From Collimonas sp. PA-H2 (lineage in GTDB: Bacteria; Pseudomonadota; Gammaproteobacteria; Burkholderiales; Burkholderiaceae_D): a DNA stretch of 64,000 nt. Each line of letters starts with the position of its first letter. The stretch's first letter is position 1. The translations under genes were made by a program, and so were the position numbers. The notes beneath the pieces are model-generated. The model ran no database searches. It was not told where the DNA came from and saw only the letters and a program-made list of their open reading frames with translations. The stretch spans positions 1,860,001 to 1,924,000 of the forward strand of contig NZ_PDBX01000001.1 in the NCBI RefSeq assembly GCF_002564105.1. Direction: 5' to 3'. Positions 1 to 64,000 of the stretch are shown piece after piece.

Positions 1-107
1 TTGAGCGATACCACGCCAAGCGTGATGCCCGCGATCACCACCACCACCAGCAGCTCCAGCAAGGTAAAGCCGCGCGCTGCACCCTGGCGCAGATTGCGAT
101 GCGCCAT
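1..107 (-). CDS. gspH: Type II secretion pseudopilin GspH (5' end only, runs off window)
   Basis: Only the first 35 codons lie in the window. The start ATG is at 107 and the protein opens with a short basic leader followed by the prepilin motif G-FTLLE (G13/F14, with Glu at +5), then a hydrophobic helix. This is the prepilin peptidase cleavage signature of type II secretion or type IV pilins. It starts 11 bp after gspG on the same strand, and gspG-gspH is the normal order in T2SS operons, so GspH (minor pseudopilin) is the likely identity. Family assignment rests on context because the body of the protein is outside the window. Confidence 0.75.
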   Translation of the reverse strand, partial: MAHRNLRQGAARGFTLLELLVVVVIAGITLGVVSL

Positions 108-118
108 GAGGGACATTA

Positions 119-580
119 TTACAAGTCCCAAGAGCCGATGTCGGCGTCGTTACCTTCGCCACCCGGCTGGCCGTCGGCGCCATAGGAAAATATATCTACT
201 TCGCCATGGATGCCGGGCGACAGGAATTGATACGGATTGCCCCAAGGGTCTTTTGGCAGCTTGTCGATATAGCCGCCGCTTTTCCAGCCATTGGCGGCAG
301 GACCGCTGGTCGGCTTGACCACCAGCGCCTGCAAGCCTTGATCAGTGGTCGGATAACGCTGGTTGTCCAGTTTGTACAGCTTGAGCGCCTGCATCAGAGT
401 GCCGATATCCTGGCGCGCAGCCTGGATCCGCGCATCATCGGTGCGGCCCATCAGTTTAGGCACGACCAAGGCCGCCAGAATCCCCATGATCACCACCACC
501 ACCATGATTTCAATCAGCGTGAATCCGCGTTGCATAAGGGCAGAGCGACGTCGAACAGCCGGGAACATTGTGCTATGCAT
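119..580 (-). CDS. gspG: Type II secretion major pseudopilin GspG
   Basis: GspG polymerises into the periplasmic pseudopilus that pushes folded exoproteins through the outer-membrane secretin. The 153-residue product has a short leader ending at G19, then FTLIE with the +5 glutamate (E24), a hydrophobic N-terminal helix, and the GspG body with the motifs TDQGLQAL and LPKDPWGNPYQ and an acidic calcium-site end (EGNDADIGSWDL). I chose ATG 580 because AAGGAAAG lies just upstream; an in-frame start at 610 lacks one, and ATG 535 would give a leader of only four residues. The gene precedes gspH by 11 bp on the same strand. Confidence 0.93.
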   Translation of the reverse strand: MHSTMFPAVRRRSALMQRGFTLIEIMVVVVIMGILAALVVPKLMGRTDDARIQAARQDIGTLMQALKLYKLDNQRYPTTDQGLQALVVKPTSGPAANGWKSGGYIDKLPKDPWGNPYQFLSPGIHGEVDIFSYGADGQPGGEGNDADIGSWDL

Positions 581-806
581 TTCTTTCCTTATCAAAAAAA
601 CCACGACCATGTTTGGAAAGGGCGATTATATGCCGCAATCGTTGCCAACAAGCAGGAGAAATACACTTAATTATCTTCGGCGTATTTATCCAGGTTTTGT
701 CATTGATTTGACACAAAGAAATGATATTACTTGATGCTGTGGCAAAGCGGCATGGAGACATTGCATCACTATGTAAATCGGCTTTGCCGGCCGGCTGGCA
801 AGCGCC

Positions 807-1823
807 TTATGCGGCCTCTTCGCGAGGATTGCGCGATAGCAGGAGTTCCATCACGGAACGCAGGGAAGCGCCGTCGAACAGCACGCCGGCGACCGCATTG
901 GTAATCGGCATGTCGACCCCGCGCTGCTGCGCCAGAGTACGCACTGCGGCGGCACAGCGCACGCCCTCGGCGACATGGCCGAGCTCGGTGACGATAGATG
1001 CCAGCTGCTTGCCCTGCGCCAGTCCCAGCCCGACCTTGCGGTTGCGCGACAGATCGCCGGTGCAAGTCAGGATCAGATCGCCGACGCCGGACAAACCCAT
1101 GAAGGTTTCGCTGCGGCCGCCGAGGGCTACCCCGAGCCGGGTGATTTCCGCCAGGCCGCGGGTGATCAAGGCAGCCCGCGCATTCAAGCCGAGTCCCAGG
1201 CCATCGGCGACGCCGGTGGCAATCGCCAGGATGTTCTTTACCGCGCCGCCGACTTCAACCCCGATCAGGTCGTCGGTCGAATACACCCGGATGTTATCGC
1301 CATGCACCGCCGCCACCACCTGCTCGCACAAGCCCGCATGGACGCTGGCGACCGACAAGGCGCAAGGCAGGCCGCGCGCGACTTCTTGCGCAAACGACGG
1401 CCCCGACAGCGCCGCCGCCGGCATCGCGTCGCCCAGCACTTCGCGCACGATCTGGTGCGGCAGCAGGCTGGTGTTTTCTTCAAAGCCCTTGCACAGCCAG
1501 ACGATATTCGGTATCGGATAGGCTTGCAGCTGCTGCGCCAGTTCCCGCAAACCGGCCACCGAGGATGCCACGATCAGCAAGCCTTCCGCCTGGGCGGCGG
1601 CCGCGTCGCCGGTGATGTGGGCGACGGCCTGCGAGAAATCGGACGAGAGGCGCAGATTGTCCGGCAAGGGGAAACCGGGCAGATAGACGCTGTTTTCGCG
1701 CTGGGCGGCGGCTGCCGCCATGGTGTCGGGATTCCGTCCCCACAGCGTCACGCTATGGCGCTGCGCCAGGGTGATCGCCAGCGCCGTGCCCCAGGCGCCG
1801 GCGCCGAGTACAGTTATATTCAT
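807..1823 (-). CDS. gpsA: NAD(P)H-dependent glycerol-3-phosphate dehydrogenase
   Basis: GpsA reduces dihydroxyacetone phosphate to sn-glycerol-3-phosphate in the cytoplasm, supplying the backbone for phospholipid synthesis. The protein opens with the Rossmann motif GAGAWGTA, and carries the family motifs LSGPSFAQEV and GGAVKNILAIATG (containing the catalytic Lys) plus SRNRKVGLGLAQG. About 338 residues is normal for the family. I chose ATG 1823 (MNITVLGAG); an in-frame GTG at 1850 would add nine residues with no family support and neither start has a clear ribosome site. It follows secB, which is the usual Burkholderiales order (rhodanese-grxC-secB-gpsA). Confidence 0.95.
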   Translation of the reverse strand: MNITVLGAGAWGTALAITLAQRHSVTLWGRNPDTMAAAAAQRENSVYLPGFPLPDNLRLSSDFSQAVAHITGDAAAAQAEGLLIVASSVAGLRELAQQLQAYPIPNIVWLCKGFEENTSLLPHQIVREVLGDAMPAAALSGPSFAQEVARGLPCALSVASVHAGLCEQVVAAVHGDNIRVYSTDDLIGVEVGGAVKNILAIATGVADGLGLGLNARAALITRGLAEITRLGVALGGRSETFMGLSGVGDLILTCTGDLSRNRKVGLGLAQGKQLASIVTELGHVAEGVRCAAAVRTLAQQRGVDMPITNAVAGVLFDGASLRSVMELLLSRNPREEAA

Positions 1824-1884
1824 GGATGGAATGGTGGGTTCAGAAGACACGGGCGGCTAGAAATGACAAAAATACGAGGAAAAA

Positions 1885-2343
1885 TCAATCGCCCCAGACT
1901 TCGGCCGCCTTGACGTAGCCGCTCTGGCCGTCGCGATGGCGCACTTTGGCCCAGCCCGAGGCGACCGGATCGACCAGTTCCAGCAACACGCCCTTGTCGG
2001 CGCTGAACACGACTGCGGCGGCGTCGTCAGGATTGGCGCGGATCTTGGCATTGGCCACGGTCACCTGCAGGTTGCGCTTGGCGACCAGTCCCTTCGACTG
2101 CAGCCATGACAAATCGCCGCTGGCGTCGCGCACTTTGGTCCATTCGCCGTAGGTCAGCACCACTTCGACCGGCATGCCGCGCGGCGCAACAGCCACGCGC
2201 CGGCCCTTTTCCGAAGGTGCATCGTATAAAACCACGGGTGCTGCGCCAACCGCCTTGAAATCGAGGGCGTGGGCAGAACCGGCAACGCCGAGCGAGCTTC
2301 CCAGCAACAACGCGGCGGCAGCGGCTATGCGTGCAAAATTCAT
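1885..2343 (-). CDS. Exported protein with two bacterial SH3 domains
   Basis: The 152-residue product has a clear Sec signal peptide (residues 1 to about 26, ending SAHA-LDF), then two SH3b-type repeats: one around residues 30-90 (VVLYDAPSEKGRRVAV, GEWTKVRDASGDLSW) and one around 93-150 (NAKIRANPDDAAAVVF, GWAKVRHRDGQSGYVKAAEVWGD). Bacterial SH3 domains usually bind peptidoglycan peptides or mediate periplasmic protein contacts. It sits between secB and gpsA on the same strand. No catalytic domain is attached, so a binding or scaffold role in the envelope is the most that can be inferred. Confidence 0.8.
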   Translation of the reverse strand: MNFARIAAAAALLLGSSLGVAGSAHALDFKAVGAAPVVLYDAPSEKGRRVAVAPRGMPVEVVLTYGEWTKVRDASGDLSWLQSKGLVAKRNLQVTVANAKIRANPDDAAAVVFSADKGVLLELVDPVASGWAKVRHRDGQSGYVKAAEVWGD

Positions 2344-2484
2344 CTATTGGTCTCCAGATACGGCGAGGGTTGCCGCAAAATCACAGGAAAAAGCTGCGGG
2401 CGAGCGCCCTTCTCCTTGCCGCGATCATCCGCGGCCGGCGCCGGCGACCGGCACTGTGCCAGGCCGCCGCTGCGCCTTGCGAAA

Positions 2485-2988
2485 TTAATTGATGGCTGTC
2501 GAGCCGTCAACCGCGATGCTGTCGCCGCTACCTTTTTGCGCTTGCTCGGCCAGTGCCTGCAGACGCTGTTGATAGAACACTTCGAAATTGATTTCGGCCA
2601 GGTGGATAGGCGGGAAACCGGCACGCGTGATGGCGTCCGCCAGATTGGCGCGCAGATACGGGTAGACGATGTTCGGGCAGCCGATGCCGAGCAATGGATC
2701 CAGTTGTTCGGTCGGGATGTTGCGCAGTTCAAAAATACCGGCTTGCTTGCCTTCGACCAGGAACGCGACCTTGTCTTTCACTTTAGCGGTGACGGTCACC
2801 GTCACGGTCGACTCGAAAATGCCTTCGGCCAGCGCTTCAGCGCCCACATCCACTGCCACTTCGATCTGCGGAGCCTCTTGCTCAAGGAAAATGGCCGGCG
2901 AATTCGGTTGCTCCAGCGACAAATCTTTCAGGTAGACGCGTTGAATCTGGAACACTGGTGCTTCAACTTGTTGGTTCTCTTCAGCCAT
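2485..2988 (-). CDS. secB: Protein-export chaperone SecB
   Basis: SecB is the tetrameric cytoplasmic chaperone that keeps preproteins unfolded and hands them to SecA. The 167-residue product shows the full family core: [19 protein letters not shown] near the N-terminus, the acidic DVGAEAL strand, [12 protein letters not shown], and the [33 protein letters not shown] block that forms the helix-strand end. The ATG at 2988 is preceded by AAAGAG. The gene lies 108 bp downstream of grxC, as in many beta- and gammaproteobacteria. Confidence 0.97.
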
Positions 2989-3096
2989 GACACTCTTTCA
3001 GTTAATTTAAATTAGCCAGACGGCAATGCCTGCGACCTGGCCGGTTTTCAATGCAGTTTGCAACAATACCTGATTCCCTGGAGAAATTGCCGAAAA

Positions 3097-3360
3097 TCAG
3101 GCGCTTTGCAGCAGGGGCTCCAGCTTGCCATCGCGATCGAGCGCATGCAAGTCGTCAAAGCCGCCGACATGGGTCGCGCCGATATAAATTTGCGGCACGG
3201 TGCGGCGGCCGGTCTTTTGCATCATGGTCTCGCGCTGCGAGGGATCGAGGTCGATCCTGATCTTTTCGATATTTTCCACGCCTTTTGCCTTCAGCAACTG
3301 CTCGGCGCGGATGCAGTATGGGCATACCGCTGTGCTATACATTACAACATGTGCTGTCAT
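3097..3360 (-). CDS. grxC: Glutaredoxin 3
   Basis: GrxC is a small cytoplasmic dithiol glutaredoxin that reduces disulfides with glutathione. The 87-residue product has the active site CPYC (residues 11-14), the cis-proline motif RRTVPQIYIG and the glutathione-binding GGFDDLHALDRDGKL. The ATG at 3360 gives the standard family length; a longer in-frame reading from 3477 has no family support because it would extend into the upstream rhodanese gene. Gene order rhodanese-grxC-secB suggests joint transcription. Confidence 0.96.
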   Translation of the reverse strand: MTAHVVMYSTAVCPYCIRAEQLLKAKGVENIEKIRIDLDPSQRETMMQKTGRRTVPQIYIGATHVGGFDDLHALDRDGKLEPLLQSA

Positions 3361-3406
3361 GACTACTCTTCCTTGTTCAACCCCAACGCCAGCCAGCTGG
3401 CGGCAC

Positions 3407-3808
3407 TTATTTAACGGTAGGCAGGCCCTGGGTCTGCCAGGCGGCGATGCCGCCTTCCAGGTTATAGGCCTGGGCAAAGCCGGCCTGGGTCAATTGCGCT
3501 ACCGCCTTGGTGGCCTGGCTGCCGCTCTGGCACACCACCAACACATTCTTTGCTTTAAACTTGTCCAGTTCAGCCATGCGTTGCGGCAGATCTTTCAAGG
3601 GGATGTTCTTGGCGTCGATCAGGTGAGCAGCGGCAAATGCATCGCTGTCACGCACATCCAGCACCAGCGTCTTGCCCTGGTTGATCAGCTGGGTGGCCTG
3701 TAAAGTCGACACCCGGTTACCGCGCTTTTGCAACAAAGGCAGCAACAGTGCGCCACCCGACAATATTGCTACTGCAATCAGAAAAATGTTATCAATCAAG
3801 AATTTCAC
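3407..3808 (-). CDS. Membrane-anchored rhodanese-like sulfurtransferase
   Basis: The 133-residue product has one N-terminal hydrophobic segment (about residues 5-25) and a single rhodanese domain with LVLDVRDSDAFAAAHL and the active-site loop CQSGSQAT, so the catalytic cysteine is present. Single-domain rhodaneses transfer sulfane sulfur to thiols or cyanide. The start is GTG 3808. It is the first gene of a block with grxC and secB and is transcribed divergently from gpmA. Comparable to YibN-type proteins encoded next to grxC-secB in enterobacteria. Confidence 0.9.
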   Translation of the reverse strand: MKFLIDNIFLIAVAILSGGALLLPLLQKRGNRVSTLQATQLINQGKTLVLDVRDSDAFAAAHLIDAKNIPLKDLPQRMAELDKFKAKNVLVVCQSGSQATKAVAQLTQAGFAQAYNLEGGIAAWQTQGLPTVK

Positions 3809-3950
3809 GGCGATCCAATGGTATTAGTTAATCCCGCCATTATAAAATAGAAGCTGTAGCGCCATTCAATTCGTATCAGCTCAGCTCGAAAAACCTTTGA
3901 GCGCCGCAGCTGGATTCCGATGGCGAGCAAGCAATTTCCTACTTACCTAT

Positions 3951-3963
3951 CTAACTTAGTTAG
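3951..3963. repeat. Short inverted repeat CTAAC-TTA-GTTAG upstream of gpmA
   Basis: A 5-bp perfect inverted repeat with a 3-bp loop sits 10 bp before the gpmA ATG, in the 164-bp divergent region shared with the rhodanese gene. It overlaps the place where a ribosome site would be expected, and no good Shine-Dalgarno sequence is visible. It could be an operator or chance. Confidence 0.25.
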
Positions 3964-3972
3964 CAAACTATT

Positions 3973-4719
3973 ATGTACAAAATCGTATTGATGCGCCACG
4001 GCGAATCCACCTGGAACCTGGCTAACCGCTTCACCGGCTGGGTCGACGTCGACCTCACCGACAAGGGCGTGGCGGAAGCCAGGCAGGCTGGCCAGCTGCT
4101 GCTGCAAGCCGGTTTCACCTTCGACCTGGCGTATACCTCGGTGCTGAAACGCGCGATCCGCACCTTGTGGGGCACGCTCGACGAGATGGATCTGATGTGG
4201 CTGCCGGTGAAGCATCACTGGCGCCTGAACGAGCGCCACTACGGCGCCCTGCAAGGCTTGAACAAGGCGGAAACCGCGGCCAAGTACGGCGACGAGCAGG
4301 TCATGGTATGGCGCCGCAGCTATGACACGCCGCCAATGCCGCTGGACCCGAACGATCCGCGCACTTCCTACGCCGACCCGCGCTACGCCGGCCTGAAACG
4401 CGAGGAAATCCCGCTGACCGAATGCCTGAAAGACACCGTGGCGCGTGTTTTGCCGTTCTGGAACGATGAAATCGCGCCGTCCATCCGCAGCGGCAAGCGC
4501 ATCATCATTTCTGCGCACGGCAATAGCCTGCGCGCCCTGATCAAGATGCTGGACGGCATCAGCGACGAGGATATCGTCGGCCTCAACATTCCTAACGGCC
4601 AGCCGCTGGTCTATGAGCTGGACGCGGACCTGAAGCCGATCAAGAGCTACTACCTGGGCGACCAGGAGGCGATAACAGCGGCGATGAACGCCGTCGCCAG
4701 CCAGGGGAAAGCGAAATAA
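3973..4719 (+). CDS. gpmA: 2,3-bisphosphoglycerate-dependent phosphoglycerate mutase
   Basis: GpmA interconverts 3- and 2-phosphoglycerate in glycolysis and gluconeogenesis. The 248-residue product starts [15 protein letters not shown] with the phosphohistidine in RHGE (H9), followed by the [13 protein letters not shown] substrate loop, [27 protein letters not shown] and the second catalytic histidine in [10 protein letters not shown]. Length and motifs match the cofactor-dependent dPGM family. It is divergent from the rhodanese gene and is followed by the EnvC-like gene within 90 bp. Confidence 0.97.
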
Positions 4720-4808
4720 ATATCTCGCTGGGACAGCTCCTGACACCTCTCAGCAAGCGCAACAGCAACCACGCCAGAAGCCGCCAGCCGGCGCTCCTGG
4801 CGTGGCCT

Positions 4809-6266
4809 TTGGCGCTGCTGCTGGCAGCCACGCTGGCGGCAGCCCAACCGGTGGTTGTCAACGCCGCCCCCGCTAAAATCACCGAACGCAGCAAGCAAAA
4901 ACAGGCGGCGGAAGCGCAGCGCGCCGACTTGCGGCAAAAGCTGGACAGCCTCAAACGCGACATCAGCCAGACCGAAACCGAAAAAGACGACGCCAGCGAC
5001 GCCTTGGCCAACTCCGAGGAAGCTGTTTCCAAGGCCACCCGCTCCCTGCGCGACCTGAGCGCGGAGCAGCAGCAGACCGAGGCCAAGGTCGCCAGGCTGG
5101 CCAAGCAGCACGACGAACTCAGCAAGACCGTGACCCGGCAGCAAACCCAACTGGCCAACCTGCTGCGCCAGCAGTACGTGGCAGGCAACGAGGACCGCAT
5201 CAAGCTGCTGCTGTCAGGCGACAATCCGAACCGCATCAATCGCGACCTGCAATACATGGGCTATGTCTCGCAGGCGCAGGCCAAGCTGCTGGAAGCACTG
5301 CGCGCCAACCTCGCTGCAGTAGAGGCCAACCAGACCGAAGCCCAGAACGCCAAGGACGACCTGGACGAGATCGCCCAGGAACAGCGCGACCAGAAAAAGC
5401 TGCTGGAACAGGAAAAAGCCAAGCGGGCGACGCTGCTGACCCAGCTTTCCAGCAAACTCAACAGCCAGCGCAAGGAAGCCGGCAATATCCAGCGCGACGA
5501 CCAGCGCCTGTCCGGCCTGGTGGACAAGCTGGCGCAGCTGATCGAGGCGCAGAAGCAGGCGGAAGCCGCCGCCCGCGAAAAGCAGCGCCTGCAACAGCTG
5601 GCCCAGGCAAAAGCCAAGGCCGAAGCGCTGGCGCAAGCCCAGGCGGCGCGCGAGCGCCAGCGCCTGGCGGAGCAGCAACGCGCCGCGCAGGCCGGAAAGC
5701 CGCCGGCAACAGACAATACGGTTAAACCCAAGTCGGTCAATCCGGACGCCATCGACGACGATCAGCCGCCCGCCGTGGCGGTCACGCCGCCGACGCCGGC
5801 TCCTGTGCCGCCGCTGGCGCGCAACGAACTGACGCCAGAGCCCGAGGTCAAGGATGTCTCTTATGGCAAGCCGTTTGAATCCCTGCGCGGCCAGCTGCGG
5901 CTGCCGGTACGAGGCGACGTCATGGCGCGCTTCGGCAGCAAGCGCGGTGACGGCCCGAGCTGGAAAGGACTGTTCATCCGTACCCCGGAAGGCACCGAAG
6001 TCAAGGCGGTCGCCTCTGGCCGCGTGGTGTTTGCCGACTGGCTGCGCGGCTTCGGCAATCTGATCATTGTCGACCACGGCAACCAGTACATGACTATTTA
6101 CGGTAATAATCAGGCATTATTGAAGCGCCCCGGCGATGCGGTCAAAGCCGGCGACGTGATTGCCAACGCCGGCAACAGCGGCGGTAATGAACAATCAGGT
6201 TTATACTTTGAAATTCGGCATCAAGGCCGTGCGTTTGACCCACTCGGATGGGTAACTACTAGGTGA
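4809..6266 (+). CDS. EnvC-like murein hydrolase activator (degenerate M23/LytM protein)
   Basis: The product has a signal-like hydrophobic start, a long coiled coil (about residues 30-300, rich in Q, K, A and E) with a proline-rich linker, and a C-terminal M23/LytM domain. In that domain the zinc ligands are gone: the HLHFE motif reads GLYFEIR and the HxxxD site reads WKGLFI. That loss is typical of EnvC, which activates periplasmic amidases in cell separation rather than cutting peptidoglycan. The start is uncertain: TTG 4809 leaves the signal peptide without its positive region, while the frame stays open upstream through an Arg/Lys-rich stretch with no ATG, GTG or TTG. It precedes ctpA by 3 bp. 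Confidence 0.85.
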   Translation: MALLLAATLAAAQPVVVNAAPAKITERSKQKQAAEAQRADLRQKLDSLKRDISQTETEKDDASDALANSEEAVSKATRSLRDLSAEQQQTEAKVARLAKQHDELSKTVTRQQTQLANLLRQQYVAGNEDRIKLLLSGDNPNRINRDLQYMGYVSQAQAKLLEALRANLAAVEANQTEAQNAKDDLDEIAQEQRDQKKLLEQEKAKRATLLTQLSSKLNSQRKEAGNIQRDDQRLSGLVDKLAQLIEAQKQAEAAAREKQRLQQLAQAKAKAEALAQAQAARERQRLAEQQRAAQAGKPPATDNTVKPKSVNPDAIDDDQPPAVAVTPPTPAPVPPLARNELTPEPEVKDVSYGKPFESLRGQLRLPVRGDVMARFGSKRGDGPSWKGLFIRTPEGTEVKAVASGRVVFADWLRGFGNLIIVDHGNQYMTIYGNNQALLKRPGDAVKAGDVIANAGNSGGNEQSGLYFEIRHQGRAFDPLGWVTTR

Positions 6267-6269
6267 AAC

Positions 6270-7802
6270 ATGGGCAGTAAGCTTAAAAATATCGGTCTAA
6301 TCAGTTTAGGCGTCATCGCGGGCATCGGCGCATCTATCCAGTTCGACGCCATTGCGCAGAAGAGTGCCGCCGCGCCGTTGCCGCTGGAAGAATTGCGGCA
6401 GCTGGCCGATGTGTTCGGACTGATCAAGTCCGACTATGTGGAACCGGCGGACGACAAAAAGCTGCTGACCGAAGCCATTTCCGGCATGGTGGCTTCGCTC
6501 GACCCGCACTCGGCCTATCTGGACAAGAAAGCCTATAAAGAGTTGCGCGAGAGCACGCAAGGCAAATTCGTCGGGCTCGGCATCGAAGTCGGCATGGAAG
6601 AAGGCTACATCAAAGTGGTCTCGCCGATCGAGGATTCGCCGGCCTACCGCGCCGGCATCAAGGCGGGCGATCTGATCACCCGTCTGGACGCCACCCCGGT
6701 CAAGGGCCTGACCCTGGAACAGGCCGTCAAGCGCATGCGCGGCGAACCGAACACCAAGATCACCCTGACCATTTCGCGCAAGGATGAAGACAAGCCTCTG
6801 ATCTTCAGCATCACGCGCCAGGAAATCCGCGTCCAGAGCGTCAAGTCGAAAGTGGTTGAACCGGGTTATGCATGGCTGCGCATCACCCAGTTCCAGGAAC
6901 CGACGGTGGACGACATGGCCAAGAAAATTGCCGCCATCTATGCCCAGGAGCCGAACCTGAAGGGACTGGTGCTGGACCTGCGCAACGATCCGGGCGGCGT
7001 GCTGCCAGGCGCGATAGGCGTTTCCGCCGCCTTCCTGCCCAAGGATTCGGTGGTGGTGACCACCAACGGCCAGCTGTCGAGCTCCAAGGCTTCCTTCTAC
7101 GCCAAGCGCGAATACTATGCCAACCCGGGCAACGACCCGCTGGCGCGCCTGCCTGACGCCTTGAAAAAGGTGCCGATGGTGGTGCTGGTGAATACCGGCT
7201 CCGCCTCTGCATCGGAAATCGTCGCCGGCGCCCTGCAAGACTACAAGCGCGCCACCATCATGGGCACCCAGACCTTCGGCAAGGGTTCGGTGCAATCGGT
7301 GATCGCCCTGCCGCCGGACCGCAACACCGCGGTCAAGCTGACTACCGCGCGCTACTACACGCCTAACGGCCGTTCGATCCAGGCCAAGGGCATCGTGCCG
7401 GACGTCATGGTGGATGAATATGCCGACGGCGACGGCCTGAACGGACTGCGCCTGCGCGAAGCCGACCTCACCAAGCATCTGAGCAACGACACCGACAAGG
7501 GTCCTGAGATCAAGGCGAAGGTGGATGAACTGGAAGAAGCGCAACGGATCGCCGCTGCCGAGAAAAAGCGCAAGCCATTGGAATACGGCGGCAAGGATGA
7601 CTTCCAGCTGGCGCAGGCGCTCAACCAGCTGAAAGGCTTGCCGGTGCAGATATCCAAGGTCAAGCCGGAAGTGCGCTCGGAAAGCGACAAGGACGACAAG
7701 ACATCGAAAGATGACAAGGCGGATCCGGCCGCCGGCGCCATCATCCATAAAGATGAACCGAGCAACGATAAGACAGACGGCAAGAAGGGCGATAAAAAAT
7801 AA
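6270..7802 (+). CDS. ctpA: S41 family C-terminal processing protease (CtpA)
   Basis: This periplasmic serine protease trims C-termini of exported proteins and often controls cell-wall hydrolases. The 510-residue product has an N-terminal hydrophobic signal or anchor (about residues 5-25), a PDZ domain (GLGIEVGMEEGYIKVVSPIEDSPAYRAG onward, about 105-190), and the S41 core with the nucleophile in NTGSASASEIVAGAL and the catalytic lysine in GTQTFGKGSVQ. A charged Lys/Asp-rich tail follows. It starts 3 bp after the EnvC-like gene, so the two are probably co-translated. In other proteobacteria S41 proteases act on endopeptidases, which fits an EnvC partner. Confidence 0.95.
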   Translation: MGSKLKNIGLISLGVIAGIGASIQFDAIAQKSAAAPLPLEELRQLADVFGLIKSDYVEPADDKKLLTEAISGMVASLDPHSAYLDKKAYKELRESTQGKFVGLGIEVGMEEGYIKVVSPIEDSPAYRAGIKAGDLITRLDATPVKGLTLEQAVKRMRGEPNTKITLTISRKDEDKPLIFSITRQEIRVQSVKSKVVEPGYAWLRITQFQEPTVDDMAKKIAAIYAQEPNLKGLVLDLRNDPGGVLPGAIGVSAAFLPKDSVVVTTNGQLSSSKASFYAKREYYANPGNDPLARLPDALKKVPMVVLVNTGSASASEIVAGALQDYKRATIMGTQTFGKGSVQSVIALPPDRNTAVKLTTARYYTPNGRSIQAKGIVPDVMVDEYADGDGLNGLRLREADLTKHLSNDTDKGPEIKAKVDELEEAQRIAAAEKKRKPLEYGGKDDFQLAQALNQLKGLPVQISKVKPEVRSESDKDDKTSKDDKADPAAGAIIHKDEPSNDKTDGKKGDKK

Positions 7803-7821
7803 TCGCTTTTCACGCTACACT

Positions 7822-7849
7822 AAGGCCGCAGCGATGCGGCCTTTTTTTA
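7822..7849 (+). terminator. Rho-independent terminator after ctpA
   Basis: A perfect 9-bp stem AAGGCCGCA/TGCGGCCTT with a GCGA loop is followed by a run of T, 20 bp after the ctpA stop codon. It ends the gpmA-envC-ctpA transcript. Confidence 0.9.
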
Positions 7850-7904
7850 TGGATGCGGCGCTTGGCCGATACGGCAGCACAACTTACCTATTTGACAGTT
7901 TTTT

Positions 7905-8660
7905 ATGAACGACCAGCAATTACTCCGCTATTCGCGCCACATCCTGCTGGACGATATCGATATCGCCGGCCAAGAAAAATTCCTGGCGGCGCATGCGCTC
8001 ATCGTCGGCGCCGGCGGTCTCGGCTCGCCGGTGGCGATGTATCTGGCGTCGGCCGGCGTCGGCCGCATTACGCTGGTGGATAACGATACGGTCGACCTGA
8101 CCAACCTGCAGCGGCAGATCCTGCATACCAGCGACCGCGTCGGCCAGGCCAAGGTCAGCTCCGGCAAGACCGCCATGGCGCAGATCAATCCGGAAATCGA
8201 CATCATCGCCCTGCCTGAGCGCGCGGACCAGGCGCGCCTACAGCAGTTGATAAGCGATGCCGATGTGGTGATCGACTGCAGCGACAACTTCGCCACCCGG
8301 CAAGCCATCAACCGTGCCTGCGTCGCTTTGAAAGTACCGCTGGTGTCGGGCGCGGCGATCCAGTTCGACGGCCAGATCAGCGTCTTCGATGCGCGCTCCG
8401 AGACATCGCCCTGCTACGCCTGCCTGTTTCCGCCGGACCGCGAATTTGAAGAAGTCGCCTGCTCCACCATGGGGGTGTTTGCACCGCTGGTCGGCATCGT
8501 CGGCAGCATGCAGGCAGCCGAAGCGCTCAAGCTGATCGCCGGCATCGGCACCTCCCTGGCGGGTGTCCTGCTGATGCTTGATGCGCGCAGCATGGAATGG
8601 ACCCGCATCGGCGTCGCCCGCGATGCCGGCTGCCCGGTTTGCGGCGCGCAACATCCCTGA
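7905..8660 (+). CDS. moeB: MoeB/ThiF family sulfur-carrier adenylyltransferase
   Basis: E1-like enzymes of this family adenylate the C-terminus of a ubiquitin-fold sulfur carrier (MoaD or ThiS) for molybdopterin or thiamine synthesis. The 251-residue product has the ATP-binding glycine loop GAGGLGSPVAMYL, the family motif DNDTVDLTNLQRQ, the substrate-side DCSDNFATR, and two zinc CxxC pairs (CYAC and CPVC). No rhodanese domain is fused. Distinguishing MoeB from ThiF or HesA is not possible from sequence alone, and no partner gene is nearby. Confidence 0.88.
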   Translation: MNDQQLLRYSRHILLDDIDIAGQEKFLAAHALIVGAGGLGSPVAMYLASAGVGRITLVDNDTVDLTNLQRQILHTSDRVGQAKVSSGKTAMAQINPEIDIIALPERADQARLQQLISDADVVIDCSDNFATRQAINRACVALKVPLVSGAAIQFDGQISVFDARSETSPCYACLFPPDREFEEVACSTMGVFAPLVGIVGSMQAAEALKLIAGIGTSLAGVLLMLDARSMEWTRIGVARDAGCPVCGAQHP

Positions 8661-8846
8661 GCACGCATTGCGCGGAACTGCCCGCGAATCGGCGTTTATG
8701 CAATCGCTAAGTTGATGATTAGTAATAATCCTCAGATTGCCGGTTTTTTCTTCCTGCAATTCATCCGCTGCTTTAAATTACGTCTTGTTATCGTGTCATC
8801 AAATGCCGCGATAAACATCACATAACTATAAGCAGGAGATAAAGCA

Positions 8847-10649
8847 ATGAAGCGCAGACAGTTTTTGAAAGGCTCGGCATTTTTCACGGTAGTAGCTGCA
8901 ACATCGGGAATACTCAGCGCTTGCGGCGGCAGCGCTGATATCGGCGGCGGCAGTCCGGGAATGTTTGCCTTTCCGCAGGGGATTGCCTCCGGCGATCCGA
9001 AGGATACCAGCGTCGTATTCTGGGGGCGGGTGGTGCGCAACAACAGCGTCATTGCCGACGCCGTCAATGTCCGCCTGGATGTCTCCACCAGGCAGGATTT
9101 CTCGACCTTCGCGGCGCAAGTCAACCTGAGCGCCAGCGCCGACTACGATTTCACGGTACGCGCCAAGGTCACGCAGCTCACTCCCGACACCGTCTATTAC
9201 TACCGGTTTGCCGCCGGCAGCGACGTCAGCGTCACCGCCCAGACCAAGACCGCGCCGCTCGCCAGCAGCAGCAGCCAGGTGCGCTTTGCCTGGTTCACCT
9301 GCCAGGACTGGTCGGTCAACCACTGGCAGGCAATGTCCTTGCTGGCGCAGGAAAGCCTGGATTTCGTGGTGCACGTCGGCGACTACATCTATGAAACCGT
9401 GGGCGCCTCGTTCCAGACCGGCGGCGCAGAACCGGCGCACGGCACGATCAAGCTGCCAGACGGCCTGGCGCATCCGGGCGGCGGCATCTACGCCAATACG
9501 CTCAACGACTACCGCACCCTGTACCGCACCTACAAGACCGATGCGCGCCTGCAGAGCATTCATCATAAATTCCCGGTCATCGCGATCTGGGACGATCACG
9601 AATTTTCCGACGATTGCTGGCAAGACCATCAGGTCTACACCAATGAAAACAAGCAGCAGACCGCGCGCCGCCGCAGCGCCACCCAGGCCTGGGCGGAATA
9701 TACGCCTATCGATTTCGGCGACCTCTCCTTCGACCTCAACAACAGCAGCTACCAGAACATCCGCATCTATCGCGATTTCCGCTTCGGCAAGCTGGTGCAC
9801 CTGGTGATGACCGACGAGCGCCTGTACCGCGACGATCACATCGTCAGCGAGCAATCGGTGGCGCAGCAGCTGGGCCATGACCCAGTCAACGGCGACGACT
9901 CGATAGGTTCGCGCTACTTTGTGCCGCAGCCGCTCTTGCTGCAGATGGAAGCGCAGGAAAGCGCCAAGCTGGGACGGGCGCCGTCGATACTCGGCCCGAC
10001 GCAAACGCAATGGTGGAAAGACACCCTGAAAAATTCGGATGCGACCTGGAAGGTATGGGGCAATGAAATCATGCTGAACCGCATGTGGGCCGACCTGACG
10101 CCGCCGGCGCTGGGCATTCCACCGCCTTACAACCAGCTGTACGTGATCAATTGCGATTCATGGGACGGCTTCCCCAGCCACAAGGCGGAACTGCTGTCTT
10201 ACCTGCATACGCAAAACATCCAGAACGTGGTGGCCATCACCGGCGACCTGCACGCCTTCCAGTGCGGCGTAGTGCGCGCCAATCCCGGCGATCTGAACAG
10301 TCCGCCGGTGCTGGTGGATTTTCTGACGGCTGGCATCAGCAGCCAGTCCTTCTACAACTACATCAAGTCCGGCGCCGCCGTGGTCAATCCCCTGCTCGGC
10401 GCACTGGTGCAGACGCCCCAGGTTTTCGACAGCCTGCTGAAACACTTCAATCCCGACTTTGCCTATGTCGACCACGATGCCCAGGGTTACGCCACGGCCA
10501 CCATCACCAGCGACAGCATGGTAGTGGTGTTCAACAAGGTCAAGCCGCTGGCAAGCGACGGCAGCGCGCCGGCGCAACCCTTGCTGAAGCGCACCCGCAT
10601 GACGCTGGCCAAGGGCTCCACCACGCCGCTGATCGAAGACAACATTTGA
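8847..10649 (+). CDS. phoD: PhoD-type alkaline phosphatase/phosphodiesterase, Tat-exported
   Basis: PhoD enzymes release phosphate from mono- and diesters outside the cytoplasm. The 600-residue product begins with a twin-arginine signal (KRRQFLKG) followed by a lipobox-like LSACGG, a fibronectin-like N-terminal domain (PQGIASGDPKDTSVVFWGR), then the metallophosphatase core: HVGDYIYE, IWDDHEFSDDCW and ITGDLHAFQ. These are the metal-binding motifs of the family. The 186-bp upstream gap holds no convincing Pho box. It is one of four phosphate-releasing enzymes encoded in this window. Confidence 0.93.
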   Translation: MKRRQFLKGSAFFTVVAATSGILSACGGSADIGGGSPGMFAFPQGIASGDPKDTSVVFWGRVVRNNSVIADAVNVRLDVSTRQDFSTFAAQVNLSASADYDFTVRAKVTQLTPDTVYYYRFAAGSDVSVTAQTKTAPLASSSSQVRFAWFTCQDWSVNHWQAMSLLAQESLDFVVHVGDYIYETVGASFQTGGAEPAHGTIKLPDGLAHPGGGIYANTLNDYRTLYRTYKTDARLQSIHHKFPVIAIWDDHEFSDDCWQDHQVYTNENKQQTARRRSATQAWAEYTPIDFGDLSFDLNNSSYQNIRIYRDFRFGKLVHLVMTDERLYRDDHIVSEQSVAQQLGHDPVNGDDSIGSRYFVPQPLLLQMEAQESAKLGRAPSILGPTQTQWWKDTLKNSDATWKVWGNEIMLNRMWADLTPPALGIPPPYNQLYVINCDSWDGFPSHKAELLSYLHTQNIQNVVAITGDLHAFQCGVVRANPGDLNSPPVLVDFLTAGISSQSFYNYIKSGAAVVNPLLGALVQTPQVFDSLLKHFNPDFAYVDHDAQGYATATITSDSMVVVFNKVKPLASDGSAPAQPLLKRTRMTLAKGSTTPLIEDNI

Positions 10650-10665
10650 TCGGGTATTGATGGGC

Positions 10666-10699
10666 GCTGTCGCCGGCCGAGACAACGGCAGGCGACAGC
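10666..10699. repeat. Hairpin between convergent phoD and ribH
   Basis: A 9-bp perfect stem GCTGTCGCC/GGCGACAGC with a 16-base loop lies in the 60-bp gap between the two convergent stop codons. There is no T run on either side, so it may be a weak or Rho-assisted terminator. Confidence 0.35.
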
Positions 10700-10709
10700 G
10701 GGTCCGACT

Positions 10710-11360
<651 letters not shown>

Positions 11361-11389
11361 TTATCAATGCTGACAGTACGGTGCAACCT

Positions 11390-11538
11390 GTTCTCTCTTT
11401 ATCCGGACTATACCGTCGGCCCCGGAATCCAACCGGGTCTGCTGACCTTGTCGCCACGGCTGTGGCAACAAGCGCTCGCGGGCTATGCGCATTGCGCGCA
11501 ATTACCGCCGGTGGGGAATCGCACCCCGCCCTGAGAAC
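11390..11538 (-). promoter_or_regulatory. FMN riboswitch (RFN element)
   Basis: Read on the minus strand, this leader holds the conserved RFN blocks in order: closing stem GTTCTC, AGGGCGGGGTG, CCCCACCGGCGGTAA, the variable P3-P4 hairpin, AGCAGACCCGGTT, CCGGGGCCGACGGTATAGTC, CCGGATAAAGAGAGAAC with the matching GAGAAC. It binds FMN and controls riboflavin synthesis or transport genes. It lies about 160 bp upstream of ribH, with no other gene between them. Confidence 0.96.
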
Positions 11539-11624
11539 GTCTCGGTCAATCGCTTAACCGAGCCGAGAATTTATCACATAATTTGCGGCGTTGCACAAGC
11601 CGCCCCGATCCGGCATCCGCAACA

Positions 11625-12383
11625 TCAACTGGTTTTCTTCGCCAGTCCCAGATAGGTATCGATGACCTTGGGATCATGCGCCAGCTCGACTGCCGGCCCT
11701 TGCATGGCCATGTCGCCGGTTTCCAGCACATAGGCGTAATCGGCCGCCTGCAAGGCGGCACGGGCATTCTGCTCGACCAGCAGGATCGCTACACCGGTCT
11801 GCTTGAGACGCACGATGATGTGGAAAATTTCCTTGACGATGAGCGGCGCCAGGCCAAGGCTGGGCTCGTCCAGCATCAGCAATTGCGGCTTCGCCATCAA
11901 GGCTCGTCCCAGCGCCAGCATCTGCCGTTCGCCGCCGGACAGGCTGCCGGCCTGCTGCTTGCGCCGTTCCTGCAAACGCGGAAACAGCTCGTACACCACC
12001 GCCATCTGGTCGGCGTAGCCGCTCTCCCCTGCCTGGTAGCGCCGATAGCTGCCGAGCAGCAGATTGTCTTGCACCGTCATGCTGGCGAACAGCTCGCGCT
12101 TTTCCGGCACCAGGCACATGCCGCGCGCGACCCGTGTTTCGATCGCCACTCCAGCGGTATCCTGGCCCAGCAATCGCACCGTGCCGCGCATGCTGCCGTT
12201 GGCCGGCATGGCGCCGGCGATCGCGTTCAGCATGGTCGACTTGCCGGCGCCGTTGGGGCCGATCACAGTCACGATCTGGCCGGCGCCGACCTGCAGGCTG
12301 GCGCCATGCAAGGCTTCCACCTTGCCATAGGCGACGTGCAGGTCGCTCACTTCCAGCACCGGGTTGGCGACCGCGTCACTCAT
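11625..12383 (-). CDS. livF: Branched-chain amino acid ABC transporter ATPase LivF
   Basis: LivF is one of the two ATPases energising the high-affinity branched-chain amino acid importer. The 252-residue product has Walker [10 protein letters not shown], the signature [15 protein letters not shown], Walker [14 protein letters not shown] and the H-loop region. The LivF-type SLGLAP after Walker B separates it from LivG. Its start overlaps the end of livMG by 8 bp, showing translational coupling, and it is the last gene of livK-H-MG-F. Confidence 0.96.
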
Positions 12384-14178
12384 CGATGCCTCCCAGATAA
12401 GCTTCCAGCACGGCCGGATCTTGCTGGATCTCGGCCGGCAAGCCTTCGGCGATCTTGCTGCCGAATTCCATCACCACCAGCCGGTCGGTCAGGTTCATGA
12501 CAAAATCCATATCGTGTTCCACCAGCAGGATGCTCATCCCTTCGGCCCTCAGCTTGCGCAGCAAATCGGCCAGCGCCAGTTTTTCCTGATAACGCAAACC
12601 CGCGGCCGGTTCGTCGAGCAGCAGCAAGCTGGGATCGCAGCACAAGGCACGGGCGATTTCCAGGATCCGCTGCTGGCCCAACGCCAGGCTGCCGGCCTCT
12701 TCATACAGCAAATGTCCGAGACCGACGCGTTCAAGCTGTGTCCTGGCCTCAAACAGCAAGCTCTGTTCTTCTGCCCGGTTCAGCCGCAGCAGGCTGGCGG
12801 CAATGCCGCCGACATCCTTGTGCGTACCGCGCAGGTGCGCGCCTATCGCGACGTTCTCCAGCACCGACATGCTACCCATCAGGCGTACGTGCTGGAAAGT
12901 GCGGGCAATCCCGCGCGCGACGATCCGGCGCGAAGGCAAACCCGAGATCGGCTGTAAACCCTGCCGGGTACGGAACCTGATCACGCCGCTGGTCAAAGGC
13001 AAAACTCCGGTCACCAGGTTGAACATGGTCGATTTGCCGGCGCCATTGGGACCGATCAAGCCGACGATCTGTCCCGCGCCGACGCTGAAGCTCATGTCGT
13101 TCACCGCCACCAGCCCGCCGAATTCCTTGCGCGCGCGATCGATCTCCAGCACCACGCCGACATCGGCATGCTTGTCCCGAATCGGCAGCGCAGCCGCCGA
13201 TTCGGGCGCCCTTACCGTTGCTTTGGCCGGAACCAGTTTGCGCAGATACGGCCACAGGCCGTCGCGTGCACGCTGCAATAGCAACACCATCAGGATGCCG
13301 AAGACGATAGTCTCGAAATTGCCGTTGGCGCCCAGCAGTTTCGGCAGCCACGATTGCAACTGGTCCTTCAGCACAGTCAGCAAGGCCGATCCCAGGATCG
13401 CACCCCACACATAGCCGGCGCCGCCGACCACCGCCATGAACAGGTATTCGATGCCGGCGTTCAGGCCGAACGGCGTCGGACTCACCGAGCGCTGCAGATG
13501 CGCATACAGCCAGCCAGAGACGCTGGCCAGCAAGGCTGCCAGCACAAAGATCAGCACCTTGATCCAGGCGGTATTGACGCCCATCGCTTCCGCCATCACG
13601 CCGCCGCCGTTGAGCGCCCGGATGGCGCGGCCGGAACGCGAATTCAAGAGGTTTTGCAGGCCTGCGAGCGCGAGCAGCAGGATCGCCCAGATCAGGTAAA
13701 ACATCTTGCGGCCGTTGTCGAGCTCGATGCCGAACAGCTTGACGGCGGGAATGCCGTTCAAGCCGTCGTACTTGCCCAGGAACTCCAGATTGCCGAACAA
13801 AAAATACAGCGACAAGGCCCAGGCAATCGTGCCCAGCGGCAGGTAGTGTCCGGACAAGCGCATGGTAATACCGCCGATCGCCAGGGCCGCCAGCGTCGTC
13901 ACGCCCAGGCCTGCCAGCAGGCCGATCCAGGGCGACAGGCCGAACTGCGTACTGAGGTAGGCGGTGGAATAAGCACCCAGGCCGACAAAAGCGGCCTGGC
14001 CGAAAGAAGTCAGGCCGCCGATGCCGGTCAGCAGCACCAGCCCCAGCGCCACGATGGCATACAGGCCGATATAGTTGGCCAGCGTGATCCAGAACTCCGG
14101 CGTCGGAAATATCGGCAGCAACAGCAGGATCGCCACGAACGCGATGAACGGCAGTTTCACCAGATAGAAGCGCGGCAT
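12376..14178 (-). CDS. livMG: LivM-LivG fusion: branched-chain amino acid ABC permease and ATPase
   Basis: The 600-residue product joins a LivM permease (about residues 1-310, with [21 protein letters not shown] and multiple membrane helices, and the EAA-like loop [16 protein letters not shown]) to a LivG ATPase (about 344-600). The ATPase has Walker A GPNGAGKS (376-383), the signature [15 protein letters not shown] and Walker [12 protein letters not shown]. The junction is a short charged linker with no stop codon. The ATG at 14178 overlaps the livH stop as TGATG, so a longer in-frame reading to 14625 is only a shadow of livH. The fusion ties ATPase stoichiometry to one permease half. Confidence 0.95.
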
Positions 14179-15245
14179 CACTGATCCCCCTCGTCGATCT
14201 GCTTGCTGGTCAGGGAACGCCACAACAGCACCGGGATGATCAGGGTGAATACGATCACTTCCTTGAAGGCGCTGGCCCAGAATGAAGAATACGACTCCAG
14301 CAAACCCACCAGCACAGCGCCGGCGGCGGCAATCGGGTAGCTGCCGAGGCCGCCGATGATGGCGCCGACAAAGCCTTTCAGGCCGATCAGGAAGCCGCTG
14401 TCGTAGTAGATGGTGGTCAGCGGCGCGATCAGGATGCCGCACAAGGCGCCCAGCGCAGCAGCCAGCGTAAACGCCAGCCGCCCCGCCTGCGTGGTGCCGA
14501 TGCCGACCAGCCGCGCGCCGAGGCGGTTGACGGCCGTGGCGCGCAGCGCCTTGCCGGACAAAGTACGCTCGAAGTAGAGATAGAGCGCAACGATCAGCAG
14601 CAGCGAGACGACGATGATCACGCAACTCTGCCCGGAGACGGTCAGGCTGCCGATCTCGAAACGGGCGTCGGAAAACGAGGTGGTGCGCGATCCTTCGGCG
14701 CCGAACATCAGCAGGCCGATGCCGATCAAGGCATAGTGCACCGCCACCGAGACAATCAGCAACACCAGGGTGCTGGCTTCCGCCAGCGGCTGGAAGGCCA
14801 GCCGATAAACCATCGGCCCCATCGGCACCACGATCGCCAGCGTCAACAAGACCTGCAAAGGCATGGCCAGCGCCGCATGGCCATACAGGCGGGCGACGCC
14901 ATAGATCGCCAAAGGCAGCACGACGAATTTCAGCAAAGCCAGGCCGATGCGGCGGACCAGCGCTGCCTCAGCCTGGCTTGCGCCATTGCGGCCGATCAGC
15001 AGCATCACTGTTTCCTGCACGAAGCTCAATACGCCAAGCGCCACCAGCAGGGTCGCCGACAAGGGGAATTTATCGGCCTGGATGGCGGCCAGCGTCAAGG
15101 CGCCGAAAGCCACGAACTCGCCCTGCGGGATAAAGATGACGCGGGTAACTGAAAACACCAGCACCAGCGCCAAGGCCAGCAGCGCATATACGGCGCCGCT
15201 GGTGATGCCATCCTGGGCCAGGATGGCGGCGATTGAGAGATCCAT
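14178..15245 (-). CDS. livH: Branched-chain amino acid ABC transporter permease LivH
   Basis: LivH is the second permease half in the inner membrane. The 355-residue product shows the LivH opening [37 protein letters not shown] and the closing [31 protein letters not shown], with about eight to ten hydrophobic helices. It is some 50 residues longer than typical LivH (about 300), the extra length lying in the middle (residues about 75-125). ATG 15245 lies 18 bp after the livK stop. Its stop overlaps the livMG start. Confidence 0.94.
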
Positions 15246-15263
15246 GCTTTTTTCTATACAGCG

Positions 15264-16436
15264 TTATTGCGCGGCGCCCAGCAGTTTCCATTTGCCGTTG
15301 ACGATTTCCACCATCACGCGGGCGCGCTGGTCGAACCCGACATGGTCGGTTGGACTCATGTTGACGATGCCCTGCGAGACCGGCAGGTTCTTGATGGCTT
15401 CGATGCCATCGCGCAGCGCGGCACGGAATTCCTTGCTGCCGGGCTGGGCTTTCTTGAGCGCTTCAGGCGCAGCCGCACCCAGCAGCATGCCGGCATCCCA
15501 GGCATGGCCGCCGAAGGTGGAAATGCTGCCGGCGCCATAGGCTTTTTCATAGGCGCTGCGGTAGGCCATGGCCGATTTCTTGACCGGATTGCTGTTGGGC
15601 AGCTGCTCCGCCACCAACAAGGGCCCGGCCGGCAGGAAAGTCCCTTCGCAATCCTTGCCGCAGACACGCAGGAAATCATTATTGGCGACGCCGTGGGTCT
15701 GGTAGATCTTGCCTTTGTAGCCGCGTTCTTTCAAGGTTTTTTGCGGCAAGGCGGCAGGCGTGCCGGCGCCGGCGATCAGCACGGCGTCCGGATTGGCGCT
15801 GACGATTTTCAACACCTGGCCGGTGACTGAAGTGTCAGGACGGGCGAAACGTTCGTTGGCGACGATCTTGATCTTGCGCAGCTCGGCCAGCTTGGAAAAC
15901 TCGCGGTACCAGCCTTCGCCATAGGCATCCGAAAAGCCGATGAAGGCCACGCTCTTGACGCCGGCATCCGCCATGTGGGCGATGATCGCGGTCGCCATGT
16001 GCGAATCATTCTGCGGCGTCTTGAAAATCCAGAGGCGCTTGGCGTCGACCGGTTCGATCAGCGACGCAGAAGCCGCCATCGAAATCATCGGCGTACCGGA
16101 TTCGGCGGCGACATCGCTCATCGCCAGCGAACCGGGCACCGTGGTCGAGCCGATCAGCAGGTCGACCTTTTCTTCGCTGACCAGCTTGCGTGCATTTTTT
16201 ACCGCGGTGGTGCTGTCGGTGGCGTCGTCCAGCACGATGTACTGCACCTTCTGGCCGGCGATTTCCTTGGGCAGCAAGGCAAACGTGTTCTTCTCCGGGA
16301 TACCCAGCGACGCCGCCGGACCGGTGGCGGAAACGCTCACGCCCACCTTGATCTGGGCAAATGCGCCGCTGCTGCCAGCGGCCAGGGTAATTGCCAATGC
16401 TGCGGAAACGGTGGTCCCCAACCATGCTTTTTTCAT
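15264..16436 (-). CDS. livK: Branched-chain amino acid ABC transporter substrate-binding protein
   Basis: This is the periplasmic binding protein that delivers the substrate to LivHMGF. The 390-residue product has a Sec signal peptide (about residues 1-27, ending GAFA-QIKVG), followed by the peripheral-fold class I body with VGVSVSATGPAASLGIPEKN and AFIGFSDAYGEGW. ATG 16436 is preceded by GGAG; an in-frame reading to 16508 would place the signal peptide internally. It heads the liv operon. Related proteins bind leucine, isoleucine, valine or aromatic acids, so the exact ligand is open. Confidence 0.93.
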   Translation of the reverse strand: MKKAWLGTTVSAALAITLAAGSSGAFAQIKVGVSVSATGPAASLGIPEKNTFALLPKEIAGQKVQYIVLDDATDSTTAVKNARKLVSEEKVDLLIGSTTVPGSLAMSDVAAESGTPMISMAASASLIEPVDAKRLWIFKTPQNDSHMATAIIAHMADAGVKSVAFIGFSDAYGEGWYREFSKLAELRKIKIVANERFARPDTSVTGQVLKIVSANPDAVLIAGAGTPAALPQKTLKERGYKGKIYQTHGVANNDFLRVCGKDCEGTFLPAGPLLVAEQLPNSNPVKKSAMAYRSAYEKAYGAGSISTFGGHAWDAGMLLGAAAPEALKKAQPGSKEFRAALRDGIEAIKNLPVSQGIVNMSPTDHVGFDQRARVMVEIVNGKWKLLGAAQ

Positions 16437-16533
16437 CTGATCTGCTCCATTGAGTTGTACGGCGTGCGGCCTGCCATGGCGGGCGTCGCCAGCGTTAGAC
16501 ACTACCACCGCGCCAGCGATGGTAGCAAAAAAA

Positions 16534-17109
16534 TCAAACCAGCATCAGGGCGACCTGCTGGGCGGCGTCGGCGCCTGGCTTGTGCTGGAAACGGCTCTTG
16601 GCGAAACGCTGCCAGCGTCCCAGCACGAAACTGGTCAGGATATTGGCGCGCATCGCGGTTTCCACCTCATTTGCCTCGCCTTGTGCTGCGGCAGTACGCA
16701 GCGCCTGCTTCAGCGCCAGTTCGATACGGTCGACGAACTGGTTCATGCGTAGTTGCAGGCGCTCGTCCTCGTTCACCAGCGCGTCGCCGATCATGACACG
16801 GGTCATGCCCGGATTGCGCTCGGCAAAATTCAACAGCATCAAGGTAATCGCCTGCGCCTGGTGCAGTCCCTTTTCCTGCTGTTCGGTAATCTGGTTGACC
16901 AGGCCGAATACGGTGGTCTCGATAAATTCGATCAGACCTTCGAACATTTGCGCCTTGCTGGCGAAATGCCGGTACAGGGCAGCCTCGGATACCGCTATCC
17001 TGGCGGCCAGCGCGGCCGTAGTGATCTTTTCCCCTTTGGGTTGTTCCAGCATGACCGCCAGGGTCTGAAGGATTTGTAGTTTACGCTCGCCTGGTTTGGT
17101 AGTAGCCAT
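16534..17109 (-). CDS. slmA: TetR-family nucleoid occlusion factor SlmA
   Basis: SlmA binds specific chromosomal sites and blocks FtsZ ring assembly over the nucleoid. The 191-residue product has the TetR helix-turn-helix [36 protein letters not shown], which matches the SlmA-specific pattern (E. coli [36 protein letters not shown], from memory), and the later block [18 protein letters not shown] followed by [10 protein letters not shown]. It sits between the liv operon and a HAD phosphatase with no obvious functional link to either. Confidence 0.9.
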   Translation of the reverse strand: [191 protein letters not shown]

Positions 17110-17200
17110 GGTTTTTTATTTTAGTAATGATGGAGATAAGGAAAACTGAGGCTGAACCGGCGCGCAGGATTGAAGCCAACATCCAGCCGCTATCGGGGCT

Positions 17201-17929
17201 TCAACGCAAACGGTGCAGATTCTTGCTCAGCTGACGGACGGATTTTACTTTGACATCGACGTAGTTGGGGCGCTTTATCGTATTTGACTGGTCCTTCAAG
17301 TACTGCGTCACCCATGCAGTGCGCATGCCGACCCGCTTGGCGGCCCTGAGATTGGCGATGGTATCCTCCACCAGGATGCAGCGCCGCGCCGGCACCTTCT
17401 CGCGCGCCATCAGCTGCCGCAACAGGAGGCGCGAGGGCTTGGGGCGCAACTGGCGGTGCACATGCATGGATTCGATCGAAATATGCTTGCCGAATTGACG
17501 CTGCAGGCGCAGATGGCGCATGACGTCGCCGGAATAGCCCAGCGGCGCATTGGTCAGCAGGATCTTGCGGCCCGGCAGCCGCCTGAGCAGATTGATCAGG
17601 CCGCGCTCGGCCCTGATCATCCCCAGCAAATCGTCGAAGCGATGGGCTTCGCGCAGAAAGTCCTCGGGCCGCACCTGATGGTGTTTTACCATGCCCAGCA
17701 AGGTTGCGCCATAGCGCCGCCAGTAGTTTTCTCTGGTGGCGTTGACAGTGGCGACGTCGGCATCGACGCCGTTGCGGCCCAGGGTGCGCGCCATGAAGGC
17801 GTTCATGTTGACGTGAATCGCCGGAAAAATCGCATGCGATGCGTTGTGCAGGGTATTGTCCAGGTCGAACAGCCAGAGCGCCGTATTATTTTTCTCCCTT
17901 GGCTTTTTCTTGCGTGTATCCATTACCAT
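17201..17929 (-). CDS. HAD-superfamily pyrimidine 5'-nucleotidase (SDT1-like)
   Basis: These enzymes dephosphorylate pyrimidine nucleoside monophosphates and related phosphates. The product has the HAD motif I FDLDNTLHNA with both aspartates, motif II KILLTNAP, the motif III lysine near LRPKPSR, and motif IV CILVEDTIANL. Length of about 242 residues fits the SDT1-like group. ATG 17929 (MVMDTRKKK) is taken as start; a TTG at 17980 would add 17 residues that overlap the promoter of the divergent gene. Confidence 0.87.
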   Translation of the reverse strand: MVMDTRKKKPREKNNTALWLFDLDNTLHNASHAIFPAIHVNMNAFMARTLGRNGVDADVATVNATRENYWRRYGATLLGMVKHHQVRPEDFLREAHRFDDLLGMIRAERGLINLLRRLPGRKILLTNAPLGYSGDVMRHLRLQRQFGKHISIESMHVHRQLRPKPSRLLLRQLMAREKVPARRCILVEDTIANLRAAKRVGMRTAWVTQYLKDQSNTIKRPNYVDVKVKSVRQLSKNLHRLR

Positions 17930-17990
17930 GATGTGCGCCGGTGCTTGCCCGGAATTAAAATCGTTGAAATCGTTAACCAAAGGGGAACAT

Positions 17991-18986
17991 GTGTTTCATC
18001 AGATTATAGTGACATTACTCGCGCAGTTGCTGCAGCCCTTGCAAGGGAGCCGCCTGCGCCGCCTGATGCTGCCCCTCGGCCTAGGTGCTTTGCTGGCGAG
18101 CGCGCCGCCGCTTTTCGCCCAGGACGTCCTCGCCGGCGCTTCCCTGCAACCGTCTGCCGCGGTCCGCCAGGGCGGCGCCATGTTCCAGATACAGCGCGAC
18201 GGCCGCAGCGCCTATGTATTCGGCACCATCCACGTCGGCAAGCCGGATTTCTATCCGATGGATGCAAAAGTATTGCAAGCTCTACAACAATCATGCTGTC
18301 TTGCGCTGGAAATCGATCCTGGCAATACTCAGGCCATGCTTCCGCTGATGAAAAAATACGGTTTCTACCTGGATGGCAAACCGCACCAGAAAGACTTGCC
18401 GCCGAAGCTGCAAAAACAACTGACCGCGCTGCTGGATAAATACAATATGGCGCCGGAGCAGATAGCCAGCCTGAAACCATGGCTGATTGCCACCATGCTC
18501 GGCATCAGCGAATACGCCAGCCAGGGTTATCTGTCGCAATACGGGGTCGACGGCACGCTCGCCAGCCTGGCGAAAAGCAGCAACAAGCGCCTGGTCGAGC
18601 TGGAAACCGCCGATGCGCAACTGGCGTTGCTGGGCAAGCTGTCGCTTGCCGAACAAGTCCAGTTCCTGCAGGATAGCGTCGATGAGATACAGGATCCGGC
18701 CAAGGCGCGGCGCTCCCTGGACCTCGTCAATTTGTGGCGCAACGGCGATCTCGACGGCCTGGCCGCGATGCTGGCGGAAATGAATGCCGAGGACAGCTTT
18801 GCCAGCAAATTCATGCAGCACTCCCTGCTCGACGGCAGGAATCCCGGCTTGGCGGACGGTATCGCAAAACTGACGAGCTCCGCAACCGATCCCTTCGTCG
18901 CCATCGGCATGCTGCATCTGGTCGGACCAAACAGCGTGCTGGCGATCCTGCAGCAGCGCGGCTATACGGTGAAGCGGATTTACTGA
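17991..18986 (+). CDS. TraB/GumN family protein
   Basis: The 331-residue product has an N-terminal signal-like helix and the TraB/GumN repeats: the N-terminal GTIHVGKPDFYPM and the C-terminal mate FVAIGMLHLVGPNSVLAIL with conserved His and Gly. Family members are thought to be metalloprotease-like (Tiki related) but bacterial substrates are poorly known. The start is GTG 17991 with AAAGGGGA in front; the frame is open further upstream but overlaps the divergent HAD gene. The promoter region is shared with that gene. Confidence 0.85.
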   Translation: MFHQIIVTLLAQLLQPLQGSRLRRLMLPLGLGALLASAPPLFAQDVLAGASLQPSAAVRQGGAMFQIQRDGRSAYVFGTIHVGKPDFYPMDAKVLQALQQSCCLALEIDPGNTQAMLPLMKKYGFYLDGKPHQKDLPPKLQKQLTALLDKYNMAPEQIASLKPWLIATMLGISEYASQGYLSQYGVDGTLASLAKSSNKRLVELETADAQLALLGKLSLAEQVQFLQDSVDEIQDPAKARRSLDLVNLWRNGDLDGLAAMLAEMNAEDSFASKFMQHSLLDGRNPGLADGIAKLTSSATDPFVAIGMLHLVGPNSVLAILQQRGYTVKRIY

Positions 18987-19069
18987 AGGCCGGCGGCGCT
19001 CGCCTTGCCATACCATTGCCTGCCGCAAGCCGCGGCCAGGCGGAACCAGTACTGCAATCTGCATAATCT

Positions 19070-19111
19070 TTGATCGAAATCAACGCCAGGCTGCTTCAAG
19101 TCTTCTAAGAT
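19070..19111 (+). promoter_or_regulatory. FNR-dependent promoter of the desaturase gene
   Basis: TTGATCGAAATCAA at 19070-19083 is a perfect match to the FNR/ANR consensus TTGAT-N4-ATCAA. A -10-like hexamer TAAGAT lies at 19106-19111. If transcription starts near 19118, the box centre falls at -41.5, the position of class II FNR-activated promoters. The desaturase ATG is at 19147 with AAAGG before it. Confidence 0.8.
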
Positions 19112-19146
19112 CAGCCGGCGTTATCTCTATCTCAAAGGTTTGCCAC

Positions 19147-20232
19147 ATGAATTCCTCTCACTTGCCAGAGCCGGCATCACCGTCGGCAGCCATGCCGCAT
19201 CGCAAAGTGATCCGCTCCTGGCTGCTGCCGATTGCGCAACGCGATACCGGCCGTGCGCTGGCGCTGGTGCTGCTTGACCTGTGCCTGTTTTCGGCGGCTA
19301 TCCTGGCCACAGTCTGGCTACGCAATGCCGCCGCGAAATTGCTGCTCGGCGCAGTCGCCGGCTTCATCATCGGCCGTTTGTTCATACTCGGCCACGACGC
19401 CTGCCATCAAAGCTTTACATCGCACCGGCGCCTCAACCGCTGGCTCGGCCGCCTGCTGTTCCTGCCTTCGCTGACGCCTTACAGTCTGTGGGATATGGGC
19501 CATAACGTAGTTCATCACGGCTATACCAATCTGAAGGGTTTCGACTTTGTCTGGCATCCGCTGTCGCTGGAGGAATTTCAGGCGCTGCCGCGCCGGCGTC
19601 AATGGCTGGAGCGCGTCTACCGTAGCGGCTGGGCGCCCTGGCTCTACTATCTGGTGGAAATGTGGTGGCAGCGCATGTATTTTCCGAGCCGCCGCACCAT
19701 GCCGACCCGGCGTCCGGCATTCGTCTGGGATGGCATACTGGTTACGGCAGCGGCGCTGCTGTGGATTGCCCTGCTGGCTGCAGCTGCTCTGGCGACCGCG
19801 CAGCCGCTATGGCTGACCCTGCTGGCCGGCTTTGTGCTGCCTTTGCTGTTCTGGAATGCGATGATCGGCTTTGTGGTGTACGTGCATCACACCCATACCG
19901 GGGTCGCCTGGTATGACCAGAAAACCGTGTGGGCGGCAGCGCAACCGTTTGTCTCCACCACCGTGCACCTGACGTTCCGCTGCCGTATCGGCGCGCTCTT
20001 GCATCACATCATGGAACATACCGCGCATCACGTCGACATGAGCATCCCGCTGTATCGCCTGCAGGAAGCACAGCAGATTCTCGAAACCATGCTGCCCTTG
20101 CGCATCGTGATCCAGAAATTCTCTTGGCGCTGGTATTTTGATACCGCGCGGCGCTGCAAGCTGTACGATTTCCGGCGCCATTGCTGGACCGATTTCTCCG
20201 GCATGCCGACCAGCGCCGCCTGCCTCAATTGA
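19147..20232 (+). CDS. Membrane fatty acid desaturase
   Basis: Integral di-iron desaturases put double bonds into acyl chains using O2. The 361-residue product has the three histidine boxes HDACH (83-87), HNVVHH (119-124) and HHIMEHTAHH (286-295), plus an extra HHTH at 247-250, between paired hydrophobic segments (about 40-80, 195-245). The box spacing fits the FADS-type membrane desaturases; the regioselectivity cannot be read. It lies upstream of fnr on the same strand and has a perfect FNR box at its own promoter. Confidence 0.9.
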   Translation: MNSSHLPEPASPSAAMPHRKVIRSWLLPIAQRDTGRALALVLLDLCLFSAAILATVWLRNAAAKLLLGAVAGFIIGRLFILGHDACHQSFTSHRRLNRWLGRLLFLPSLTPYSLWDMGHNVVHHGYTNLKGFDFVWHPLSLEEFQALPRRRQWLERVYRSGWAPWLYYLVEMWWQRMYFPSRRTMPTRRPAFVWDGILVTAAALLWIALLAAAALATAQPLWLTLLAGFVLPLLFWNAMIGFVVYVHHTHTGVAWYDQKTVWAAAQPFVSTTVHLTFRCRIGALLHHIMEHTAHHVDMSIPLYRLQEAQQILETMLPLRIVIQKFSWRWYFDTARRCKLYDFRRHCWTDFSGMPTSAACLN

Positions 20233-20281
20233 GCGGCGTGCAATTGCGGCAGGATTGCAGCCGTAGCAGGGTACATGGCGG

Positions 20282-20287
20282 TAAAAT
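20282..20287 (+). promoter_or_regulatory. Candidate -10 element TAAAAT upstream of fnr
   Basis: TAAAAT sits 49 bp before the fnr ATG within the string GGTAAAATG. The same string type recurs before the FAD dehydrogenase (24983-24988) and the radical SAM gene (49080-49085). No well-spaced -35 is visible at any of the three. Confidence 0.35.
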
Positions 20288-20335
20288 GAGGGATCTTGGC
20301 AAGTTGCAACGCCACGCCCTCCATCGGATCCCGCC

Positions 20336-21085
20336 ATGAATCATGCTCCACTCCGTGCAGCGCCGCTGCTGGATGTCCGTGCCCTGCGCACCAGCTGCTC
20401 GTCTTGCAGCATGCATCAGCTATGCCTGCCGATGGGGCTGGATGAAACTGAGATGCAACGGCTCGACGGCATTATCGGCCGCCGCCGCGTATCGCGCGAG
20501 GCCAGCCTGTATCGCATCGGCGACAAGTTCGTTTCCCTGTATGCGGTGCGGGTCGGCCAGTTCAAGACCTCGCAAACCAATCCCGACGGCGCGCGCCAGA
20601 TCACCGGTTTTCAGATGACCGGCGAATTGCTCGGCATGGATGCGATCAGCACCGACACCCATCAATGCGACGCGGTAGCCTTGGAAGATAGTGAAGTCTG
20701 CGAAATTCCATTCGCGCGGCTGGAAGAACTGTTCGGCGAGATTCCGACCCTGCTGCGGCATTTTCATCGCATCATGAGCAAGGAAATCACGCGCGAGCAA
20801 AGCGTCATCCTGTTGCTCGGCAATATGCGCGCGGAGCAGCGCTTTGCGGCTTTCCTGGTAAACCTGTCGTCGCGCTATGCGGCGCGCGGCTATTCACCGA
20901 CCAGCTTCCAGCTGCGCATGACGCGCGAAGACATCGGCAACTATCTCGGCCTGACGATCGAAAGCATCAGCCGCCTGCTGTCCAAGCTCAAGAAGGATGG
21001 CCTGCTGAAAGTCAGCAACAGGGAAATCGAACTGACCGATTTACCGATGCTGAAAGCGCTGGCGACTGGCGCCGAAGCCTGCTGA
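20336..21085 (+). CDS. fnr: Oxygen-sensing transcription regulator FNR
   Basis: FNR dimerises around an oxygen-labile [4Fe-4S] cluster and controls the aerobic-anaerobic switch. The 249-residue product has cysteines at 21, 24, 30 and 122 (CSSCSMHQLC and VCEIPF), matching the four cluster ligands of E. coli FNR. The cyclic-nucleotide-type sensor domain follows, then the helix-turn-helix MTREDIGNYLGLTIESISRLLSK, whose E-x-x-S-R recognition residues predict binding to TTGAT half-sites. Two such sites occur at the flanking desaturase and hemN promoters. It converges with hemN, the stop codons 10 bp apart. Confidence 0.96.
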   Translation: MNHAPLRAAPLLDVRALRTSCSSCSMHQLCLPMGLDETEMQRLDGIIGRRRVSREASLYRIGDKFVSLYAVRVGQFKTSQTNPDGARQITGFQMTGELLGMDAISTDTHQCDAVALEDSEVCEIPFARLEELFGEIPTLLRHFHRIMSKEITREQSVILLLGNMRAEQRFAAFLVNLSSRYAARGYSPTSFQLRMTREDIGNYLGLTIESISRLLSKLKKDGLLKVSNREIELTDLPMLKALATGAEAC

Positions 21086-21095
21086 CGGTCTGGCC

Positions 21096-22523
21096 TCAGA
21101 TGGTTTTTGAATAGCGCAGCGGCGTTCTGTGCGGATCCAGATAACGATCGAACACCATGCAGATATTACGGATCAGCAAACGCCCTTTCGTGGTCACGCT
21201 GATCCAATCCTCATCGATGGTCAGCAAACCATCGGCTTCCAGCTGCCGCAATTGAACCAGCTCGGCGGCGAAATATTCGGCAAACCGGACCGGATGCGCG
21301 ATCTCGATCGAAGCCAGCGACAGTTCGAAATGACACATCAGATGCTGGATGATCAGCCGCCGCAGCAAATCGTCCAGGTTCAGCTTGATGCCACGCGCAA
21401 TCGGTAGTTCCTGCCGGTCGAGCCGCAGATAGTAGGCTTCCAGCGTCTTTTCATTCTGGCTGTAGCTGGCGCCGACAGCGCTGATCGCCGATACGCCGCA
21501 TGCCACCAGATCAGATTCGGCATGGGTCGAATAGCCTTGGAAATTGCGGTGCAAGCGCCCCTGCCGCTGCGCAATCGCCAGATCGTCACCCGGCCTGGCA
21601 AAGTGATCCATGCCGATATACACATAGCCGGCTTCGGTCAAGCGCTGAATGCACAGAAACAGCATGTCGATTTTTTCTGCCGGCGTCGGCAGATCGCTGC
21701 CGGCTATCCGCCTTTGCGGTTTGAACAGGTGCGGCATGTGGGCATAATTGTAGATGGCGATGCGGTCCGGCGACGCCACAATCACCTTCTCCAGCGTTTG
21801 CGCAATGGATGTCAGGCTCTGCTTGGGCAAGCCATAAATCAGATCGATGCCGACTGAACGAAAGCCGGCAAAACGCGCCGCATCGATGATGCGCAGCGTG
21901 TCTTCTTCAGCCTGTATCCGGTTCACCGCCTTCTGCACCGCCGGGTCGAAATCCTGCACGCCCAGGCTGAGCCGGTTGAAGCCTTGGCGGCGCAGCGTGA
22001 CGATACGCTTCGGCGTGACGGTGCGCGGATCGACTTCTATCGAATACTCGCCCAGCTGGCCGGGCGCGAACTGAAAATGCTGATGCAAATGCGCCATCAG
22101 CTCGCTCATCTGGCGGTCGCTGAGATAGGTTGGGGTGCCGCCGCCGAAATGCAGCTGCTCCACCTGGTTCATGCCTTCAAACAAGGCGGCCTGCATCGAA
22201 ATCTCGCGCTTCAGATACGTCAGGTAGAGTGCGGCCTTGCTCAGATTCTTGCTCACCACTTTATTGCAGGCGCAGTAGTAGCAAACCGTATCGCAAAACG
22301 GAATGTGCAAGTACAGCGACAAGGCATGCCGCGCACCCATCGCATGCCGCTCCGACACTGCCTGATGATAGGCTTCGGCGTCGAACTCCGCGGAGAACCT
22401 GTCTGCCGTCGGATAGGAGGTGTAACGCGGTCCGAGCTGGTTCATCCTGCTTAGCAATGCGGGTTCAAACGCCAGCGCAGCCAGCGGCGCTGCTGCGGCT
22501 ATCGTCTCTTGGGAAGTTAACAT
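21096..22523 (-). CDS. hemN: Oxygen-independent coproporphyrinogen III dehydrogenase
   Basis: HemN is a radical SAM enzyme that decarboxylates coproporphyrinogen III to protoporphyrinogen IX without oxygen, in haem synthesis. The 475-residue product has the cluster motif CDTVCYYCACN (C77, C81, C84 and the extra C86), GGGTPTYLS, and the YTSYPTADRF N-terminal motif specific to true HemN. ATG 22523 has GGAG eight bases upstream; in-frame codons up to 22601 run back through the promoter. An FNR box at 22588-22601 fits anaerobic induction. Confidence 0.95.
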   Translation of the reverse strand: MLTSQETIAAAAPLAALAFEPALLSRMNQLGPRYTSYPTADRFSAEFDAEAYHQAVSERHAMGARHALSLYLHIPFCDTVCYYCACNKVVSKNLSKAALYLTYLKREISMQAALFEGMNQVEQLHFGGGTPTYLSDRQMSELMAHLHQHFQFAPGQLGEYSIEVDPRTVTPKRIVTLRRQGFNRLSLGVQDFDPAVQKAVNRIQAEEDTLRIIDAARFAGFRSVGIDLIYGLPKQSLTSIAQTLEKVIVASPDRIAIYNYAHMPHLFKPQRRIAGSDLPTPAEKIDMLFLCIQRLTEAGYVYIGMDHFARPGDDLAIAQRQGRLHRNFQGYSTHAESDLVACGVSAISAVGASYSQNEKTLEAYYLRLDRQELPIARGIKLNLDDLLRRLIIQHLMCHFELSLASIEIAHPVRFAEYFAAELVQLRQLEADGLLTIDEDWISVTTKGRLLIRNICMVFDRYLDPHRTPLRYSKTI

Positions 22524-22559
22524 GTACCGGCTCCGGCGATTGGCTGTATCCATCGCCAC

Positions 22560-22601
22560 AGCGTAGCGGGCCGAGCCGGCAAGCGCTTTGATATAGATCA
22601 A
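22560..22601 (-). promoter_or_regulatory. FNR-dependent promoter of hemN
   Basis: The perfect FNR site TTGAT-N4-ATCAA covers 22588-22601. On the minus strand a TACGCT hexamer (22565-22560) starts 29.5 bp from the box centre, the same distance as in the desaturase promoter, predicting a start near 22553 and a box at -41.5. The hemN ATG is at 22523. Confidence 0.78.
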
Positions 22602-22641
22602 GCGCCAGCTTTACTATGAGCGCCGCACGCTCGATACTGCA

Positions 22642-22647
22642 TATAAT
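22642..22647 (+). promoter_or_regulatory. -10 element TATAAT upstream of the MnmC-like gene
   Basis: A consensus TATAAT lies 35 bp before the proposed TTG start of the divergent MnmC-like gene. No good -35 is visible at 17 bp, so confidence is moderate. Confidence 0.45.
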
Positions 22648-22676
22648 CGCTTATTGATTACCAATTTCTTGCCATC

Positions 22677-24497
22677 TTGCCTCTCATTCATCCAGTCTCA
22701 GCATTGCCGACAGATTCCAGCCGCTGGCAAGGGCGGGATCGCTACGTGCTGCTGGACAGCGATTTTGGCGACAGCGCACAGTTTTTTGCGACCTGGCTAG
22801 CCTGGCGCGACGATGCCAACCGTCCGCGGCAACTGCATTACCTGGCGCTGGTGCCGGCCATGACTACCCTACACACCTTGCGCCGGATGCTGGAACAAGC
22901 ACCGCAGTGGCAGGCTCTGGCGGCCGAGCTTTGCGCCGCATGGCCGCCGGCCGTCCCGGGATTTCACCGGATCTTCCTGCAAGATGGCCAGCTGGTGCTG
23001 ACGCTGATGTTTGGCGATAGCGCCACCTGCCTGCGCCAGATCGTGGCCAGTGTCGATGCCTTCCACTTGCGTGGGCATGGCTGGCAGGAATGGCCGCTGC
23101 CCATGTTCAACACGCTAGGCAGATTGGCCGCCAGGCAAGCCAGCCTCGCCATTTCCGGCCCTGGCGCCGTGCCGCAAGACGCGCAACGGACGGCGCTGCA
23201 GCAAGCGGGATTCGTCTTTGAAGAAGACGCCTTGCGCGCGCAATTTGCGCCGCGCTTTACGCCCAGGTCGCCGCTCGCAAGCACACCGCCTTTGACAGAG
23301 CGCCATGCCATCGTAATCGGCGCCGGACTGGCCGGCAGCGCTGCTTGCCAGCGGCTGGCGCGACGCGGCTGGAGCGTCACATTGATCGAACGCCACGCTG
23401 AAATAGCACAGGAAGCCTCGGGCAACGCCGCCGGCATTTTCATGCCCCTGCTGTCGCGCGACGACAACCCAAGTTCACGCCTCAGCCGCAGCGCCTATCT
23501 GTTCGCCCGGCACGTCTGGCGCCAGCTGGGCGGCATCGGCAATGCCTTCACCGGCGCCGCCTGCGGCGTGCTGCAAATCGCCCGCGATGCCCAGCACGCC
23601 GGCGCCCAGCAACAACTGGCAAGCCACTGGCGCTATCCTGCCGATTTTGCGGAATGGCTGGACCAGGCCGCGGCCAGCCGTCTGGCCGGTACTCCGGTCA
23701 GCAATGGCGCTTGGCACTTCCCGGCCGGCGGCTGGGTACAACCGCGCAGCTTGTGCCGGGCCATGCTGGACGACTGCGGCGCCAGCCTACGAATTCTTTT
23801 CGGACAGCGAGTCGAAAGACTTGAATATGAGCAGCAACGCTGGGTAGTGCGCGCTGAAGGCGGCATCGAAATTGCCCGCGCGCCCATACTGATACTGGCC
23901 AACGGCTGCGACGCACTCGCTTTCCCGCAAGCGGAAGACTTGCCCCTTACCACCGTACGCGGGCAGATCACCCATGTCGACGCCAGCCTGGCGCCATCCA
24001 TAGCGCCGGTGATTTGCGGCGAAGCCTATCTGACCCCGCCCAGCGGAAATATCTGCAGCGTCGGCGCTTCTTACGACGAAGATAGCGATCAGGCGCTGCG
24101 GCAAAACAGCCAGGACGACAATCTGGCGCGGCTGGTCAATATGCTGCCGGGCTGGTTCGCCGGCGACTTGCCGCTGGCCGGGCGAGTTGGCTTCCGCTGT
24201 GTCGCCAGCGACCGTTTACCCCTGGTCGGCGCCGTGCCGGACAAACACGGGCCATGCAGCGTGCGCGAGGCGAAACTGAAAGACCTGCCGCCGCGCTTTC
24301 CCGGCCTGTACAGTCTGCTTGGTTATGCATCGCGGGGATTGATCTGGGCGCCGCTAGCGGCAGAGTTGCTGGCGGCGCAACTGGAAGGCGAGCCTTTGCC
24401 GATCGAGGCCGATCTGGCAGCGGCGCTCGATCCGGCGCGGTTTTTACTAAAAAAACAGCACCGAAATGTCGCAGGCTCAGTCAAAAGGGCGCCCTGA
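22677..24497 (+). CDS. mnmC: MnmC-type FAD oxidoreductase with a degenerate methyltransferase domain
   Basis: MnmC matures the wobble uridine of some tRNAs: its C-terminal FAD domain turns cmnm5U into nm5U and its N-terminal domain methylates that to mnm5U. Here the FAD domain is intact (GAGLAGSAACQRLARRGW at 215 onward, ASGNAAGIFMPLLSRDDN). The N-terminal domain aligns along its length but has lost its SAM and active-site residues: FGTGLNF reads FGDSAQF (30-36), FEKFP reads LVPAM, and DGFAPAKNP reads RGHGWQEWP (132-140). About 50 N-terminal residues are also missing. The start is TTG 22677 without a clear ribosome site. I infer an oxidase-only enzyme. Confidence 0.85.
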   Translation: MPLIHPVSALPTDSSRWQGRDRYVLLDSDFGDSAQFFATWLAWRDDANRPRQLHYLALVPAMTTLHTLRRMLEQAPQWQALAAELCAAWPPAVPGFHRIFLQDGQLVLTLMFGDSATCLRQIVASVDAFHLRGHGWQEWPLPMFNTLGRLAARQASLAISGPGAVPQDAQRTALQQAGFVFEEDALRAQFAPRFTPRSPLASTPPLTERHAIVIGAGLAGSAACQRLARRGWSVTLIERHAEIAQEASGNAAGIFMPLLSRDDNPSSRLSRSAYLFARHVWRQLGGIGNAFTGAACGVLQIARDAQHAGAQQQLASHWRYPADFAEWLDQAAASRLAGTPVSNGAWHFPAGGWVQPRSLCRAMLDDCGASLRILFGQRVERLEYEQQRWVVRAEGGIEIARAPILILANGCDALAFPQAEDLPLTTVRGQITHVDASLAPSIAPVICGEAYLTPPSGNICSVGASYDEDSDQALRQNSQDDNLARLVNMLPGWFAGDLPLAGRVGFRCVASDRLPLVGAVPDKHGPCSVREAKLKDLPPRFPGLYSLLGYASRGLIWAPLAAELLAAQLEGEPLPIEADLAAALDPARFLLKKQHRNVAGSVKRAP

Positions 24498-24513
24498 GGC
24501 ACCCTGTGTCGAT

Positions 24514-24831
24514 TTAGCGAGCCCAGCGATACGGCCTCATTTGCCAATCGCCGCGCGGTCCTCTGACCCAGCTTGGCGGCACGTAACGGTAACCCGGCCG
24601 CGCTCTCAGCCAGCTGCCGCCAACCCATTCGTGACGGCGGCCATTCCATTGCCAGTATCCGGGCGCCCAGACATAGCCGCGGCGCGGCGCCGGCATTACT
24701 TCATGGCGTGGCGGCGGCGGTTGACCGATCCGGACGTTCGCATATGCCTGTGCCTGAGCCTGCGTCATTGGCGCCATGAATCCGGCGCCCAGGGCCAGGA
24801 CACTCACGCATAATATCGATTTGATCTTCAT
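24514..24831 (-). CDS. Small exported YXWGXW-type protein
   Basis: The 105-residue product has a Sec signal peptide (about residues 1-28, ending AQA) and a mature part rich in Trp, Tyr, Pro, Arg and Gly with the repeats APGYWQWNGRRHEWVGG and PPSWVRGPRGDW. This matches the YXWGXW repeat family of small envelope proteins of unknown function. ATG 24831 is preceded by a strong AAGGAGGT. Convergent with the MnmC-like gene (16 bp between stops). Confidence 0.8.
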   Translation of the reverse strand: MKIKSILCVSVLALGAGFMAPMTQAQAQAYANVRIGQPPPPRHEVMPAPRRGYVWAPGYWQWNGRRHEWVGGSWLRARPGYRYVPPSWVRGPRGDWQMRPYRWAR

Positions 24832-25097
24832 TGGGGACCTCCTTAATTTGTTTGAAAACATCGGACGACGATTAAATATAGGTCATAAACATGGGCTTAC
24901 TTGTAATTTTGTGTTTCCAAAAGATACACGTTTTGAAAGCATGGAAATACCTTGCGAACTGCCGTAGCAGCGCCCCCTAAGGTAAAATGACGGCCTGCCA
25001 GACGGCATTGTCGTTTTATAAAATATGTGCGGGATAGCGCCTTGGCCTTGCCAGGCCAAGCTTGCGACCTGTCCCCACCTGACTTCCCGGATTACCC

Positions 25098-26729
25098 ATG
25101 TTGCGATTGAACGAAGTACAACTACCCCTGGACCATCCTGAAGACGCCCTGCATGCCGCGATCCTGGAGCGGCTGGGAATCGCCGCGGAGGAAATGCTCG
25201 GTTACACAATTTTCCGGCGCAGTTACGATGCCCGTAAAAAAACCGCGGTGATCCTGACTTATACGGTGGATGTCGAACTCAAGGATGAGAGCTCGGTTCT
25301 TAAACGGCGCGCCGGCGACCGCAACGTGATGGCGACGCCGGACACCAACTACCGCTTCGTAGCGCAAGCCCCCAGCCAGCTGAAATCGCGGCCGGTGGTG
25401 ATCGGCACCGGGCCCTGCGGCCTGTTTGCCGGACTGATCCTGGCGCAGATGGGCTTCAATCCGATCATCCTGGAACGCGGCAAGGCAGTGCGCGAACGCA
25501 CCAAGGACACCTGGGGCCTGTGGCGCAAACGCGAACTGCAGCCGGAATCCAATGTGCAATTCGGCGAAGGCGGCGCCGGCACCTTTTCCGACGGCAAGCT
25601 GTGGACCCAGATCAAGGATCCCAAGCATTACGGCCGCAAGGTGCTGACCGAATTCGTCAAGGCCGACGCGCCGGAAGAAATCATGTACGTCAGCAAGCCG
25701 CATATCGGCACCTTCCGCCTGGTCAAGATGGTCGAACAGATGCGCGCCACCATCGAGGCGCTGGGTGGTGAATTCCGTTTCCAGCAAAAGGTCGAGGACA
25801 TCGCCATCAAGTCCGAAAACGGCCAGGGCCAGGTACAGGCCGTGGTGCTGGCCAGCGGCGAGACCATCGTCACCGACCATGTGGTGCTGGCAATCGGCCA
25901 CAGCGCGCGCGATACTTTCCAGATGCTGTACGAGCGCGGCGTCTACATCGAAGCCAAGCCTTTCTCGCTCGGCTTCCGCATCGAGCATCCGCAATCGCTG
26001 ATCGACCGCTGCCGTTTCGGCCCGAGCGCCGGCCATCCGATTCTCGGCGCGGCCGACTACAAGCTGGTGCATCACTGTGAATCGGATCAAGCCCTTGGCC
26101 GCGCGGTCTATAGTTTCTGCATGTGCCCGGGTGGCACTGTGGTGGCTGCCACCTCGGAACCAGGACGCGTGGTGACCAACGGCATGAGCCAGTACTCGCG
26201 CAACGAGCGCAACGCCAACAGCGGCATCGTGGTCGGCATCACGCCGGCCGACTATCCGGGTCATCCGCTGGCCGGGATCGCCTTCCAGCAGCAATGGGAA
26301 TCGCGCGCGTTTGAACTGGGCGGCGGCACTTATGATGCGCCGGGCCAGCTGGTGGGCGACTTTATCGCCGGCCGCGCGTCGACCACGCTTGGCTCAGTGA
26401 TTCCATCCTATAAGCCGGGCGTGCTGCTGGGCGATCTGAGTACTTCGCTGCCTGATTACGCAATCGCCGCTATCCGCGAAGCCTTGCCGGCTTTCGATAA
26501 ACAGATACGCGGCTTTGCCATGAATGATGCGGTGCTGACCGGCGTCGAAACCCGCACCTCGTCGCCGATCCGCATCAAGCGCCACGACGACAGCCTGCAA
26601 AGCCTGAATACCACCGGTCTGTTCCCGGCGGGTGAAGGCGCGGGTTATGCCGGCGGCATCATGTCAGCGGCGATTGATGGGATTCGGGTGGCGGAAGCGG
26701 TTGCCTTGAGCATCCTGAATAAAAACTAA
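25098..26729 (+). CDS. FAD-dependent dehydrogenase (COG2509 type)
   Basis: The 543-residue product has an N-terminal domain of about 95 residues, then a Rossmann FAD-binding loop GTGPCGLFAGLILAQMG with the acidic residue in IILERG, the string FGEGGAGTFSDGKLWTQ, and a C-terminal FAD contact GEGAGYAGGIMSAAIDG. This layout is that of the NAD(P)/FAD dehydrogenases usually annotated as uncharacterised (COG2509, YtfP/YhiN relatives). The substrate is unknown. A TAAAAT -10 lies at 24983-24988. Confidence 0.85.
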   Translation: MLRLNEVQLPLDHPEDALHAAILERLGIAAEEMLGYTIFRRSYDARKKTAVILTYTVDVELKDESSVLKRRAGDRNVMATPDTNYRFVAQAPSQLKSRPVVIGTGPCGLFAGLILAQMGFNPIILERGKAVRERTKDTWGLWRKRELQPESNVQFGEGGAGTFSDGKLWTQIKDPKHYGRKVLTEFVKADAPEEIMYVSKPHIGTFRLVKMVEQMRATIEALGGEFRFQQKVEDIAIKSENGQGQVQAVVLASGETIVTDHVVLAIGHSARDTFQMLYERGVYIEAKPFSLGFRIEHPQSLIDRCRFGPSAGHPILGAADYKLVHHCESDQALGRAVYSFCMCPGGTVVAATSEPGRVVTNGMSQYSRNERNANSGIVVGITPADYPGHPLAGIAFQQQWESRAFELGGGTYDAPGQLVGDFIAGRASTTLGSVIPSYKPGVLLGDLSTSLPDYAIAAIREALPAFDKQIRGFAMNDAVLTGVETRTSSPIRIKRHDDSLQSLNTTGLFPAGEGAGYAGGIMSAAIDGIRVAEAVALSILNKN

Positions 26730-26762
26730 GCACACTGAAAGACGTTAGGAAACGCAAGCTCC

Positions 26763-27044
26763 CTAACCTCTTTCAGCGGCCTTGTACGCGGCATTGCGCT
26801 CACGCTTGCCCACCGCCACGACCAGCACGATCAGCTGTTTGTCGCGCACTTCGTAGACCAGGCGATAGCCAGCCTGGCGCAACTTGATCTTATAACGGCT
26901 GCGAGAGCCGGATGGCTGCGCCGAGGGCACATGCGGATTCTGCAAACGCTCTTCCAGCTTATTCTTGAATTGCTCACGCATGCCGGGGTCGAGCTTGCGC
27001 CATTCCTTCAGCGCCTCTTCAAGAAACGCGAGCTCAAAGTTCAT
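26763..27044 (-). CDS. relE: RelE-family toxin (mRNA interferase)
   Basis: RelE toxins cleave mRNA in the ribosomal A site. The 93-residue product aligns closely with E. coli RelE: LEEALKEWRKLDPGMREQFKNKL, then YKIKLRQAGYRLVYEV and VVAVGKRERNAAY. The Lys, Arg and Tyr residues tied to ribosome-dependent cleavage are all present, so it should be active. ATG 27044 overlaps the antitoxin gene end by 11 bp. The reading frame extends to 27095 but only through the antitoxin gene. Confidence 0.94.
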   Translation of the reverse strand: MNFELAFLEEALKEWRKLDPGMREQFKNKLEERLQNPHVPSAQPSGSRSRYKIKLRQAGYRLVYEVRDKQLIVLVVAVGKRERNAAYKAAERG

Positions 27045-27282
27045 CCAGCCTGACCTTGATGACAGCCTGCCCGGTGCGGGCATCCGCAATGGCATTCAGC
27101 TCCATGTCTTCCAGTTTGTTCATCAAGGCCTCATAGGCTTTTGCCGGAACACAGTAGAAGGCAGGCTGGTTCCGGTTCAAGATCGCCACAGGGAATCCCT
27201 CGCCGGTGGCGACGGTCCCCATCGGGTCTTTTTTTAACTCGGAAACACTGGCGGTGGTTTCGGCAAGAATAAGGTGCACCAT
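27034..27282 (-). CDS. stbD: StbD/Phd-type antitoxin of the RelE pair
   Basis: The 82-residue product has an N-terminal Phd/YefM-like DNA-binding part (ETTASVSELKKDPMGTV, EGFPVAILNRNQPAFYCVP) and an acidic C-terminal tail ending IKVRLDEL. That tail resembles the toxin-wrapping tail of RelB and StbD. ATG 27282 is chosen because the conserved domain begins there and inverted repeats lie just upstream; a longer reading to 27360 would run through them. It should neutralise the overlapping RelE and repress the operon. Confidence 0.9.
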   Translation of the reverse strand: MVHLILAETTASVSELKKDPMGTVATGEGFPVAILNRNQPAFYCVPAKAYEALMNKLEDMELNAIADARTGQAVIKVRLDEL

Positions 27283-27285
27283 AGA

Positions 27286-27322
27286 AATACTCTTAAAAGT
27301 ATTATTAACAGCACCAATAATA
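27286..27322. promoter_or_regulatory. Two inverted repeats: probable stbD-relE operators
   Basis: AATACT-N6-AGTATT (27286-27303) and TATTATT-N9-AATAATA (27300-27322) abut each other directly upstream of the antitoxin ATG. The AT-rich pair is in the usual place for autoregulation by antitoxin and toxin-antitoxin complex. Confidence 0.55.
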
Positions 27323-27503
27323 GCATCTTTCATGACATTCCAATAAAATCGGACTGACAAATGGAAGCGAGCATTCGCTCAACGAGAGATGCTAGTCTCG
27401 CCTGATTTTTACGTCCGGCTCATAGGGATATTCATAAGTCTTGGCTGAAAAAACAGTCGCTACTCAAGGAGAAAAGGGCCTCCCCTGCATGCAACCGGCC
27501 ATT

Positions 27504-28736
27504 TTATTTATGGGCAGATTCTGCGGGCGGCTTGACAAACTGCGCGTCGGTCAATGTTTTCAAAAAAGCCACCAGATCGTCGACATCGCTATCGCTCAAG
27601 GCCGGCGTGCTGCCTTCGCGCCGGTTGTATGGCACCGAGTTGATATTGACGTTTTCCCGATAGGCGGGCGGCACGTCATCGAATTTGACGCCGGTCTTGT
27701 ACCAGTCGCCCGGCTTGGTGGCGCGCGTTGCATAAAACGCGACGGCATCACGCAGTGAGGTGAACACGCCATTGTGCATATAGCTTTCACGCACGGCGAC
27801 ATTGCGCAAGCTGGGGGTCTTGAAATAGCCGCACCACTGGCTGCTGTCCGGCCACTTCAGATCGGCCGCGGTTTTGCACAGGCCGACATCGTAGAACTTG
27901 GGATTGCGGTTTTCAGCGATGCGGCGGTTGCGCGGCACGGCTGCCGCGTCGTAGCCGAAATCGGTAAACATCGAACGAGCCGGATTAGCGGATTTGTCGT
28001 TGAACTTGTGACAGGACATGCAGTTGCCTTTATCAGGATCCTTGAACAAACGTAGCCCGCGCAGCTCAACCTCATTCAATTTTCCGCTGCCGCGGATATA
28101 GTCGTCGTACCTGGAACTGAAGGGCGTCATTTCATCGCTGCGTAAAAATGCTTGCAGCGCCCGGCCGGCAGCCTGGCTGGCCTGCGCCGGCCGCTCGAAT
28201 ATCGCGGCGCCAAACTGCGCACGCATATCGGGTGCATAAGCTTGCGCCAGTTTGCGCGCAAGCTGGCGCGGGTTGCGGTTATTCATTTCCAGCGGATTGA
28301 ACAAAGGGCCCTGCGACTGTTCCGCCAAGGTATCGGCGCGCCCGTCCCAGAAAAATCCGCCAAATGGAATCGGCGCCAGCGCATCATCGTCCTGATAGAA
28401 AAAGCGCGGCGGCGTATAGCGCAGGTACAGCACCGAAGGCGTATTGCGCGTACCCAGGCTGGCTGGACGGCTGCCGAGCGCGACGCCGGTGCGCGATCCG
28501 TGATTTCCTGAAAAAGCCTGCGCCGGTGCATGGCAGCTGGCGCAGCTGGTGCCGCGCGGTTCCGACAGGCGCGTATCGAAAAACAGTTTGCGGCCCAACG
28601 CAACCAGCGCCGAGGAATCAGCAGGCGCGGCAGCCGGCGCCGGCATTTCGGGATAGAGCGGCGGCGTGCCCGCCGGCGCTACGCCGACGAGGAATAGGCC
28701 GCTCAGCAGGAGCCATTTCAACCGCGCCAACAACAT
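27504..28736 (-). CDS. Dihaem cytochrome c peroxidase / MauG-family protein
   Basis: Proteins of this family reduce H2O2 or carry out oxidative chemistry in the periplasm with two c-type haems. The 410-residue product has a signal peptide (about residues 1-23) and two haem-binding motifs CASCH (65-69) and CMSCH (239-243). Conserved family elements WDGRADTLAEQSQGPL and KTPSLRNVAVRESYMHNG are present. ATG 28736 overlaps the stop of the upstream phosphoesterase gene as TGATG, so it is translationally coupled to it. Whether it is a true peroxidase or MauG-like is not decidable here. Confidence 0.92.
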   Translation of the reverse strand: MLLARLKWLLLSGLFLVGVAPAGTPPLYPEMPAPAAAPADSSALVALGRKLFFDTRLSEPRGTSCASCHAPAQAFSGNHGSRTGVALGSRPASLGTRNTPSVLYLRYTPPRFFYQDDDALAPIPFGGFFWDGRADTLAEQSQGPLFNPLEMNNRNPRQLARKLAQAYAPDMRAQFGAAIFERPAQASQAAGRALQAFLRSDEMTPFSSRYDDYIRGSGKLNEVELRGLRLFKDPDKGNCMSCHKFNDKSANPARSMFTDFGYDAAAVPRNRRIAENRNPKFYDVGLCKTAADLKWPDSSQWCGYFKTPSLRNVAVRESYMHNGVFTSLRDAVAFYATRATKPGDWYKTGVKFDDVPPAYRENVNINSVPYNRREGSTPALSDSDVDDLVAFLKTLTDAQFVKPPAESAHK

Positions 28737-30175
28737 CAGTTTGGCGCCAGATAACCGGTCTTGTCGCAACTGATGTTACTGCCGGTTTGCAGACAGGTGG
28801 TGAGCAGCAGGCCTTTGCGGGTATACGCTTTGTATGCCCACGCGCCATTGCTCTGGCGGTCCATCACCATGAAGCCGAAGCTGCTGGTATGGGAAATCTT
28901 GTCGACGATGGCGCCGGGAGCCGGATTGGTGTTGGCCGGGAAAGGATCGGCAAAATTCACATCGAGATTATCGCCGCCATTGCCGGAGACGAAAGTGGCC
29001 GGATGAGCTGAAGAGAAGTTGATGGCCTGGAAATCATGGACGTGGCCATGGATCGCCGTCTTCACGCCGGACGGATAGAACGCGGTCGGGTTGACGCTTT
29101 GCATAACCGATTGCAGCGCCTGATTGCCCGGGGCCGGTGGCGCGCCGGCTATCGGTGCGAAACCGAGGATCGGATGATGATTCGTGAAAATGCTGTTGAC
29201 GCCGGCCTTCGCCGCCAGCCGGTTGACCGCCTGGAATTGCGCCTGGTAAGCGATGAACTGAGGATCGCTGGTCGCCAGCGCCGCCCTGCCCGCCTTGGCC
29301 GAATCGAACACGATCACCTGAGTGTCGGCGCCGACCGCCACGGCATACGGATCGGACAGATTGCCGGCCGCATCATTGGCCGGATCGTTGCAGGAACGCT
29401 TGGGATCCGCCGCCTGCGTATCGAGGAAACGGAACCAGCCCTGGCCGGCGCGCGCGCATTCCTCGTGATTGCCGCGCACCATGACCCACGGCGCCGCCGC
29501 CATCAAGGGCGCCGCCGGCTTGAACAGGTCCGCCTGCCAGGCATCCCAGCCGTAGCCCCAGGGACTGTCCTTGCAACCGGCGATATCCGCCGGGCAAGCG
29601 TTTTCGCGATAATGATAATCGCCGATGTGCAGCACCAGATCCGGTTTCATGGCGGCAGCGGTGCTGGCGATTTCGGGAAACGGCCAGGAGTCGCCGTCAT
29701 CGCAGGCCTGCCAGGCGTTGTCGGCCTTTTTCAGGCGGCAGCCGGTATCCGCCAGCACCACGATGCGCTGCGGCGCCTGTTTCGGCAACGGCAGACTGCG
29801 GGAGCCGACCGAGACGCCGCTGCTGTCGGCCGGCACCAGGTATTCACAGGCGGTGACCGGGAAAGCGGAAGGCTTGGAATCCGCAGCCGCGCTGGCGGTA
29901 GGGCGCTGCGCCACGGTCGCGGCGGCGGCGCGCACCGTCATCGCCACATAGCTGGAACCATCGCGCACATCAGGGCAGCCGGCGTCGCTGGTGATCACCC
30001 TGACGATAGCCTGGTTGTTGCTGCCGATCGCCACCCAGGCTGCCTTGACGCCGGCGTCAACGTTGCTGTCGCTGCCGCCGCAGGCCGCTGCCAGCAGAGC
30101 AAGGGCCATGCTTGAAGCGAACTTGAACGCATTTACAAATGGCTTACGGTGCTGCTGTTGCTCGATGGCGTCCAT
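28736..30175 (-). CDS. Exported metallophosphoesterase lipoprotein
   Basis: The 479-residue product has an N-terminal signal with a lipobox (LLAAACGG), so it is probably a lipoprotein. The calcineurin-like phosphoesterase motifs follow: LADTGCR, HIGDYHYREN, MVRGNHEECARAG, FTNHHPILG and IHGHVHDFQ, giving a full set of metal ligands. Substrates could be phosphomonoesters or diesters. It overlaps the start of the dihaem peroxidase gene by 1 bp, so the two are made together. A second phosphatase (PhoD) and a nucleotidase are encoded elsewhere in the window. Confidence 0.88.
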   Translation of the reverse strand: MDAIEQQQHRKPFVNAFKFASSMALALLAAACGGSDSNVDAGVKAAWVAIGSNNQAIVRVITSDAGCPDVRDGSSYVAMTVRAAAATVAQRPTASAAADSKPSAFPVTACEYLVPADSSGVSVGSRSLPLPKQAPQRIVVLADTGCRLKKADNAWQACDDGDSWPFPEIASTAAAMKPDLVLHIGDYHYRENACPADIAGCKDSPWGYGWDAWQADLFKPAAPLMAAAPWVMVRGNHEECARAGQGWFRFLDTQAADPKRSCNDPANDAAGNLSDPYAVAVGADTQVIVFDSAKAGRAALATSDPQFIAYQAQFQAVNRLAAKAGVNSIFTNHHPILGFAPIAGAPPAPGNQALQSVMQSVNPTAFYPSGVKTAIHGHVHDFQAINFSSAHPATFVSGNGGDNLDVNFADPFPANTNPAPGAIVDKISHTSSFGFMVMDRQSNGAWAYKAYTRKGLLLTTCLQTGSNISCDKTGYLAPN

Positions 30176-30263
30176 GATGCTCGCAAGGATGAAGGTGGAT
30201 AATGCTGAGTTGATAAATTATAAAAATAAAATGTGACGCGCTTGTTACATTCGGCAGGCAAAA

Positions 30264-30297
30264 AAATACGCCGAAGGCGCATGCCGTCGGCGTATTT
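30264..30297 (-). terminator. Bidirectional-looking terminator after the MarR-like gene
   Basis: An 11-bp perfect stem AAATACGCCGA/TCGGCGTATTT is followed by a T run on the minus strand. It lies 44 bp past the stop of the MarR-like gene and upstream of the phosphoesterase operon, insulating the latter. Confidence 0.85.
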
Positions 30298-30340
30298 TCA
30301 TTTCAGGGAAGGTGCTGCCGCGACAGCAGGGAAAACGGTC

Positions 30341-30703
30341 TTATTTGCTGACGTCCCGCGTTGCCTGCACCAAGCACTTGGATAATTTGTCAAAATGCAG
30401 CCACGCCGCCTGGCTCAGCTCAACCTGCTTGCGGCGCGCATCGTCGGTATCCGACAATACTATCCAGCCCTTTTCGCGCATCGACTTCAGGCGCGCATGC
30501 AGCATGGCTGGCGAACCGAGTTCGCTCTGCGCCATCATGTCGCGCACCGAAAGCCGTTCGCGCGCCTGCCCTGCGCGGGCCACAAAGGCCAGGATGCGGT
30601 CTTCCAGCGGATCCAGCGACGGCAACGACGGCAAGCCGCGCAGCGCGTTCGCCAGTTGCAGGAAACGCACATAGATATCTGCAGGTCGGCTGTTTTTGTC
30701 CAT
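30341..30703 (-). CDS. MarR-like winged-helix regulator
   Basis: The 120-residue product has a winged-helix fold signature: an opening helix, LSVRDMMAQSELGSPAMLHARLKSMREKGWIVLSDTDDARRKQVELS, which reads as recognition helix followed by the wing with the conserved Asp-Arg pair of MarR proteins. It lacks the long dimerisation helices of full MarR proteins, so it is a short single-domain member. It is divergent from the membrane protein gene; its targets are unknown. Confidence 0.75.
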   Translation of the reverse strand: MDKNSRPADIYVRFLQLANALRGLPSLPSLDPLEDRILAFVARAGQARERLSVRDMMAQSELGSPAMLHARLKSMREKGWIVLSDTDDARRKQVELSQAAWLHFDKLSKCLVQATRDVSK

Positions 30704-30846
30704 GGCTATTTTATAAACTGCAGGAAAAACGAAAAACTATCGCTGTTGATTTCATAACGATCATACTCGCCAATTTACGGCCTCCGCAAGCATCTTGCCA
30801 CACTCCCGCCACACATATGCGGATAGTTCGGTAATATACGCGCGCT

Positions 30847-31416
30847 ATGTCCCCCACTTCGTTCCCTACCGAGAAATTCCGTCTGCACCTGCTGACTGTC
30901 ACCATCACGGTGGCGGCCTACATGCTGGTGTACATGACCAATGACTGGCTGTTCAAGCACATAGAGTTTACCCAGGGGATCGCCTGGATCTATCTGCCGG
31001 CGGGGATACGGCTGATTTGCACATTGCTGTTTGCCGAGGCCGGGGTGTTCGGCATCCTGATCGCCTCGCTGCTTACCTCCAGCATCTATGCCATCTTTCC
31101 CGGCGATCCGGTGACCACCATCGGCTATAGCGTCATCTCGGCGCTGGCGCCCTATCTCGCCTACCGCTTCACCTTGCAGGAAATGCGCTTGCAGCCTTCG
31201 CTCGGGAACCTGACCACCACGCGCCTGCTGGCCTGCATCCTGCTGTACGGCCTGACCAATCCGCTGCTGCAGCTGATGTGGTTTGTCATGCGCGGCATTT
31301 CCTATCACTTCTGGTCGGGCCTGATCGTCATGTCCATCGGCGATCTCACCGGCTCGCTGATCGTGGTGTATGCGATCAAGCTCCTGCTGTCCTTCTTCCC
31401 GGTGCCGCGCCGCTGA
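30847..31416 (+). CDS. Integral membrane protein, MASE1-like
   Basis: The 189-residue product has five or six hydrophobic helices and elements (WIYLPAGIRLICTLLFAEAGVFGILIASLL, IVMSIGDLTGSLIVVYAI) that resemble the MASE1 sensory membrane domain, in which PAG and GD motifs recur. No output domain (GGDEF or kinase) follows, so it is a stand-alone version. The function is unknown. Stop at 31416 leaves 198 bp before exbD. Confidence 0.65.
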   Translation: MSPTSFPTEKFRLHLLTVTITVAAYMLVYMTNDWLFKHIEFTQGIAWIYLPAGIRLICTLLFAEAGVFGILIASLLTSSIYAIFPGDPVTTIGYSVISALAPYLAYRFTLQEMRLQPSLGNLTTTRLLACILLYGLTNPLLQLMWFVMRGISYHFWSGLIVMSIGDLTGSLIVVYAIKLLLSFFPVPRR

Positions 31417-31614
31417 GCGCGTCCTGCCGGTGCTGCCGGTGCTGCGTGGCACGATCGCCACATTGTCATCGATTGTAATACTGCCGAAATAATTCCTCGC
31501 TATTCTGCCGCACAGTTATAGAAATTATAGCGGTCAGCCAACGCCAGGCTACGCCTCGGGCGGAGCTTTGTGCGCGTTCCGCTATCACGACAACTCATAC
31601 ATCGGGGTATAGCA

Positions 31615-32022
31615 ATGCGTAGTTGGGACGAACCAAAAAAGCGGAAAGCACGCGTCGAAATCATTCCCATGATCGATGTCATGATGTTTCTCCTGGTGTT
31701 TTTCGTGCTGATCAGTCTCAATGTGATTCCGGCCCTGGGCTTGAAGACGCACCTGCCGAGCGCCAGCAGTTCACAGGACTTGAAGCCGCAAAACAAGGCA
31801 GTGATCACCATCGGCCTCAACGATGCGCTGCAGGTTGACGGCGTCGACACAAAAATCGGCGAACTCTCTACCCGCCTGAACCTGGCGAAAAAGAACGGTG
31901 AAAAACTCAACGTGATCGTCAACAGCGATCGCGGCGTCGAAGTGCAACGGCTGGTGGAAGTAATGGATAACCTGAAGCAGAACGGCTTCGAATCCATTTC
32001 CATCGCCACCCGCAAGCCGTGA
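31615..32022 (+). CDS. exbD: TonB-system energiser ExbD
   Basis: ExbD works with ExbB to couple the proton gradient to TonB. The 135-residue product has a short basic cytoplasmic N-terminus, one transmembrane helix with the essential aspartate (D21 in IIPMIDVMMFLLVFFVL, equivalent to D25 in E. coli) and a periplasmic domain ending in the peptidoglycan-facing fold. ATG 31615 follows GGGG; a GTG at 31570 would add 15 unsupported residues. It is the first gene of exbD-tonB-receptor-exbB, and its stop overlaps the tonB start. Confidence 0.93.
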   Translation: MRSWDEPKKRKARVEIIPMIDVMMFLLVFFVLISLNVIPALGLKTHLPSASSSQDLKPQNKAVITIGLNDALQVDGVDTKIGELSTRLNLAKKNGEKLNVIVNSDRGVEVQRLVEVMDNLKQNGFESISIATRKP

Positions 32023-32759
32023 TGCAGGCAATGATGAGCATGCCGTTCTTTTATCGCTTCCGCGATGCGCTGGCAATCCTGCCATCAGTGCTGATCCTGG
32101 CGATCCTGATCTTCGCCGGCATCCAGAAAGCCGTGAAGATCCAGCCGCACGTCGACGACTCCCTGGTGCAGATTGCGCTGACGGAACCGGCGCCACCGGT
32201 AGCCGCACCAACGCCGCCGACACCGGTAGCGCCGCAAGAAATCAAACCGCAAGCGGTGGCGAAGCCGACGCCGCAACCGACGCCGCGGCCAACCCCGCCG
32301 CAGACAGTCACCGCAACCCCGGTCAGCAACACACCGAACCCGGAAGTTGCAGCGCCGGCTCCGCCCAAAACGGTAGCCGGGCCGATCGCAGCACCGGTTG
32401 CGCCACCTCAGGAAACGCCGCCACCGGCGCCAGCAGCAAAGCCGAACAACGCCGGCATCGAGGCCAGCTATATCAGTAAATTGCGCGCCCACCTGAACAG
32501 CATCAAGCGCTACCCGACCGGCCGCGAAGCCAGCCAGCAGCGGCCGCAAGGCAAGGTCAAGGTCTGGTTCGTGCTCAACCGCGACGGCACGCTGGTCGAG
32601 CAAGGGATAGCTGAATCGTCTAATTCCATGCTGCTTGACGAAGCCGCCCGCAAGACCATCAACCGCGCCACGTTTACCGCTTTCCCAGAGTCCAGCTGGG
32701 CTGGCGAAGCCACCCACAGATTCAGCGCCGAGTTGGAGTTCATCCCGGGAGCGGGATGA
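32022..32759 (+). CDS. tonB: TonB energy-transducing protein
   Basis: TonB spans the periplasm and pulls the plug of outer-membrane receptors. The 245-residue product has one N-terminal membrane helix (about residues 15-34), a long proline-rich spacer (about 50-145, with PTP, PAP and PPAPA repeats) and a C-terminal TonB domain (GKVKVWFVLNRDGTLVEQGI, DEAARKTINRATF). The ATG at 32022 overlaps the exbD stop as TGATG. The usual Ser-x-x-x-His pair of the membrane helix reads SVLIL here, so the histidine is absent. It is dedicated by position to the receptor downstream. Confidence 0.9.
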   Translation: MQAMMSMPFFYRFRDALAILPSVLILAILIFAGIQKAVKIQPHVDDSLVQIALTEPAPPVAAPTPPTPVAPQEIKPQAVAKPTPQPTPRPTPPQTVTATPVSNTPNPEVAAPAPPKTVAGPIAAPVAPPQETPPPAPAAKPNNAGIEASYISKLRAHLNSIKRYPTGREASQQRPQGKVKVWFVLNRDGTLVEQGIAESSNSMLLDEAARKTINRATFTAFPESSWAGEATHRFSAELEFIPGAG

Positions 32760-32791
32760 AGCAGCAGTTTGCAAACCGAGTTGAAGACATC

Positions 32792-32812
32792 GCCTGAACG
32801 CCTGGTTCAGGC
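32792..32812 (+). repeat. Hairpin between tonB and receptor gene
   Basis: A perfect 8-bp stem GCCTGAAC/GTTCAGGC with a 5-base loop lies in the 83-bp gap between tonB and the receptor gene. It has no T tail, so it is more likely an mRNA processing or stability element than a terminator. Confidence 0.5.
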
Positions 32813-32842
32813 ACACACCAAAAAACTACAGGGAGTAGAACC

Positions 32843-35236
32843 ATGCAATTCAAAGTCACCCGGCTGTCGCTGCTGATCTCCGGGCTATTCATCGCCGCCA
32901 GTCCGCTGGCCTATGCCGCCGATACCTCCGATATCGGCAAGGTCACGGTGCAGGGTGATGCCGGCGGCGGCCAGAGCACCGGCCTGATCCAGCAGGAAGA
33001 GTCGGCCAAGGCGCGCAGCTCGGTCGACCGCGGCTATATCGAAAAGCAAAGCAGCACTGGCAACCCGTTCCAGATGATCAACCTGCTGCCTGGCGTGAAT
33101 TCCTACGACCAGGACGGCAGCGGCCTGTTCGGCGGCAACGTCCGGGTGCGCGGTTTCAACAGCGACCAACTGGGCTTCACCATCAATGGCGCGCCGGTCA
33201 ACGATTCCGGCAGCTTTGCTGTCTATCCGCAGGAATACACCGACGCCGAAAACCTGTGTAATATCTTCGTCACGCAAGGATCCACCGATACCGAAGCGCC
33301 TCACGTCGGCGCCTCTGGCGGCAACATCGGCATGACCATGTGCACGCCGGAAGACCAGCAGCGTTTCCGCACCGAATACACTTTCGGCTCGCACAGTCTG
33401 CAAAAAGGCTATGTCCGCCTCGATTCCGGCAAGATATTCAACGACCGCTTCAAGTTCTTCATCTCTTATTCGAAAACCCAGGCCAACAAATTCAAGGGCG
33501 ACGGCCGCGCCGACAAGGAACATACCGATTTCAACAGTAATTTCGACCTCGGCGGCGGCAGCTATGTCGACACCGGCTTCATGTACAACTCGGCGCTCAA
33601 CAACAACTATCGTTCGCTGACCAAGGCGCAGATCGCTCAGTTCGGTCCGAACCTGGATTTCGGCACCGTACCGCCAGTGCACCAGCCCGGTGGCCCGGGC
33701 GCACAAAACGACTCGACCTACGGGCCGAATGCCGGCATCAATTCCGGCAACAAGAATCTGTACTACGGCTATAACCTGAACCCGTTCAAGAACTGGCTCG
33801 CCACCATGAACGCCCACTTCCAGCTGGCGCCGACTTCCAGCGTCGATGTCAGTCCCTACATGTGGTACGGCTTCGGCACTGGCGGCAACCAGCTGCAAAC
33901 CCTCACCGAAGGCAACGCCGGCAACCTGCTGGGCGGCGGCGTGCGCGACATCAACCACGACGGCGACACCAAGGACACCGTATTCGTCTACGAAGGCAGC
34001 CGCACCCGCACCTACCGTCCGGGCGTGACGATCAAATACAACCAGCAGATCGACAACCACAAGCTGATGGTCGGCTATTGGTACGAGCGCGCGCGCCATC
34101 AGCAAACCGGCCCGTTCACGCCGATCGACAACAACGGCAACGCTGCCGATGTCTGGCTCAACAATCCGGGCCTGTGGCTGAAGAACCAGAATGGCTCTTA
34201 CGTCCAGTACCGCGACACCATGACCATCAGCACCGGCAAATCGGCTTTTGCGCAAGACAATATCAGCCTGATGCAGGACAAGCTGAACTTGCAGATCGGC
34301 GCCCGTTACTCGAGCATCGACCGCGACTTCACCAACAATCCAAGCCAGAGCTCGCCAGGCTTTTACACGCTGCAAAAGTCGTATTCCGACCTGCTGCCAA
34401 GCTTCGGTGCACGCTACCAGCTGACCACCGCGGATTCGGTGTTTTTCAATGCAGCGAAGAATTTCAAGGCGCCAGGCAACTTCTCCTACTTCGGCCTGAT
34501 CTCCGGCGGCAGCATCGTCAACGGCGTATACACCGGCGGCACGGTGCGCAACCCCCTGGTCGACAAGGAAACTTCGTGGAACTACGATCTTGGCTATCGT
34601 TACGCGGCGGACAAATGGACGTTTTCCGGCTCCCTGTTCTATGTCGATTTCAAGAACCGCATCGCGACTTCCTACAATCCATTCACCAACACCAACACCG
34701 ACTATAACGTCGGCGATTCCACCTCCAAGGGATTCGAACTGGAATCCGGCTACTCGCTCACCAAGAACCTGAGCCTGTACGGCTCGCTCTCGTATATCAA
34801 GAGCAAGATGGACAAGGACATGCCGTTCTCGGCTACTACCGCGCTGCCTACCGGCGGCAAGGAATTCCCCGATACGCCGAACTGGCTGAGCGGCCTGAGC
34901 TTGCAGTACCAGCAAGACAACTGGTATGTATTCGGCCAGGGCAAGTACACCGGCAAGCGCTACACCACGCTGGTGAACGACGACAGCATCGGCGGCTACA
35001 CCGTGTTCAACGCCGGCGCCGGCTATACCTTCCCGTCGTCGGCCTGGCTGAAGAAACCAACCGTCCGCTTCAACGTCAACAATATCTTCGACAAGCAGTT
35101 CCTGAGCCTGAGTTCCGGCAGCGGCAGCCAGTTCACCACCAATGCAGTGGCAGTCGGCAATATCGCGGCATCGGCGCCATTGTTCTATGTCAGCCCTCCG
35201 CGCACCTTCAGCGTCACGCTGGTCGCGGATTTTTAA
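32843..35236 (+). CDS. TonB-dependent outer-membrane receptor
   Basis: The 797-residue product has a signal peptide (to about residue 26, ending AYA-ADT), an N-terminal plug domain (about 40-160, with NLLPGVNSYDQDGSGLFGGNVRVRGF) and a 22-strand barrel ending in the terminal aromatic residue (FSVTLVADF). No TonB box of classical form is obvious near GKVTVQG, which may serve. The ligand cannot be read: it lacks haem or siderophore signatures I know. The following genes encode a 5'-nucleotidase and a phospholipase D, suggesting a phosphorus-containing substrate. GGGAG precedes ATG 32843. Confidence 0.93.
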   Translation: MQFKVTRLSLLISGLFIAASPLAYAADTSDIGKVTVQGDAGGGQSTGLIQQEESAKARSSVDRGYIEKQSSTGNPFQMINLLPGVNSYDQDGSGLFGGNVRVRGFNSDQLGFTINGAPVNDSGSFAVYPQEYTDAENLCNIFVTQGSTDTEAPHVGASGGNIGMTMCTPEDQQRFRTEYTFGSHSLQKGYVRLDSGKIFNDRFKFFISYSKTQANKFKGDGRADKEHTDFNSNFDLGGGSYVDTGFMYNSALNNNYRSLTKAQIAQFGPNLDFGTVPPVHQPGGPGAQNDSTYGPNAGINSGNKNLYYGYNLNPFKNWLATMNAHFQLAPTSSVDVSPYMWYGFGTGGNQLQTLTEGNAGNLLGGGVRDINHDGDTKDTVFVYEGSRTRTYRPGVTIKYNQQIDNHKLMVGYWYERARHQQTGPFTPIDNNGNAADVWLNNPGLWLKNQNGSYVQYRDTMTISTGKSAFAQDNISLMQDKLNLQIGARYSSIDRDFTNNPSQSSPGFYTLQKSYSDLLPSFGARYQLTTADSVFFNAAKNFKAPGNFSYFGLISGGSIVNGVYTGGTVRNPLVDKETSWNYDLGYRYAADKWTFSGSLFYVDFKNRIATSYNPFTNTNTDYNVGDSTSKGFELESGYSLTKNLSLYGSLSYIKSKMDKDMPFSATTALPTGGKEFPDTPNWLSGLSLQYQQDNWYVFGQGKYTGKRYTTLVNDDSIGGYTVFNAGAGYTFPSSAWLKKPTVRFNVNNIFDKQFLSLSSGSGSQFTTNAVAVGNIAASAPLFYVSPPRTFSVTLVADF

Positions 35237-35254
35237 TCAACAGTATTTAAAGCC

Positions 35255-35298
35255 GTTGCAGCAAACCCTGGCGGCGGGCTCTGGTCCGCCGCTGCAAC
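35255..35298 (+). repeat. Strong hairpin between receptor gene and exbB
   Basis: GTTGCA (35255-35260) pairs with TGCAAC (35293-35298) and GCGGCGG (35271-35277) with CCGCCGC (35286-35292), with a 10-base bulge on the left side and an 8-base loop. The right arm ends just before the exbB ribosome site. There is no T run. Confidence 0.6.
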
Positions 35299-35313
35299 AA
35301 CCAAGAGGTCATC

Positions 35314-35967
35314 ATGAACATGCAATTATTCCACGAGCTCGCTTTCTATCTGATGTACGCCTGTGCCGCACTGGCGATCTTCGTGATTGTCGAACGCGGA
35401 CTGTTTTTCAACTACACCTTGCGCCAGGCTATCGGCCTGGAAAAGGCCATGACGCATGCGGTGCAGCATGTGCAAGAGTTGCCGGTCGAACTGACCGCGC
35501 GCGGCAGCCTGCCGCTGACCCTGGTGTCGGACATCCTGGCCGAGAAACATCAGCTGACCACCGAGAAGGATCTGGAAGATTTCAGCGAGTCTGTGTACAT
35601 CGCCAACCGCGGCGCGGTACAGCATCGCTTATGGATCCTGGATACGATCGTGACAGCGGCGCCGCTGCTTGGGCTGCTTGGCACGATTTTGGGTATCATC
35701 GATACTTTCAAGGCGCTGGCGGTCTCCGGCGTATCCGATCCGGGCCAGGTATCGCAGGGCATCGGCACCGCCTTGTACGCAACGGCGCTGGGTATCGGCA
35801 TCGCAGTGGTCGGCATGTTCTTCTTCAACATGTTCCAGGAGCGTATCGAGCGCATCAACGATCACCTGAAGGTCTTGATGCTGCGAGCCTGCGTTGGCCG
35901 CGATGCCGGCAAGGGCGCCAGGTCAGCGACAACTGCGGCGGATGCGGGAAAATTGCATATCGCCTGA
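35314..35967 (+). CDS. exbB: TonB-system proton channel ExbB (MotA/TolQ family)
   Basis: ExbB forms the pentameric channel around ExbD. The 217-residue product has three membrane helices, the second and third within LWILDTIVTAAPLLGLLGTILGIIDTF and GIGTALYATALGIGIAVVGMFFFNMF, the conserved ExbB/TolQ/MotA motifs. A long cytoplasmic loop precedes them (residues 45-110). AAGAGG precedes ATG 35314. It is separated from exbD and tonB by the receptor gene, which is an unusual order. Confidence 0.93.
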   Translation: MNMQLFHELAFYLMYACAALAIFVIVERGLFFNYTLRQAIGLEKAMTHAVQHVQELPVELTARGSLPLTLVSDILAEKHQLTTEKDLEDFSESVYIANRGAVQHRLWILDTIVTAAPLLGLLGTILGIIDTFKALAVSGVSDPGQVSQGIGTALYATALGIGIAVVGMFFFNMFQERIERINDHLKVLMLRACVGRDAGKGARSATTAADAGKLHIA

Positions 35968-36000
35968 TAAGTATTGATCGTAAAGGACTGGTTGAAACAC

Positions 36001-37716
36001 ATGTATGCAATATCTTTCAGCCGGACCAAAGGGGCGCTGTGCGCCGCGGTTTTTTTCCTGACAGCGTGCAGCGGCATGCAGCGGCCGCTGGCGCCGGTCA
36101 CGGTCAACCTGGTCGCCATCAATGACTTGCACGGTCATCTGGAAGCGGAAACCAAAAGCTTTGCCGGCATCGGCGACGCCGTTCCGCGCAAAATCAAGGT
36201 CGGCGGCATAGACACCATCGGCGGCGCGCTCAATGCCTGGCGCGCCGAAGATCCGCAACTGCTGCTGGTCGGCGCTGGCGACCTGATCGGCGCCAGTCCG
36301 GCGCTCTCTTCGATCTGGGCGGACGAACCGACCATCGCCGCGCTCAATCAGCTGCAGCTGCGCGTCAGCGCGGTCGGCAATCATGAATTCGACCAGGGCA
36401 CGGCGGAACTGCTGCGCGATCAGCATGGCGGCTGCAATTCCAACCGGCCCGAAAAGGCTTGCCATTTTGCACCCAATTTCAGCGGCGCCAAATTTTCCTA
36501 CCTGGCCGCCAACGTCATCTACAATGCCAGCGGCCAAGCGCTGCTGCCGCCCTACCGCATCGAGCAGGTACACGGCGTCAAGATCGCCTTCATCGGCAGT
36601 GTGGTGCGGGAAACTGAAAAGATGGTCGCCGCCGACGGTATCGCCAGCGTCAATTTCACCGACGAGGCGGACGCCATCAACCGTTGGGTACCGGAGCTCA
36701 AGGCGCAAGGCGTCAGCGCCATCGTGGTGCTGATCCATCAAGGCGGAGAAACCCCGGAACCGTTCAACAAGACAGATTGCCGGCAACTGAGCGGTCCGAT
36801 CGTCGACATCGTCAAACGGCTCGATCCTGCGATCAGGCTGGTCATCAGCGCCCACACGCACAATGGCTACACCTGCCAGGTAGATGGCCGCATCGTGACC
36901 CAGGGCGACTCCTTCGGCCATATGCTGACGCGGATCACGCTGACCATAGCTCCCGGCGCCGCCGACCTGACGCAGAAGATCACCGCCATCAGCGCCCGCA
37001 ACGTCTTGATGGATCCGCAGCGCTTCGCTGCCGATCCGGCGCTGGCCGACTTCTTGCAAAAACTAAAAGAACGCAGCAATGCCGTGCTGGCGCAGCCGAT
37101 CGCCCGCATAGCCGTGCCGCATATCGACAAGCAGATCAACGAAGCCGGCGAATCGCCGCTGGGCGATGTCATCGCCGATTCGCAACTGGCGGCGACGCGT
37201 AAGCTGGGCGCCCGGATTGCGTTGATCAACCATAAGAGCGTCCGCGAAAACCTGGAAAGCGGCGCCGGCGGCAGCAACTACGCCCAGGTCGCCGCCACTA
37301 CCCCATATGGCAATACGCTGGTGCTGCTAAACCTGAGCGGCAGCCAGATCCTTGCCTTGCTGGAGCAGCAGAGCTGGCTGGAGGAGGATCGCCCCGGCGG
37401 ACGCATCATGCTGCAGGTATCGCGCGGCTTCAGCTATCGCTGGGACGCCAGGCAGCCGCTGGGACAACGCGTTGTGCGCAACAGCGTGAAGCTGGATGGC
37501 GTGGCGCTGGAACCGCAAAAACAATACCGGGTCAGCGTCAACAGCTTTATCGCCCAGGGTGGCGACGGCTTCAGCCTGCTGACCCAGGGTACCGGCCGTA
37601 TCGATACCGGCATCAACGATCTCGATGCGCTCAGCCAGTATCTGATCGCCATCGAACGCGATGGGCATCCTGCCGGCAGCGCGCAGGCGGACGGCCGCAT
37701 CCTGCGTTTGCATTAA
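36001..37716 (+). CDS. 5'-nucleotidase / UshA-like metallophosphatase lipoprotein
   Basis: These bimetal enzymes hydrolyse nucleotides, UDP-sugars or cyclic nucleotides outside the cytoplasm. The 571-residue product has a lipoprotein signal (FFLTACSG), a metallophosphatase domain with INDLHGHLE, VGAGDLIGASP, VGNHEFDQG, LIHQGGE and SAHTHNGY, and a C-terminal nucleotide-specificity domain (NSFIAQGGDGFSLL). ATG 36001 is taken as start; a TTG at 35974 would place nine residues before the signal. It is 33 bp after exbB on the same strand, so it probably belongs to the TonB operon. Confidence 0.9.
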   Translation: MYAISFSRTKGALCAAVFFLTACSGMQRPLAPVTVNLVAINDLHGHLEAETKSFAGIGDAVPRKIKVGGIDTIGGALNAWRAEDPQLLLVGAGDLIGASPALSSIWADEPTIAALNQLQLRVSAVGNHEFDQGTAELLRDQHGGCNSNRPEKACHFAPNFSGAKFSYLAANVIYNASGQALLPPYRIEQVHGVKIAFIGSVVRETEKMVAADGIASVNFTDEADAINRWVPELKAQGVSAIVVLIHQGGETPEPFNKTDCRQLSGPIVDIVKRLDPAIRLVISAHTHNGYTCQVDGRIVTQGDSFGHMLTRITLTIAPGAADLTQKITAISARNVLMDPQRFAADPALADFLQKLKERSNAVLAQPIARIAVPHIDKQINEAGESPLGDVIADSQLAATRKLGARIALINHKSVRENLESGAGGSNYAQVAATTPYGNTLVLLNLSGSQILALLEQQSWLEEDRPGGRIMLQVSRGFSYRWDARQPLGQRVVRNSVKLDGVALEPQKQYRVSVNSFIAQGGDGFSLLTQGTGRIDTGINDLDALSQYLIAIERDGHPAGSAQADGRILRLH

Positions 37717-37746
37717 TCCTCGTAACTATCTATTCGGAAGCAGCAC

Positions 37747-38964
37747 ATGCGTAAATTGATCATCCCGCTCGCCATCCTGTTGGGACATATCGGCAGCGCC
37801 CAGGCAGAGTTCAGCATCCCAGGCTACGAACTGGTGCATACCGCGCCGGTGGAAACAACGCTGGCGACGCCCGACTTGCGGGAACCGCTGCAGGTCTGGA
37901 GCGAGATGTTCGACGGTGCCAAGCGCGAGATCGTGCTCGGCCAGTTTTATGTCGCCAGCGAGGCCGGCGCCGCCTTCGAACAGGTGATCGCGCGGCTCGC
38001 CGCCGCCGGCGAGCGCGGCGTCAAGATCCGCTTCCAGATGGAAGAAAAAGGCAAGTTCGCCTCCGATATGCCAACCATAGAACGGCTGAAGAAAATCCCG
38101 AACCTGGAATTCCGTTATCTCGATTATTCCAAGCTGACCGGCAACGGCATCATCCACGCCAAGTATATGGTGATCGATGGCAGCGCCGCCTATGTCGGCA
38201 GCCAGAACTTCGACTGGCGTTCGTTTGCCCATATCCATGAAACAGGATTGCGGATTACCGACCCCGTGGTGGTGGCGCAGCTGCAAAAGATTTTCGAACA
38301 TGATTGGCATGCCCAGGAATTGATCGCGCAGGGCAAGGAAGTGCCGAAGCTGAATCAGGCCGTGGTTACTGCTAATGACCGGCAGGCGACATTCCTGGTC
38401 GCCAGTCCGAATGCCTTCAATCCGCCGGGCGTGGGCGATTCTGAGACTGAATTGCCGAAACTGCTGGCGGCAGCCAAGTCGGAAGTGCGGATACAGCTGC
38501 TGGACTACGCGCCGCTGAGCTACGGCCCGAATCGCACTCGCCCTTATTACGCGGTGATCGACAATGCGATCCGCGCAGCGCTGGCGCGCGGCGTCAAGGT
38601 CAAGCTGATGGTGTCGAACTGGAATACCGAAAAGCCGGCGATCGCCTATCTGCAAAGCCTGGCCCTGCTGCCCGGCATGGAGATCCGCATTGTCACGCTG
38701 CCGCAAGCCAGCACCGGCTTCATCCCGTTCGCCCGCGTGATCCATAGCAAGACCATGGAAATCGACGGTCAGGTGGCATGGATAGGTACCAGCAACTGGA
38801 GCGGCGGCTACCTGGATTTATCGCGCAACCTAGAAGTCGTGCTGCGCAATGAAAAGATGGCGCAGCGGATCGCCGACCTGCATCGGCAAACCTGGGACTC
38901 GGCCTACGCCCAGCCTATCGACGTACTGAAGGATTATCCCAAGCCGGTGAAGGGCAAGGAATAA
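37747..38964 (+). CDS. Periplasmic phospholipase D-family protein
   Basis: The PLD superfamily hydrolyses phosphodiesters via two HKD motifs. The 405-residue product has a signal peptide (to about residue 21, ending AQA-EFS) and two complete motifs: HAKYMVIDGSAAYVGSQNFD and HSKTMEIDGQVAWIGTSNW. Each has His, Lys and Asp in the correct spacing, so it should be active. Its gene follows the nucleotidase by 30 bp and ends the same-strand run. Phospholipids, nucleic acids or glycerophosphodiesters are possible substrates. Confidence 0.92.
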   Translation: MRKLIIPLAILLGHIGSAQAEFSIPGYELVHTAPVETTLATPDLREPLQVWSEMFDGAKREIVLGQFYVASEAGAAFEQVIARLAAAGERGVKIRFQMEEKGKFASDMPTIERLKKIPNLEFRYLDYSKLTGNGIIHAKYMVIDGSAAYVGSQNFDWRSFAHIHETGLRITDPVVVAQLQKIFEHDWHAQELIAQGKEVPKLNQAVVTANDRQATFLVASPNAFNPPGVGDSETELPKLLAAAKSEVRIQLLDYAPLSYGPNRTRPYYAVIDNAIRAALARGVKVKLMVSNWNTEKPAIAYLQSLALLPGMEIRIVTLPQASTGFIPFARVIHSKTMEIDGQVAWIGTSNWSGGYLDLSRNLEVVLRNEKMAQRIADLHRQTWDSAYAQPIDVLKDYPKPVKGKE

Positions 38965-38986
38965 TCCTGTCGGCAGAGTTGCCGCG

Positions 38987-39784
38987 TCAGACGGCGCCGA
39001 CCACCGCGGTCAGCATGCTGATGGCGCCGATGGCTATGCCGTCGACCGCAATCGATATGGCTTCGTCATCCTGTCTGGCGCCGGCGATATACAACAGCGG
39101 CAGATAGTGTTCAGGCGTAGGCACTGACAATTGCGCGTCCTGGCCCTGATCGGCGTAATCGATCAGGGCTTGCATGTCGCCGCTCAGCAGGCTGGCGCGT
39201 ATATGATCGTTGAAGCGCTCGGCCCAGGCATGCGCCGGCGCATCCTGATGCCGGTTCATCAGGCGCAGGTTGTGCACCACGTCGCCGCTGCCGATGATCA
39301 GCACGCCTTGTTCGCGCAGTACGGCCAGTTTGCGGCCCAGGTCGAAATGGAACTGCGCCGGCCGGGTGGCGTCGATGCTCAGCTGTATCACCGGTATGTC
39401 GGCCTTGGGAAAGGCCTTGACCAGCACCGACCAGGTGCCGTGGTCCAAACCCCAGGACTGGTCCATGGCGACCGCCAGCGGCGCCAGCAGATCGCGCACT
39501 TGCGCCGCCAGTTGCGGATCGCCCGGCGCCGGATAGCGCACATCAAACAATGCCTGCGGAAAACCGCCGAAATCGTGGATGGTTTTTGGCGCGGCCATGG
39601 CGGTGACGCCTATGCCGCGCGTGTACCAGTGCGCCGACACCGACAGGATCGCCTTCGGCTGCAGTTGCGCCACGCTCGCGCCCAGGCTGGCCCAGGCGTC
39701 AGTGTAGCGGTTATCTTCCAGTGCATTCATCGGGCTGCCGTGGCCGAAGAAAATCGCCGGCATGCGGGTGGCGTTGCTGCTCAT
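38987..39784 (-). CDS. Class III extradiol ring-cleavage dioxygenase (DODA/YgiD type)
   Basis: These zinc or iron enzymes open catechol-type rings between carbons 4 and 5, as in DOPA dioxygenase. The product has the metal-binding motifs FFGHGSPMNAL (first His), SAHWYTRGIGV (second His) and IIGSGDVVHNLR, and WGLDHGTWSVL with a His in the LigB fold. Length about 265 residues is normal. ATG 39784 is the third in-frame start. It is 20 bp downstream of the DoxX gene and both are divergent from a LysR regulator. Confidence 0.87.
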   Translation of the reverse strand: MSSNATRMPAIFFGHGSPMNALEDNRYTDAWASLGASVAQLQPKAILSVSAHWYTRGIGVTAMAAPKTIHDFGGFPQALFDVRYPAPGDPQLAAQVRDLLAPLAVAMDQSWGLDHGTWSVLVKAFPKADIPVIQLSIDATRPAQFHFDLGRKLAVLREQGVLIIGSGDVVHNLRLMNRHQDAPAHAWAERFNDHIRASLLSGDMQALIDYADQGQDAQLSVPTPEHYLPLLYIAGARQDDEAISIAVDGIAIGAISMLTAVVGAV

Positions 39785-39804
39785 GGTGGTCTCATCCAAT
39801 CAAG

Positions 39805-40209
39805 TTATTTACCGGCTTTGGCATTACCGATGGCAAATGCGCCGTTGCCCAGCAATGCGACGGACAGTGCAGTCACCACCATGAATGCCGGATATTCCCA
39901 GCCGCCGTTCGGGCTGGTGAACACCCAGCCGTTAGGCGCATGTACCGACAAGGCGCCCAGCAGCACCGGCAGGGAAATGATGGCGGCGATGCGCGCCTGC
40001 AAGCCGAGCACCATCGCCAGGCCAGTCAGCACTTCCACTGCGACTACAGGGTACACCGACCAGGCCGGGAAGCCCTGGCTGGCGAAAAAGCCGGCGGCGC
40101 CAGGCAAAGTGAAGACGAAGACCTTGAGGTAAGCGTGCGCCAGCAAGGCAATGCCGAGGGTCAGTCTGAGCAGGGTGGCGGCATAGACGCCGGGATTACT
40201 CGTATTCAT
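39805..40209 (-). CDS. DoxX family membrane protein
   Basis: The 134-residue product has four membrane helices (about residues 15-35, 60-80, 85-105, 110-130) and the DoxX signature AATLLRLTLGIALLAHAYLKV and GLQARIAAIISLPVLLGAL. DoxX-like proteins are linked to quinone or thiosulfate redox but most are uncharacterised. ATG 40209 is chosen over 40236, which would begin before the hydrophobic start. It leads a two-gene unit with the dioxygenase, divergent from the LysR gene. Confidence 0.87.
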   Translation of the reverse strand: MNTSNPGVYAATLLRLTLGIALLAHAYLKVFVFTLPGAAGFFASQGFPAWSVYPVVAVEVLTGLAMVLGLQARIAAIISLPVLLGALSVHAPNGWVFTSPNGGWEYPAFMVVTALSVALLGNGAFAIGNAKAGK

Positions 40210-40329
40210 GGCTTGCTTTCGAAAAATGGTTAACAACCAAAGCAGCCGAAGGTAGCTGCCGGATCGTGTTTCACTATATATTCTTGCAATGAAAAGAAAA
40301 ATGAGCTTTCATTAAAATATCATTTCCGA

Positions 40330-40339
40330 ATTCCGGAAT
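40330..40339. promoter_or_regulatory. Palindrome ATTCCGGAAT before the LysR gene
   Basis: A 10-bp perfect palindrome lies 14 bp before the LysR ATG in the divergent region with doxX. LysR-type proteins often repress themselves through dyads placed here, so it is a candidate operator. No wider dyad was found. Confidence 0.3.
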
Positions 40340-40353
40340 AATAGGATCCAGCG

Positions 40354-41268
40354 ATGAACCTGTTCGAAGCCATGAAAGTGTTTGTCAAAGTCACGGAAAC
40401 CGGCAGTTTGTCCGGCGCCGCCAGGGTTCTGAACCTGTCGAATCCTTCGGTGACGCGGCATGTCGCCGATCTTGAGGAATACCTCGGCGCGCGCCTGTTG
40501 AACCGCAGCACCCGCCGCATCAGCCTGACCGACACCGGCAGCGCCTATCTCGATCGCTGCAAGCAAGTACTCGCTGACCTGGAGCAGGCGACGCTCGCAG
40601 CCGGCATGCACGCGGCCAATCCCAGTGGCATATTGCGCATCAACGCGCCCTTGTCGTTTTCCGTGCATCACCTGGGCCGGGTGCTGCCGCTGTATGCCGA
40701 GCGCTATCCCAATGTCGAACTGGATGTGACCTTGTCGGACCGGGTGGTGGATCTGGTGGAGGAAGGCTTCGATCTGGCGATCCGTATCGGCAAGCTGCAG
40801 AATTCCAGCCTGGTCATGCGCCGGCTGGTGGCGGCGCGCGTGCTGACCTGCGCTTCGCCGGCCTATCTGGCCCGGCATGGCGTGCCGCAGCACCCGGACG
40901 ATCTGGCGCGCCACAAATGCCTGACTTACGCCTATACCCAGCCGGATAACGAATGGCGTTTCCGGCGCGACGGCAAAAGCCATACGGTACGCATCCATGG
41001 CGGCCTGCATTGCAACAACGGCGATCTGCTGCTGGCCGCAGCCCTGTCCGGCATGGGCATCATCCGCCAGCCAACCTTCATCATCGGCGATGCCATCCGC
41101 GACGGCCGCCTGCTGCCGCTGCTGACCGACTATCAGGGCGATGAGCTGGCGATCCATGCGGTCTACCCGAGTCGCCAGCATCTGTCCGCAAAGGTGCGTA
41201 CCTTTGTCGATTTCCTGGCGCAGCAGTTTGGCGAGGTGCCCGAGTGGGACCGCGACCTGCCAATATGA
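40354..41268 (+). CDS. LysR-family transcriptional regulator
   Basis: The 304-residue product has the LysR helix-turn-helix (about residues 4-60: AMKVFVKVTETGSLSGAARVLNLSNPSVTRHVADLEEYLGARLLNRSTRRISLTDTG) and a two-lobed ligand-binding domain. The effector is unknown. It is divergent from doxX and the DODA gene with a 144-bp shared region, the classic LysR-target arrangement, so it most likely controls those two genes. Confidence 0.93.
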   Translation: MNLFEAMKVFVKVTETGSLSGAARVLNLSNPSVTRHVADLEEYLGARLLNRSTRRISLTDTGSAYLDRCKQVLADLEQATLAAGMHAANPSGILRINAPLSFSVHHLGRVLPLYAERYPNVELDVTLSDRVVDLVEEGFDLAIRIGKLQNSSLVMRRLVAARVLTCASPAYLARHGVPQHPDDLARHKCLTYAYTQPDNEWRFRRDGKSHTVRIHGGLHCNNGDLLLAAALSGMGIIRQPTFIIGDAIRDGRLLPLLTDYQGDELAIHAVYPSRQHLSAKVRTFVDFLAQQFGEVPEWDRDLPI

Positions 41269-41270
41269 AA

Positions 41271-41292
41271 GAAGGCCGCAAATGCGGCCTTC
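41271..41292 (+). terminator. Hairpin terminator after the LysR gene
   Basis: A perfect 10-bp stem GAAGGCCGCA/TGCGGCCTTC lies 2 bp past the LysR stop codon, between it and the convergent phasin gene. T runs are short on both sides, so it may act in both directions but weakly. Confidence 0.6.
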
Positions 41293-41317
41293 ATGTTTGC
41301 TGAACCAGCGTGGCGGC

Positions 41318-41872
41318 TTATTTCTTCGCGCGCGGCGTCGCTGCCTTGGTCAATTGCGTGGTGGCCGTATTCAAGTTGGCTTCCAGCGTTTCAACCGCCT
41401 GCTTGGCGTTCTTGGTCAGCTGTTCGTAACCGGCATTGGCGTTGCTGATCACCGATTTCAGAATGGCGATGGCATTTTCCGAACCGGCAGGCGCATTCTT
41501 GCTGACTTCTTCGATCAAGGCATTGATCTTGCGGCTGGTTTCCGCCACTTGCGCCTCGGCCGCACGGGTCAATTCAGCCTGGGTGCCGGAAGCGATGCCG
41601 GCCAGGTGACGGCCGTAAGCTGCAGCCTTTTCGGCGCCAGGCTTGGCCTGGGCAGCCGAGATCGTCAGGAATTCCTGAGGATCCTTGGCGCTCATCAGCT
41701 GCTTGGCAGCGCCACTCGATTCTTCCAGCGATGCCTTGGCGGCGCTCAGATTGAGTTCGATAACTTTTTCCACGCCTTCGAAGGTTTTTGTGGTCAGTGT
41801 ATTGAGCAATGCCAACTGAGCTTCGAAATGGGCTTTGGTTGCTGCGGCAAACTGTTCGTGAAACGAAAACAT
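41318..41872 (-). CDS. phaP: Phasin (polyhydroxyalkanoate granule-associated protein)
   Basis: Phasins coat polyhydroxybutyrate granules. The 184-residue product is helical and rich in Ala, with the phasin_2 block FEAQLALLNTLTTKTFEGVEKVIELNLSAAKASLEES near the N-terminus, the repeated Ala/Glu helices and a basic Lys-rich tail (RAKK). Burkholderiales genomes carry several of these; the polymerase is not in the window, so pairing cannot be shown. Confidence 0.9.
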   Translation of the reverse strand: MFSFHEQFAAATKAHFEAQLALLNTLTTKTFEGVEKVIELNLSAAKASLEESSGAAKQLMSAKDPQEFLTISAAQAKPGAEKAAAYGRHLAGIASGTQAELTRAAEAQVAETSRKINALIEEVSKNAPAGSENAIAILKSVISNANAGYEQLTKNAKQAVETLEANLNTATTQLTKAATPRAKK

Positions 41873-41980
41873 GGCCTTCTCCTAGGTGAACAAATCATCA
41901 ATTGCTATGAATACGGCAACATTGCATATTATACAATCAACATATGCAGCTGCCTCCTGCCAAAGCTAACAGTGCGGCGT

Positions 41981-42775
41981 TCATCCAGCGGCGGCGGCAC
42001 AGGTTTTCCTGTCACTCGGCTTGTTGCCATGGCCGCTACGGCAGGCGCGGTATGCCACGGCAGAGCTTTCAAACAACTGGCGCGCTTGCGGCAGCGGCAG
42101 TTTTGCCAATCGCTCAGCCATGCCGCGGCTGACCTGGAAATGCTGGTAGTCGATCGGCTTTTTCCAGTCTCCACCCCAGATCAGAAAGCCATGCTGGGCG
42201 AATAGCTCCACCACTTGCTCGCTGCTGCCGGCGCGGCTGGCCACGCGCTGGCCGAAACCCTGGCCGGCCGGTGGGCTGAAAATCTGCCGGCCTTGCGCAT
42301 CGCGCCGCACGTACGGATTTTGCAAAGGATTGATATCGATCGCCAAACCGTAGGCATGCAAGGAAATCGCCTTGCCGCCGGTGATCGGCCTGTCGTTGAA
42401 GGCGGAGGTATTATTGTCCGCCATCGATGCGTCGTCGTTGCCTTGATAATGCTCCATCAGGCGCGCCTGCGCAAGCGGGAAACCGCGCTTGAGCAGTTCG
42501 TCGAAGACGGCCTTTACCTGCGGCGCTACGGCCGCCATGACCATGATTTCGCCATCCTCGTGACGCACCTTGTCAAAGTCGACGTAGGCAAAGCGCACTA
42601 CCTGCAGTTGCGCACAGTCAACCGGCGCGCCGGGCTGCAGCACGTGTTGTTTGACCAGCTGGCATTGCTGGCTATCCAGGCCCGGACTGGCAAGCTGCGC
42701 GTGCGCCGGCTGCACCAGGCATGCCAGCAGCGACAATACCAGGGGCGGCAGGCGGCGCAGCATCGGCGGGCTCAC
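41981..42775 (-). CDS. M15 family D-alanyl-D-alanine carboxypeptidase-like protein
   Basis: The 264-residue product has a signal peptide (to about residue 26, ending AHA-QLAS) and the M15/VanY-type zinc motifs: SLHAYGLAIDINPLQNP (His and Asp ligands) and WGGDWKKPIDYQHFQ (third His). The IDYQHFQ ending matches the VanY/ExLys group that cleaves peptidoglycan peptides. Its stop is the mirror neighbour of the patatin gene, which lies 4 bp upstream on the same strand. Confidence 0.87.
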   Translation of the reverse strand: MSPPMLRRLPPLVLSLLACLVQPAHAQLASPGLDSQQCQLVKQHVLQPGAPVDCAQLQVVRFAYVDFDKVRHEDGEIMVMAAVAPQVKAVFDELLKRGFPLAQARLMEHYQGNDDASMADNNTSAFNDRPITGGKAISLHAYGLAIDINPLQNPYVRRDAQGRQIFSPPAGQGFGQRVASRAGSSEQVVELFAQHGFLIWGGDWKKPIDYQHFQVSRGMAERLAKLPLPQARQLFESSAVAYRACRSGHGNKPSDRKTCAAAAG

Positions 42776-42779
42776 GCCG

Positions 42780-43964
42780 TCAGCTCAATGGCGGCATGAC
42801 CAGTTCATGCACCACCAGGCCGGCATCGGAACTGCCGAAGGTGTCGCCGTTGGCCTTGACCCGCTCGGCGGCCTGCATGGCGTCGGCGTATCCTTGTTCC
42901 CAGCGCCACTCGATCGAGCCGCGTGAAAAATTGATGTCCTTGGATGGCATGTTCCAGTCATGCCCACTGTAGCGCAAGCGCACGATATGGATGGTGCTGT
43001 TATCCGACAAGCCTTCAAATTCCTTGAGGTCGGATTTCTTGCGCATGGCCGGCGGCAGCTTGTCATACAGCGCCTGGGCGGCGCGCCGCAATTGATACAT
43101 GCGCAGGTAATTTTCGATGTGGCGTTCCGAGCGCGAAGCGAAGGTTACGTCTTTCTGGCGATTGGTAATCTGATCCAGGGTGGTTGGTTCCGGGCCATCG
43201 GCATTCCACAAATCCACCATCACGCACAGAGTGTTGCCATCGACATCGGTCTTGGATTCATCGTCCAGCACCACTTCCAGCGGCGTATTCGAATACAGGC
43301 CGCCGTCCCAATACAGGTCGCCGTCGATGCGCACCGGTGCGAAGCCGGGCGGCAAGGCGCCGCTGGCCATGATGTGCTCGACGCCGATGGTCCTTTCCTG
43401 CGTGTCGAAATTGACCAGGCTGCCGCAAGCCACCCGCATTGCGCTGACGGTCAGACGCATGCCTTCTGGACTGTTCAGGTGCTTGAAATCGACCAGCCGC
43501 GCCAGCGTTTCGGCGAGGGGCGTGGTGTCGTAAAAACTGGCTTGCTCCGGTTGCACCGGCATGCCCATCATGAAAGGATTCATGGTGCGCGGCGAGAAAA
43601 AGCCCGGCACGCCGCGGGTGGTGACATCGGTGGTGGTCCACCAGGTGTTGAACTGGCGCATGGCGTCCGGCACCTTGCTCAGATCGGTCAGATCGCCATG
43701 GCCGACCTGCTCCCAGAATTCCTTCAGGCGCGACAGCCGCAGATCGCGCTCGTTGCCGGCAATGATGGCGGCATTGATGGCGCCGATCGAGGTGCCCACC
43801 ACCCAGTCCGGCGTCAGGCCATTCTCGTGCATCGCATGATAGACGCCGGCCTGATAAGCCCCCAGCGCACCGCCTCCCTGCAACACCAGCGCCACTCGCG
43901 GCGTGGTCGAATCGGCTTTGCTGCTGGTGCGTATTTGTGACTTGGAAGTGGTCTTATTGCTCAT
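42780..43964 (-). CDS. Patatin-like phospholipase (DUF3734 type)
   Basis: Patatins are serine lipases with a Ser-Asp dyad. The 394-residue product has the oxyanion loop GGGALGAYQAGVYHAM (30-45), the nucleophile GTSIGA (S59), and the Asp in YWDGGLYS (D220), so the dyad is complete. A C-terminal DUF3734 domain follows (about 270-390). No signal peptide is seen, so it is probably cytoplasmic or type I secreted. It is separated by 4 bp from the M15 peptidase on the same strand. Confidence 0.9.
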   Translation of the reverse strand: MSNKTTSKSQIRTSSKADSTTPRVALVLQGGGALGAYQAGVYHAMHENGLTPDWVVGTSIGAINAAIIAGNERDLRLSRLKEFWEQVGHGDLTDLSKVPDAMRQFNTWWTTTDVTTRGVPGFFSPRTMNPFMMGMPVQPEQASFYDTTPLAETLARLVDFKHLNSPEGMRLTVSAMRVACGSLVNFDTQERTIGVEHIMASGALPPGFAPVRIDGDLYWDGGLYSNTPLEVVLDDESKTDVDGNTLCVMVDLWNADGPEPTTLDQITNRQKDVTFASRSERHIENYLRMYQLRRAAQALYDKLPPAMRKKSDLKEFEGLSDNSTIHIVRLRYSGHDWNMPSKDINFSRGSIEWRWEQGYADAMQAAERVKANGDTFGSSDAGLVVHELVMPPLS

Positions 43965-44059
43965 CGGAAGCCGATCATTGCGTATGAAAGAGTAAACATA
44001 TTACCCCATCGCGGCGAGCGGCAACGGCGAGCGCCTGTATGTCACGAAATGATCATAAA

Positions 44060-44074
44060 TAGTAACGATTCTCA
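44060..44074. promoter_or_regulatory. Fur-box-like site upstream of fbpA
   Basis: TAGTAACGATTCTCA matches the 7-1-7 Fur model TGATAAT-N-ATTATCA at 10 of 14 positions, 86 bp before the fbpA ATG. It fits iron repression of a ferric-iron binding protein gene, but the match is only moderate. Confidence 0.45.
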
Positions 44075-44101
44075 TTTGTGATATAGTGCTTTCTGCTCAA
44101 A

Positions 44102-44118
44102 TGTAACCATTTGTTACA
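44102..44118. repeat. Inverted repeat TGTAAC-N5-GTTACA in fbpA leader
   Basis: Perfect 6-bp arms flank CATTT, 42 bp before the fbpA ATG. It may be a second operator or an RNA hairpin in the leader. Confidence 0.4.
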
Positions 44119-44160
44119 GGCAACAAAATCATCACTTCAATCACCAAAAGAGGAGTTTTC

Positions 44161-45195
44161 ATGCTTTTGCGTTCTATCATCGCCAGCGCCGTCCTGGCCA
44201 GCAGCAGCGTTGCCGCCTCCGCACAGGAACAAGTGCTGAACCTGTATTCGGCGCGCCACTATCAGACTGACGAAGCGCTGTACGGCAACTTCACCAAAGC
44301 CACCGGCATCAAGATCAACCGCGTCGACGGCGACGACGCCGGCACCATCGCGCGCCTGAAAAGCGAAGGCGCGGCCAGCCCCGCCGACGTCATCTTGCTG
44401 GTCGACGCGGCGCGTCTGTGGCGGGCGGAAAGCGACGGCCTGTTCCAGCCTGTGAAATCGGCGATTCTGGAACAACGCATCCCGGCCAACCTGCGCGGCA
44501 AGGATGATGGCAAAGGTTCCGACTGGTTCGGCTTTTCGACACGCGCCCGCGTGATCGTCTACAACAAGCAGAATATCCAGCCGCAAGACGTCGAGACCTA
44601 CGAAGCGCTGGCCGATCCGAAGAACAAGGGCAAGCTATGCACCCGCTCCGGTTCGCATCCTTACAACGTGTCGCTGTTCGGCTCGCTGCTGGAACATCAT
44701 GGCGAAGCCAAGACCGAAGCGTTGCTCAAGGGTTATGTCGCCAACCAGGCGCGCTCGCCGGTGGGCGGCGATACCGACCAGATCAAGGCCGTGGCTTCGG
44801 GCGAATGCGGCGTAGCAATTTCGAATTCCTACTACGTTGCCCGCCTGATGAAATCGACCAAGCCGGAAGATATCGAAGTGATGAAAAAAGTCGCGGTGAT
44901 CTGGCCTAACCAGAAAACCACCGGCACCCACGTCAACATCGCCGGCGCCGGCGTCGCCAAGCATGCGCCGCATCGCGCCGCCGCGATCCAGTTCCTGGAG
45001 TACTTGGCTAGCGACGATGCGCAACGCTATTTCGCCGAAGGCAATAACGAAATGCCGGCAGTCAAAAGCGTCAAGAGCGGCAATCCGGCGCTGGACGCCC
45101 TGGGCCCGTTCAAGGCCGAGGTGATAGACGTCTCGGCGGTCGGCCGCAACCAGCAAAAAGTGCAGCTGCTGCTGGACCGCGCCGGCTACAAATAA
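44161..45195 (+). CDS. fbpA: Ferric iron ABC transporter substrate-binding protein
   Basis: FbpA/AfuA-type proteins bind Fe3+ in the periplasm and deliver it to an FbpBC transporter. The 344-residue product has a signal peptide (to about residue 21, ending ASAQ-EQV), the typical start LNLYSARHYQTDEALYGNFTKATGIK, and the conserved tyrosine pair region ISNSYYVARLM seen in ferric binding proteins. AGAGGAG precedes ATG 44161. A Fur-like site lies upstream. The permease and ATPase genes are nearby but not in the same transcription unit. Confidence 0.92.
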   Translation: MLLRSIIASAVLASSSVAASAQEQVLNLYSARHYQTDEALYGNFTKATGIKINRVDGDDAGTIARLKSEGAASPADVILLVDAARLWRAESDGLFQPVKSAILEQRIPANLRGKDDGKGSDWFGFSTRARVIVYNKQNIQPQDVETYEALADPKNKGKLCTRSGSHPYNVSLFGSLLEHHGEAKTEALLKGYVANQARSPVGGDTDQIKAVASGECGVAISNSYYVARLMKSTKPEDIEVMKKVAVIWPNQKTTGTHVNIAGAGVAKHAPHRAAAIQFLEYLASDDAQRYFAEGNNEMPAVKSVKSGNPALDALGPFKAEVIDVSAVGRNQQKVQLLLDRAGYK

Positions 45196-45213
45196 GCCTG
45201 TATAGCCGGACGT

Positions 45214-45248
45214 AAAAAAAGGCTGACGCACGGTGCGTCAGCCTTTTT
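45214..45248. terminator. Bidirectional terminator between fbpA and a small gene
   Basis: The stem GGCTGACGCAC/GTGCGTCAGCC is flanked by A7 on the left and T5 on the right, so it has a U run in both directions. It ends fbpA from the left and the small membrane-protein gene from the right. Confidence 0.9.
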
Positions 45249-45270
45249 CCTATTCGGGGCGATCAGAAAG

Positions 45271-45354
45271 CTACTTCTTCCTGATCATGTAGATTGCCAG
45301 TCCGACCAGCAGCACCACCCCGAACTCCAAGCCAACCACGATGTACTTCGCCAT
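45271..45354 (-). CDS. 27-residue single-helix membrane protein
   Basis: An ATG at 45354 opens a 27-codon frame: MAKYIVVGLEFG, then VVLLVGLAIYMI, then RKK and TAG at 45271. The product is one hydrophobic helix with a positive C-terminus, like small transporter subunits such as KdpF. AGGTAA precedes the start. It lies 25 bp downstream of fbpC on the same strand and 20 bp before a bidirectional terminator. I recognise no family. Position and composition suggest it is real but its function is unknown. Confidence 0.6.
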   Translation of the reverse strand: MAKYIVVGLEFGVVLLVGLAIYMIRKK

Positions 45355-45379
45355 GATGCATTACCTAAAAACAATCGGT

Positions 45380-46453
45380 TTATAAAGAAAACGTCACCAC
45401 GTGGCTGACATCCAGGCGGATGCCGATCCACTCGTCAACGGCATGATCGTGATGGGACGGCACCAGCGCCAGCACCTCCTGGCCGCCCGCCAGTTGCAAC
45501 GTGTACAGGAACTCCGCACCGCGGAACGACTTGCGCACAATCCGCGCCTTGAACGGGGAAGCGTCATCATGCACGATATCATCAGAGCGCAACAATACAT
45601 CGAAACCTTGCTGCCCGCGCCCGTGCAGCCGGATTTGCTGCAGGGCCGCGGCACTGACCTCGCGCAGCTCGCCGAGCGCTGTCGCCACTACCGGCAGCCC
45701 GTCGCGCTCAAGCAGTTGGCCCGGCAGCATGACGCCGTGGCCGATAAAGTCGGCGACAAAGCGGGTTGCCGGGCGATGATACAGATCGTAAGGCGCAGCC
45801 CATTGCTGCAGACGGCCGGCCTGCATCACGCCCACCACATCGCCGATGGCAAATGCTTCCAGCTGATCGTGGGTCACCATCAACGCCGTGATGTGCGCCT
45901 GCTTCAGGATCGCGCGCACGTCATGCGCCAGGCGCTCGCGCAATTCAACGTCCAGGCTGGAGAACGGCTCATCGAGCAGCAGCAAACGCGGTTCCGGCGC
46001 CAGGGCCCGCGCCAGCGCCACCCGCTGCTGCTGGCCGCCGGACAATTGATGCGGATATTTTTCCTGCGCGCCTGCCAGCCCGACCAGCGCCAGCATTTCA
46101 GCAACCCGCCGCTGGCGCTGCTGACGCGATGCCTGGTGCAGGCCGAAACCGATGTTGGCGCCGATGCTCAAGTGCGGGAACAGGGCAAAGTCCTGGAACA
46201 CCATGCCGATGCGGCGCTGCTCGGCGGCTACCCTGACACCAGGACCATCCAGCAAGGCCTGATCCAGCGCGATCTGCCCGCCCTGGGCTTGTTCAAGACC
46301 GGCGACGGCCCGCAGCAAGGAAGTTTTGCCGCTGCCAGACGGCCCTATCAGCACACCGAGCTGGCCGGCCGCGAGCTGCAGCGAGACGCCATCCACCGCA
46401 GGCGCCGGCGCGCCCGGATAGCTGACACAGATTTGATCAAGAGTAAGAAACAT
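45380..46453 (-). CDS. fbpC: Ferric iron ABC transporter ATPase
   Basis: FbpC energises ferric iron import through FbpB. The product (about 357 residues) has Walker A GPSGSGKT, the signature LSGGQQQRVALARAL, Walker B LLLLDEPFSSLD, and a C-terminal regulatory TOBE-like domain. The start is uncertain: ATG 46453 (MFLTLDQICVSYPG) begins at the first family-like residue, while ATG 46522 would add 23 residues with no clear ribosome site. It is divergent from fbpB. Confidence 0.92.
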   Translation of the reverse strand: MFLTLDQICVSYPGAPAPAVDGVSLQLAAGQLGVLIGPSGSGKTSLLRAVAGLEQAQGGQIALDQALLDGPGVRVAAEQRRIGMVFQDFALFPHLSIGANIGFGLHQASRQQRQRRVAEMLALVGLAGAQEKYPHQLSGGQQQRVALARALAPEPRLLLLDEPFSSLDVELRERLAHDVRAILKQAHITALMVTHDQLEAFAIGDVVGVMQAGRLQQWAAPYDLYHRPATRFVADFIGHGVMLPGQLLERDGLPVVATALGELREVSAAALQQIRLHGRGQQGFDVLLRSDDIVHDDASPFKARIVRKSFRGAEFLYTLQLAGGQEVLALVPSHHDHAVDEWIGIRLDVSHVVTFSL

Positions 46454-46578
46454 CGGAAGCTGGTTACAATTCGCTTGCTCGAGATGAACCCGCGGCGGCG
46501 GCTCAAGTCGAAAGGTGGTCATGAATCCGCTAGTTTAACGCACTCCATTTTGCTCCCCCTCATTCTCATGAAAAAGAC

Positions 46579-48207
46579 ATGCCGCTCATCGCTTTCATCG
46601 CGCTGCTGATCACCCTTCCCATCCTCGGCATTGCCGGCGCCTGGCTGCAACTGGATGCCCGCGCGATCGATACCCTGTCGCAGCAAATGCAGACTGTGTT
46701 GCCGGGCTACCTGGCCACCTCCGCCTGGCTGGCGATCGCGGTCACCATCGGCGTCGTCATCGTCGGCGCCGCCACCGCGGTCACGGTCAGCCTGTTCGAA
46801 TTTCGTGGCCGCCGCTTTTCCCAGTGGGCGCTATTGCTACCGATGGCGATGCCGGCTTATGTGTCGGCCTATGCCTACACCGATTTCCTGCAATACAGCG
46901 GCCTGCTGCAAAGCAGTTTGCGGGAACTCATCCCCGGCTTGCGGCTGCCGGAAATCCGCAGCCTGCCAGGTGCGATTTTCCTGTTCATTTTTACGCTCTA
47001 CCCCTACACCTACCTGCTGGCGCGCAATGCCTTGAACCAACGCGACGTCCATCTGATGGAAGCCGCGCGTTTGCTGGGCACGCCGCTGGCCGCGCGCATC
47101 CGACGCGTGGCGCTGCCGCTGGCGCGGCCGGCGCTGATGGCAGGCGCCGCGCTGGCCTTGATGGAAACCCTGGCCGACTATGGCGTCGGCGCCTATTTCG
47201 GCCTGACCACCTTCACCACCGGCATCTACAAAGCCTGGCTGGTGATGGATGACCGCATCGCCGCGGCACAACTGGCTTCAGTGCTGTTGGCGATCGTGGC
47301 GCTGCTGCTGTGGGTGGAACGCAAGGGCCAGCAGCGGCTGCGCTTTTCCAGCGTGCGTGGGCAGCGCGGCGACGCATCGGAAACCAGGCTGACGCCTTTG
47401 CGCGGCGGCCAGCGCTTGCTGGCATGGCTGGTCTGCGGCCTGCCGATACTGTTTGGTTTCATCTTGCCTGTATTGATCCTGCTGCGCCTGATGTGGCGCG
47501 AATTCCTACACCAGGAAAGCGATCCCTATCTGAACGCTGGCTTCGACCTGTTGCGCTATGCCGGCTGGGCCTGGAACAGTTTCCGCTTCGGCTGCATCGC
47601 TGCACTGCTGGCGGTAGCGCTGGCGCTCGCGCTCAGCTACGTGCAGCGGGCACGCAACCTGCCGCCGTTCAGGTTGTGGCTGTTGCGCCTGGTCGCGCGT
47701 ATGGCGGGCATGGGCTACGCCGTACCCGGTTCTGTGATCGCGATCGGCATCCTGCTGCCGCTGGCGTGGCTGCAAATTCTCGCTCCGCAAACCAAGATTG
47801 GAATCCTGCTGACCGCGACTTCATTCGGCATCCTGTATGCATACCTGGTGCGCTTCAGCGCCGTCGCCGTGCAATCGATAGAGGCCGGCTATGCCCGCAT
47901 CCCGGCGACGCTGGACGAAGCTGCGCGTACGCTCGGCAGCAGCGGCTGGCGCATTGCCCGCATCTTGCACGCGCCTTTGCTGTGGCGTTCGATGGCGACC
48001 GCCTTCCTGATGGTGTTTGTCGATGTTGTGAAGGAATTACCGGCGACGCTGTTACTGCGGCCGTTCAATACCGACACGCTGGCGGTAATCGCCCACAACC
48101 TGGCGCGCGACGAGCGGCTGGGAGAGGCAGCGTTGCCGGCCCTGACAATTGTTGTGGTGGGCTTGATTCCAGTGCTGCTGGTGAGCCGCGCCTTGGGCAA
48201 GCGCTGA
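46579..48207 (+). CDS. fbpB: Ferric iron ABC transporter permease
   Basis: FbpB is the large permease of ferric iron importers and holds two fused half-permeases. The 542-residue product shows about twelve membrane helices and two inner loops with the EAA motif: EAARLLGTPLAARIRRVALPLARPAL around 160-190 and DEAARTLGSSGWRIARILHAPLL around 445-475. Both copies are intact. Its gene points away from fbpC, with 125 bp between them. Confidence 0.93.
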   Translation: MPLIAFIALLITLPILGIAGAWLQLDARAIDTLSQQMQTVLPGYLATSAWLAIAVTIGVVIVGAATAVTVSLFEFRGRRFSQWALLLPMAMPAYVSAYAYTDFLQYSGLLQSSLRELIPGLRLPEIRSLPGAIFLFIFTLYPYTYLLARNALNQRDVHLMEAARLLGTPLAARIRRVALPLARPALMAGAALALMETLADYGVGAYFGLTTFTTGIYKAWLVMDDRIAAAQLASVLLAIVALLLWVERKGQQRLRFSSVRGQRGDASETRLTPLRGGQRLLAWLVCGLPILFGFILPVLILLRLMWREFLHQESDPYLNAGFDLLRYAGWAWNSFRFGCIAALLAVALALALSYVQRARNLPPFRLWLLRLVARMAGMGYAVPGSVIAIGILLPLAWLQILAPQTKIGILLTATSFGILYAYLVRFSAVAVQSIEAGYARIPATLDEAARTLGSSGWRIARILHAPLLWRSMATAFLMVFVDVVKELPATLLLRPFNTDTLAVIAHNLARDERLGEAALPALTIVVVGLIPVLLVSRALGKR

Positions 48208-48234
48208 GGAAGAGGCGCAAGCGCCTGACTAGTC

Positions 48235-48648
48235 TTATCCGCCGCGATGCGGCTTGACGACTACCGGCCGCAGATGACTGGGCCGGCGGTCTGATCCGGG
48301 GCCTTTTCCCCCATCCGAAACGCCTTTGCTGACGCAGTCTTTGACGAAATCGTTCAAGGATTGCCCTTTCCTCGCTGCCGCCACGCTGGCATGCCGATGC
48401 AGCTCCGGCGTAAGGCGCACATTGAAGGTGCCGCTGCAAGGCTTGTCCGGTTCCAGTCCTTCGCGCCTGCACTTATCCAGATAATTATCCACAGCCGCCT
48501 CAAATGCGGCCTGCAGGCCGCCGACGGTCTCGGATTCATAGCTGACCAGGTCGTTGATGAACAGGATCTCGCCGTGCAGGCAGCCGTCTTCCAGGCTGAC
48601 CTCGATCGATCCCGAATAATTTTCATGACTCAGTATTTTATCGCTCAT
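48235..48648 (-). CDS. hicB: HicB-family antitoxin
   Basis: HicB is the antitoxin of type II HicAB modules. The 137-residue product has the partial RNase H-like fold (YSGSIEVSLEDGCLHGEILFINDLVSYESETVGGLQAAFEAAVDNYLDKCRREG) and a C-terminal ribbon-helix-helix DNA-binding part (GTFNVRLTPELHRHASVAAARKGQSLNDFVKDCV). A basic tail follows (RRPSHLRPVVVKPHRGG). It starts 1 bp after the hicA stop. Confidence 0.92.
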   Translation of the reverse strand: MSDKILSHENYSGSIEVSLEDGCLHGEILFINDLVSYESETVGGLQAAFEAAVDNYLDKCRREGLEPDKPCSGTFNVRLTPELHRHASVAAARKGQSLNDFVKDCVSKGVSDGGKGPGSDRRPSHLRPVVVKPHRGG

Positions 48649-48649
48649 G

Positions 48650-48913
48650 TCATTCCTCGTTGGCGCTCATCGAGCCGCACTCTCTCAGTTGGCCGATTAC
48701 CTTTCGCAGCAGATATTTCTTCACGATATTTCCGGGGTGCGGCTTGTGCATAAAAATCTTCAGGCCGGCTGCGGTTTTAAAACTGCGGTATGACCCGCCT
48801 TTGTCAGAAAACTCGCTAAATCCATAGGCGTTGAGCAAAGTGACCAGCTCTTGCCACGTGAAATCGGCAGGAATCGATTCGGCCCGGCTACGTAGTTTTT
48901 CTGCTCTGGTCAT
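48650..48913 (-). CDS. hicA: HicA-family toxin
   Basis: HicA toxins are small double-stranded RNA-binding-fold ribonucleases. The 87-residue product has the family shape: an N-terminal helix, WQELVTLLNAYGFSEFSDKGGSYRSFK, and the HPGNIVKKYLLRKVIGQL end. The catalytic His that normally stands in the glycine-Ser-His loop is Tyr42 here (GGSYRSF), so activity may be altered; other HicA groups also vary at this site. The first gene of the pair. It begins downstream of an inverted repeat that probably serves as operator. Confidence 0.85.
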   Translation of the reverse strand: MTRAEKLRSRAESIPADFTWQELVTLLNAYGFSEFSDKGGSYRSFKTAAGLKIFMHKPHPGNIVKKYLLRKVIGQLRECGSMSANEE

Positions 48914-48941
48914 TGGATTATCCTACCTGATCCTTGAAAAT

Positions 48942-48960
48942 GCAACTGAATATTAGTTGC
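48942..48960. promoter_or_regulatory. Inverted repeat GCAACT-N7-AGTTGC: candidate hicAB operator
   Basis: Perfect 6-bp arms lie 29 bp before the hicA start. Further TTGCAA/GTTGC copies follow at about 48957-49003, giving a cluster of half-sites typical of antitoxin autoregulation. Confidence 0.5.
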
Positions 48961-49131
48961 AACATGCATGTGAAATCGATGCACTTTGCAGTTGCTTGTT
49001 GCAATATTCACAATCGCAGGTGAATTTGTCAATTTGGCAATCCACCTAAAAGCTTCCAGGGCAGGCAGGCGCACAGGCGTAAAATGGCGCATTCCGCTGC
49101 TTTCTGCCCTCCATCTTTCCGCTAGCCACAC

Positions 49132-50652
49132 ATGACCATCCTGCTGTCCACGCTCAACGCCCGCTACTCCCACGCCTCTCTCGGCCTGCGCTACCTGCAG
49201 GCCAATATGGGCGACCTGCGCGATGCCACGCAGCTGCATGAGTTCGTGATCGGCGCCAAGACCACCGATATCGTCGAGAAACTGCTGGCGCACAAGGCTA
49301 GCGAAGGCACGACCATCGTCGGCTTCGGCGTGTACATTTGGAATATCGAGGAAACCACCAAGGTGGTGGCGATGCTGAAACGGGTCGCGCCAGACATGGT
49401 GATCGTGCTGGGCGGCCCGGAGGTGTCCTACGAATCGGCCGAACAGCAGATCGTGCAGCTGGCCGATTACCTGGTGACCGGCTGGGGCGACGTCACCTTG
49501 CCGCAGCTGTGCCGGCAGATCCTGTACGGCCCCAAGCCGCTGATGAAAGTCCATGTCGGCGTGCAGCCGCCGATGGCCGATATCGTCCTGCCCTACAGCC
49601 TGTACAGCGACCATGACATTGCTCATCGCACGCTGTACGTGGAAGCCTCGCGCGGCTGTCCGTTCAAATGCGAATTCTGTCTGTCGGCGCTGGACAAGAC
49701 CGCCTGGCCGTTTGCACTGGATGATTTCCTGGCGGAGATGGAAGCGCTGCATGCGCGCGGCGCGCGGCTGTTCAAGTTCGTCGACCGCACCTTCAACCTG
49801 AACGTCAAGACCAGTCTCAAGATCCTGCAGTTCTTCCTCGACAAGCTGGCCGCCAACCCCGACGATCCGGTATTTGCTCATTTCGAGCTGGTGCCGGATC
49901 ATCTGCCGGACGCCTTGAAGGAATCGATCGCTAAATTCCCGCCAGGCGCGCTGCAATTTGAAATCGGTATCCAGAGTTTCAATCCGGAAGTGCAGGCGCT
50001 GGTCAGCCGCAAGCAAAACAACGAAAAGGCCGCGGAAAACATCCGCTGGCTGATACAAGAATCGCAAGCCCATCTGCACGTCGACCTGATCGCTGGCTTA
50101 CCCGGAGAAGATGTGGAAAGCTTCGCCCGCGGCTTCGACCGCCTGGTGGCGCTGCAGCCGCACGAAATCCAGTTTGGAATCCTCAAACGCCTGCGCGGCA
50201 CGCCGATCATTCGCCACACCGAGCCGTTCGGCCTGATCTTCGATCCGCACCCGCCCTACACCATCCTTGCCACCAACAAAATCGACTTCCCTACCATGCA
50301 GCGCCTGCAGCGCTTTTCGCGCTACTGGGACCTGGTCGCCAACTCGGGGCGCTTTGCGCATACCTTGCCGATCTTGCTGGGCGAGACGCCGTTTGCCAGC
50401 TTCATGGCGTTTTCCGACTGGCTGTACGGGAAAACCGACGCCACCCACCGCATCGCGCTGGACCGGCTGGCGGGACTGGTCGGGCAATGGCTGCGCTTGC
50501 AGGGAATGACGGAAAGAGAAGCGAATGCCGTGCTCAGCACGGACTACGCGGGCAAGCCGGCCAAGCAGGCAGATGTACAGCAATTGGTGGCAAAGAAAGA
50601 AGCAGACAGCCTGGCTGCGCCCAAACGGCAGGCGCGTCATCTAGCCCACTGA
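49132..50652 (+). CDS. B12-binding radical SAM protein (DUF4080 type)
   Basis: These proteins combine a cobalamin-binding domain with a radical SAM core and perform methylations or other difficult chemistry. The 506-residue product has a B12-binding domain (about 1-125, with LGGPEVSYE), the cluster motif CPFKCEFC (C176, C180, C183) and the SAM-binding strand IDLIAGLPGED. A C-terminal DUF4080 domain follows. The substrate is unknown. A TAAAAT -10 lies at 49080-49085 and the gene is isolated between hicAB and DUF3717. Confidence 0.87.
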   Translation: MTILLSTLNARYSHASLGLRYLQANMGDLRDATQLHEFVIGAKTTDIVEKLLAHKASEGTTIVGFGVYIWNIEETTKVVAMLKRVAPDMVIVLGGPEVSYESAEQQIVQLADYLVTGWGDVTLPQLCRQILYGPKPLMKVHVGVQPPMADIVLPYSLYSDHDIAHRTLYVEASRGCPFKCEFCLSALDKTAWPFALDDFLAEMEALHARGARLFKFVDRTFNLNVKTSLKILQFFLDKLAANPDDPVFAHFELVPDHLPDALKESIAKFPPGALQFEIGIQSFNPEVQALVSRKQNNEKAAENIRWLIQESQAHLHVDLIAGLPGEDVESFARGFDRLVALQPHEIQFGILKRLRGTPIIRHTEPFGLIFDPHPPYTILATNKIDFPTMQRLQRFSRYWDLVANSGRFAHTLPILLGETPFASFMAFSDWLYGKTDATHRIALDRLAGLVGQWLRLQGMTEREANAVLSTDYAGKPAKQADVQQLVAKKEADSLAAPKRQARHLAH

Positions 50653-50886
50653 TCTGGCAGCGCTGCTGAGATCAAGCATATGCTGGCGCCACGCTGCGAT
50701 CAGTTGCTGCGCGACGCTGTCCATGGAGGCCAGCGCGACGCTACTGCTGTGATTGATGATCATCAAGGCGTAGACGTTAGCGAGGGCGTTGACCTCCGGA
50801 GATAAAGCGCATTCTTCCCCTATCGCAGGCCGTTGCAGGCGCCAGTAATTGATGGCTTGTTCCAGTTCGGGCAATGAGATATTCAT
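50641..50886 (-). CDS. DUF3717 family protein
   Basis: The 81-residue product (ELEQAINYWRLQRPAIGEECALSPEVNALANVYALMII) matches the DUF3717 family of small betaproteobacterial proteins, which have no assigned function. It is soluble and mostly helical. Its 3' end overlaps that of the convergent radical SAM gene by 12 bp. Confidence 0.8.
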   Translation of the reverse strand: MNISLPELEQAINYWRLQRPAIGEECALSPEVNALANVYALMIINHSSSVALASMDSVAQQLIAAWRQHMLDLSSAARSVG

Positions 50887-50938
50887 GCCTTTATTGTACC
50901 TGCCGCCGGCATCTTGTCAGCCTCGCCATAAAAAATTA

Positions 50939-51331
50939 TCAAAAAACCACACCGGCTACCAGGATGATGTTGGCGTACGGCGTGAACTCGCCGGTGCGGA
51001 TCACTGCCTTCGCGCTGTGCGTCATGCGCTTGAAATCGGCATGCGACAACGTCCGCTTGTCGGCGATGCCGAGGGCGTCGATCTGTTGCGCCAGCTGCGG
51101 ACTATGCAAGGGCAGTTCGTCGGCCAGCACATGATGCTCGACCTGCATTTCCGTCAACACCGTTTGCAAGGTCGTCATGAAACCGGGCACGCCGCGGGTC
51201 AGCGCCAGGTCGATCAGCGGCACACCGGGCGGCACCGGCAGGCCGGCATCGCCGATGACGATGCTGTCGCCATGACCGAGCGAGGCAATCAGTTGCGACA
51301 GGGCGATATTCAGCAACGGGCTCTTTTTCAT
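50939..51331 (-). CDS. rbsD: D-ribose pyranase
   Basis: RbsD interconverts the pyranose and furanose forms of ribose so that RbsK can use it. The 130-residue product has the family motifs [21 protein letters not shown] (catalytic His and Asp) and the ending [17 protein letters not shown]. It starts 1 bp after the rbsK stop and is the last gene of rbsB-A-C-R-K-D. Confidence 0.95.
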
Positions 51332-51332
51332 C

Positions 51333-52247
51333 TCAGGCCTCCAGCTCGTGACGGTAAGGAATCGAAGTCTGGGCGCCTATGCGCGTCACGCTCAAGGCAG
51401 CCGCGCGTTGGCCGAAGGCGATTGCATCGGCTTCGCTGCGGCCTGCCGCCAGCGCCGCGACAAAGCCGCCGATGAAGGTGTCGCCGGCGGCGGTAGTATC
51501 AATCGCCTTGACCGGCTGCGCAGCGAAATGCTCGGAGCCGGACGACAGCGCCGCATAGACGCCCTTCGAACCGAGCGTCACCAGCACGTTGGCGCTGCCA
51601 TTGGCGCGCAATTTGGCGACTGCGGCGTCGATGGCGGCGTCGTTGTCGAGGCTGGCTTCCGGCAGGCCGGCCAGCATGGCGGCTTCAATTTCATTGGGAA
51701 TCAGGTACTCCACCTGCGCCAGCAAATCGGCCGGCAACACCTGGGCCGGCGCCGGATTCAGCACCACGGTCTTGCCCAGTTCATGCGCCAACCTGATGGC
51801 GTGACGAATGGTCGCCAGCGGCGTCTCCAGCTGCAAGACGATAATACGCGCCTGTTCGATCAAGTTGCGAGCGGCGTCGATATGCGCCGGGCTGAGGGCG
51901 TCATTGGCGCCGGCGGCCAGCACGATGCTGTTCTGGCCGCCGGCATCGACCAGAATCGATGCCACGCCGGATGCCGTGCCGCTGACCGTACTGACATGGC
52001 TGTCGTCAATGCCGTCGCTGCGCAAGGCCGCGCGCAGCTCCGCGCCGAAGGCGTCGTCGCCCAGGCAAGCGATCATCGCCACCTTGACGCTGTCGGCGCT
52101 GAGGCGCGCACAAGCCACCGCCTGATTCGCGCCCTTGCCGCCGGGGATGGTGCGGAACTGGCCGCCGGACAAGGTCTCGCCAGGGTGCGGCATGCGCGGC
52201 ACGCGCAACACCAGGTCCATATTGATACTGCCGATGATGACGATCAT
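51333..52247 (-). CDS. rbsK: Ribokinase
   Basis: Ribokinase phosphorylates D-ribose at O5. The 304-residue product has the PfkB-family signatures [38 protein letters not shown] and the C-terminal nucleotide and catalytic motif [17 protein letters not shown] (catalytic Asp in AAGDT). It lies 52 bp after rbsR on the same strand and 1 bp before rbsD. Confidence 0.95.
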
Positions 52248-52299
52248 GTGTGTCTTCGAAATAAGGTTTGCAAAAAATTACCGCAGAATCTTGATCAAT

Positions 52300-53289
52300 T
52301 CAAGCCGGCACGGTCGAACCGCGCACGTGCAATTCCGGCGCGATGGTCTGCCGCTGCAAAGGCCGGTCCGGGGTGGCGATCCGGTCCAGCAGACATTGCG
52401 CTGTGAGCTGGCCGAGCCGGCGCGTGTTCTGGGCGACGCTGGTCAGGGTTGGATGGACAAACTGCGCCAGGTCGATATCGTCGAAACCTACCACCGCCAG
52501 CGCATGCGGCACCGCAATGCCGCGTTCCGCGGCGGCACGCAGGGCGCCGATCGCCATCAGGTCATTACAGCAGAAAATCGCGTCCGGCACCTGCGACGCC
52601 AGCAGGCTGCGCGCCGCCAGATAGCCGCCGGCGCTGGTGAAGTCGGCATACACCAGCATATCGTCCGGCAGCGTGACGCCGGCGCCGAGCAGGGTCTGCC
52701 GCAAACCGGCAATACGCTCGCGCGAAATGTCGATGTCGGCCGGACCGCCGATGCAGGCGATGCGACGCCGTCCCAGGCTCAGCAGATGCTCTGCCGCCAA
52801 GGCGCCGCCGGCGGCGTTATCGACCGTCACGAGGTCAATGCCCATGTTCTTGGGCGCCCGGTCCAGCAGCACGGTCGGCACCTTCATCTTGCGCAGCAGC
52901 TCGCCATCGGTCTGCGCCAAGGTGGCCACGATCAGGCCGTCGCAGCGCTTGGTCAGCAGCACGTTCAGGTAATCGCGCTGCTTGGCCGGGTCGTCGTCGG
53001 AATTGCACAGGATGACGCTATAGCCGGCGGCGTAGCAACTGTCTTCGATCCCGCGCGCCACTTCCGAAAAATACGGATTGGTGTTGTTCGGGATAATCAG
53101 GCCGATACTGCCGGTGGTCTTGCTGCGCAGCGAACGCGCCAGCGCGCTCGGCACATAGGCCAGAGCCTCGGCGGCTGCCAGTACGCGCGCGCTGGCGTCG
53201 TGGCTGACCGGCCGCGTCTGGTTGAGGACGTGCGACACCGTGGTGTACGACACTCCCGCCTTGCGCGCTACATCCTTGATGGTTGCCAT
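52300..53289 (-). CDS. rbsR: LacI-family repressor of the ribose operon
   Basis: The 329-residue product begins MATIKDVARKAGVSYTTVSHVLNQ, the LacI helix-turn-helix with hinge helix, and continues with a periplasmic-binding-fold sensor domain (GLIIPNNTNPYFSEVARGIED). It is embedded in the ribose operon between rbsC and rbsK. Its likely operator is the perfect 18-bp palindrome at 57163-57180 before rbsB. Confidence 0.93.
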   Translation of the reverse strand: MATIKDVARKAGVSYTTVSHVLNQTRPVSHDASARVLAAAEALAYVPSALARSLRSKTTGSIGLIIPNNTNPYFSEVARGIEDSCYAAGYSVILCNSDDDPAKQRDYLNVLLTKRCDGLIVATLAQTDGELLRKMKVPTVLLDRAPKNMGIDLVTVDNAAGGALAAEHLLSLGRRRIACIGGPADIDISRERIAGLRQTLLGAGVTLPDDMLVYADFTSAGGYLAARSLLASQVPDAIFCCNDLMAIGALRAAAERGIAVPHALAVVGFDDIDLAQFVHPTLTSVAQNTRRLGQLTAQCLLDRIATPDRPLQRQTIAPELHVRGSTVPA

Positions 53290-53334
53290 AAATAATTCTC
53301 AATGCCGGAAACGGGGCTGTAGCTTGGTTGCAAA

Positions 53335-54348
53335 TTAGTGTGTAGAACGCTCGCCGCGGCGGCGATAGGTATCCAGCACCACGGCAGCGACGATGACCAG
53401 GCCAGTGATGATGCGCTTCATCGGTTCGCTGACGCCGACTTGCGCCAGGCCGGCTTCCAGCACCGAGATGATAAGGACGCCGATGAAAGTGCTGATCACC
53501 GAACCGCGGCCTCCCATCAGGCTGGTGCCGCCGATCACCACGGCCGCGATCACCTGCAGTTCCATGCCGACGCCGCCATTCGGATCTGCGGCTTCCAGGC
53601 GCGACACCTGGAACAGCGCGCCGACGCCGGCCAGCAAGCCCATCAAGGCAAATACCAGCACCTTGGGCGGACGCGGGTTGATGCCGGCCAGGCGCACCGC
53701 TTCTTCATTGGTGCCGATACCGATCCAATGGCGTCCCAGCACCGTCTTGGTCAGCACCAGGTGGCCGACGATGACGATCAGGATGGCCGAGATGAAGGCC
53801 GGCGACATGCCGAACAGGATAGGCGAGCTGATGCCATCCACTGCGCTGCCGATGTACTCGGTACGCGAGTTGGTGACCTGGTAAGCCAGGCCGCGCGCCA
53901 TTTCCAGCACGCCCAACGAGACGATGAACGAGGGAATCCGCCAGCCGACCGAAATCAGCCCGGTCACCATGCCGCACAGGCTGGCCACCAGCATGGCCAG
54001 TATCCCAGCCGTAAACAAAGGCCAGCCCCAGCGCACCATTGCCATCGACAGCACCGAGGCCGCCAGCGCCATCACCGAGCCGACCGAGAGGTCGATGCCG
54101 CCGATGATCAGCACGAAGGTCATGCCGACCGCCATCACGACCAGCGTCGGGATGTCGTTGGACAGCGTGGTGAAAGTGGCGGCGGTCAGGAAATTCTCGC
54201 TTAACACCGAGAACAGTGCGCACATGGCCAGCAGGGCGCCGATCAGCCCCAGATAATTCTTCAGGCCGGAAATGCTGCCGTTAAAAGAAGAAAGGCGTGA
54301 GGACCAGCGAGAAGGCAAACGAGAAGACGGGCGGGAAGATGTTGTCAT
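53335..54348 (-). CDS. rbsC: Ribose ABC transporter permease
   Basis: RbsC is the membrane half of the ribose importer. The 337-residue product has about eight to ten helices and the class signatures GGIDLSVGSVMALAASVLSMAM and AAVVIGGTSLMGGRGSVISTFIGVLIISVLEAGL. ATG 54348 is chosen because the upstream reading to 54435 overlaps rbsA and lacks family similarity. It lies 37 bp after rbsA. Confidence 0.95.
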   Translation of the reverse strand: MTTSSRPSSRLPSRWSSRLSSFNGSISGLKNYLGLIGALLAMCALFSVLSENFLTAATFTTLSNDIPTLVVMAVGMTFVLIIGGIDLSVGSVMALAASVLSMAMVRWGWPLFTAGILAMLVASLCGMVTGLISVGWRIPSFIVSLGVLEMARGLAYQVTNSRTEYIGSAVDGISSPILFGMSPAFISAILIVIVGHLVLTKTVLGRHWIGIGTNEEAVRLAGINPRPPKVLVFALMGLLAGVGALFQVSRLEAADPNGGVGMELQVIAAVVIGGTSLMGGRGSVISTFIGVLIISVLEAGLAQVGVSEPMKRIITGLVIVAAVVLDTYRRRGERSTH

Positions 54349-54385
54349 GATTTTCAGTATGTTGATTGCAGCGCAGCGGCGTGCT

Positions 54386-56005
54386 TCAGGCAGCTTGCGC
54401 GGTGGATAGGTCTGCCGCGGCAGCGCCGTTGTCATCGCCGTTGTTCATATAGCCGCTGAAGGCCGACGCCAGGATCGTTTCCTGGCTCCAGGCGCCGCGC
54501 TCGAAGGTATCGACCAGCTTGCCGGCGCTCATCACGGCGATGCGGTCGCAGATCAGCATCAGTTCGCGCAGGTCGCTGGAAACGATCAGCAAGCCTTTGC
54601 CCTGCCGCGACAATTCCGCCAGCAGTTTGTAGATGTCGAACTTGGCGCCGATATCAATGCCGCGGGTAGGCTCGTCGAACAGCATGATCGGACAATCGCG
54701 GTACAGCCAGCGCGCAATCACTACCTTCTGCTGATTGCCGCCGGACAGCTCGCCGGTCGCCTGGTTGCCGTCGCGCGAACGAATCCGCAGGCGCTTGATA
54801 TAGTCGTCGGCAACCGCGCTTTCGGCCGGTTTGTCGAGCACCCCGAAGCGGCTCACGGACGCCAGTTTCGACAGCGTAGTATTCAAGCCTATCGATTGCG
54901 GCAGCAGCAAACCCTGGCTCTTGCGGTCTTCGGTGATCATGGCGATGCCGGCCGCGACCGCGTCTTTCGGCGACGAAATCCTGGCAGCCTCGGCTTGGTC
55001 GCCGATGAATACCTGGCCATGATCGGCGCGGTCGGCGCCGAAAATCAGGCGCAGCAATTCGGTGCGGCCGGAGCCGATCAAGCCGGCGACGCCCAGGATT
55101 TCACCGGCACGCAGGTCGAAGGAAGTCGGCGCCACTACGCTGCCGCGGCCCAGATCGCGCACGCGCAGCAAAGGCCCGCCTATAGTGCGATGGCCGAGAT
55201 CGAGCTCGGCTTCGGCGGTGCGGCCGACCATCAGCTGCACCAGCGCGTCGGTGCTGTAGCCGGCGATCGGATCGTCGCATACCAGCTGACCGTCGCGCAG
55301 CACGGCGATGCGATCGGCGACCCGCTTCAATTCTTCCAGCCGGTGCGAAATATAGATGATCGCCACGCCTTCCGACTGCAAGCGCGCGATCTGCTTGAAC
55401 AGCAGTTCGACTTCGCGGCTGGTCAGCATCGCGGTCGGTTCGTCCAGCACCAGCAAACGGCAGCTGCCGATCAGGTTGCGCGCGATCTCAACCATCTGCT
55501 GATGGCCTACGCCCAGCTCGCCGACCGGCGTCCAGGGATCGAGATCGGTCAGGCCGACCGCCGCCATCTGCAGGCGGGTAGCCTCTGCCAGCCTGGCCTT
55601 GTCGATCCAGCCGAAGCGATGCGGCAACTGGTTCAGGAACAGGTTTTCGGCGATGCTGAGGGTGGGAATCAGATTCAATTCCTGCATCACCATGCGGATG
55701 CCGAGCTGCTCGGCTTCCTTGCGCGACGCCGGCTGATAGTTCTTGCCGTCCAGCAGCATGCTGCCGGTGGTGGCTTGCACCAGGCCACAGACGATTTTCG
55801 AGAGTGTGCTTTTACCGGCGCCGTTCTCGCCGGTCAGGGCCAGGATCTGGCCGGGGCTGATGCTGATCGAGACGTCGCTCAATACCGGTTCGACATAAGT
55901 CTTGCCGATGCCGGTCAAGTGCAACAGAACAGGAATTGCGGGTGCTGCAGAAGTTGAAGAAGTTGCGGTGGGCACTTGGCGCGCCGCGATGAATTCGTTG
56001 GACAT
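54386..56005 (-). CDS. rbsA: Ribose ABC transporter dual ATPase
   Basis: RbsA holds two ABC domains in tandem (539 residues). The first has Walker A GENGAGKST and Walker B LLVLDEPTAML; the second has a weaker first motif GLIGSGRTE and signature LSGGNQQKVVIARWL with Walker B IMLFDEPTRGID, the asymmetry typical of sugar ABC ATPases. GGAGG precedes ATG 56005, which settles the start; an in-frame reading to 56059 lacks one. Confidence 0.95.
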   Translation of the reverse strand: MSNEFIAARQVPTATSSTSAAPAIPVLLHLTGIGKTYVEPVLSDVSISISPGQILALTGENGAGKSTLSKIVCGLVQATTGSMLLDGKNYQPASRKEAEQLGIRMVMQELNLIPTLSIAENLFLNQLPHRFGWIDKARLAEATRLQMAAVGLTDLDPWTPVGELGVGHQQMVEIARNLIGSCRLLVLDEPTAMLTSREVELLFKQIARLQSEGVAIIYISHRLEELKRVADRIAVLRDGQLVCDDPIAGYSTDALVQLMVGRTAEAELDLGHRTIGGPLLRVRDLGRGSVVAPTSFDLRAGEILGVAGLIGSGRTELLRLIFGADRADHGQVFIGDQAEAARISSPKDAVAAGIAMITEDRKSQGLLLPQSIGLNTTLSKLASVSRFGVLDKPAESAVADDYIKRLRIRSRDGNQATGELSGGNQQKVVIARWLYRDCPIMLFDEPTRGIDIGAKFDIYKLLAELSRQGKGLLIVSSDLRELMLICDRIAVMSAGKLVDTFERGAWSQETILASAFSGYMNNGDDNGAAAADLSTAQAA

Positions 56006-56047
56006 GCTGTCCTCCACCAATGGCATAGCTGTTGCGGACAAGGCATG

Positions 56048-56070
56048 CCGCCGCGCCACAGGCGCGGCGG
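56048..56070 (-). repeat. GC-rich hairpin between rbsB and rbsA
   Basis: A perfect 10-bp stem CCGCCGCGCC/GGCGCGGCGG with an ACA loop lies in the 110-bp gap between rbsB and rbsA. There is no T run, so it is unlikely to terminate. Such hairpins often protect binding-protein mRNA and raise its level over the permease genes. Confidence 0.7.
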
Positions 56071-56115
56071 TTACTCAACCGTGTACCGCAATGAGATTAC
56101 TTAGTTACGGCTCGA

Positions 56116-57072
56116 TTACTTGCTGTCTTTGGTCACCAGCGAGACTTTGGTTTCAACCGTGCCGCCCAAGGTGCTCTGGGCTTTCTTGTCGGTGATCGCC
56201 TTCAAGACGGTTTCGATCCCGAACACTGCCTGCTGCGAAGCAAACTGGTCGGCTGTGGCCAGCACGCGGCCGTCTTTCAGCATCGGCTTGATGGCGTTGA
56301 TGTTGTCGTAGCCGACCACCAGCACTTTACCGGTCTTGCCGGCGGCCTTGACTGCCGCAACTGCGCCGAGAGCCATGTTGTCATTGCCAGCCAGCAGCGC
56401 CTTGACGTCAGGATGCGCGTTCAGGATCGCTGCGGCAACCTTGTTGCCCGGATCCATTTCCCATTGACCGGATTGCACTGCAACCACGTTGGCGCCGACA
56501 GTCTTCATGGCGTCCTGGAAGCCCAGGGTGCGCTGCTGCGCATTGAAAGTAGTCGAAACGCCTTCGATGATGGCGACCTTGTCGCCGGACTTGATCTGCT
56601 TGGCCAGGAAGTCGCCGACCAGCTTGGCGCCCAGGCGGTTATCCGGACCGACGAACGGCACGGAGATGCCTTTTTCCTTGAGCGCGGCGTCATCCAGCTT
56701 GTTGTCGATGTTCACCACGATGATGCCGGCGTCGATCGCCTTCTTGATGACTGGCACCAGCGCCTTGGAGTCGGCCGGAGCGATCACCAGGCCGTTGACC
56801 TTGGAAACGATCATCTGTTCGACGATCTTGATCTGGTTCGAGGTATCGGTTTCGTCCTTGATGCCGTTGGCGATCAGGTCGTATTGCGCGGCATGCGCCT
56901 TCTGGTGTTCCTTGGCGCCGTTTTCCATGGTGAGGAAAAATTCATTGGCCAGCGACTTCATCACCAGCGCAACCTTCGGCTTGGCGGCAGTCTGCGCCAT
57001 CGCGGGCAAGGAAGGCAGGGCGCAAACGAGAATGGTGGCGGCAATCAGCTTGAGGCGGATACGGGTATTCAT
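56116..57072 (-). CDS. rbsB: Ribose ABC transporter substrate-binding protein
   Basis: This periplasmic protein binds ribose and hands it to RbsAC. The 318-residue product has a signal peptide (to about residue 26, ending AMA-QTAA) and the RbsB-type body with VALVMKSLANEFFLTMENGAKEHQ and GNDNMALGAVAAVKAAGK. AGGAG precedes ATG 57072. It is the first gene of the operon, with an 18-bp palindrome about 90 bp upstream. Confidence 0.94.
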   Translation of the reverse strand: MNTRIRLKLIAATILVCALPSLPAMAQTAAKPKVALVMKSLANEFFLTMENGAKEHQKAHAAQYDLIANGIKDETDTSNQIKIVEQMIVSKVNGLVIAPADSKALVPVIKKAIDAGIIVVNIDNKLDDAALKEKGISVPFVGPDNRLGAKLVGDFLAKQIKSGDKVAIIEGVSTTFNAQQRTLGFQDAMKTVGANVVAVQSGQWEMDPGNKVAAAILNAHPDVKALLAGNDNMALGAVAAVKAAGKTGKVLVVGYDNINAIKPMLKDGRVLATADQFASQQAVFGIETVLKAITDKKAQSTLGGTVETKVSLVTKDSK

Positions 57073-57162
57073 CAAAAGTCTCCTGAAGTCGTTATTAAAT
57101 TTTTTACCAATTAGTCATGTCATACGGCATATCCGTTCGGATCGGCATGCCATCGTCAGATG

Positions 57163-57180
57163 CGCGCAAACGTTTGCGCG
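57163..57180. promoter_or_regulatory. 18-bp perfect palindrome: probable RbsR operator
   Basis: CGCGCAAACGTTTGCGCG is fully palindromic and has the CGCAAACGTTTGCG core recognised by LacI-family regulators of the PurR/RbsR type. It lies 91 bp before the rbsB ATG and is the best candidate target for RbsR of this operon. Confidence 0.75.
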
Positions 57181-57366
57181 TTTTGATGATAGCACCAGAA
57201 TCCGCAAAAAAAAAGGTCAAAAAATTAGCTTCGCGCGCTTCTTGTTTGACTATCAAGAGAATGATTCAAAGGCTAAATTGCAAAAAAGTTAACTGAACGC
57301 CGTCTCAGGATGTGCCGCTCGACAGCATTGTCCTCAGCGCCTTTGCACGACACGCACCGAGTTTGA

Positions 57367-58545
57367 TCAGGCAGAGAGAAAGCGCTGCAGGCGTTGCGCG
57401 CCATCGTCGAGGCGTTCCAGCGAACTGGCGAAACACCAGCGCACGTAACCCTCGCCTTCGGCGCCAAAGGCATTGCCCGGCGCCAGCCCGAGGCCGGCAT
57501 CGCGCACCAGCTGCTTGCACAGCGCCAGACTGTCGCTGACGCCGTCGACGCGGAAGAATAGATACATCGCACCCTTTGGCCGCGGCGCGGTAATGCCCGG
57601 CAAGGCATTCAGGCGTTCATAGAGGAAGTCGCGCGCCTGCCGGTAGCGCGCCACGGTGTGGCCGATGATTTCATCGCCGCGCTCGATGGCGACGATGCCC
57701 GCGCGCTGCACAAAGCCGGGCGCGCAAGAGGTGTTGTACTCGATCAGCTTGCCGAGATCCGGCATCAGCGCCGGCGGCGCCACCAGCCAGCCGAGCCGCC
57801 AGCCGGTCATCAGCCAGGACTTGGAAAAGCTGTTGGAGGAAATCACGCGATCGTCGGCGTCGGCGATATCCAGGAAGGAAGGCGCGCAGGGATGCGCTTC
57901 GGGCTGTTCGCTGTATACCAGCCGCTCGTACACATCGTCGGCCACGATCCAGATGCCATGCCGGCGGCAATGCGCCAGCACGGCTTCCTGCTGCTCACGC
58001 GGCATCACCCAACCGGTCGGGTTGTTGGGCGAATTCAGCAGTACGGCGCGCGTGCCAGGCGTCAGCGCGTCCAGCAGTTGTTGCAGGTCGAGTTCCCAGG
58101 TCTGGCCGAACTGCAGGGCCACCCGCACCACTTCGGCGCCGAGGATTTTCGGGATTTCGCTGACGTTGGGCCACAGCGGCGTTACCGCCACCACGCGGTC
58201 GCCGGGACTGATGATCAGCTGCGCCAGCACCATCAAGGCGGAAACACCGGAAGACGTGACCGCGATCCGGCTGGCGTCTATCGGCTGGTGCAGTTTGGAG
58301 AGGTACTTGGCGATCGCTTCGCGCAAAGGCGGGATGCCGTAGTTATGGGTATAGAAGGTATCGCCGTCGTCCAGCGCCGCCTTGGCGGCATCGCGGATGA
58401 AGCCAGGCGTCACCTGGTCCGGCTCGCCGAACCAGAACGGCAGCACGTCGTCGCGGCCGATGCCGACATTGGCAACTTCGCGGATGCGCGAAGCGCCCAT
58501 TTCACGCACCAGGGCACGGGCGACAGCAGGATGATCCAGAGACAT
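57367..58545 (-). CDS. PLP-dependent aminotransferase (class I/II)
   Basis: The 392-residue product is a fold-type I aminotransferase: the PLP lysine sits in SNSFSKSWLMTGWRLGW, the Asn and Tyr contacts in LNSPNNPTGWVM and DDVYERLVYS, and the C-terminal Arg in VRWCFASSLERL. It resembles the aspartate and alanine-type group; the substrate is not determined. It lies downstream of nothing in its unit and upstream of a 294-bp gap before rbsB. Confidence 0.9.
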   Translation of the reverse strand: MSLDHPAVARALVREMGASRIREVANVGIGRDDVLPFWFGEPDQVTPGFIRDAAKAALDDGDTFYTHNYGIPPLREAIAKYLSKLHQPIDASRIAVTSSGVSALMVLAQLIISPGDRVVAVTPLWPNVSEIPKILGAEVVRVALQFGQTWELDLQQLLDALTPGTRAVLLNSPNNPTGWVMPREQQEAVLAHCRRHGIWIVADDVYERLVYSEQPEAHPCAPSFLDIADADDRVISSNSFSKSWLMTGWRLGWLVAPPALMPDLGKLIEYNTSCAPGFVQRAGIVAIERGDEIIGHTVARYRQARDFLYERLNALPGITAPRPKGAMYLFFRVDGVSDSLALCKQLVRDAGLGLAPGNAFGAEGEGYVRWCFASSLERLDDGAQRLQRFLSA

Positions 58546-58704
58546 GACGATATCCGGTTAACGAAGGCGAACGCCAAGTGTAGCCGAAAGCCCGACAGGC
58601 AGTGGCACGGCGCAATCGCCGGGACACTCCAAAATCATGCTGATCGGAGCAATAAAAAGCCGCTCAGGGAGCTAATGCTGTTCAGTTAGGGCAGAACGAC
58701 ATGG

Positions 58705-58822
58705 CGTAGGGTGGGTGGGCACTCCGTGCCCACGCAGTATCATGGATATTCGTGTCCCTGACATTCGTGCCCCGACTACGCCCCCCGGCCCATCCGCGTG
58801 GGCACGGAGTGCCCACCCTACG
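58705..58822. repeat. 118-bp palindromic repeat, MITE-like
   Basis: The left arm (58705-58735) and right arm (58796-58822) are inverted copies, identical but for a 4-base insertion in the left arm. Each contains its own palindrome GTGGGCAC-TCC-GTGCCCAC. The GTAGGGTGGGCAC unit is a dispersed repeat sequence I recall from many bacterial genomes. About 60 bp of unrelated sequence separates the arms. It sits in the 359-bp gap between topB and the aminotransferase gene; I see no gene there. Confidence 0.8.
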
Positions 58823-58838
58823 AGTTCCGCAAATAAAA

Positions 58839-58866
58839 ATGCCGTTCAGTCTTAACTGAACGGCAT
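58839..58866 (-). terminator. Rho-independent terminator after topB
   Basis: A 12-bp stem ATGCCGTTCAGT/ACTGAACGGCAT with a 4-base loop is followed on the minus strand by TTTTATTT. It lies 39 bp past the topB stop codon. Confidence 0.85.
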
Positions 58867-58904
58867 TACGCTCAGGGAGCGGCTTTGCTGGTGCATCTCA
58901 GCGC

Positions 58905-61538
58905 TTAGGCTGCCTTGCGTTTAGCGACGACTCTTTTGGGAGCCGCCTTTTTAGCCGCAGGCTTCTTGGCTGCCGGCTTCTTCGCTACCGTCTTGACTTC
59001 AGCCGCGTCGTCTTCGCTTTCCACCGCTGCTGCCTTGGCCTTGCCTTTGGCCGGGGCCTTGGCTTTGCGTTCTTCAAACTCGAAGCTTACCTTGCCGTCC
59101 TTGCCCTTGACCAGGAAAGCCTTGAACGGACGGCGGGTGCGCTGAGAAATGAAACCTGGCAGCAGATCGGTCTTGCCATCGTTGAGCAGCTTGACCATTT
59201 GCTCCGGCAGGATTTCCTGCTGGAGAATAATGCGGCCGCTGCGGAAATCGCAAGCCTTCGGTTTGGCTACGGCTTTTTCGCAGACGTAGGCCAGCCCCAT
59301 TTCGTACACGCCGCTGGCGCATTTCGGGCACGGGCCGAGGGCAGTCTGGCCGGTGAAATCAACGCCTTCGCCATCTTCGCCTTCGCCGTCATTCTGGCCG
59401 AAATCGAATTCCAGCTTGAAGTTCTTGATTTCTTCGTCGCGGCTGATTTTCAGGATGGCGGCAAACGGCCGGCCCATCTTGGAACGGAAACCCTGCAGCG
59501 GACCAATGGTGCGGTTAGTCAGCAGTTCTTCCACTTCCGGAATTTCAAACTGGCGGCTGCCCGGCGTCTTGCTCATCGAGAATTCGCACTTGGTGCAGGC
59601 GAAGCGACGATAGTTTTCCTTGACCACGCTGCCGCAGTTCGGGCATGGCGCCAGCAAGGTGGCGTAGTCGCCAGGGATCGTATCGTTATCGTATTCCTTG
59701 GCGCGCTTGACGATGATCTGGGTCAGCTGCGCGATTTCGCGCATGAACTCTTCGCGGCTGATGGTGCCGCGTTCGATCTGCGACAGCTTGTGCTCCCATT
59801 CGCCGGTCAGTTCCGGCTCGGTCAGCTCGTCCACGCCGAGGCCGTGCAGCAAAGTCATCAGCTGGAACGCCTTGGCGGTCGGCATCATTTCCCGGCCTTC
59901 GCGCAGCAGATATTTCTCGTTCAGCAAACCTTCGATGATGGCAGCGCGCGTCGCCGGCGTGCCCAGGCCCTTGCCGGCCATCGCTTCGCGCAGGTCGCCG
60001 TCGTCCAGCAGCTTGCCGGCGCCTTCCATGGCCGACAGCAAGGTCGCTTCCGTGTAGCGCGCGGGCGGCTTGGTGACCAGGCCGTTGGCAGTGATTTTAT
60101 CGGTCTTGACCTTCTCGTCCTTGGCCACCGCCACCAGTGTACCGCTGTTCTCCGGATCCTTTTCATCCGCGGCTTCCTTGCCGTAGATCGCCAGCCAGCC
60201 CGGATTGGTCATGACCTTGCCTTCAGTCTTGAACTGATGGCCGGACACTTCGGTATAACGGGTGGTGACCTGGAATTCGGCGGCCGGGAAAAACACCGCC
60301 ATGAAGCGGCGCGTCACCAGGTCGTACAGTTTCTGTTCCGGTTCCGACAGATTCTTCGGCGCCTGCGTGGTCGGGATGATCGCAAAGTGATCGCTGATCT
60401 TGGTGTTGTCGAAGATGCGCTTGTTCGGCTTGACCCAGCCCTTGTTCAGGATCTGCGCGGCGAACTGCTGGTAGTTATTATTTTCGGAGACCGTTTCCAG
60501 TGCCTGCTTGACGGTGCTCAGGTAATCTTCCGGCAGGTGGCGCGAATCGGTACGCGGATAAGTCAGCACCTTGTGTTTTTCGTACAGCGCTTGCGCCAGG
60601 CCGAGCGTGTTCTTGGCCGAAAAGCCGAAGCGCGAGTTGGCTTCGCGCTGCAGGCTGGTCAGGTCGAACAGCGCCGGCGCCATCGAGGTGGTCGGCTTCG
60701 ATTCTTCCTTGACGTTGCCCAGCTTGCCGCGGCAGGCAGCGACGATGGATTCGGCGGCAGCCTTGCTCCACAGGCGTTCGGCGCGCTTTTCCGGATCGGT
60801 TTCATCCTTCTTGTGGGCGGTGTCGAGCCAGCGGCCTTCGTAGATACCCGCGGCGCAAACAAAGTCGGCGCGCACTTCCCAGAAATCGCGCGGCACGAAC
60901 TTCTTGATCTTCTCTTCGCGCTCGACCACGATCGACAGCGTCGGCGTCTGCACCCGGCCGACAGTGGTCAAATAGAAACCGCCTTCTTTCGAATTGAAGG
61001 CGGTCATTGCACGCGTGCCGTTGATGCCGATCAGCCAGTCCGCTTCGCTGCGACAGCGGGCAGCGTCGGCCAGCGGCAGCATATCCTTGTCTTCGCGCAG
61101 GTGGGTGAAGCCGTCGCGGATCGCGCCCGGCGTCATCGATTGCAGCCACAGGCGCTTGACCGGCTGCTTGGCTTTCGTATATTGCGCGATCAGGCGGAAA
61201 ATCAGCTCGCCTTCACGCCCGGCGTCACAGGCGTTGATCAGGGCGGTGACATCCTTGCGCTTGATCAGCTTGTTGAGCACCTTCAGGCGCGACTCGGTCT
61301 TCGCGATCGGATTGAGCGCAAAGTGCGGCGGAATCATCGGCAGATGGGTGAAGGTCCACTTGCCGCGCTTGACGTCGTATTCTTCAGGAACCGCGATTTC
61401 CAGCAAGTGGCCGACGGCCGATGACAGGACGTATTCGTCGGATTCAAAGTACTCATCGTGCTTGGTGAAGCCGCCGAGCGTCTTCGCGATATCGTTCGCG
61501 ACAGAAGGTTTCTCGGCAATGATGAGGGTCTTGCTCAT
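58905..61538 (-). CDS. topB: DNA topoisomerase III
   Basis: TopB is a type IA topoisomerase that resolves single-strand junctions and precatenanes. The 877-residue product begins with the TOPRIM domain (IIAEKPSVANDIAKTLG, ACDAGREGELIFRLIA), followed by VGRVQTPTLS and the catalytic Tyr in LTYPRTDSRHLP. The C-terminus has two cysteine-rich clusters (CPNCGSVVKENYRRFACTKC and CPKCASGVYEM) and a Lys/Ala tail resembling a histone-like extension (KKPAAKKPAAKKAAPK). The dprA-smg-topB order is standard in Burkholderiales. Confidence 0.96.
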   Translation of the reverse strand: MSKTLIIAEKPSVANDIAKTLGGFTKHDEYFESDEYVLSSAVGHLLEIAVPEEYDVKRGKWTFTHLPMIPPHFALNPIAKTESRLKVLNKLIKRKDVTALINACDAGREGELIFRLIAQYTKAKQPVKRLWLQSMTPGAIRDGFTHLREDKDMLPLADAARCRSEADWLIGINGTRAMTAFNSKEGGFYLTTVGRVQTPTLSIVVEREEKIKKFVPRDFWEVRADFVCAAGIYEGRWLDTAHKKDETDPEKRAERLWSKAAAESIVAACRGKLGNVKEESKPTTSMAPALFDLTSLQREANSRFGFSAKNTLGLAQALYEKHKVLTYPRTDSRHLPEDYLSTVKQALETVSENNNYQQFAAQILNKGWVKPNKRIFDNTKISDHFAIIPTTQAPKNLSEPEQKLYDLVTRRFMAVFFPAAEFQVTTRYTEVSGHQFKTEGKVMTNPGWLAIYGKEAADEKDPENSGTLVAVAKDEKVKTDKITANGLVTKPPARYTEATLLSAMEGAGKLLDDGDLREAMAGKGLGTPATRAAIIEGLLNEKYLLREGREMMPTAKAFQLMTLLHGLGVDELTEPELTGEWEHKLSQIERGTISREEFMREIAQLTQIIVKRAKEYDNDTIPGDYATLLAPCPNCGSVVKENYRRFACTKCEFSMSKTPGSRQFEIPEVEELLTNRTIGPLQGFRSKMGRPFAAILKISRDEEIKNFKLEFDFGQNDGEGEDGEGVDFTGQTALGPCPKCASGVYEMGLAYVCEKAVAKPKACDFRSGRIILQQEILPEQMVKLLNDGKTDLLPGFISQRTRRPFKAFLVKGKDGKVSFEFEERKAKAPAKGKAKAAAVESEDDAAEVKTVAKKPAAKKPAAKKAAPKRVVAKRKAA

Positions 61539-61821
61539 AGTGTTGTCTCGAAAGTAGCGCGCTATATTTCAGCGCATTTTTTTGCTTATGCACGCCATGG
61601 CTTGTTTTTTAGCCATCGCGGCAATTCGGAATTTTGGTTGCCAGAGAGAAATTCTCTCATAATACACCAGACGATTTCGCTGCCGACTCCACGGCTAACA
61701 TCAAACACGCACGGTGGCGGGCAAATATTGCGGCCAATGATAAGCGGGTTGCTGGAAAAGCTGCAAGCGCGGCCGCATGTGCGCGGGTCTGCCGTCATAG
61801 GACAGATGGCGCTGAGCGCGG

Positions 61822-62301
61822 CTAATGCAAGAGGCGCGGTTCGGGATCGTCGTCTTCGTCAAGAAACAACTCGTCGAACATCAAGCCGTCCGGCTCCTTG
61901 CCCTGACTCCATAGCACCATCAGCACGATCACCTTGAGTTTGTCGAGCGGGACTGGGGTCTCGCTGACGGTCAATGCGCGCTCGATCACGATCTCGCGCT
62001 GCACCGGATTGAGCATCTTGGCCGACTCCAGGAACTGGATGAAGCCGATCGCGGCTATGCCCAGCACGTCGATTTCCTGCTGAGCGTAAATGCGGATGCC
62101 AAATGAAAAAGAGGTTTGCTGCGGATACTTATCGGCGAATTCGTGGTTGGCTTCCGCCAGATCCGTCAGCCAGCCTAGGGCTTTGGCGATTTCGTCTTCT
62201 TCAAAGCCGATCGCCGACAGCTTCTTGACCAAGGCCTCCGGTTCAGGGCAGGCATCGGGCCGATAATAAGTTTCATACAGGTAAACAAGGACTTCAAACA
62301 T
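61822..62301 (-). CDS. smg: Smg protein (DUF494)
   Basis: The 159-residue product ([50 protein letters not shown]) is the Smg/DUF494 family that lies beside dprA in many proteobacteria. The function is unknown; a link to DNA processing is inferred only from conserved position. It starts 172 bp after dprA on the same strand. Confidence 0.93.
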
Positions 62302-62473
62302 GGTTCTACTGTATCGCTAAGGTAAGGGTATGACAAGTAAAGTGCAACGTAACAGTGAAATGCCTTACAGCAATGTTGCAGCTTCGAGCGTCAGTATACG
62401 TATATCAGTATCGCAGGATTTGCGCAAAGCTGCGCGAAATCGCGAATTAGTCTTTAAATACGGTGCAGCAATA

Positions 62474-63586
62474 TCAGTCGAGGCGGCGATAAAGGCCGCC
62501 GGGCAGAACTTCGATCAGGCCGGCCAGCTCCAGTTCAAGCAAGCGGCCGTTCAAGCTGGCCGCATCGCTATCGCAGCGCGCCGCCAGCACATCGAAACTG
62601 ACCGGATCATAGCCGAGTTGCCGCAGCAACTCGTCGTCAGTTGAGACAACAGTATCCTCGATGGCAACCAGCGCCTCGCCAGCGGCAACGCTGGCCGGCA
62701 CTTTCACCGGACTGTGGAAACTGCGCAACTCTTCCAGGATATCTTGCGCCGATTCCACCAGCTTGGCGCCCTGCTTGATCAACTGATGGCAACCTTTCGA
62801 CAGCGGCGAATGGATGGAGCCGGGAATGGCAAACACATCCCTCCCCTGCTCGCCGGCCATCCGCGCAGTGATCAGCGAACCCGATTGAGCCGCCGCCTCC
62901 ACCACCAGCACGCCACGCGCCAGACCCGAGACGATGCGGTTGCGGCGCGGGAAATTTGCCGCGATGCCAGGCATGCCCAGAGGGTACTCGCTGACAATGC
63001 AGCCCGCTTCGGCGATCTGATGCGCCAGCCCGCGATTGCGCGCCGGATAAACGATGTCGGCGCCGGTGCCGATCACGGCAATGGTGCTGCCGGCCTCCGC
63101 ATTGCCCGCAGCGCCACGCAATGCGCCCTGGTGGGCAGCAGCATCCACGCCCAAGGCCAGGCCGGAGATGATAGTCAGGCCGCGCTGGCTGAGGATTTCG
63201 GCAAAACGGTCAGCGTTGGCGATGCCCTGCACCGTCGCATTGCGGCTGCCGACCACCGCCAGCGCCGGCCGCGCCAGCAATTCGGCCCGCCCCTTCACAT
63301 ACAGCATCAGAGGCGGATCGGCAATGTCCAGCAAGGCTTGCGGGTAGCCTGCATCCGCCAGGGTAAACAACTGATTGGCGGGTTGCTGCAGCCACTCCAG
63401 GGTGCGCTCGATCAGCGCCAGGGTGGCGTCCGACGGCGCCGCCAGCAAGGCATAGGCGATACGCTCGGGCACGATCTTGTGCAGGGCAGAGAAAGAAGTG
63501 GAAAAGATGTTGGCCGGCAGGCCGAAAGCCGCCAGCAGGCGGCGCGCAGTTTCGGCGCCGACTCCGGCAGTCTGCTCGAGACGCAA
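62474..63586 (-). CDS. dprA: DNA-processing protein DprA
   Basis: DprA loads RecA onto incoming single-stranded DNA in transformation. The product (370 residues or longer) has a helix-hairpin-helix start (LEQTAGVGAETARRLLAAFGLP), the Rossmann DNA-binding core VVGSRNATVQGIANADRFAEIL with ISGLALGVDAAAHQGAL, and a C-terminal winged-helix domain (DELLRQLGYDPVSFDVLAARCDSD). TTG 63586 is the only canonical start in frame, but 16 more residues upstream (ending DELAAWLRLEQT) look conserved, so initiation at a CTG at 63634 is possible. Confidence 0.93.
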   Translation of the reverse strand: MRLEQTAGVGAETARRLLAAFGLPANIFSTSFSALHKIVPERIAYALLAAPSDATLALIERTLEWLQQPANQLFTLADAGYPQALLDIADPPLMLYVKGRAELLARPALAVVGSRNATVQGIANADRFAEILSQRGLTIISGLALGVDAAAHQGALRGAAGNAEAGSTIAVIGTGADIVYPARNRGLAHQIAEAGCIVSEYPLGMPGIAANFPRRNRIVSGLARGVLVVEAAAQSGSLITARMAGEQGRDVFAIPGSIHSPLSKGCHQLIKQGAKLVESAQDILEELRSFHSPVKVPASVAAGEALVAIEDTVVSTDDELLRQLGYDPVSFDVLAARCDSDAASLNGRLLELELAGLIEVLPGGLYRRLD

Positions 63587-63692
63587 CCAGGCTGCCAGCT
63601 CATCGGCATCGGTTGCGCCCCGATGGCGGCTCAGACCAGCACCACCACCATCGTCTTGAAAATTATCTTTGTTAACAGCAAGGACCTTTACA

Positions 63693-64000
63693 TCATTGTG
63701 GCGATCTGGCGGTGTCTCCGATATCGACCGTATTCTGGACTTCCATGATCAGGCCATACGAAATATGGTTGAACACGCGGAAGATGAACAGGGTACCGTA
63801 TTGTTCGTCCGGCAGCTTGACCTTCTTGTTGTGATCGGCAGGATCCTTGATGGTGCGTCCCAGGCGCGACAGCTGCAGTACCGTGCCGACGTCGATATTG
63901 TCAGCCTTGCCCTGATTGATGGTGGCGATCTGGTTCTGCGCTGCCGTGGCTACGCCGCCGTAGATAGAAACGATGCGGGCGTCGACATTGCCGGCTGGCG
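63693..64000 (-). CDS. LysM-domain protein, C-terminal part (runs off window)
   Basis: Only the last about 102 residues are inside the window; the start lies beyond 64000. The segment contains the C-terminal half of a LysM family protein: IATINQGKADNIDVGTVLQLS, which fits a peptidoglycan-binding repeat, followed by a conserved tail (YGTLFIFRVFNHISYGLIMEV) typical of the LysM protein encoded before dprA in Burkholderiales. TGA lies at 63693-63695, 107 bp before the dprA start (or 58 bp if the CTG is used). Assignment is by context and motif. Confidence 0.8.
   Translation of the reverse strand, partial: PAGNVDARIVSIYGGVATAAQNQIATINQGKADNIDVGTVLQLSRLGRTIKDPADHNKKVKLPDEQYGTLFIFRVFNHISYGLIMEVQNTVDIGDTARSPQ

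Follow-up and report, generated by a model that had tools for sequence, protein, structure and literature searches.

A predicted class II FNR-type promoter ahead of an oxygen-requiring fatty-acid desaturase in Collimonas and related bacteria

Introduction

Fnr is known mainly for its part in anaerobic respiration. Oxygen-labile FNR proteins are marked by a CxxCx5C motif, a fourth cysteine and an ExxSR helix, and class II FNR sites are centred at −41.5. Desaturases of the PF00487 type are di-iron enzymes that require O2.

A described system for low-oxygen control of a desaturase comes from Synechococcus 7002, where, according to the available parts of the source, the O2-sensitive Fe–S activator ChlR (MarR type) turns on acsFII, ho2, hemN and desF (PMC4500134). 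The last of these encodes a low-oxygen desaturase isoform, the loss of which is described there as conditionally lethal under microoxic conditions (PMC4500134). Within the Fnr family, the accessible sections on Herbaspirillum seropedicae report fixNOP and an operon starting with hemN2 as direct Fnr1 targets, along with direct control by Fnr1 of an operon containing fabI (PMC5934665); its main text, supplements aside, nowhere uses the term "fatty acid". Phytoene desaturase and spheroidene monooxygenase are among those with FnrL-linked patterns in Dinoroseobacter, as far as the accessible text goes (PMC5398030). Pseudomonas aeruginosa possesses aerobic desaturases and an Fnr-type regulator, Anr, for which the portions available describe a minor effect on fabAB (PMC3462791).

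A report of a fatty-acid desaturase under the control of Fnr, Anr or FixK was not found in the literature searched, subscription papers and supplements lying outside that scope. Such control is likewise absent from the parts available of PMC3462791, PMC5398030, PMC5934665, PMC4500134, PMC6515357, PMC6321122, PMC9298515, PMC4042000, PMC6546240 and PMC9866376. Here we describe a Collimonas locus at which an FNR-type box precedes a desaturase gene, and its counterparts in other bacteria.

Results

Promoter geometry at the Collimonas locus

The window, by which we mean the whole 64,000-nt stretch of DNA analysed (G000:C1:1860001-1924000), lies in a Collimonas genome of 5.95 Mb; the features discussed are collected in Table 1. 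A sequence-only reading had described a perfect FNR box whose centre lies 29.5 bp from TAAGAT, at the activating position. TTGAT-N4-ATCAA is indeed present in the sequence, and the geometry was reproduced, with a spacing that is conserved across genera: the centre of the box falls at 19076.5, and taking the hexamer as −12 to −7 places it at −41.5. Judged by this −10 spacing, with the start itself inferred, the box thus sits where a class II site would, and the genome has a gene for an FNR that bears both the cluster cysteines and the ExxSR helix. The box was also considered as a −35 element, a candidate that was rejected since the distance from TTGATC to TAAGAT, 30 nt, is too long. The promoter is of a known kind (class II, FNR type, as predicted) on an unusual target.

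Table 1. Features of the desaturase–fnr–hemN region, in positions of the window
Feature	Position	Strand	Remarks
FNR-type box TTGATCGAAATCAA	19070..19083	+	perfect match; centre −41.5 from inferred start
−10 hexamer TAAGAT	19106..19111	+	22 nt downstream of box
Inferred transcription start	19118	+	deduced from −10; 29 nt to ATG at 19147
AAAGG, Shine-Dalgarno-like	19134..19138	+	CAAAGG in 9 Collimonas alignment rows
Membrane fatty-acid desaturase, 361 aa	19147..20232	+	PF00487
TAAAAT in desaturase–fnr gap, possible separate fnr promoter	20282..20287	+	aligned loci
fnr, oxygen-responsive regulator	20336..21085	+	NF008365; CxxCx5C, fourth Cys and ExxSR recognition helix
hemN, oxygen-independent coproporphyrinogen III oxidase	21096..22523	−	TIGR00538
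−10-like TACGCT, hemN	22560..22565	−	22 nt after hemN box
Second perfect FNR box TTGATCTATATCAA, upstream of hemN	22588..22601	−	box scan

The desaturase and its relatives in the genome

That the gene behind the promoter encodes an O2-requiring desaturase, as the same reading had held, is well supported at the level of class by a PF00487 score of 110.1 bits (gathering cut-off 29.7) and by three histidine motifs, HDACH, HNVVHH and HIMEHTAHH; fixed patterns for these motifs retrieved 90, 110 and 105 of 110 homologues. The protein lies outside the DesA/DesB equivalogs NF052548 and NF052549 (59 and 21.4 bits against a 500-bit cut-off). For its relatives the sources give the names fatty acid desaturase or omega-6/delta-12 desaturase, which are labels only. 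The best named relative among the matches listed belongs to Collimonas humicola and is 98% identical, and a family search located the gene in 5 of 8 Collimonas genomes. A solved structure matching the desaturase by sequence was not found at E 0.01.

Seven PF00487 loci, this one included, were found in the genome, so the window desaturase is not the sole one. The other six lack an FNR-type box with ≤1 mismatch on the stretches examined. Four PF00487 desaturases (L100, L102, L104 and L105) are clustered within 10 kb at G000:C1:2697666-2707257, an arrangement that may represent a biosynthetic cluster of the polyyne type known from Collimonas. FabA was not found above the cut-off in the genome, the only match being a weak, FabZ-like one of 28.3 bits against 238.15; the FabA pathway by which unsaturated fatty acids are classically made therefore seems absent.

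Neighbouring fnr and hemN genes

Not mentioned in the earlier reading is an fnr gene on the same strand, 103 nt behind the desaturase. Its product matches NF008365 with 258.5 bits (cut-off 228) and displays CSSCSMHQLC (CxxCx5C), the VCEI cysteine and DIGNYLGLTIESISR. It is the sole FNR-type match found in the genome at E 1e-15; other Crp-type HTH matches fall at four genome places. The Crp/Fnr protein at C1:4728303, of which the whole protein was read, is without the ExxSR helix, while for the one at C1:3862710 the view covers the protein start.

The product of the adjacent hemN scores 572.9 bits against TIGR00538 (cut-off 324.95); the start at 22523 is a chosen one, as the open reading frame extends to 22601. 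Its upstream region pairs a perfect box with the −10-like TACGCT, arranged as ahead of the desaturase. A ccoN match was not found in the genome at E 1e-20. Elsewhere in the window, a third perfect box, TTGATGATCATCAA (50753-50766), has no TANNNT at 20–23 nt and is probably due to chance, and a small open reading frame on the minus strand (26763-27095) resembles the RelE-type toxin of a toxin–antitoxin pair.

Frequency of the box and of the composite promoter

With up to one mismatch allowed, the window contains three perfect boxes and one one-mismatch box, against a mean of 1.27 in shuffled sequence, where 5 of 100 shuffles reach four. Genome-wide, 11 perfect sites compare with 3 in a backward control, so the bare box is not decisive and only mildly special. 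Requiring TANNNT at 20–23 nt from a perfect box reduces the genome to four places, the desaturase promoter being one of them, against none in the control. These precede genes for a hemerythrin-domain protein, the desaturase, hemN and an ODP-family protein, which by family are all plausible low-oxygen genes, as we infer. The two places outside the window are L004 (G000:C1:1523781), with the box and −10 ahead of the gene for the hemerythrin-domain protein (PF01814), and L010 (G000:C1:3897818), where they precede that for the ODP-family protein, a metallo-beta-lactamase protein (PF19583).

Conservation in Collimonas and close kin

All 11 Collimonas loci examined that have the desaturase carry the box and the −10, one of the boxes (L036) with one mismatch; the other Collimonas have TAAGAT, TACGAT or TAACAT as the −10, equally far from the box. 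Alignment of the nine distinct promoters among these loci revealed invariant columns at 9 of 10 positions of the box core, compared with 6 of the 40 upstream columns and 6 of the 22 spacer columns. Over everything outside the box (upstream, spacer and downstream) the figure is 16 of 80 (Fisher p=2e-5 against 9 of 10, a value that ignores relatedness). These counts were made on rows anchored by the pattern, and anchoring cost no Collimonas locus. The box is retained in Collimonas G117, whose sequence farther than about 25 nt upstream is unrelated; Glaciimonas soli shares the spacing with Collimonas although the farther flanks differ. Tandem FNR-type boxes, two in number, stand upstream of the desaturase in L027 (G071) and in L017/L039 (Glaciimonas soli).

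Conservation across homologues

A homologue set was assembled from 116 loci by retaining the 111 with ≥55% identity; L029-L033 (<55%) were dropped, and the partial L098 was kept and counted as having no box. Dereplication on shared upstream 12-mers reduced the 111 loci to 70. TTGAY-N4-RTCA occurs upstream in 40 of these 70 and is accompanied by TANNNT at 20–23 nt in 39 (66 of 111 before dereplication). The corresponding controls for the 39 averaged 0.01 in shuffles, with no shuffle exceeding 1, and gave 0 of 70 in reversed sequence and 1 of 70 in the reverse complement; 15 of 2189 other 350-bp segments from the same loci match. When the distance from 42 boxes to TANNNT was scanned from 0 to 60 nt, 15 fell at 21 and 22 at 22, with at most two at any other spacing.

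The pattern was then applied to held-out loci (L112-L139), having been fixed before their upstream DNA was viewed. Matches were obtained for 11 of 28, five of them independent: upstream DNA of L112 and L126 is shared by earlier loci, and that of L118, L122, L124 and L127 by L117. Outside Oxalobacteraceae, and counted prior to dereplication, 40 of the 51 named loci have the arrangement, with carriers that include Variovorax, Hydrogenophaga (1 of 2), Ramlibacter, Limnohabitans, Pseudacidovorax and a Cellvibrio MAG. The box and −10 before the desaturase are thus real and more strongly supported than they were from one sequence.

Exceptions and covariation with Fnr

The arrangement is missing from 31 of the 70 dereplicated homologues. 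It is absent from all seven Herbaspirillum loci with a long match (L040-L046), from 7 of 7 loci of genus g27 and from Glaciimonas L018, one of two species; fnr nevertheless lies near the desaturase in g27 and in 6 of the 7 Herbaspirillum loci. Among 45 genomes, box and Fnr do not covary: 17 have both, 2 the box only, 25 Fnr only and 1 neither (p=0.56), where the Fnr of G008 is a weak match and the box-only G046 is 89% complete. For 13 of the 17 genomes that have box and Fnr together, the Fnr protein was examined and contains CxxCx5C.

The small genome G174 (L119, genus g74) yielded no Fnr match, and its homologous box is eroded to TTAACCTAGGTCGT with the −10, TATTAT, kept. Co-loss of box and Fnr was considered as a rule for the genus. 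Of 186 g74 genomes, 155 match Fnr at E 1e-20 and 31 do not, 20 of the 31 being listed; the single-contig sample drawn from them comprised all six single-contig genomes without Fnr among those listed (G174 and five more), two with a weak match only and 33 with a strong match. Stretches without the desaturase (8 of 40) were left out and five earlier genomes were added. The box was present in 22 of 30 genomes with Fnr and in 2 of the 6 lacking a match, both genomes with a weak match only had it, and the rule was not upheld (Fisher p=0.15, with versus without).

Proposed mechanism and alternatives

We consider it quite likely that Fnr activates the desaturase from a class II promoter as O2 falls, a reading in which Fnr as the binder, activation in place of repression and the physiological purpose are presumed. 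Falling O2 would allow Fnr to regain its [4Fe-4S] cluster and dimerise; the dimer would bind the box at −41.5 and contact RNA polymerase at a −10 lacking a −35. Extra desaturase, made while some O2 remains, would offset the falling O2 supply, with the outcome that membrane lipids stay unsaturated at the oxic–anoxic edge. The useful range would be microaerobic, as the enzyme still needs O2. In Collimonas, read-through from the desaturase promoter may also raise fnr.

A rather doubtful alternative is that the box mainly serves to autoregulate fnr, the desaturase and fnr forming one unit in Collimonas within a positive feedback loop. The shared strand and short distance are consistent with this, as is the close proximity of the two genes in other Oxalobacteraceae too. 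The gap between them has no terminator-like site on the plus strand and no FNR-type box, and the lack of a box makes read-through into fnr possible. Against it, the gap contains TAAAAT in seven and TAGAAT in two of nine aligned loci (eight Collimonas, one Glaciimonas soli), a conservation that argues for a separate fnr promoter. The arrangement also persists outside Oxalobacteraceae with no fnr match in any of the 51 named loci, and the gene downstream of the desaturase lies on the opposite strand in 7 of 12 loci by an ORF-length check; the box there would accordingly serve the desaturase itself and not only fnr. In the boxes of those lineages TTGAC or TTGAT paired with GTCA predominates, the G occurring in 25 of 33 boxes (from 33 non-Oxalobacteraceae-like rows with <70% identity, in which the box columns are fixed by construction through pattern anchoring). 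This makes Fnr less certain as the binder, and another Crp/Fnr-family protein could take its place.

That such a regulator, for example one responding to NO, acts at the site, whether in every lineage or only in some, is nonetheless unlikely. Besides the non-canonical half-sites, it would account for G311, G906, G934 and G046 (89% complete), which have the box and no Fnr match at E 1e-20, and for G933 and G967, where the box coexists with weaker Crp/Fnr matches only. The single FNR-type protein found in the Collimonas genome, the missing ExxSR helix of the C1:4728303 protein and the CxxCx5C motif of the Fnr proteins examined all speak for Fnr instead. A chance match without function, for which one could cite the roughly three perfect boxes per genome expected by the backward control, is exceedingly improbable and was rejected in view of the genomic rarity of box plus −10, the cross-genus conservation, the spacing spectrum and the invariant box columns.

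Building on activation of the desaturase by Fnr, a wider proposal, in which our confidence is evenly divided, would have an ancestral Fnr class II promoter drive a dedicated low-O2 desaturase across Burkholderiales and at least one Cellvibrio MAG, as a proteobacterial counterpart of ChlR–desF. In Collimonas, where FabA was not seen, it would keep lipids unsaturated near anoxia and feed back on fnr.

Comparison with known systems

If this account holds, Fnr would also ration what little O2 is left to the desaturation of lipids, and two unrelated Fe–S sensors, Fnr and ChlR, would independently have taken over a desaturase together with hemN. In soil and freshwater bacteria the locus would further provide a promoter that is easy to test, and with it an approach to the question of how bacteria apparently without FabA hold membrane fluidity as O2 vanishes. 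The sequence-only reading had called activation of such an enzyme unexpected. That judgement is softened here: the target is unusual, yet the available parts of the sources offer precedent in ChlR/desF and in O2-using Fnr targets (PMC4500134, PMC5934665, PMC5398030).

With the Group I Fnr1 promoters of Herbaspirillum, the Collimonas promoter shares a canonical box and an encoded Fnr, the Group I motif being "very similar" to canonical Fnr sites in the text available (PMC5934665). It differs from E. coli FNR-type class II and Herbaspirillum Fnr1 promoters in its target, which is an O2-requiring desaturase. The accessible parts of PMC3462791 contain no Anr control of a desaturase gene, and P. 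aeruginosa has the FabA for which Collimonas gave no match above cut-off.

As portrayed in the available parts of PMC4500134, the ChlR regulon resembles the Collimonas locus in pairing an Fe–S oxygen sensor with hemN and an O2-dependent fatty-acid desaturase. The regulators differ, that linked to the Collimonas locus being of the Crp/Fnr type rather than the MarR type of ChlR, and so do the enzymes, DesF being an isoform of the delta-9 desaturase DesC whereas relatives of the Collimonas enzyme are labelled omega-6/delta-12. On this partial view of the cyanobacterial system, the two look like a case of convergent logic with regulators that are not homologous.
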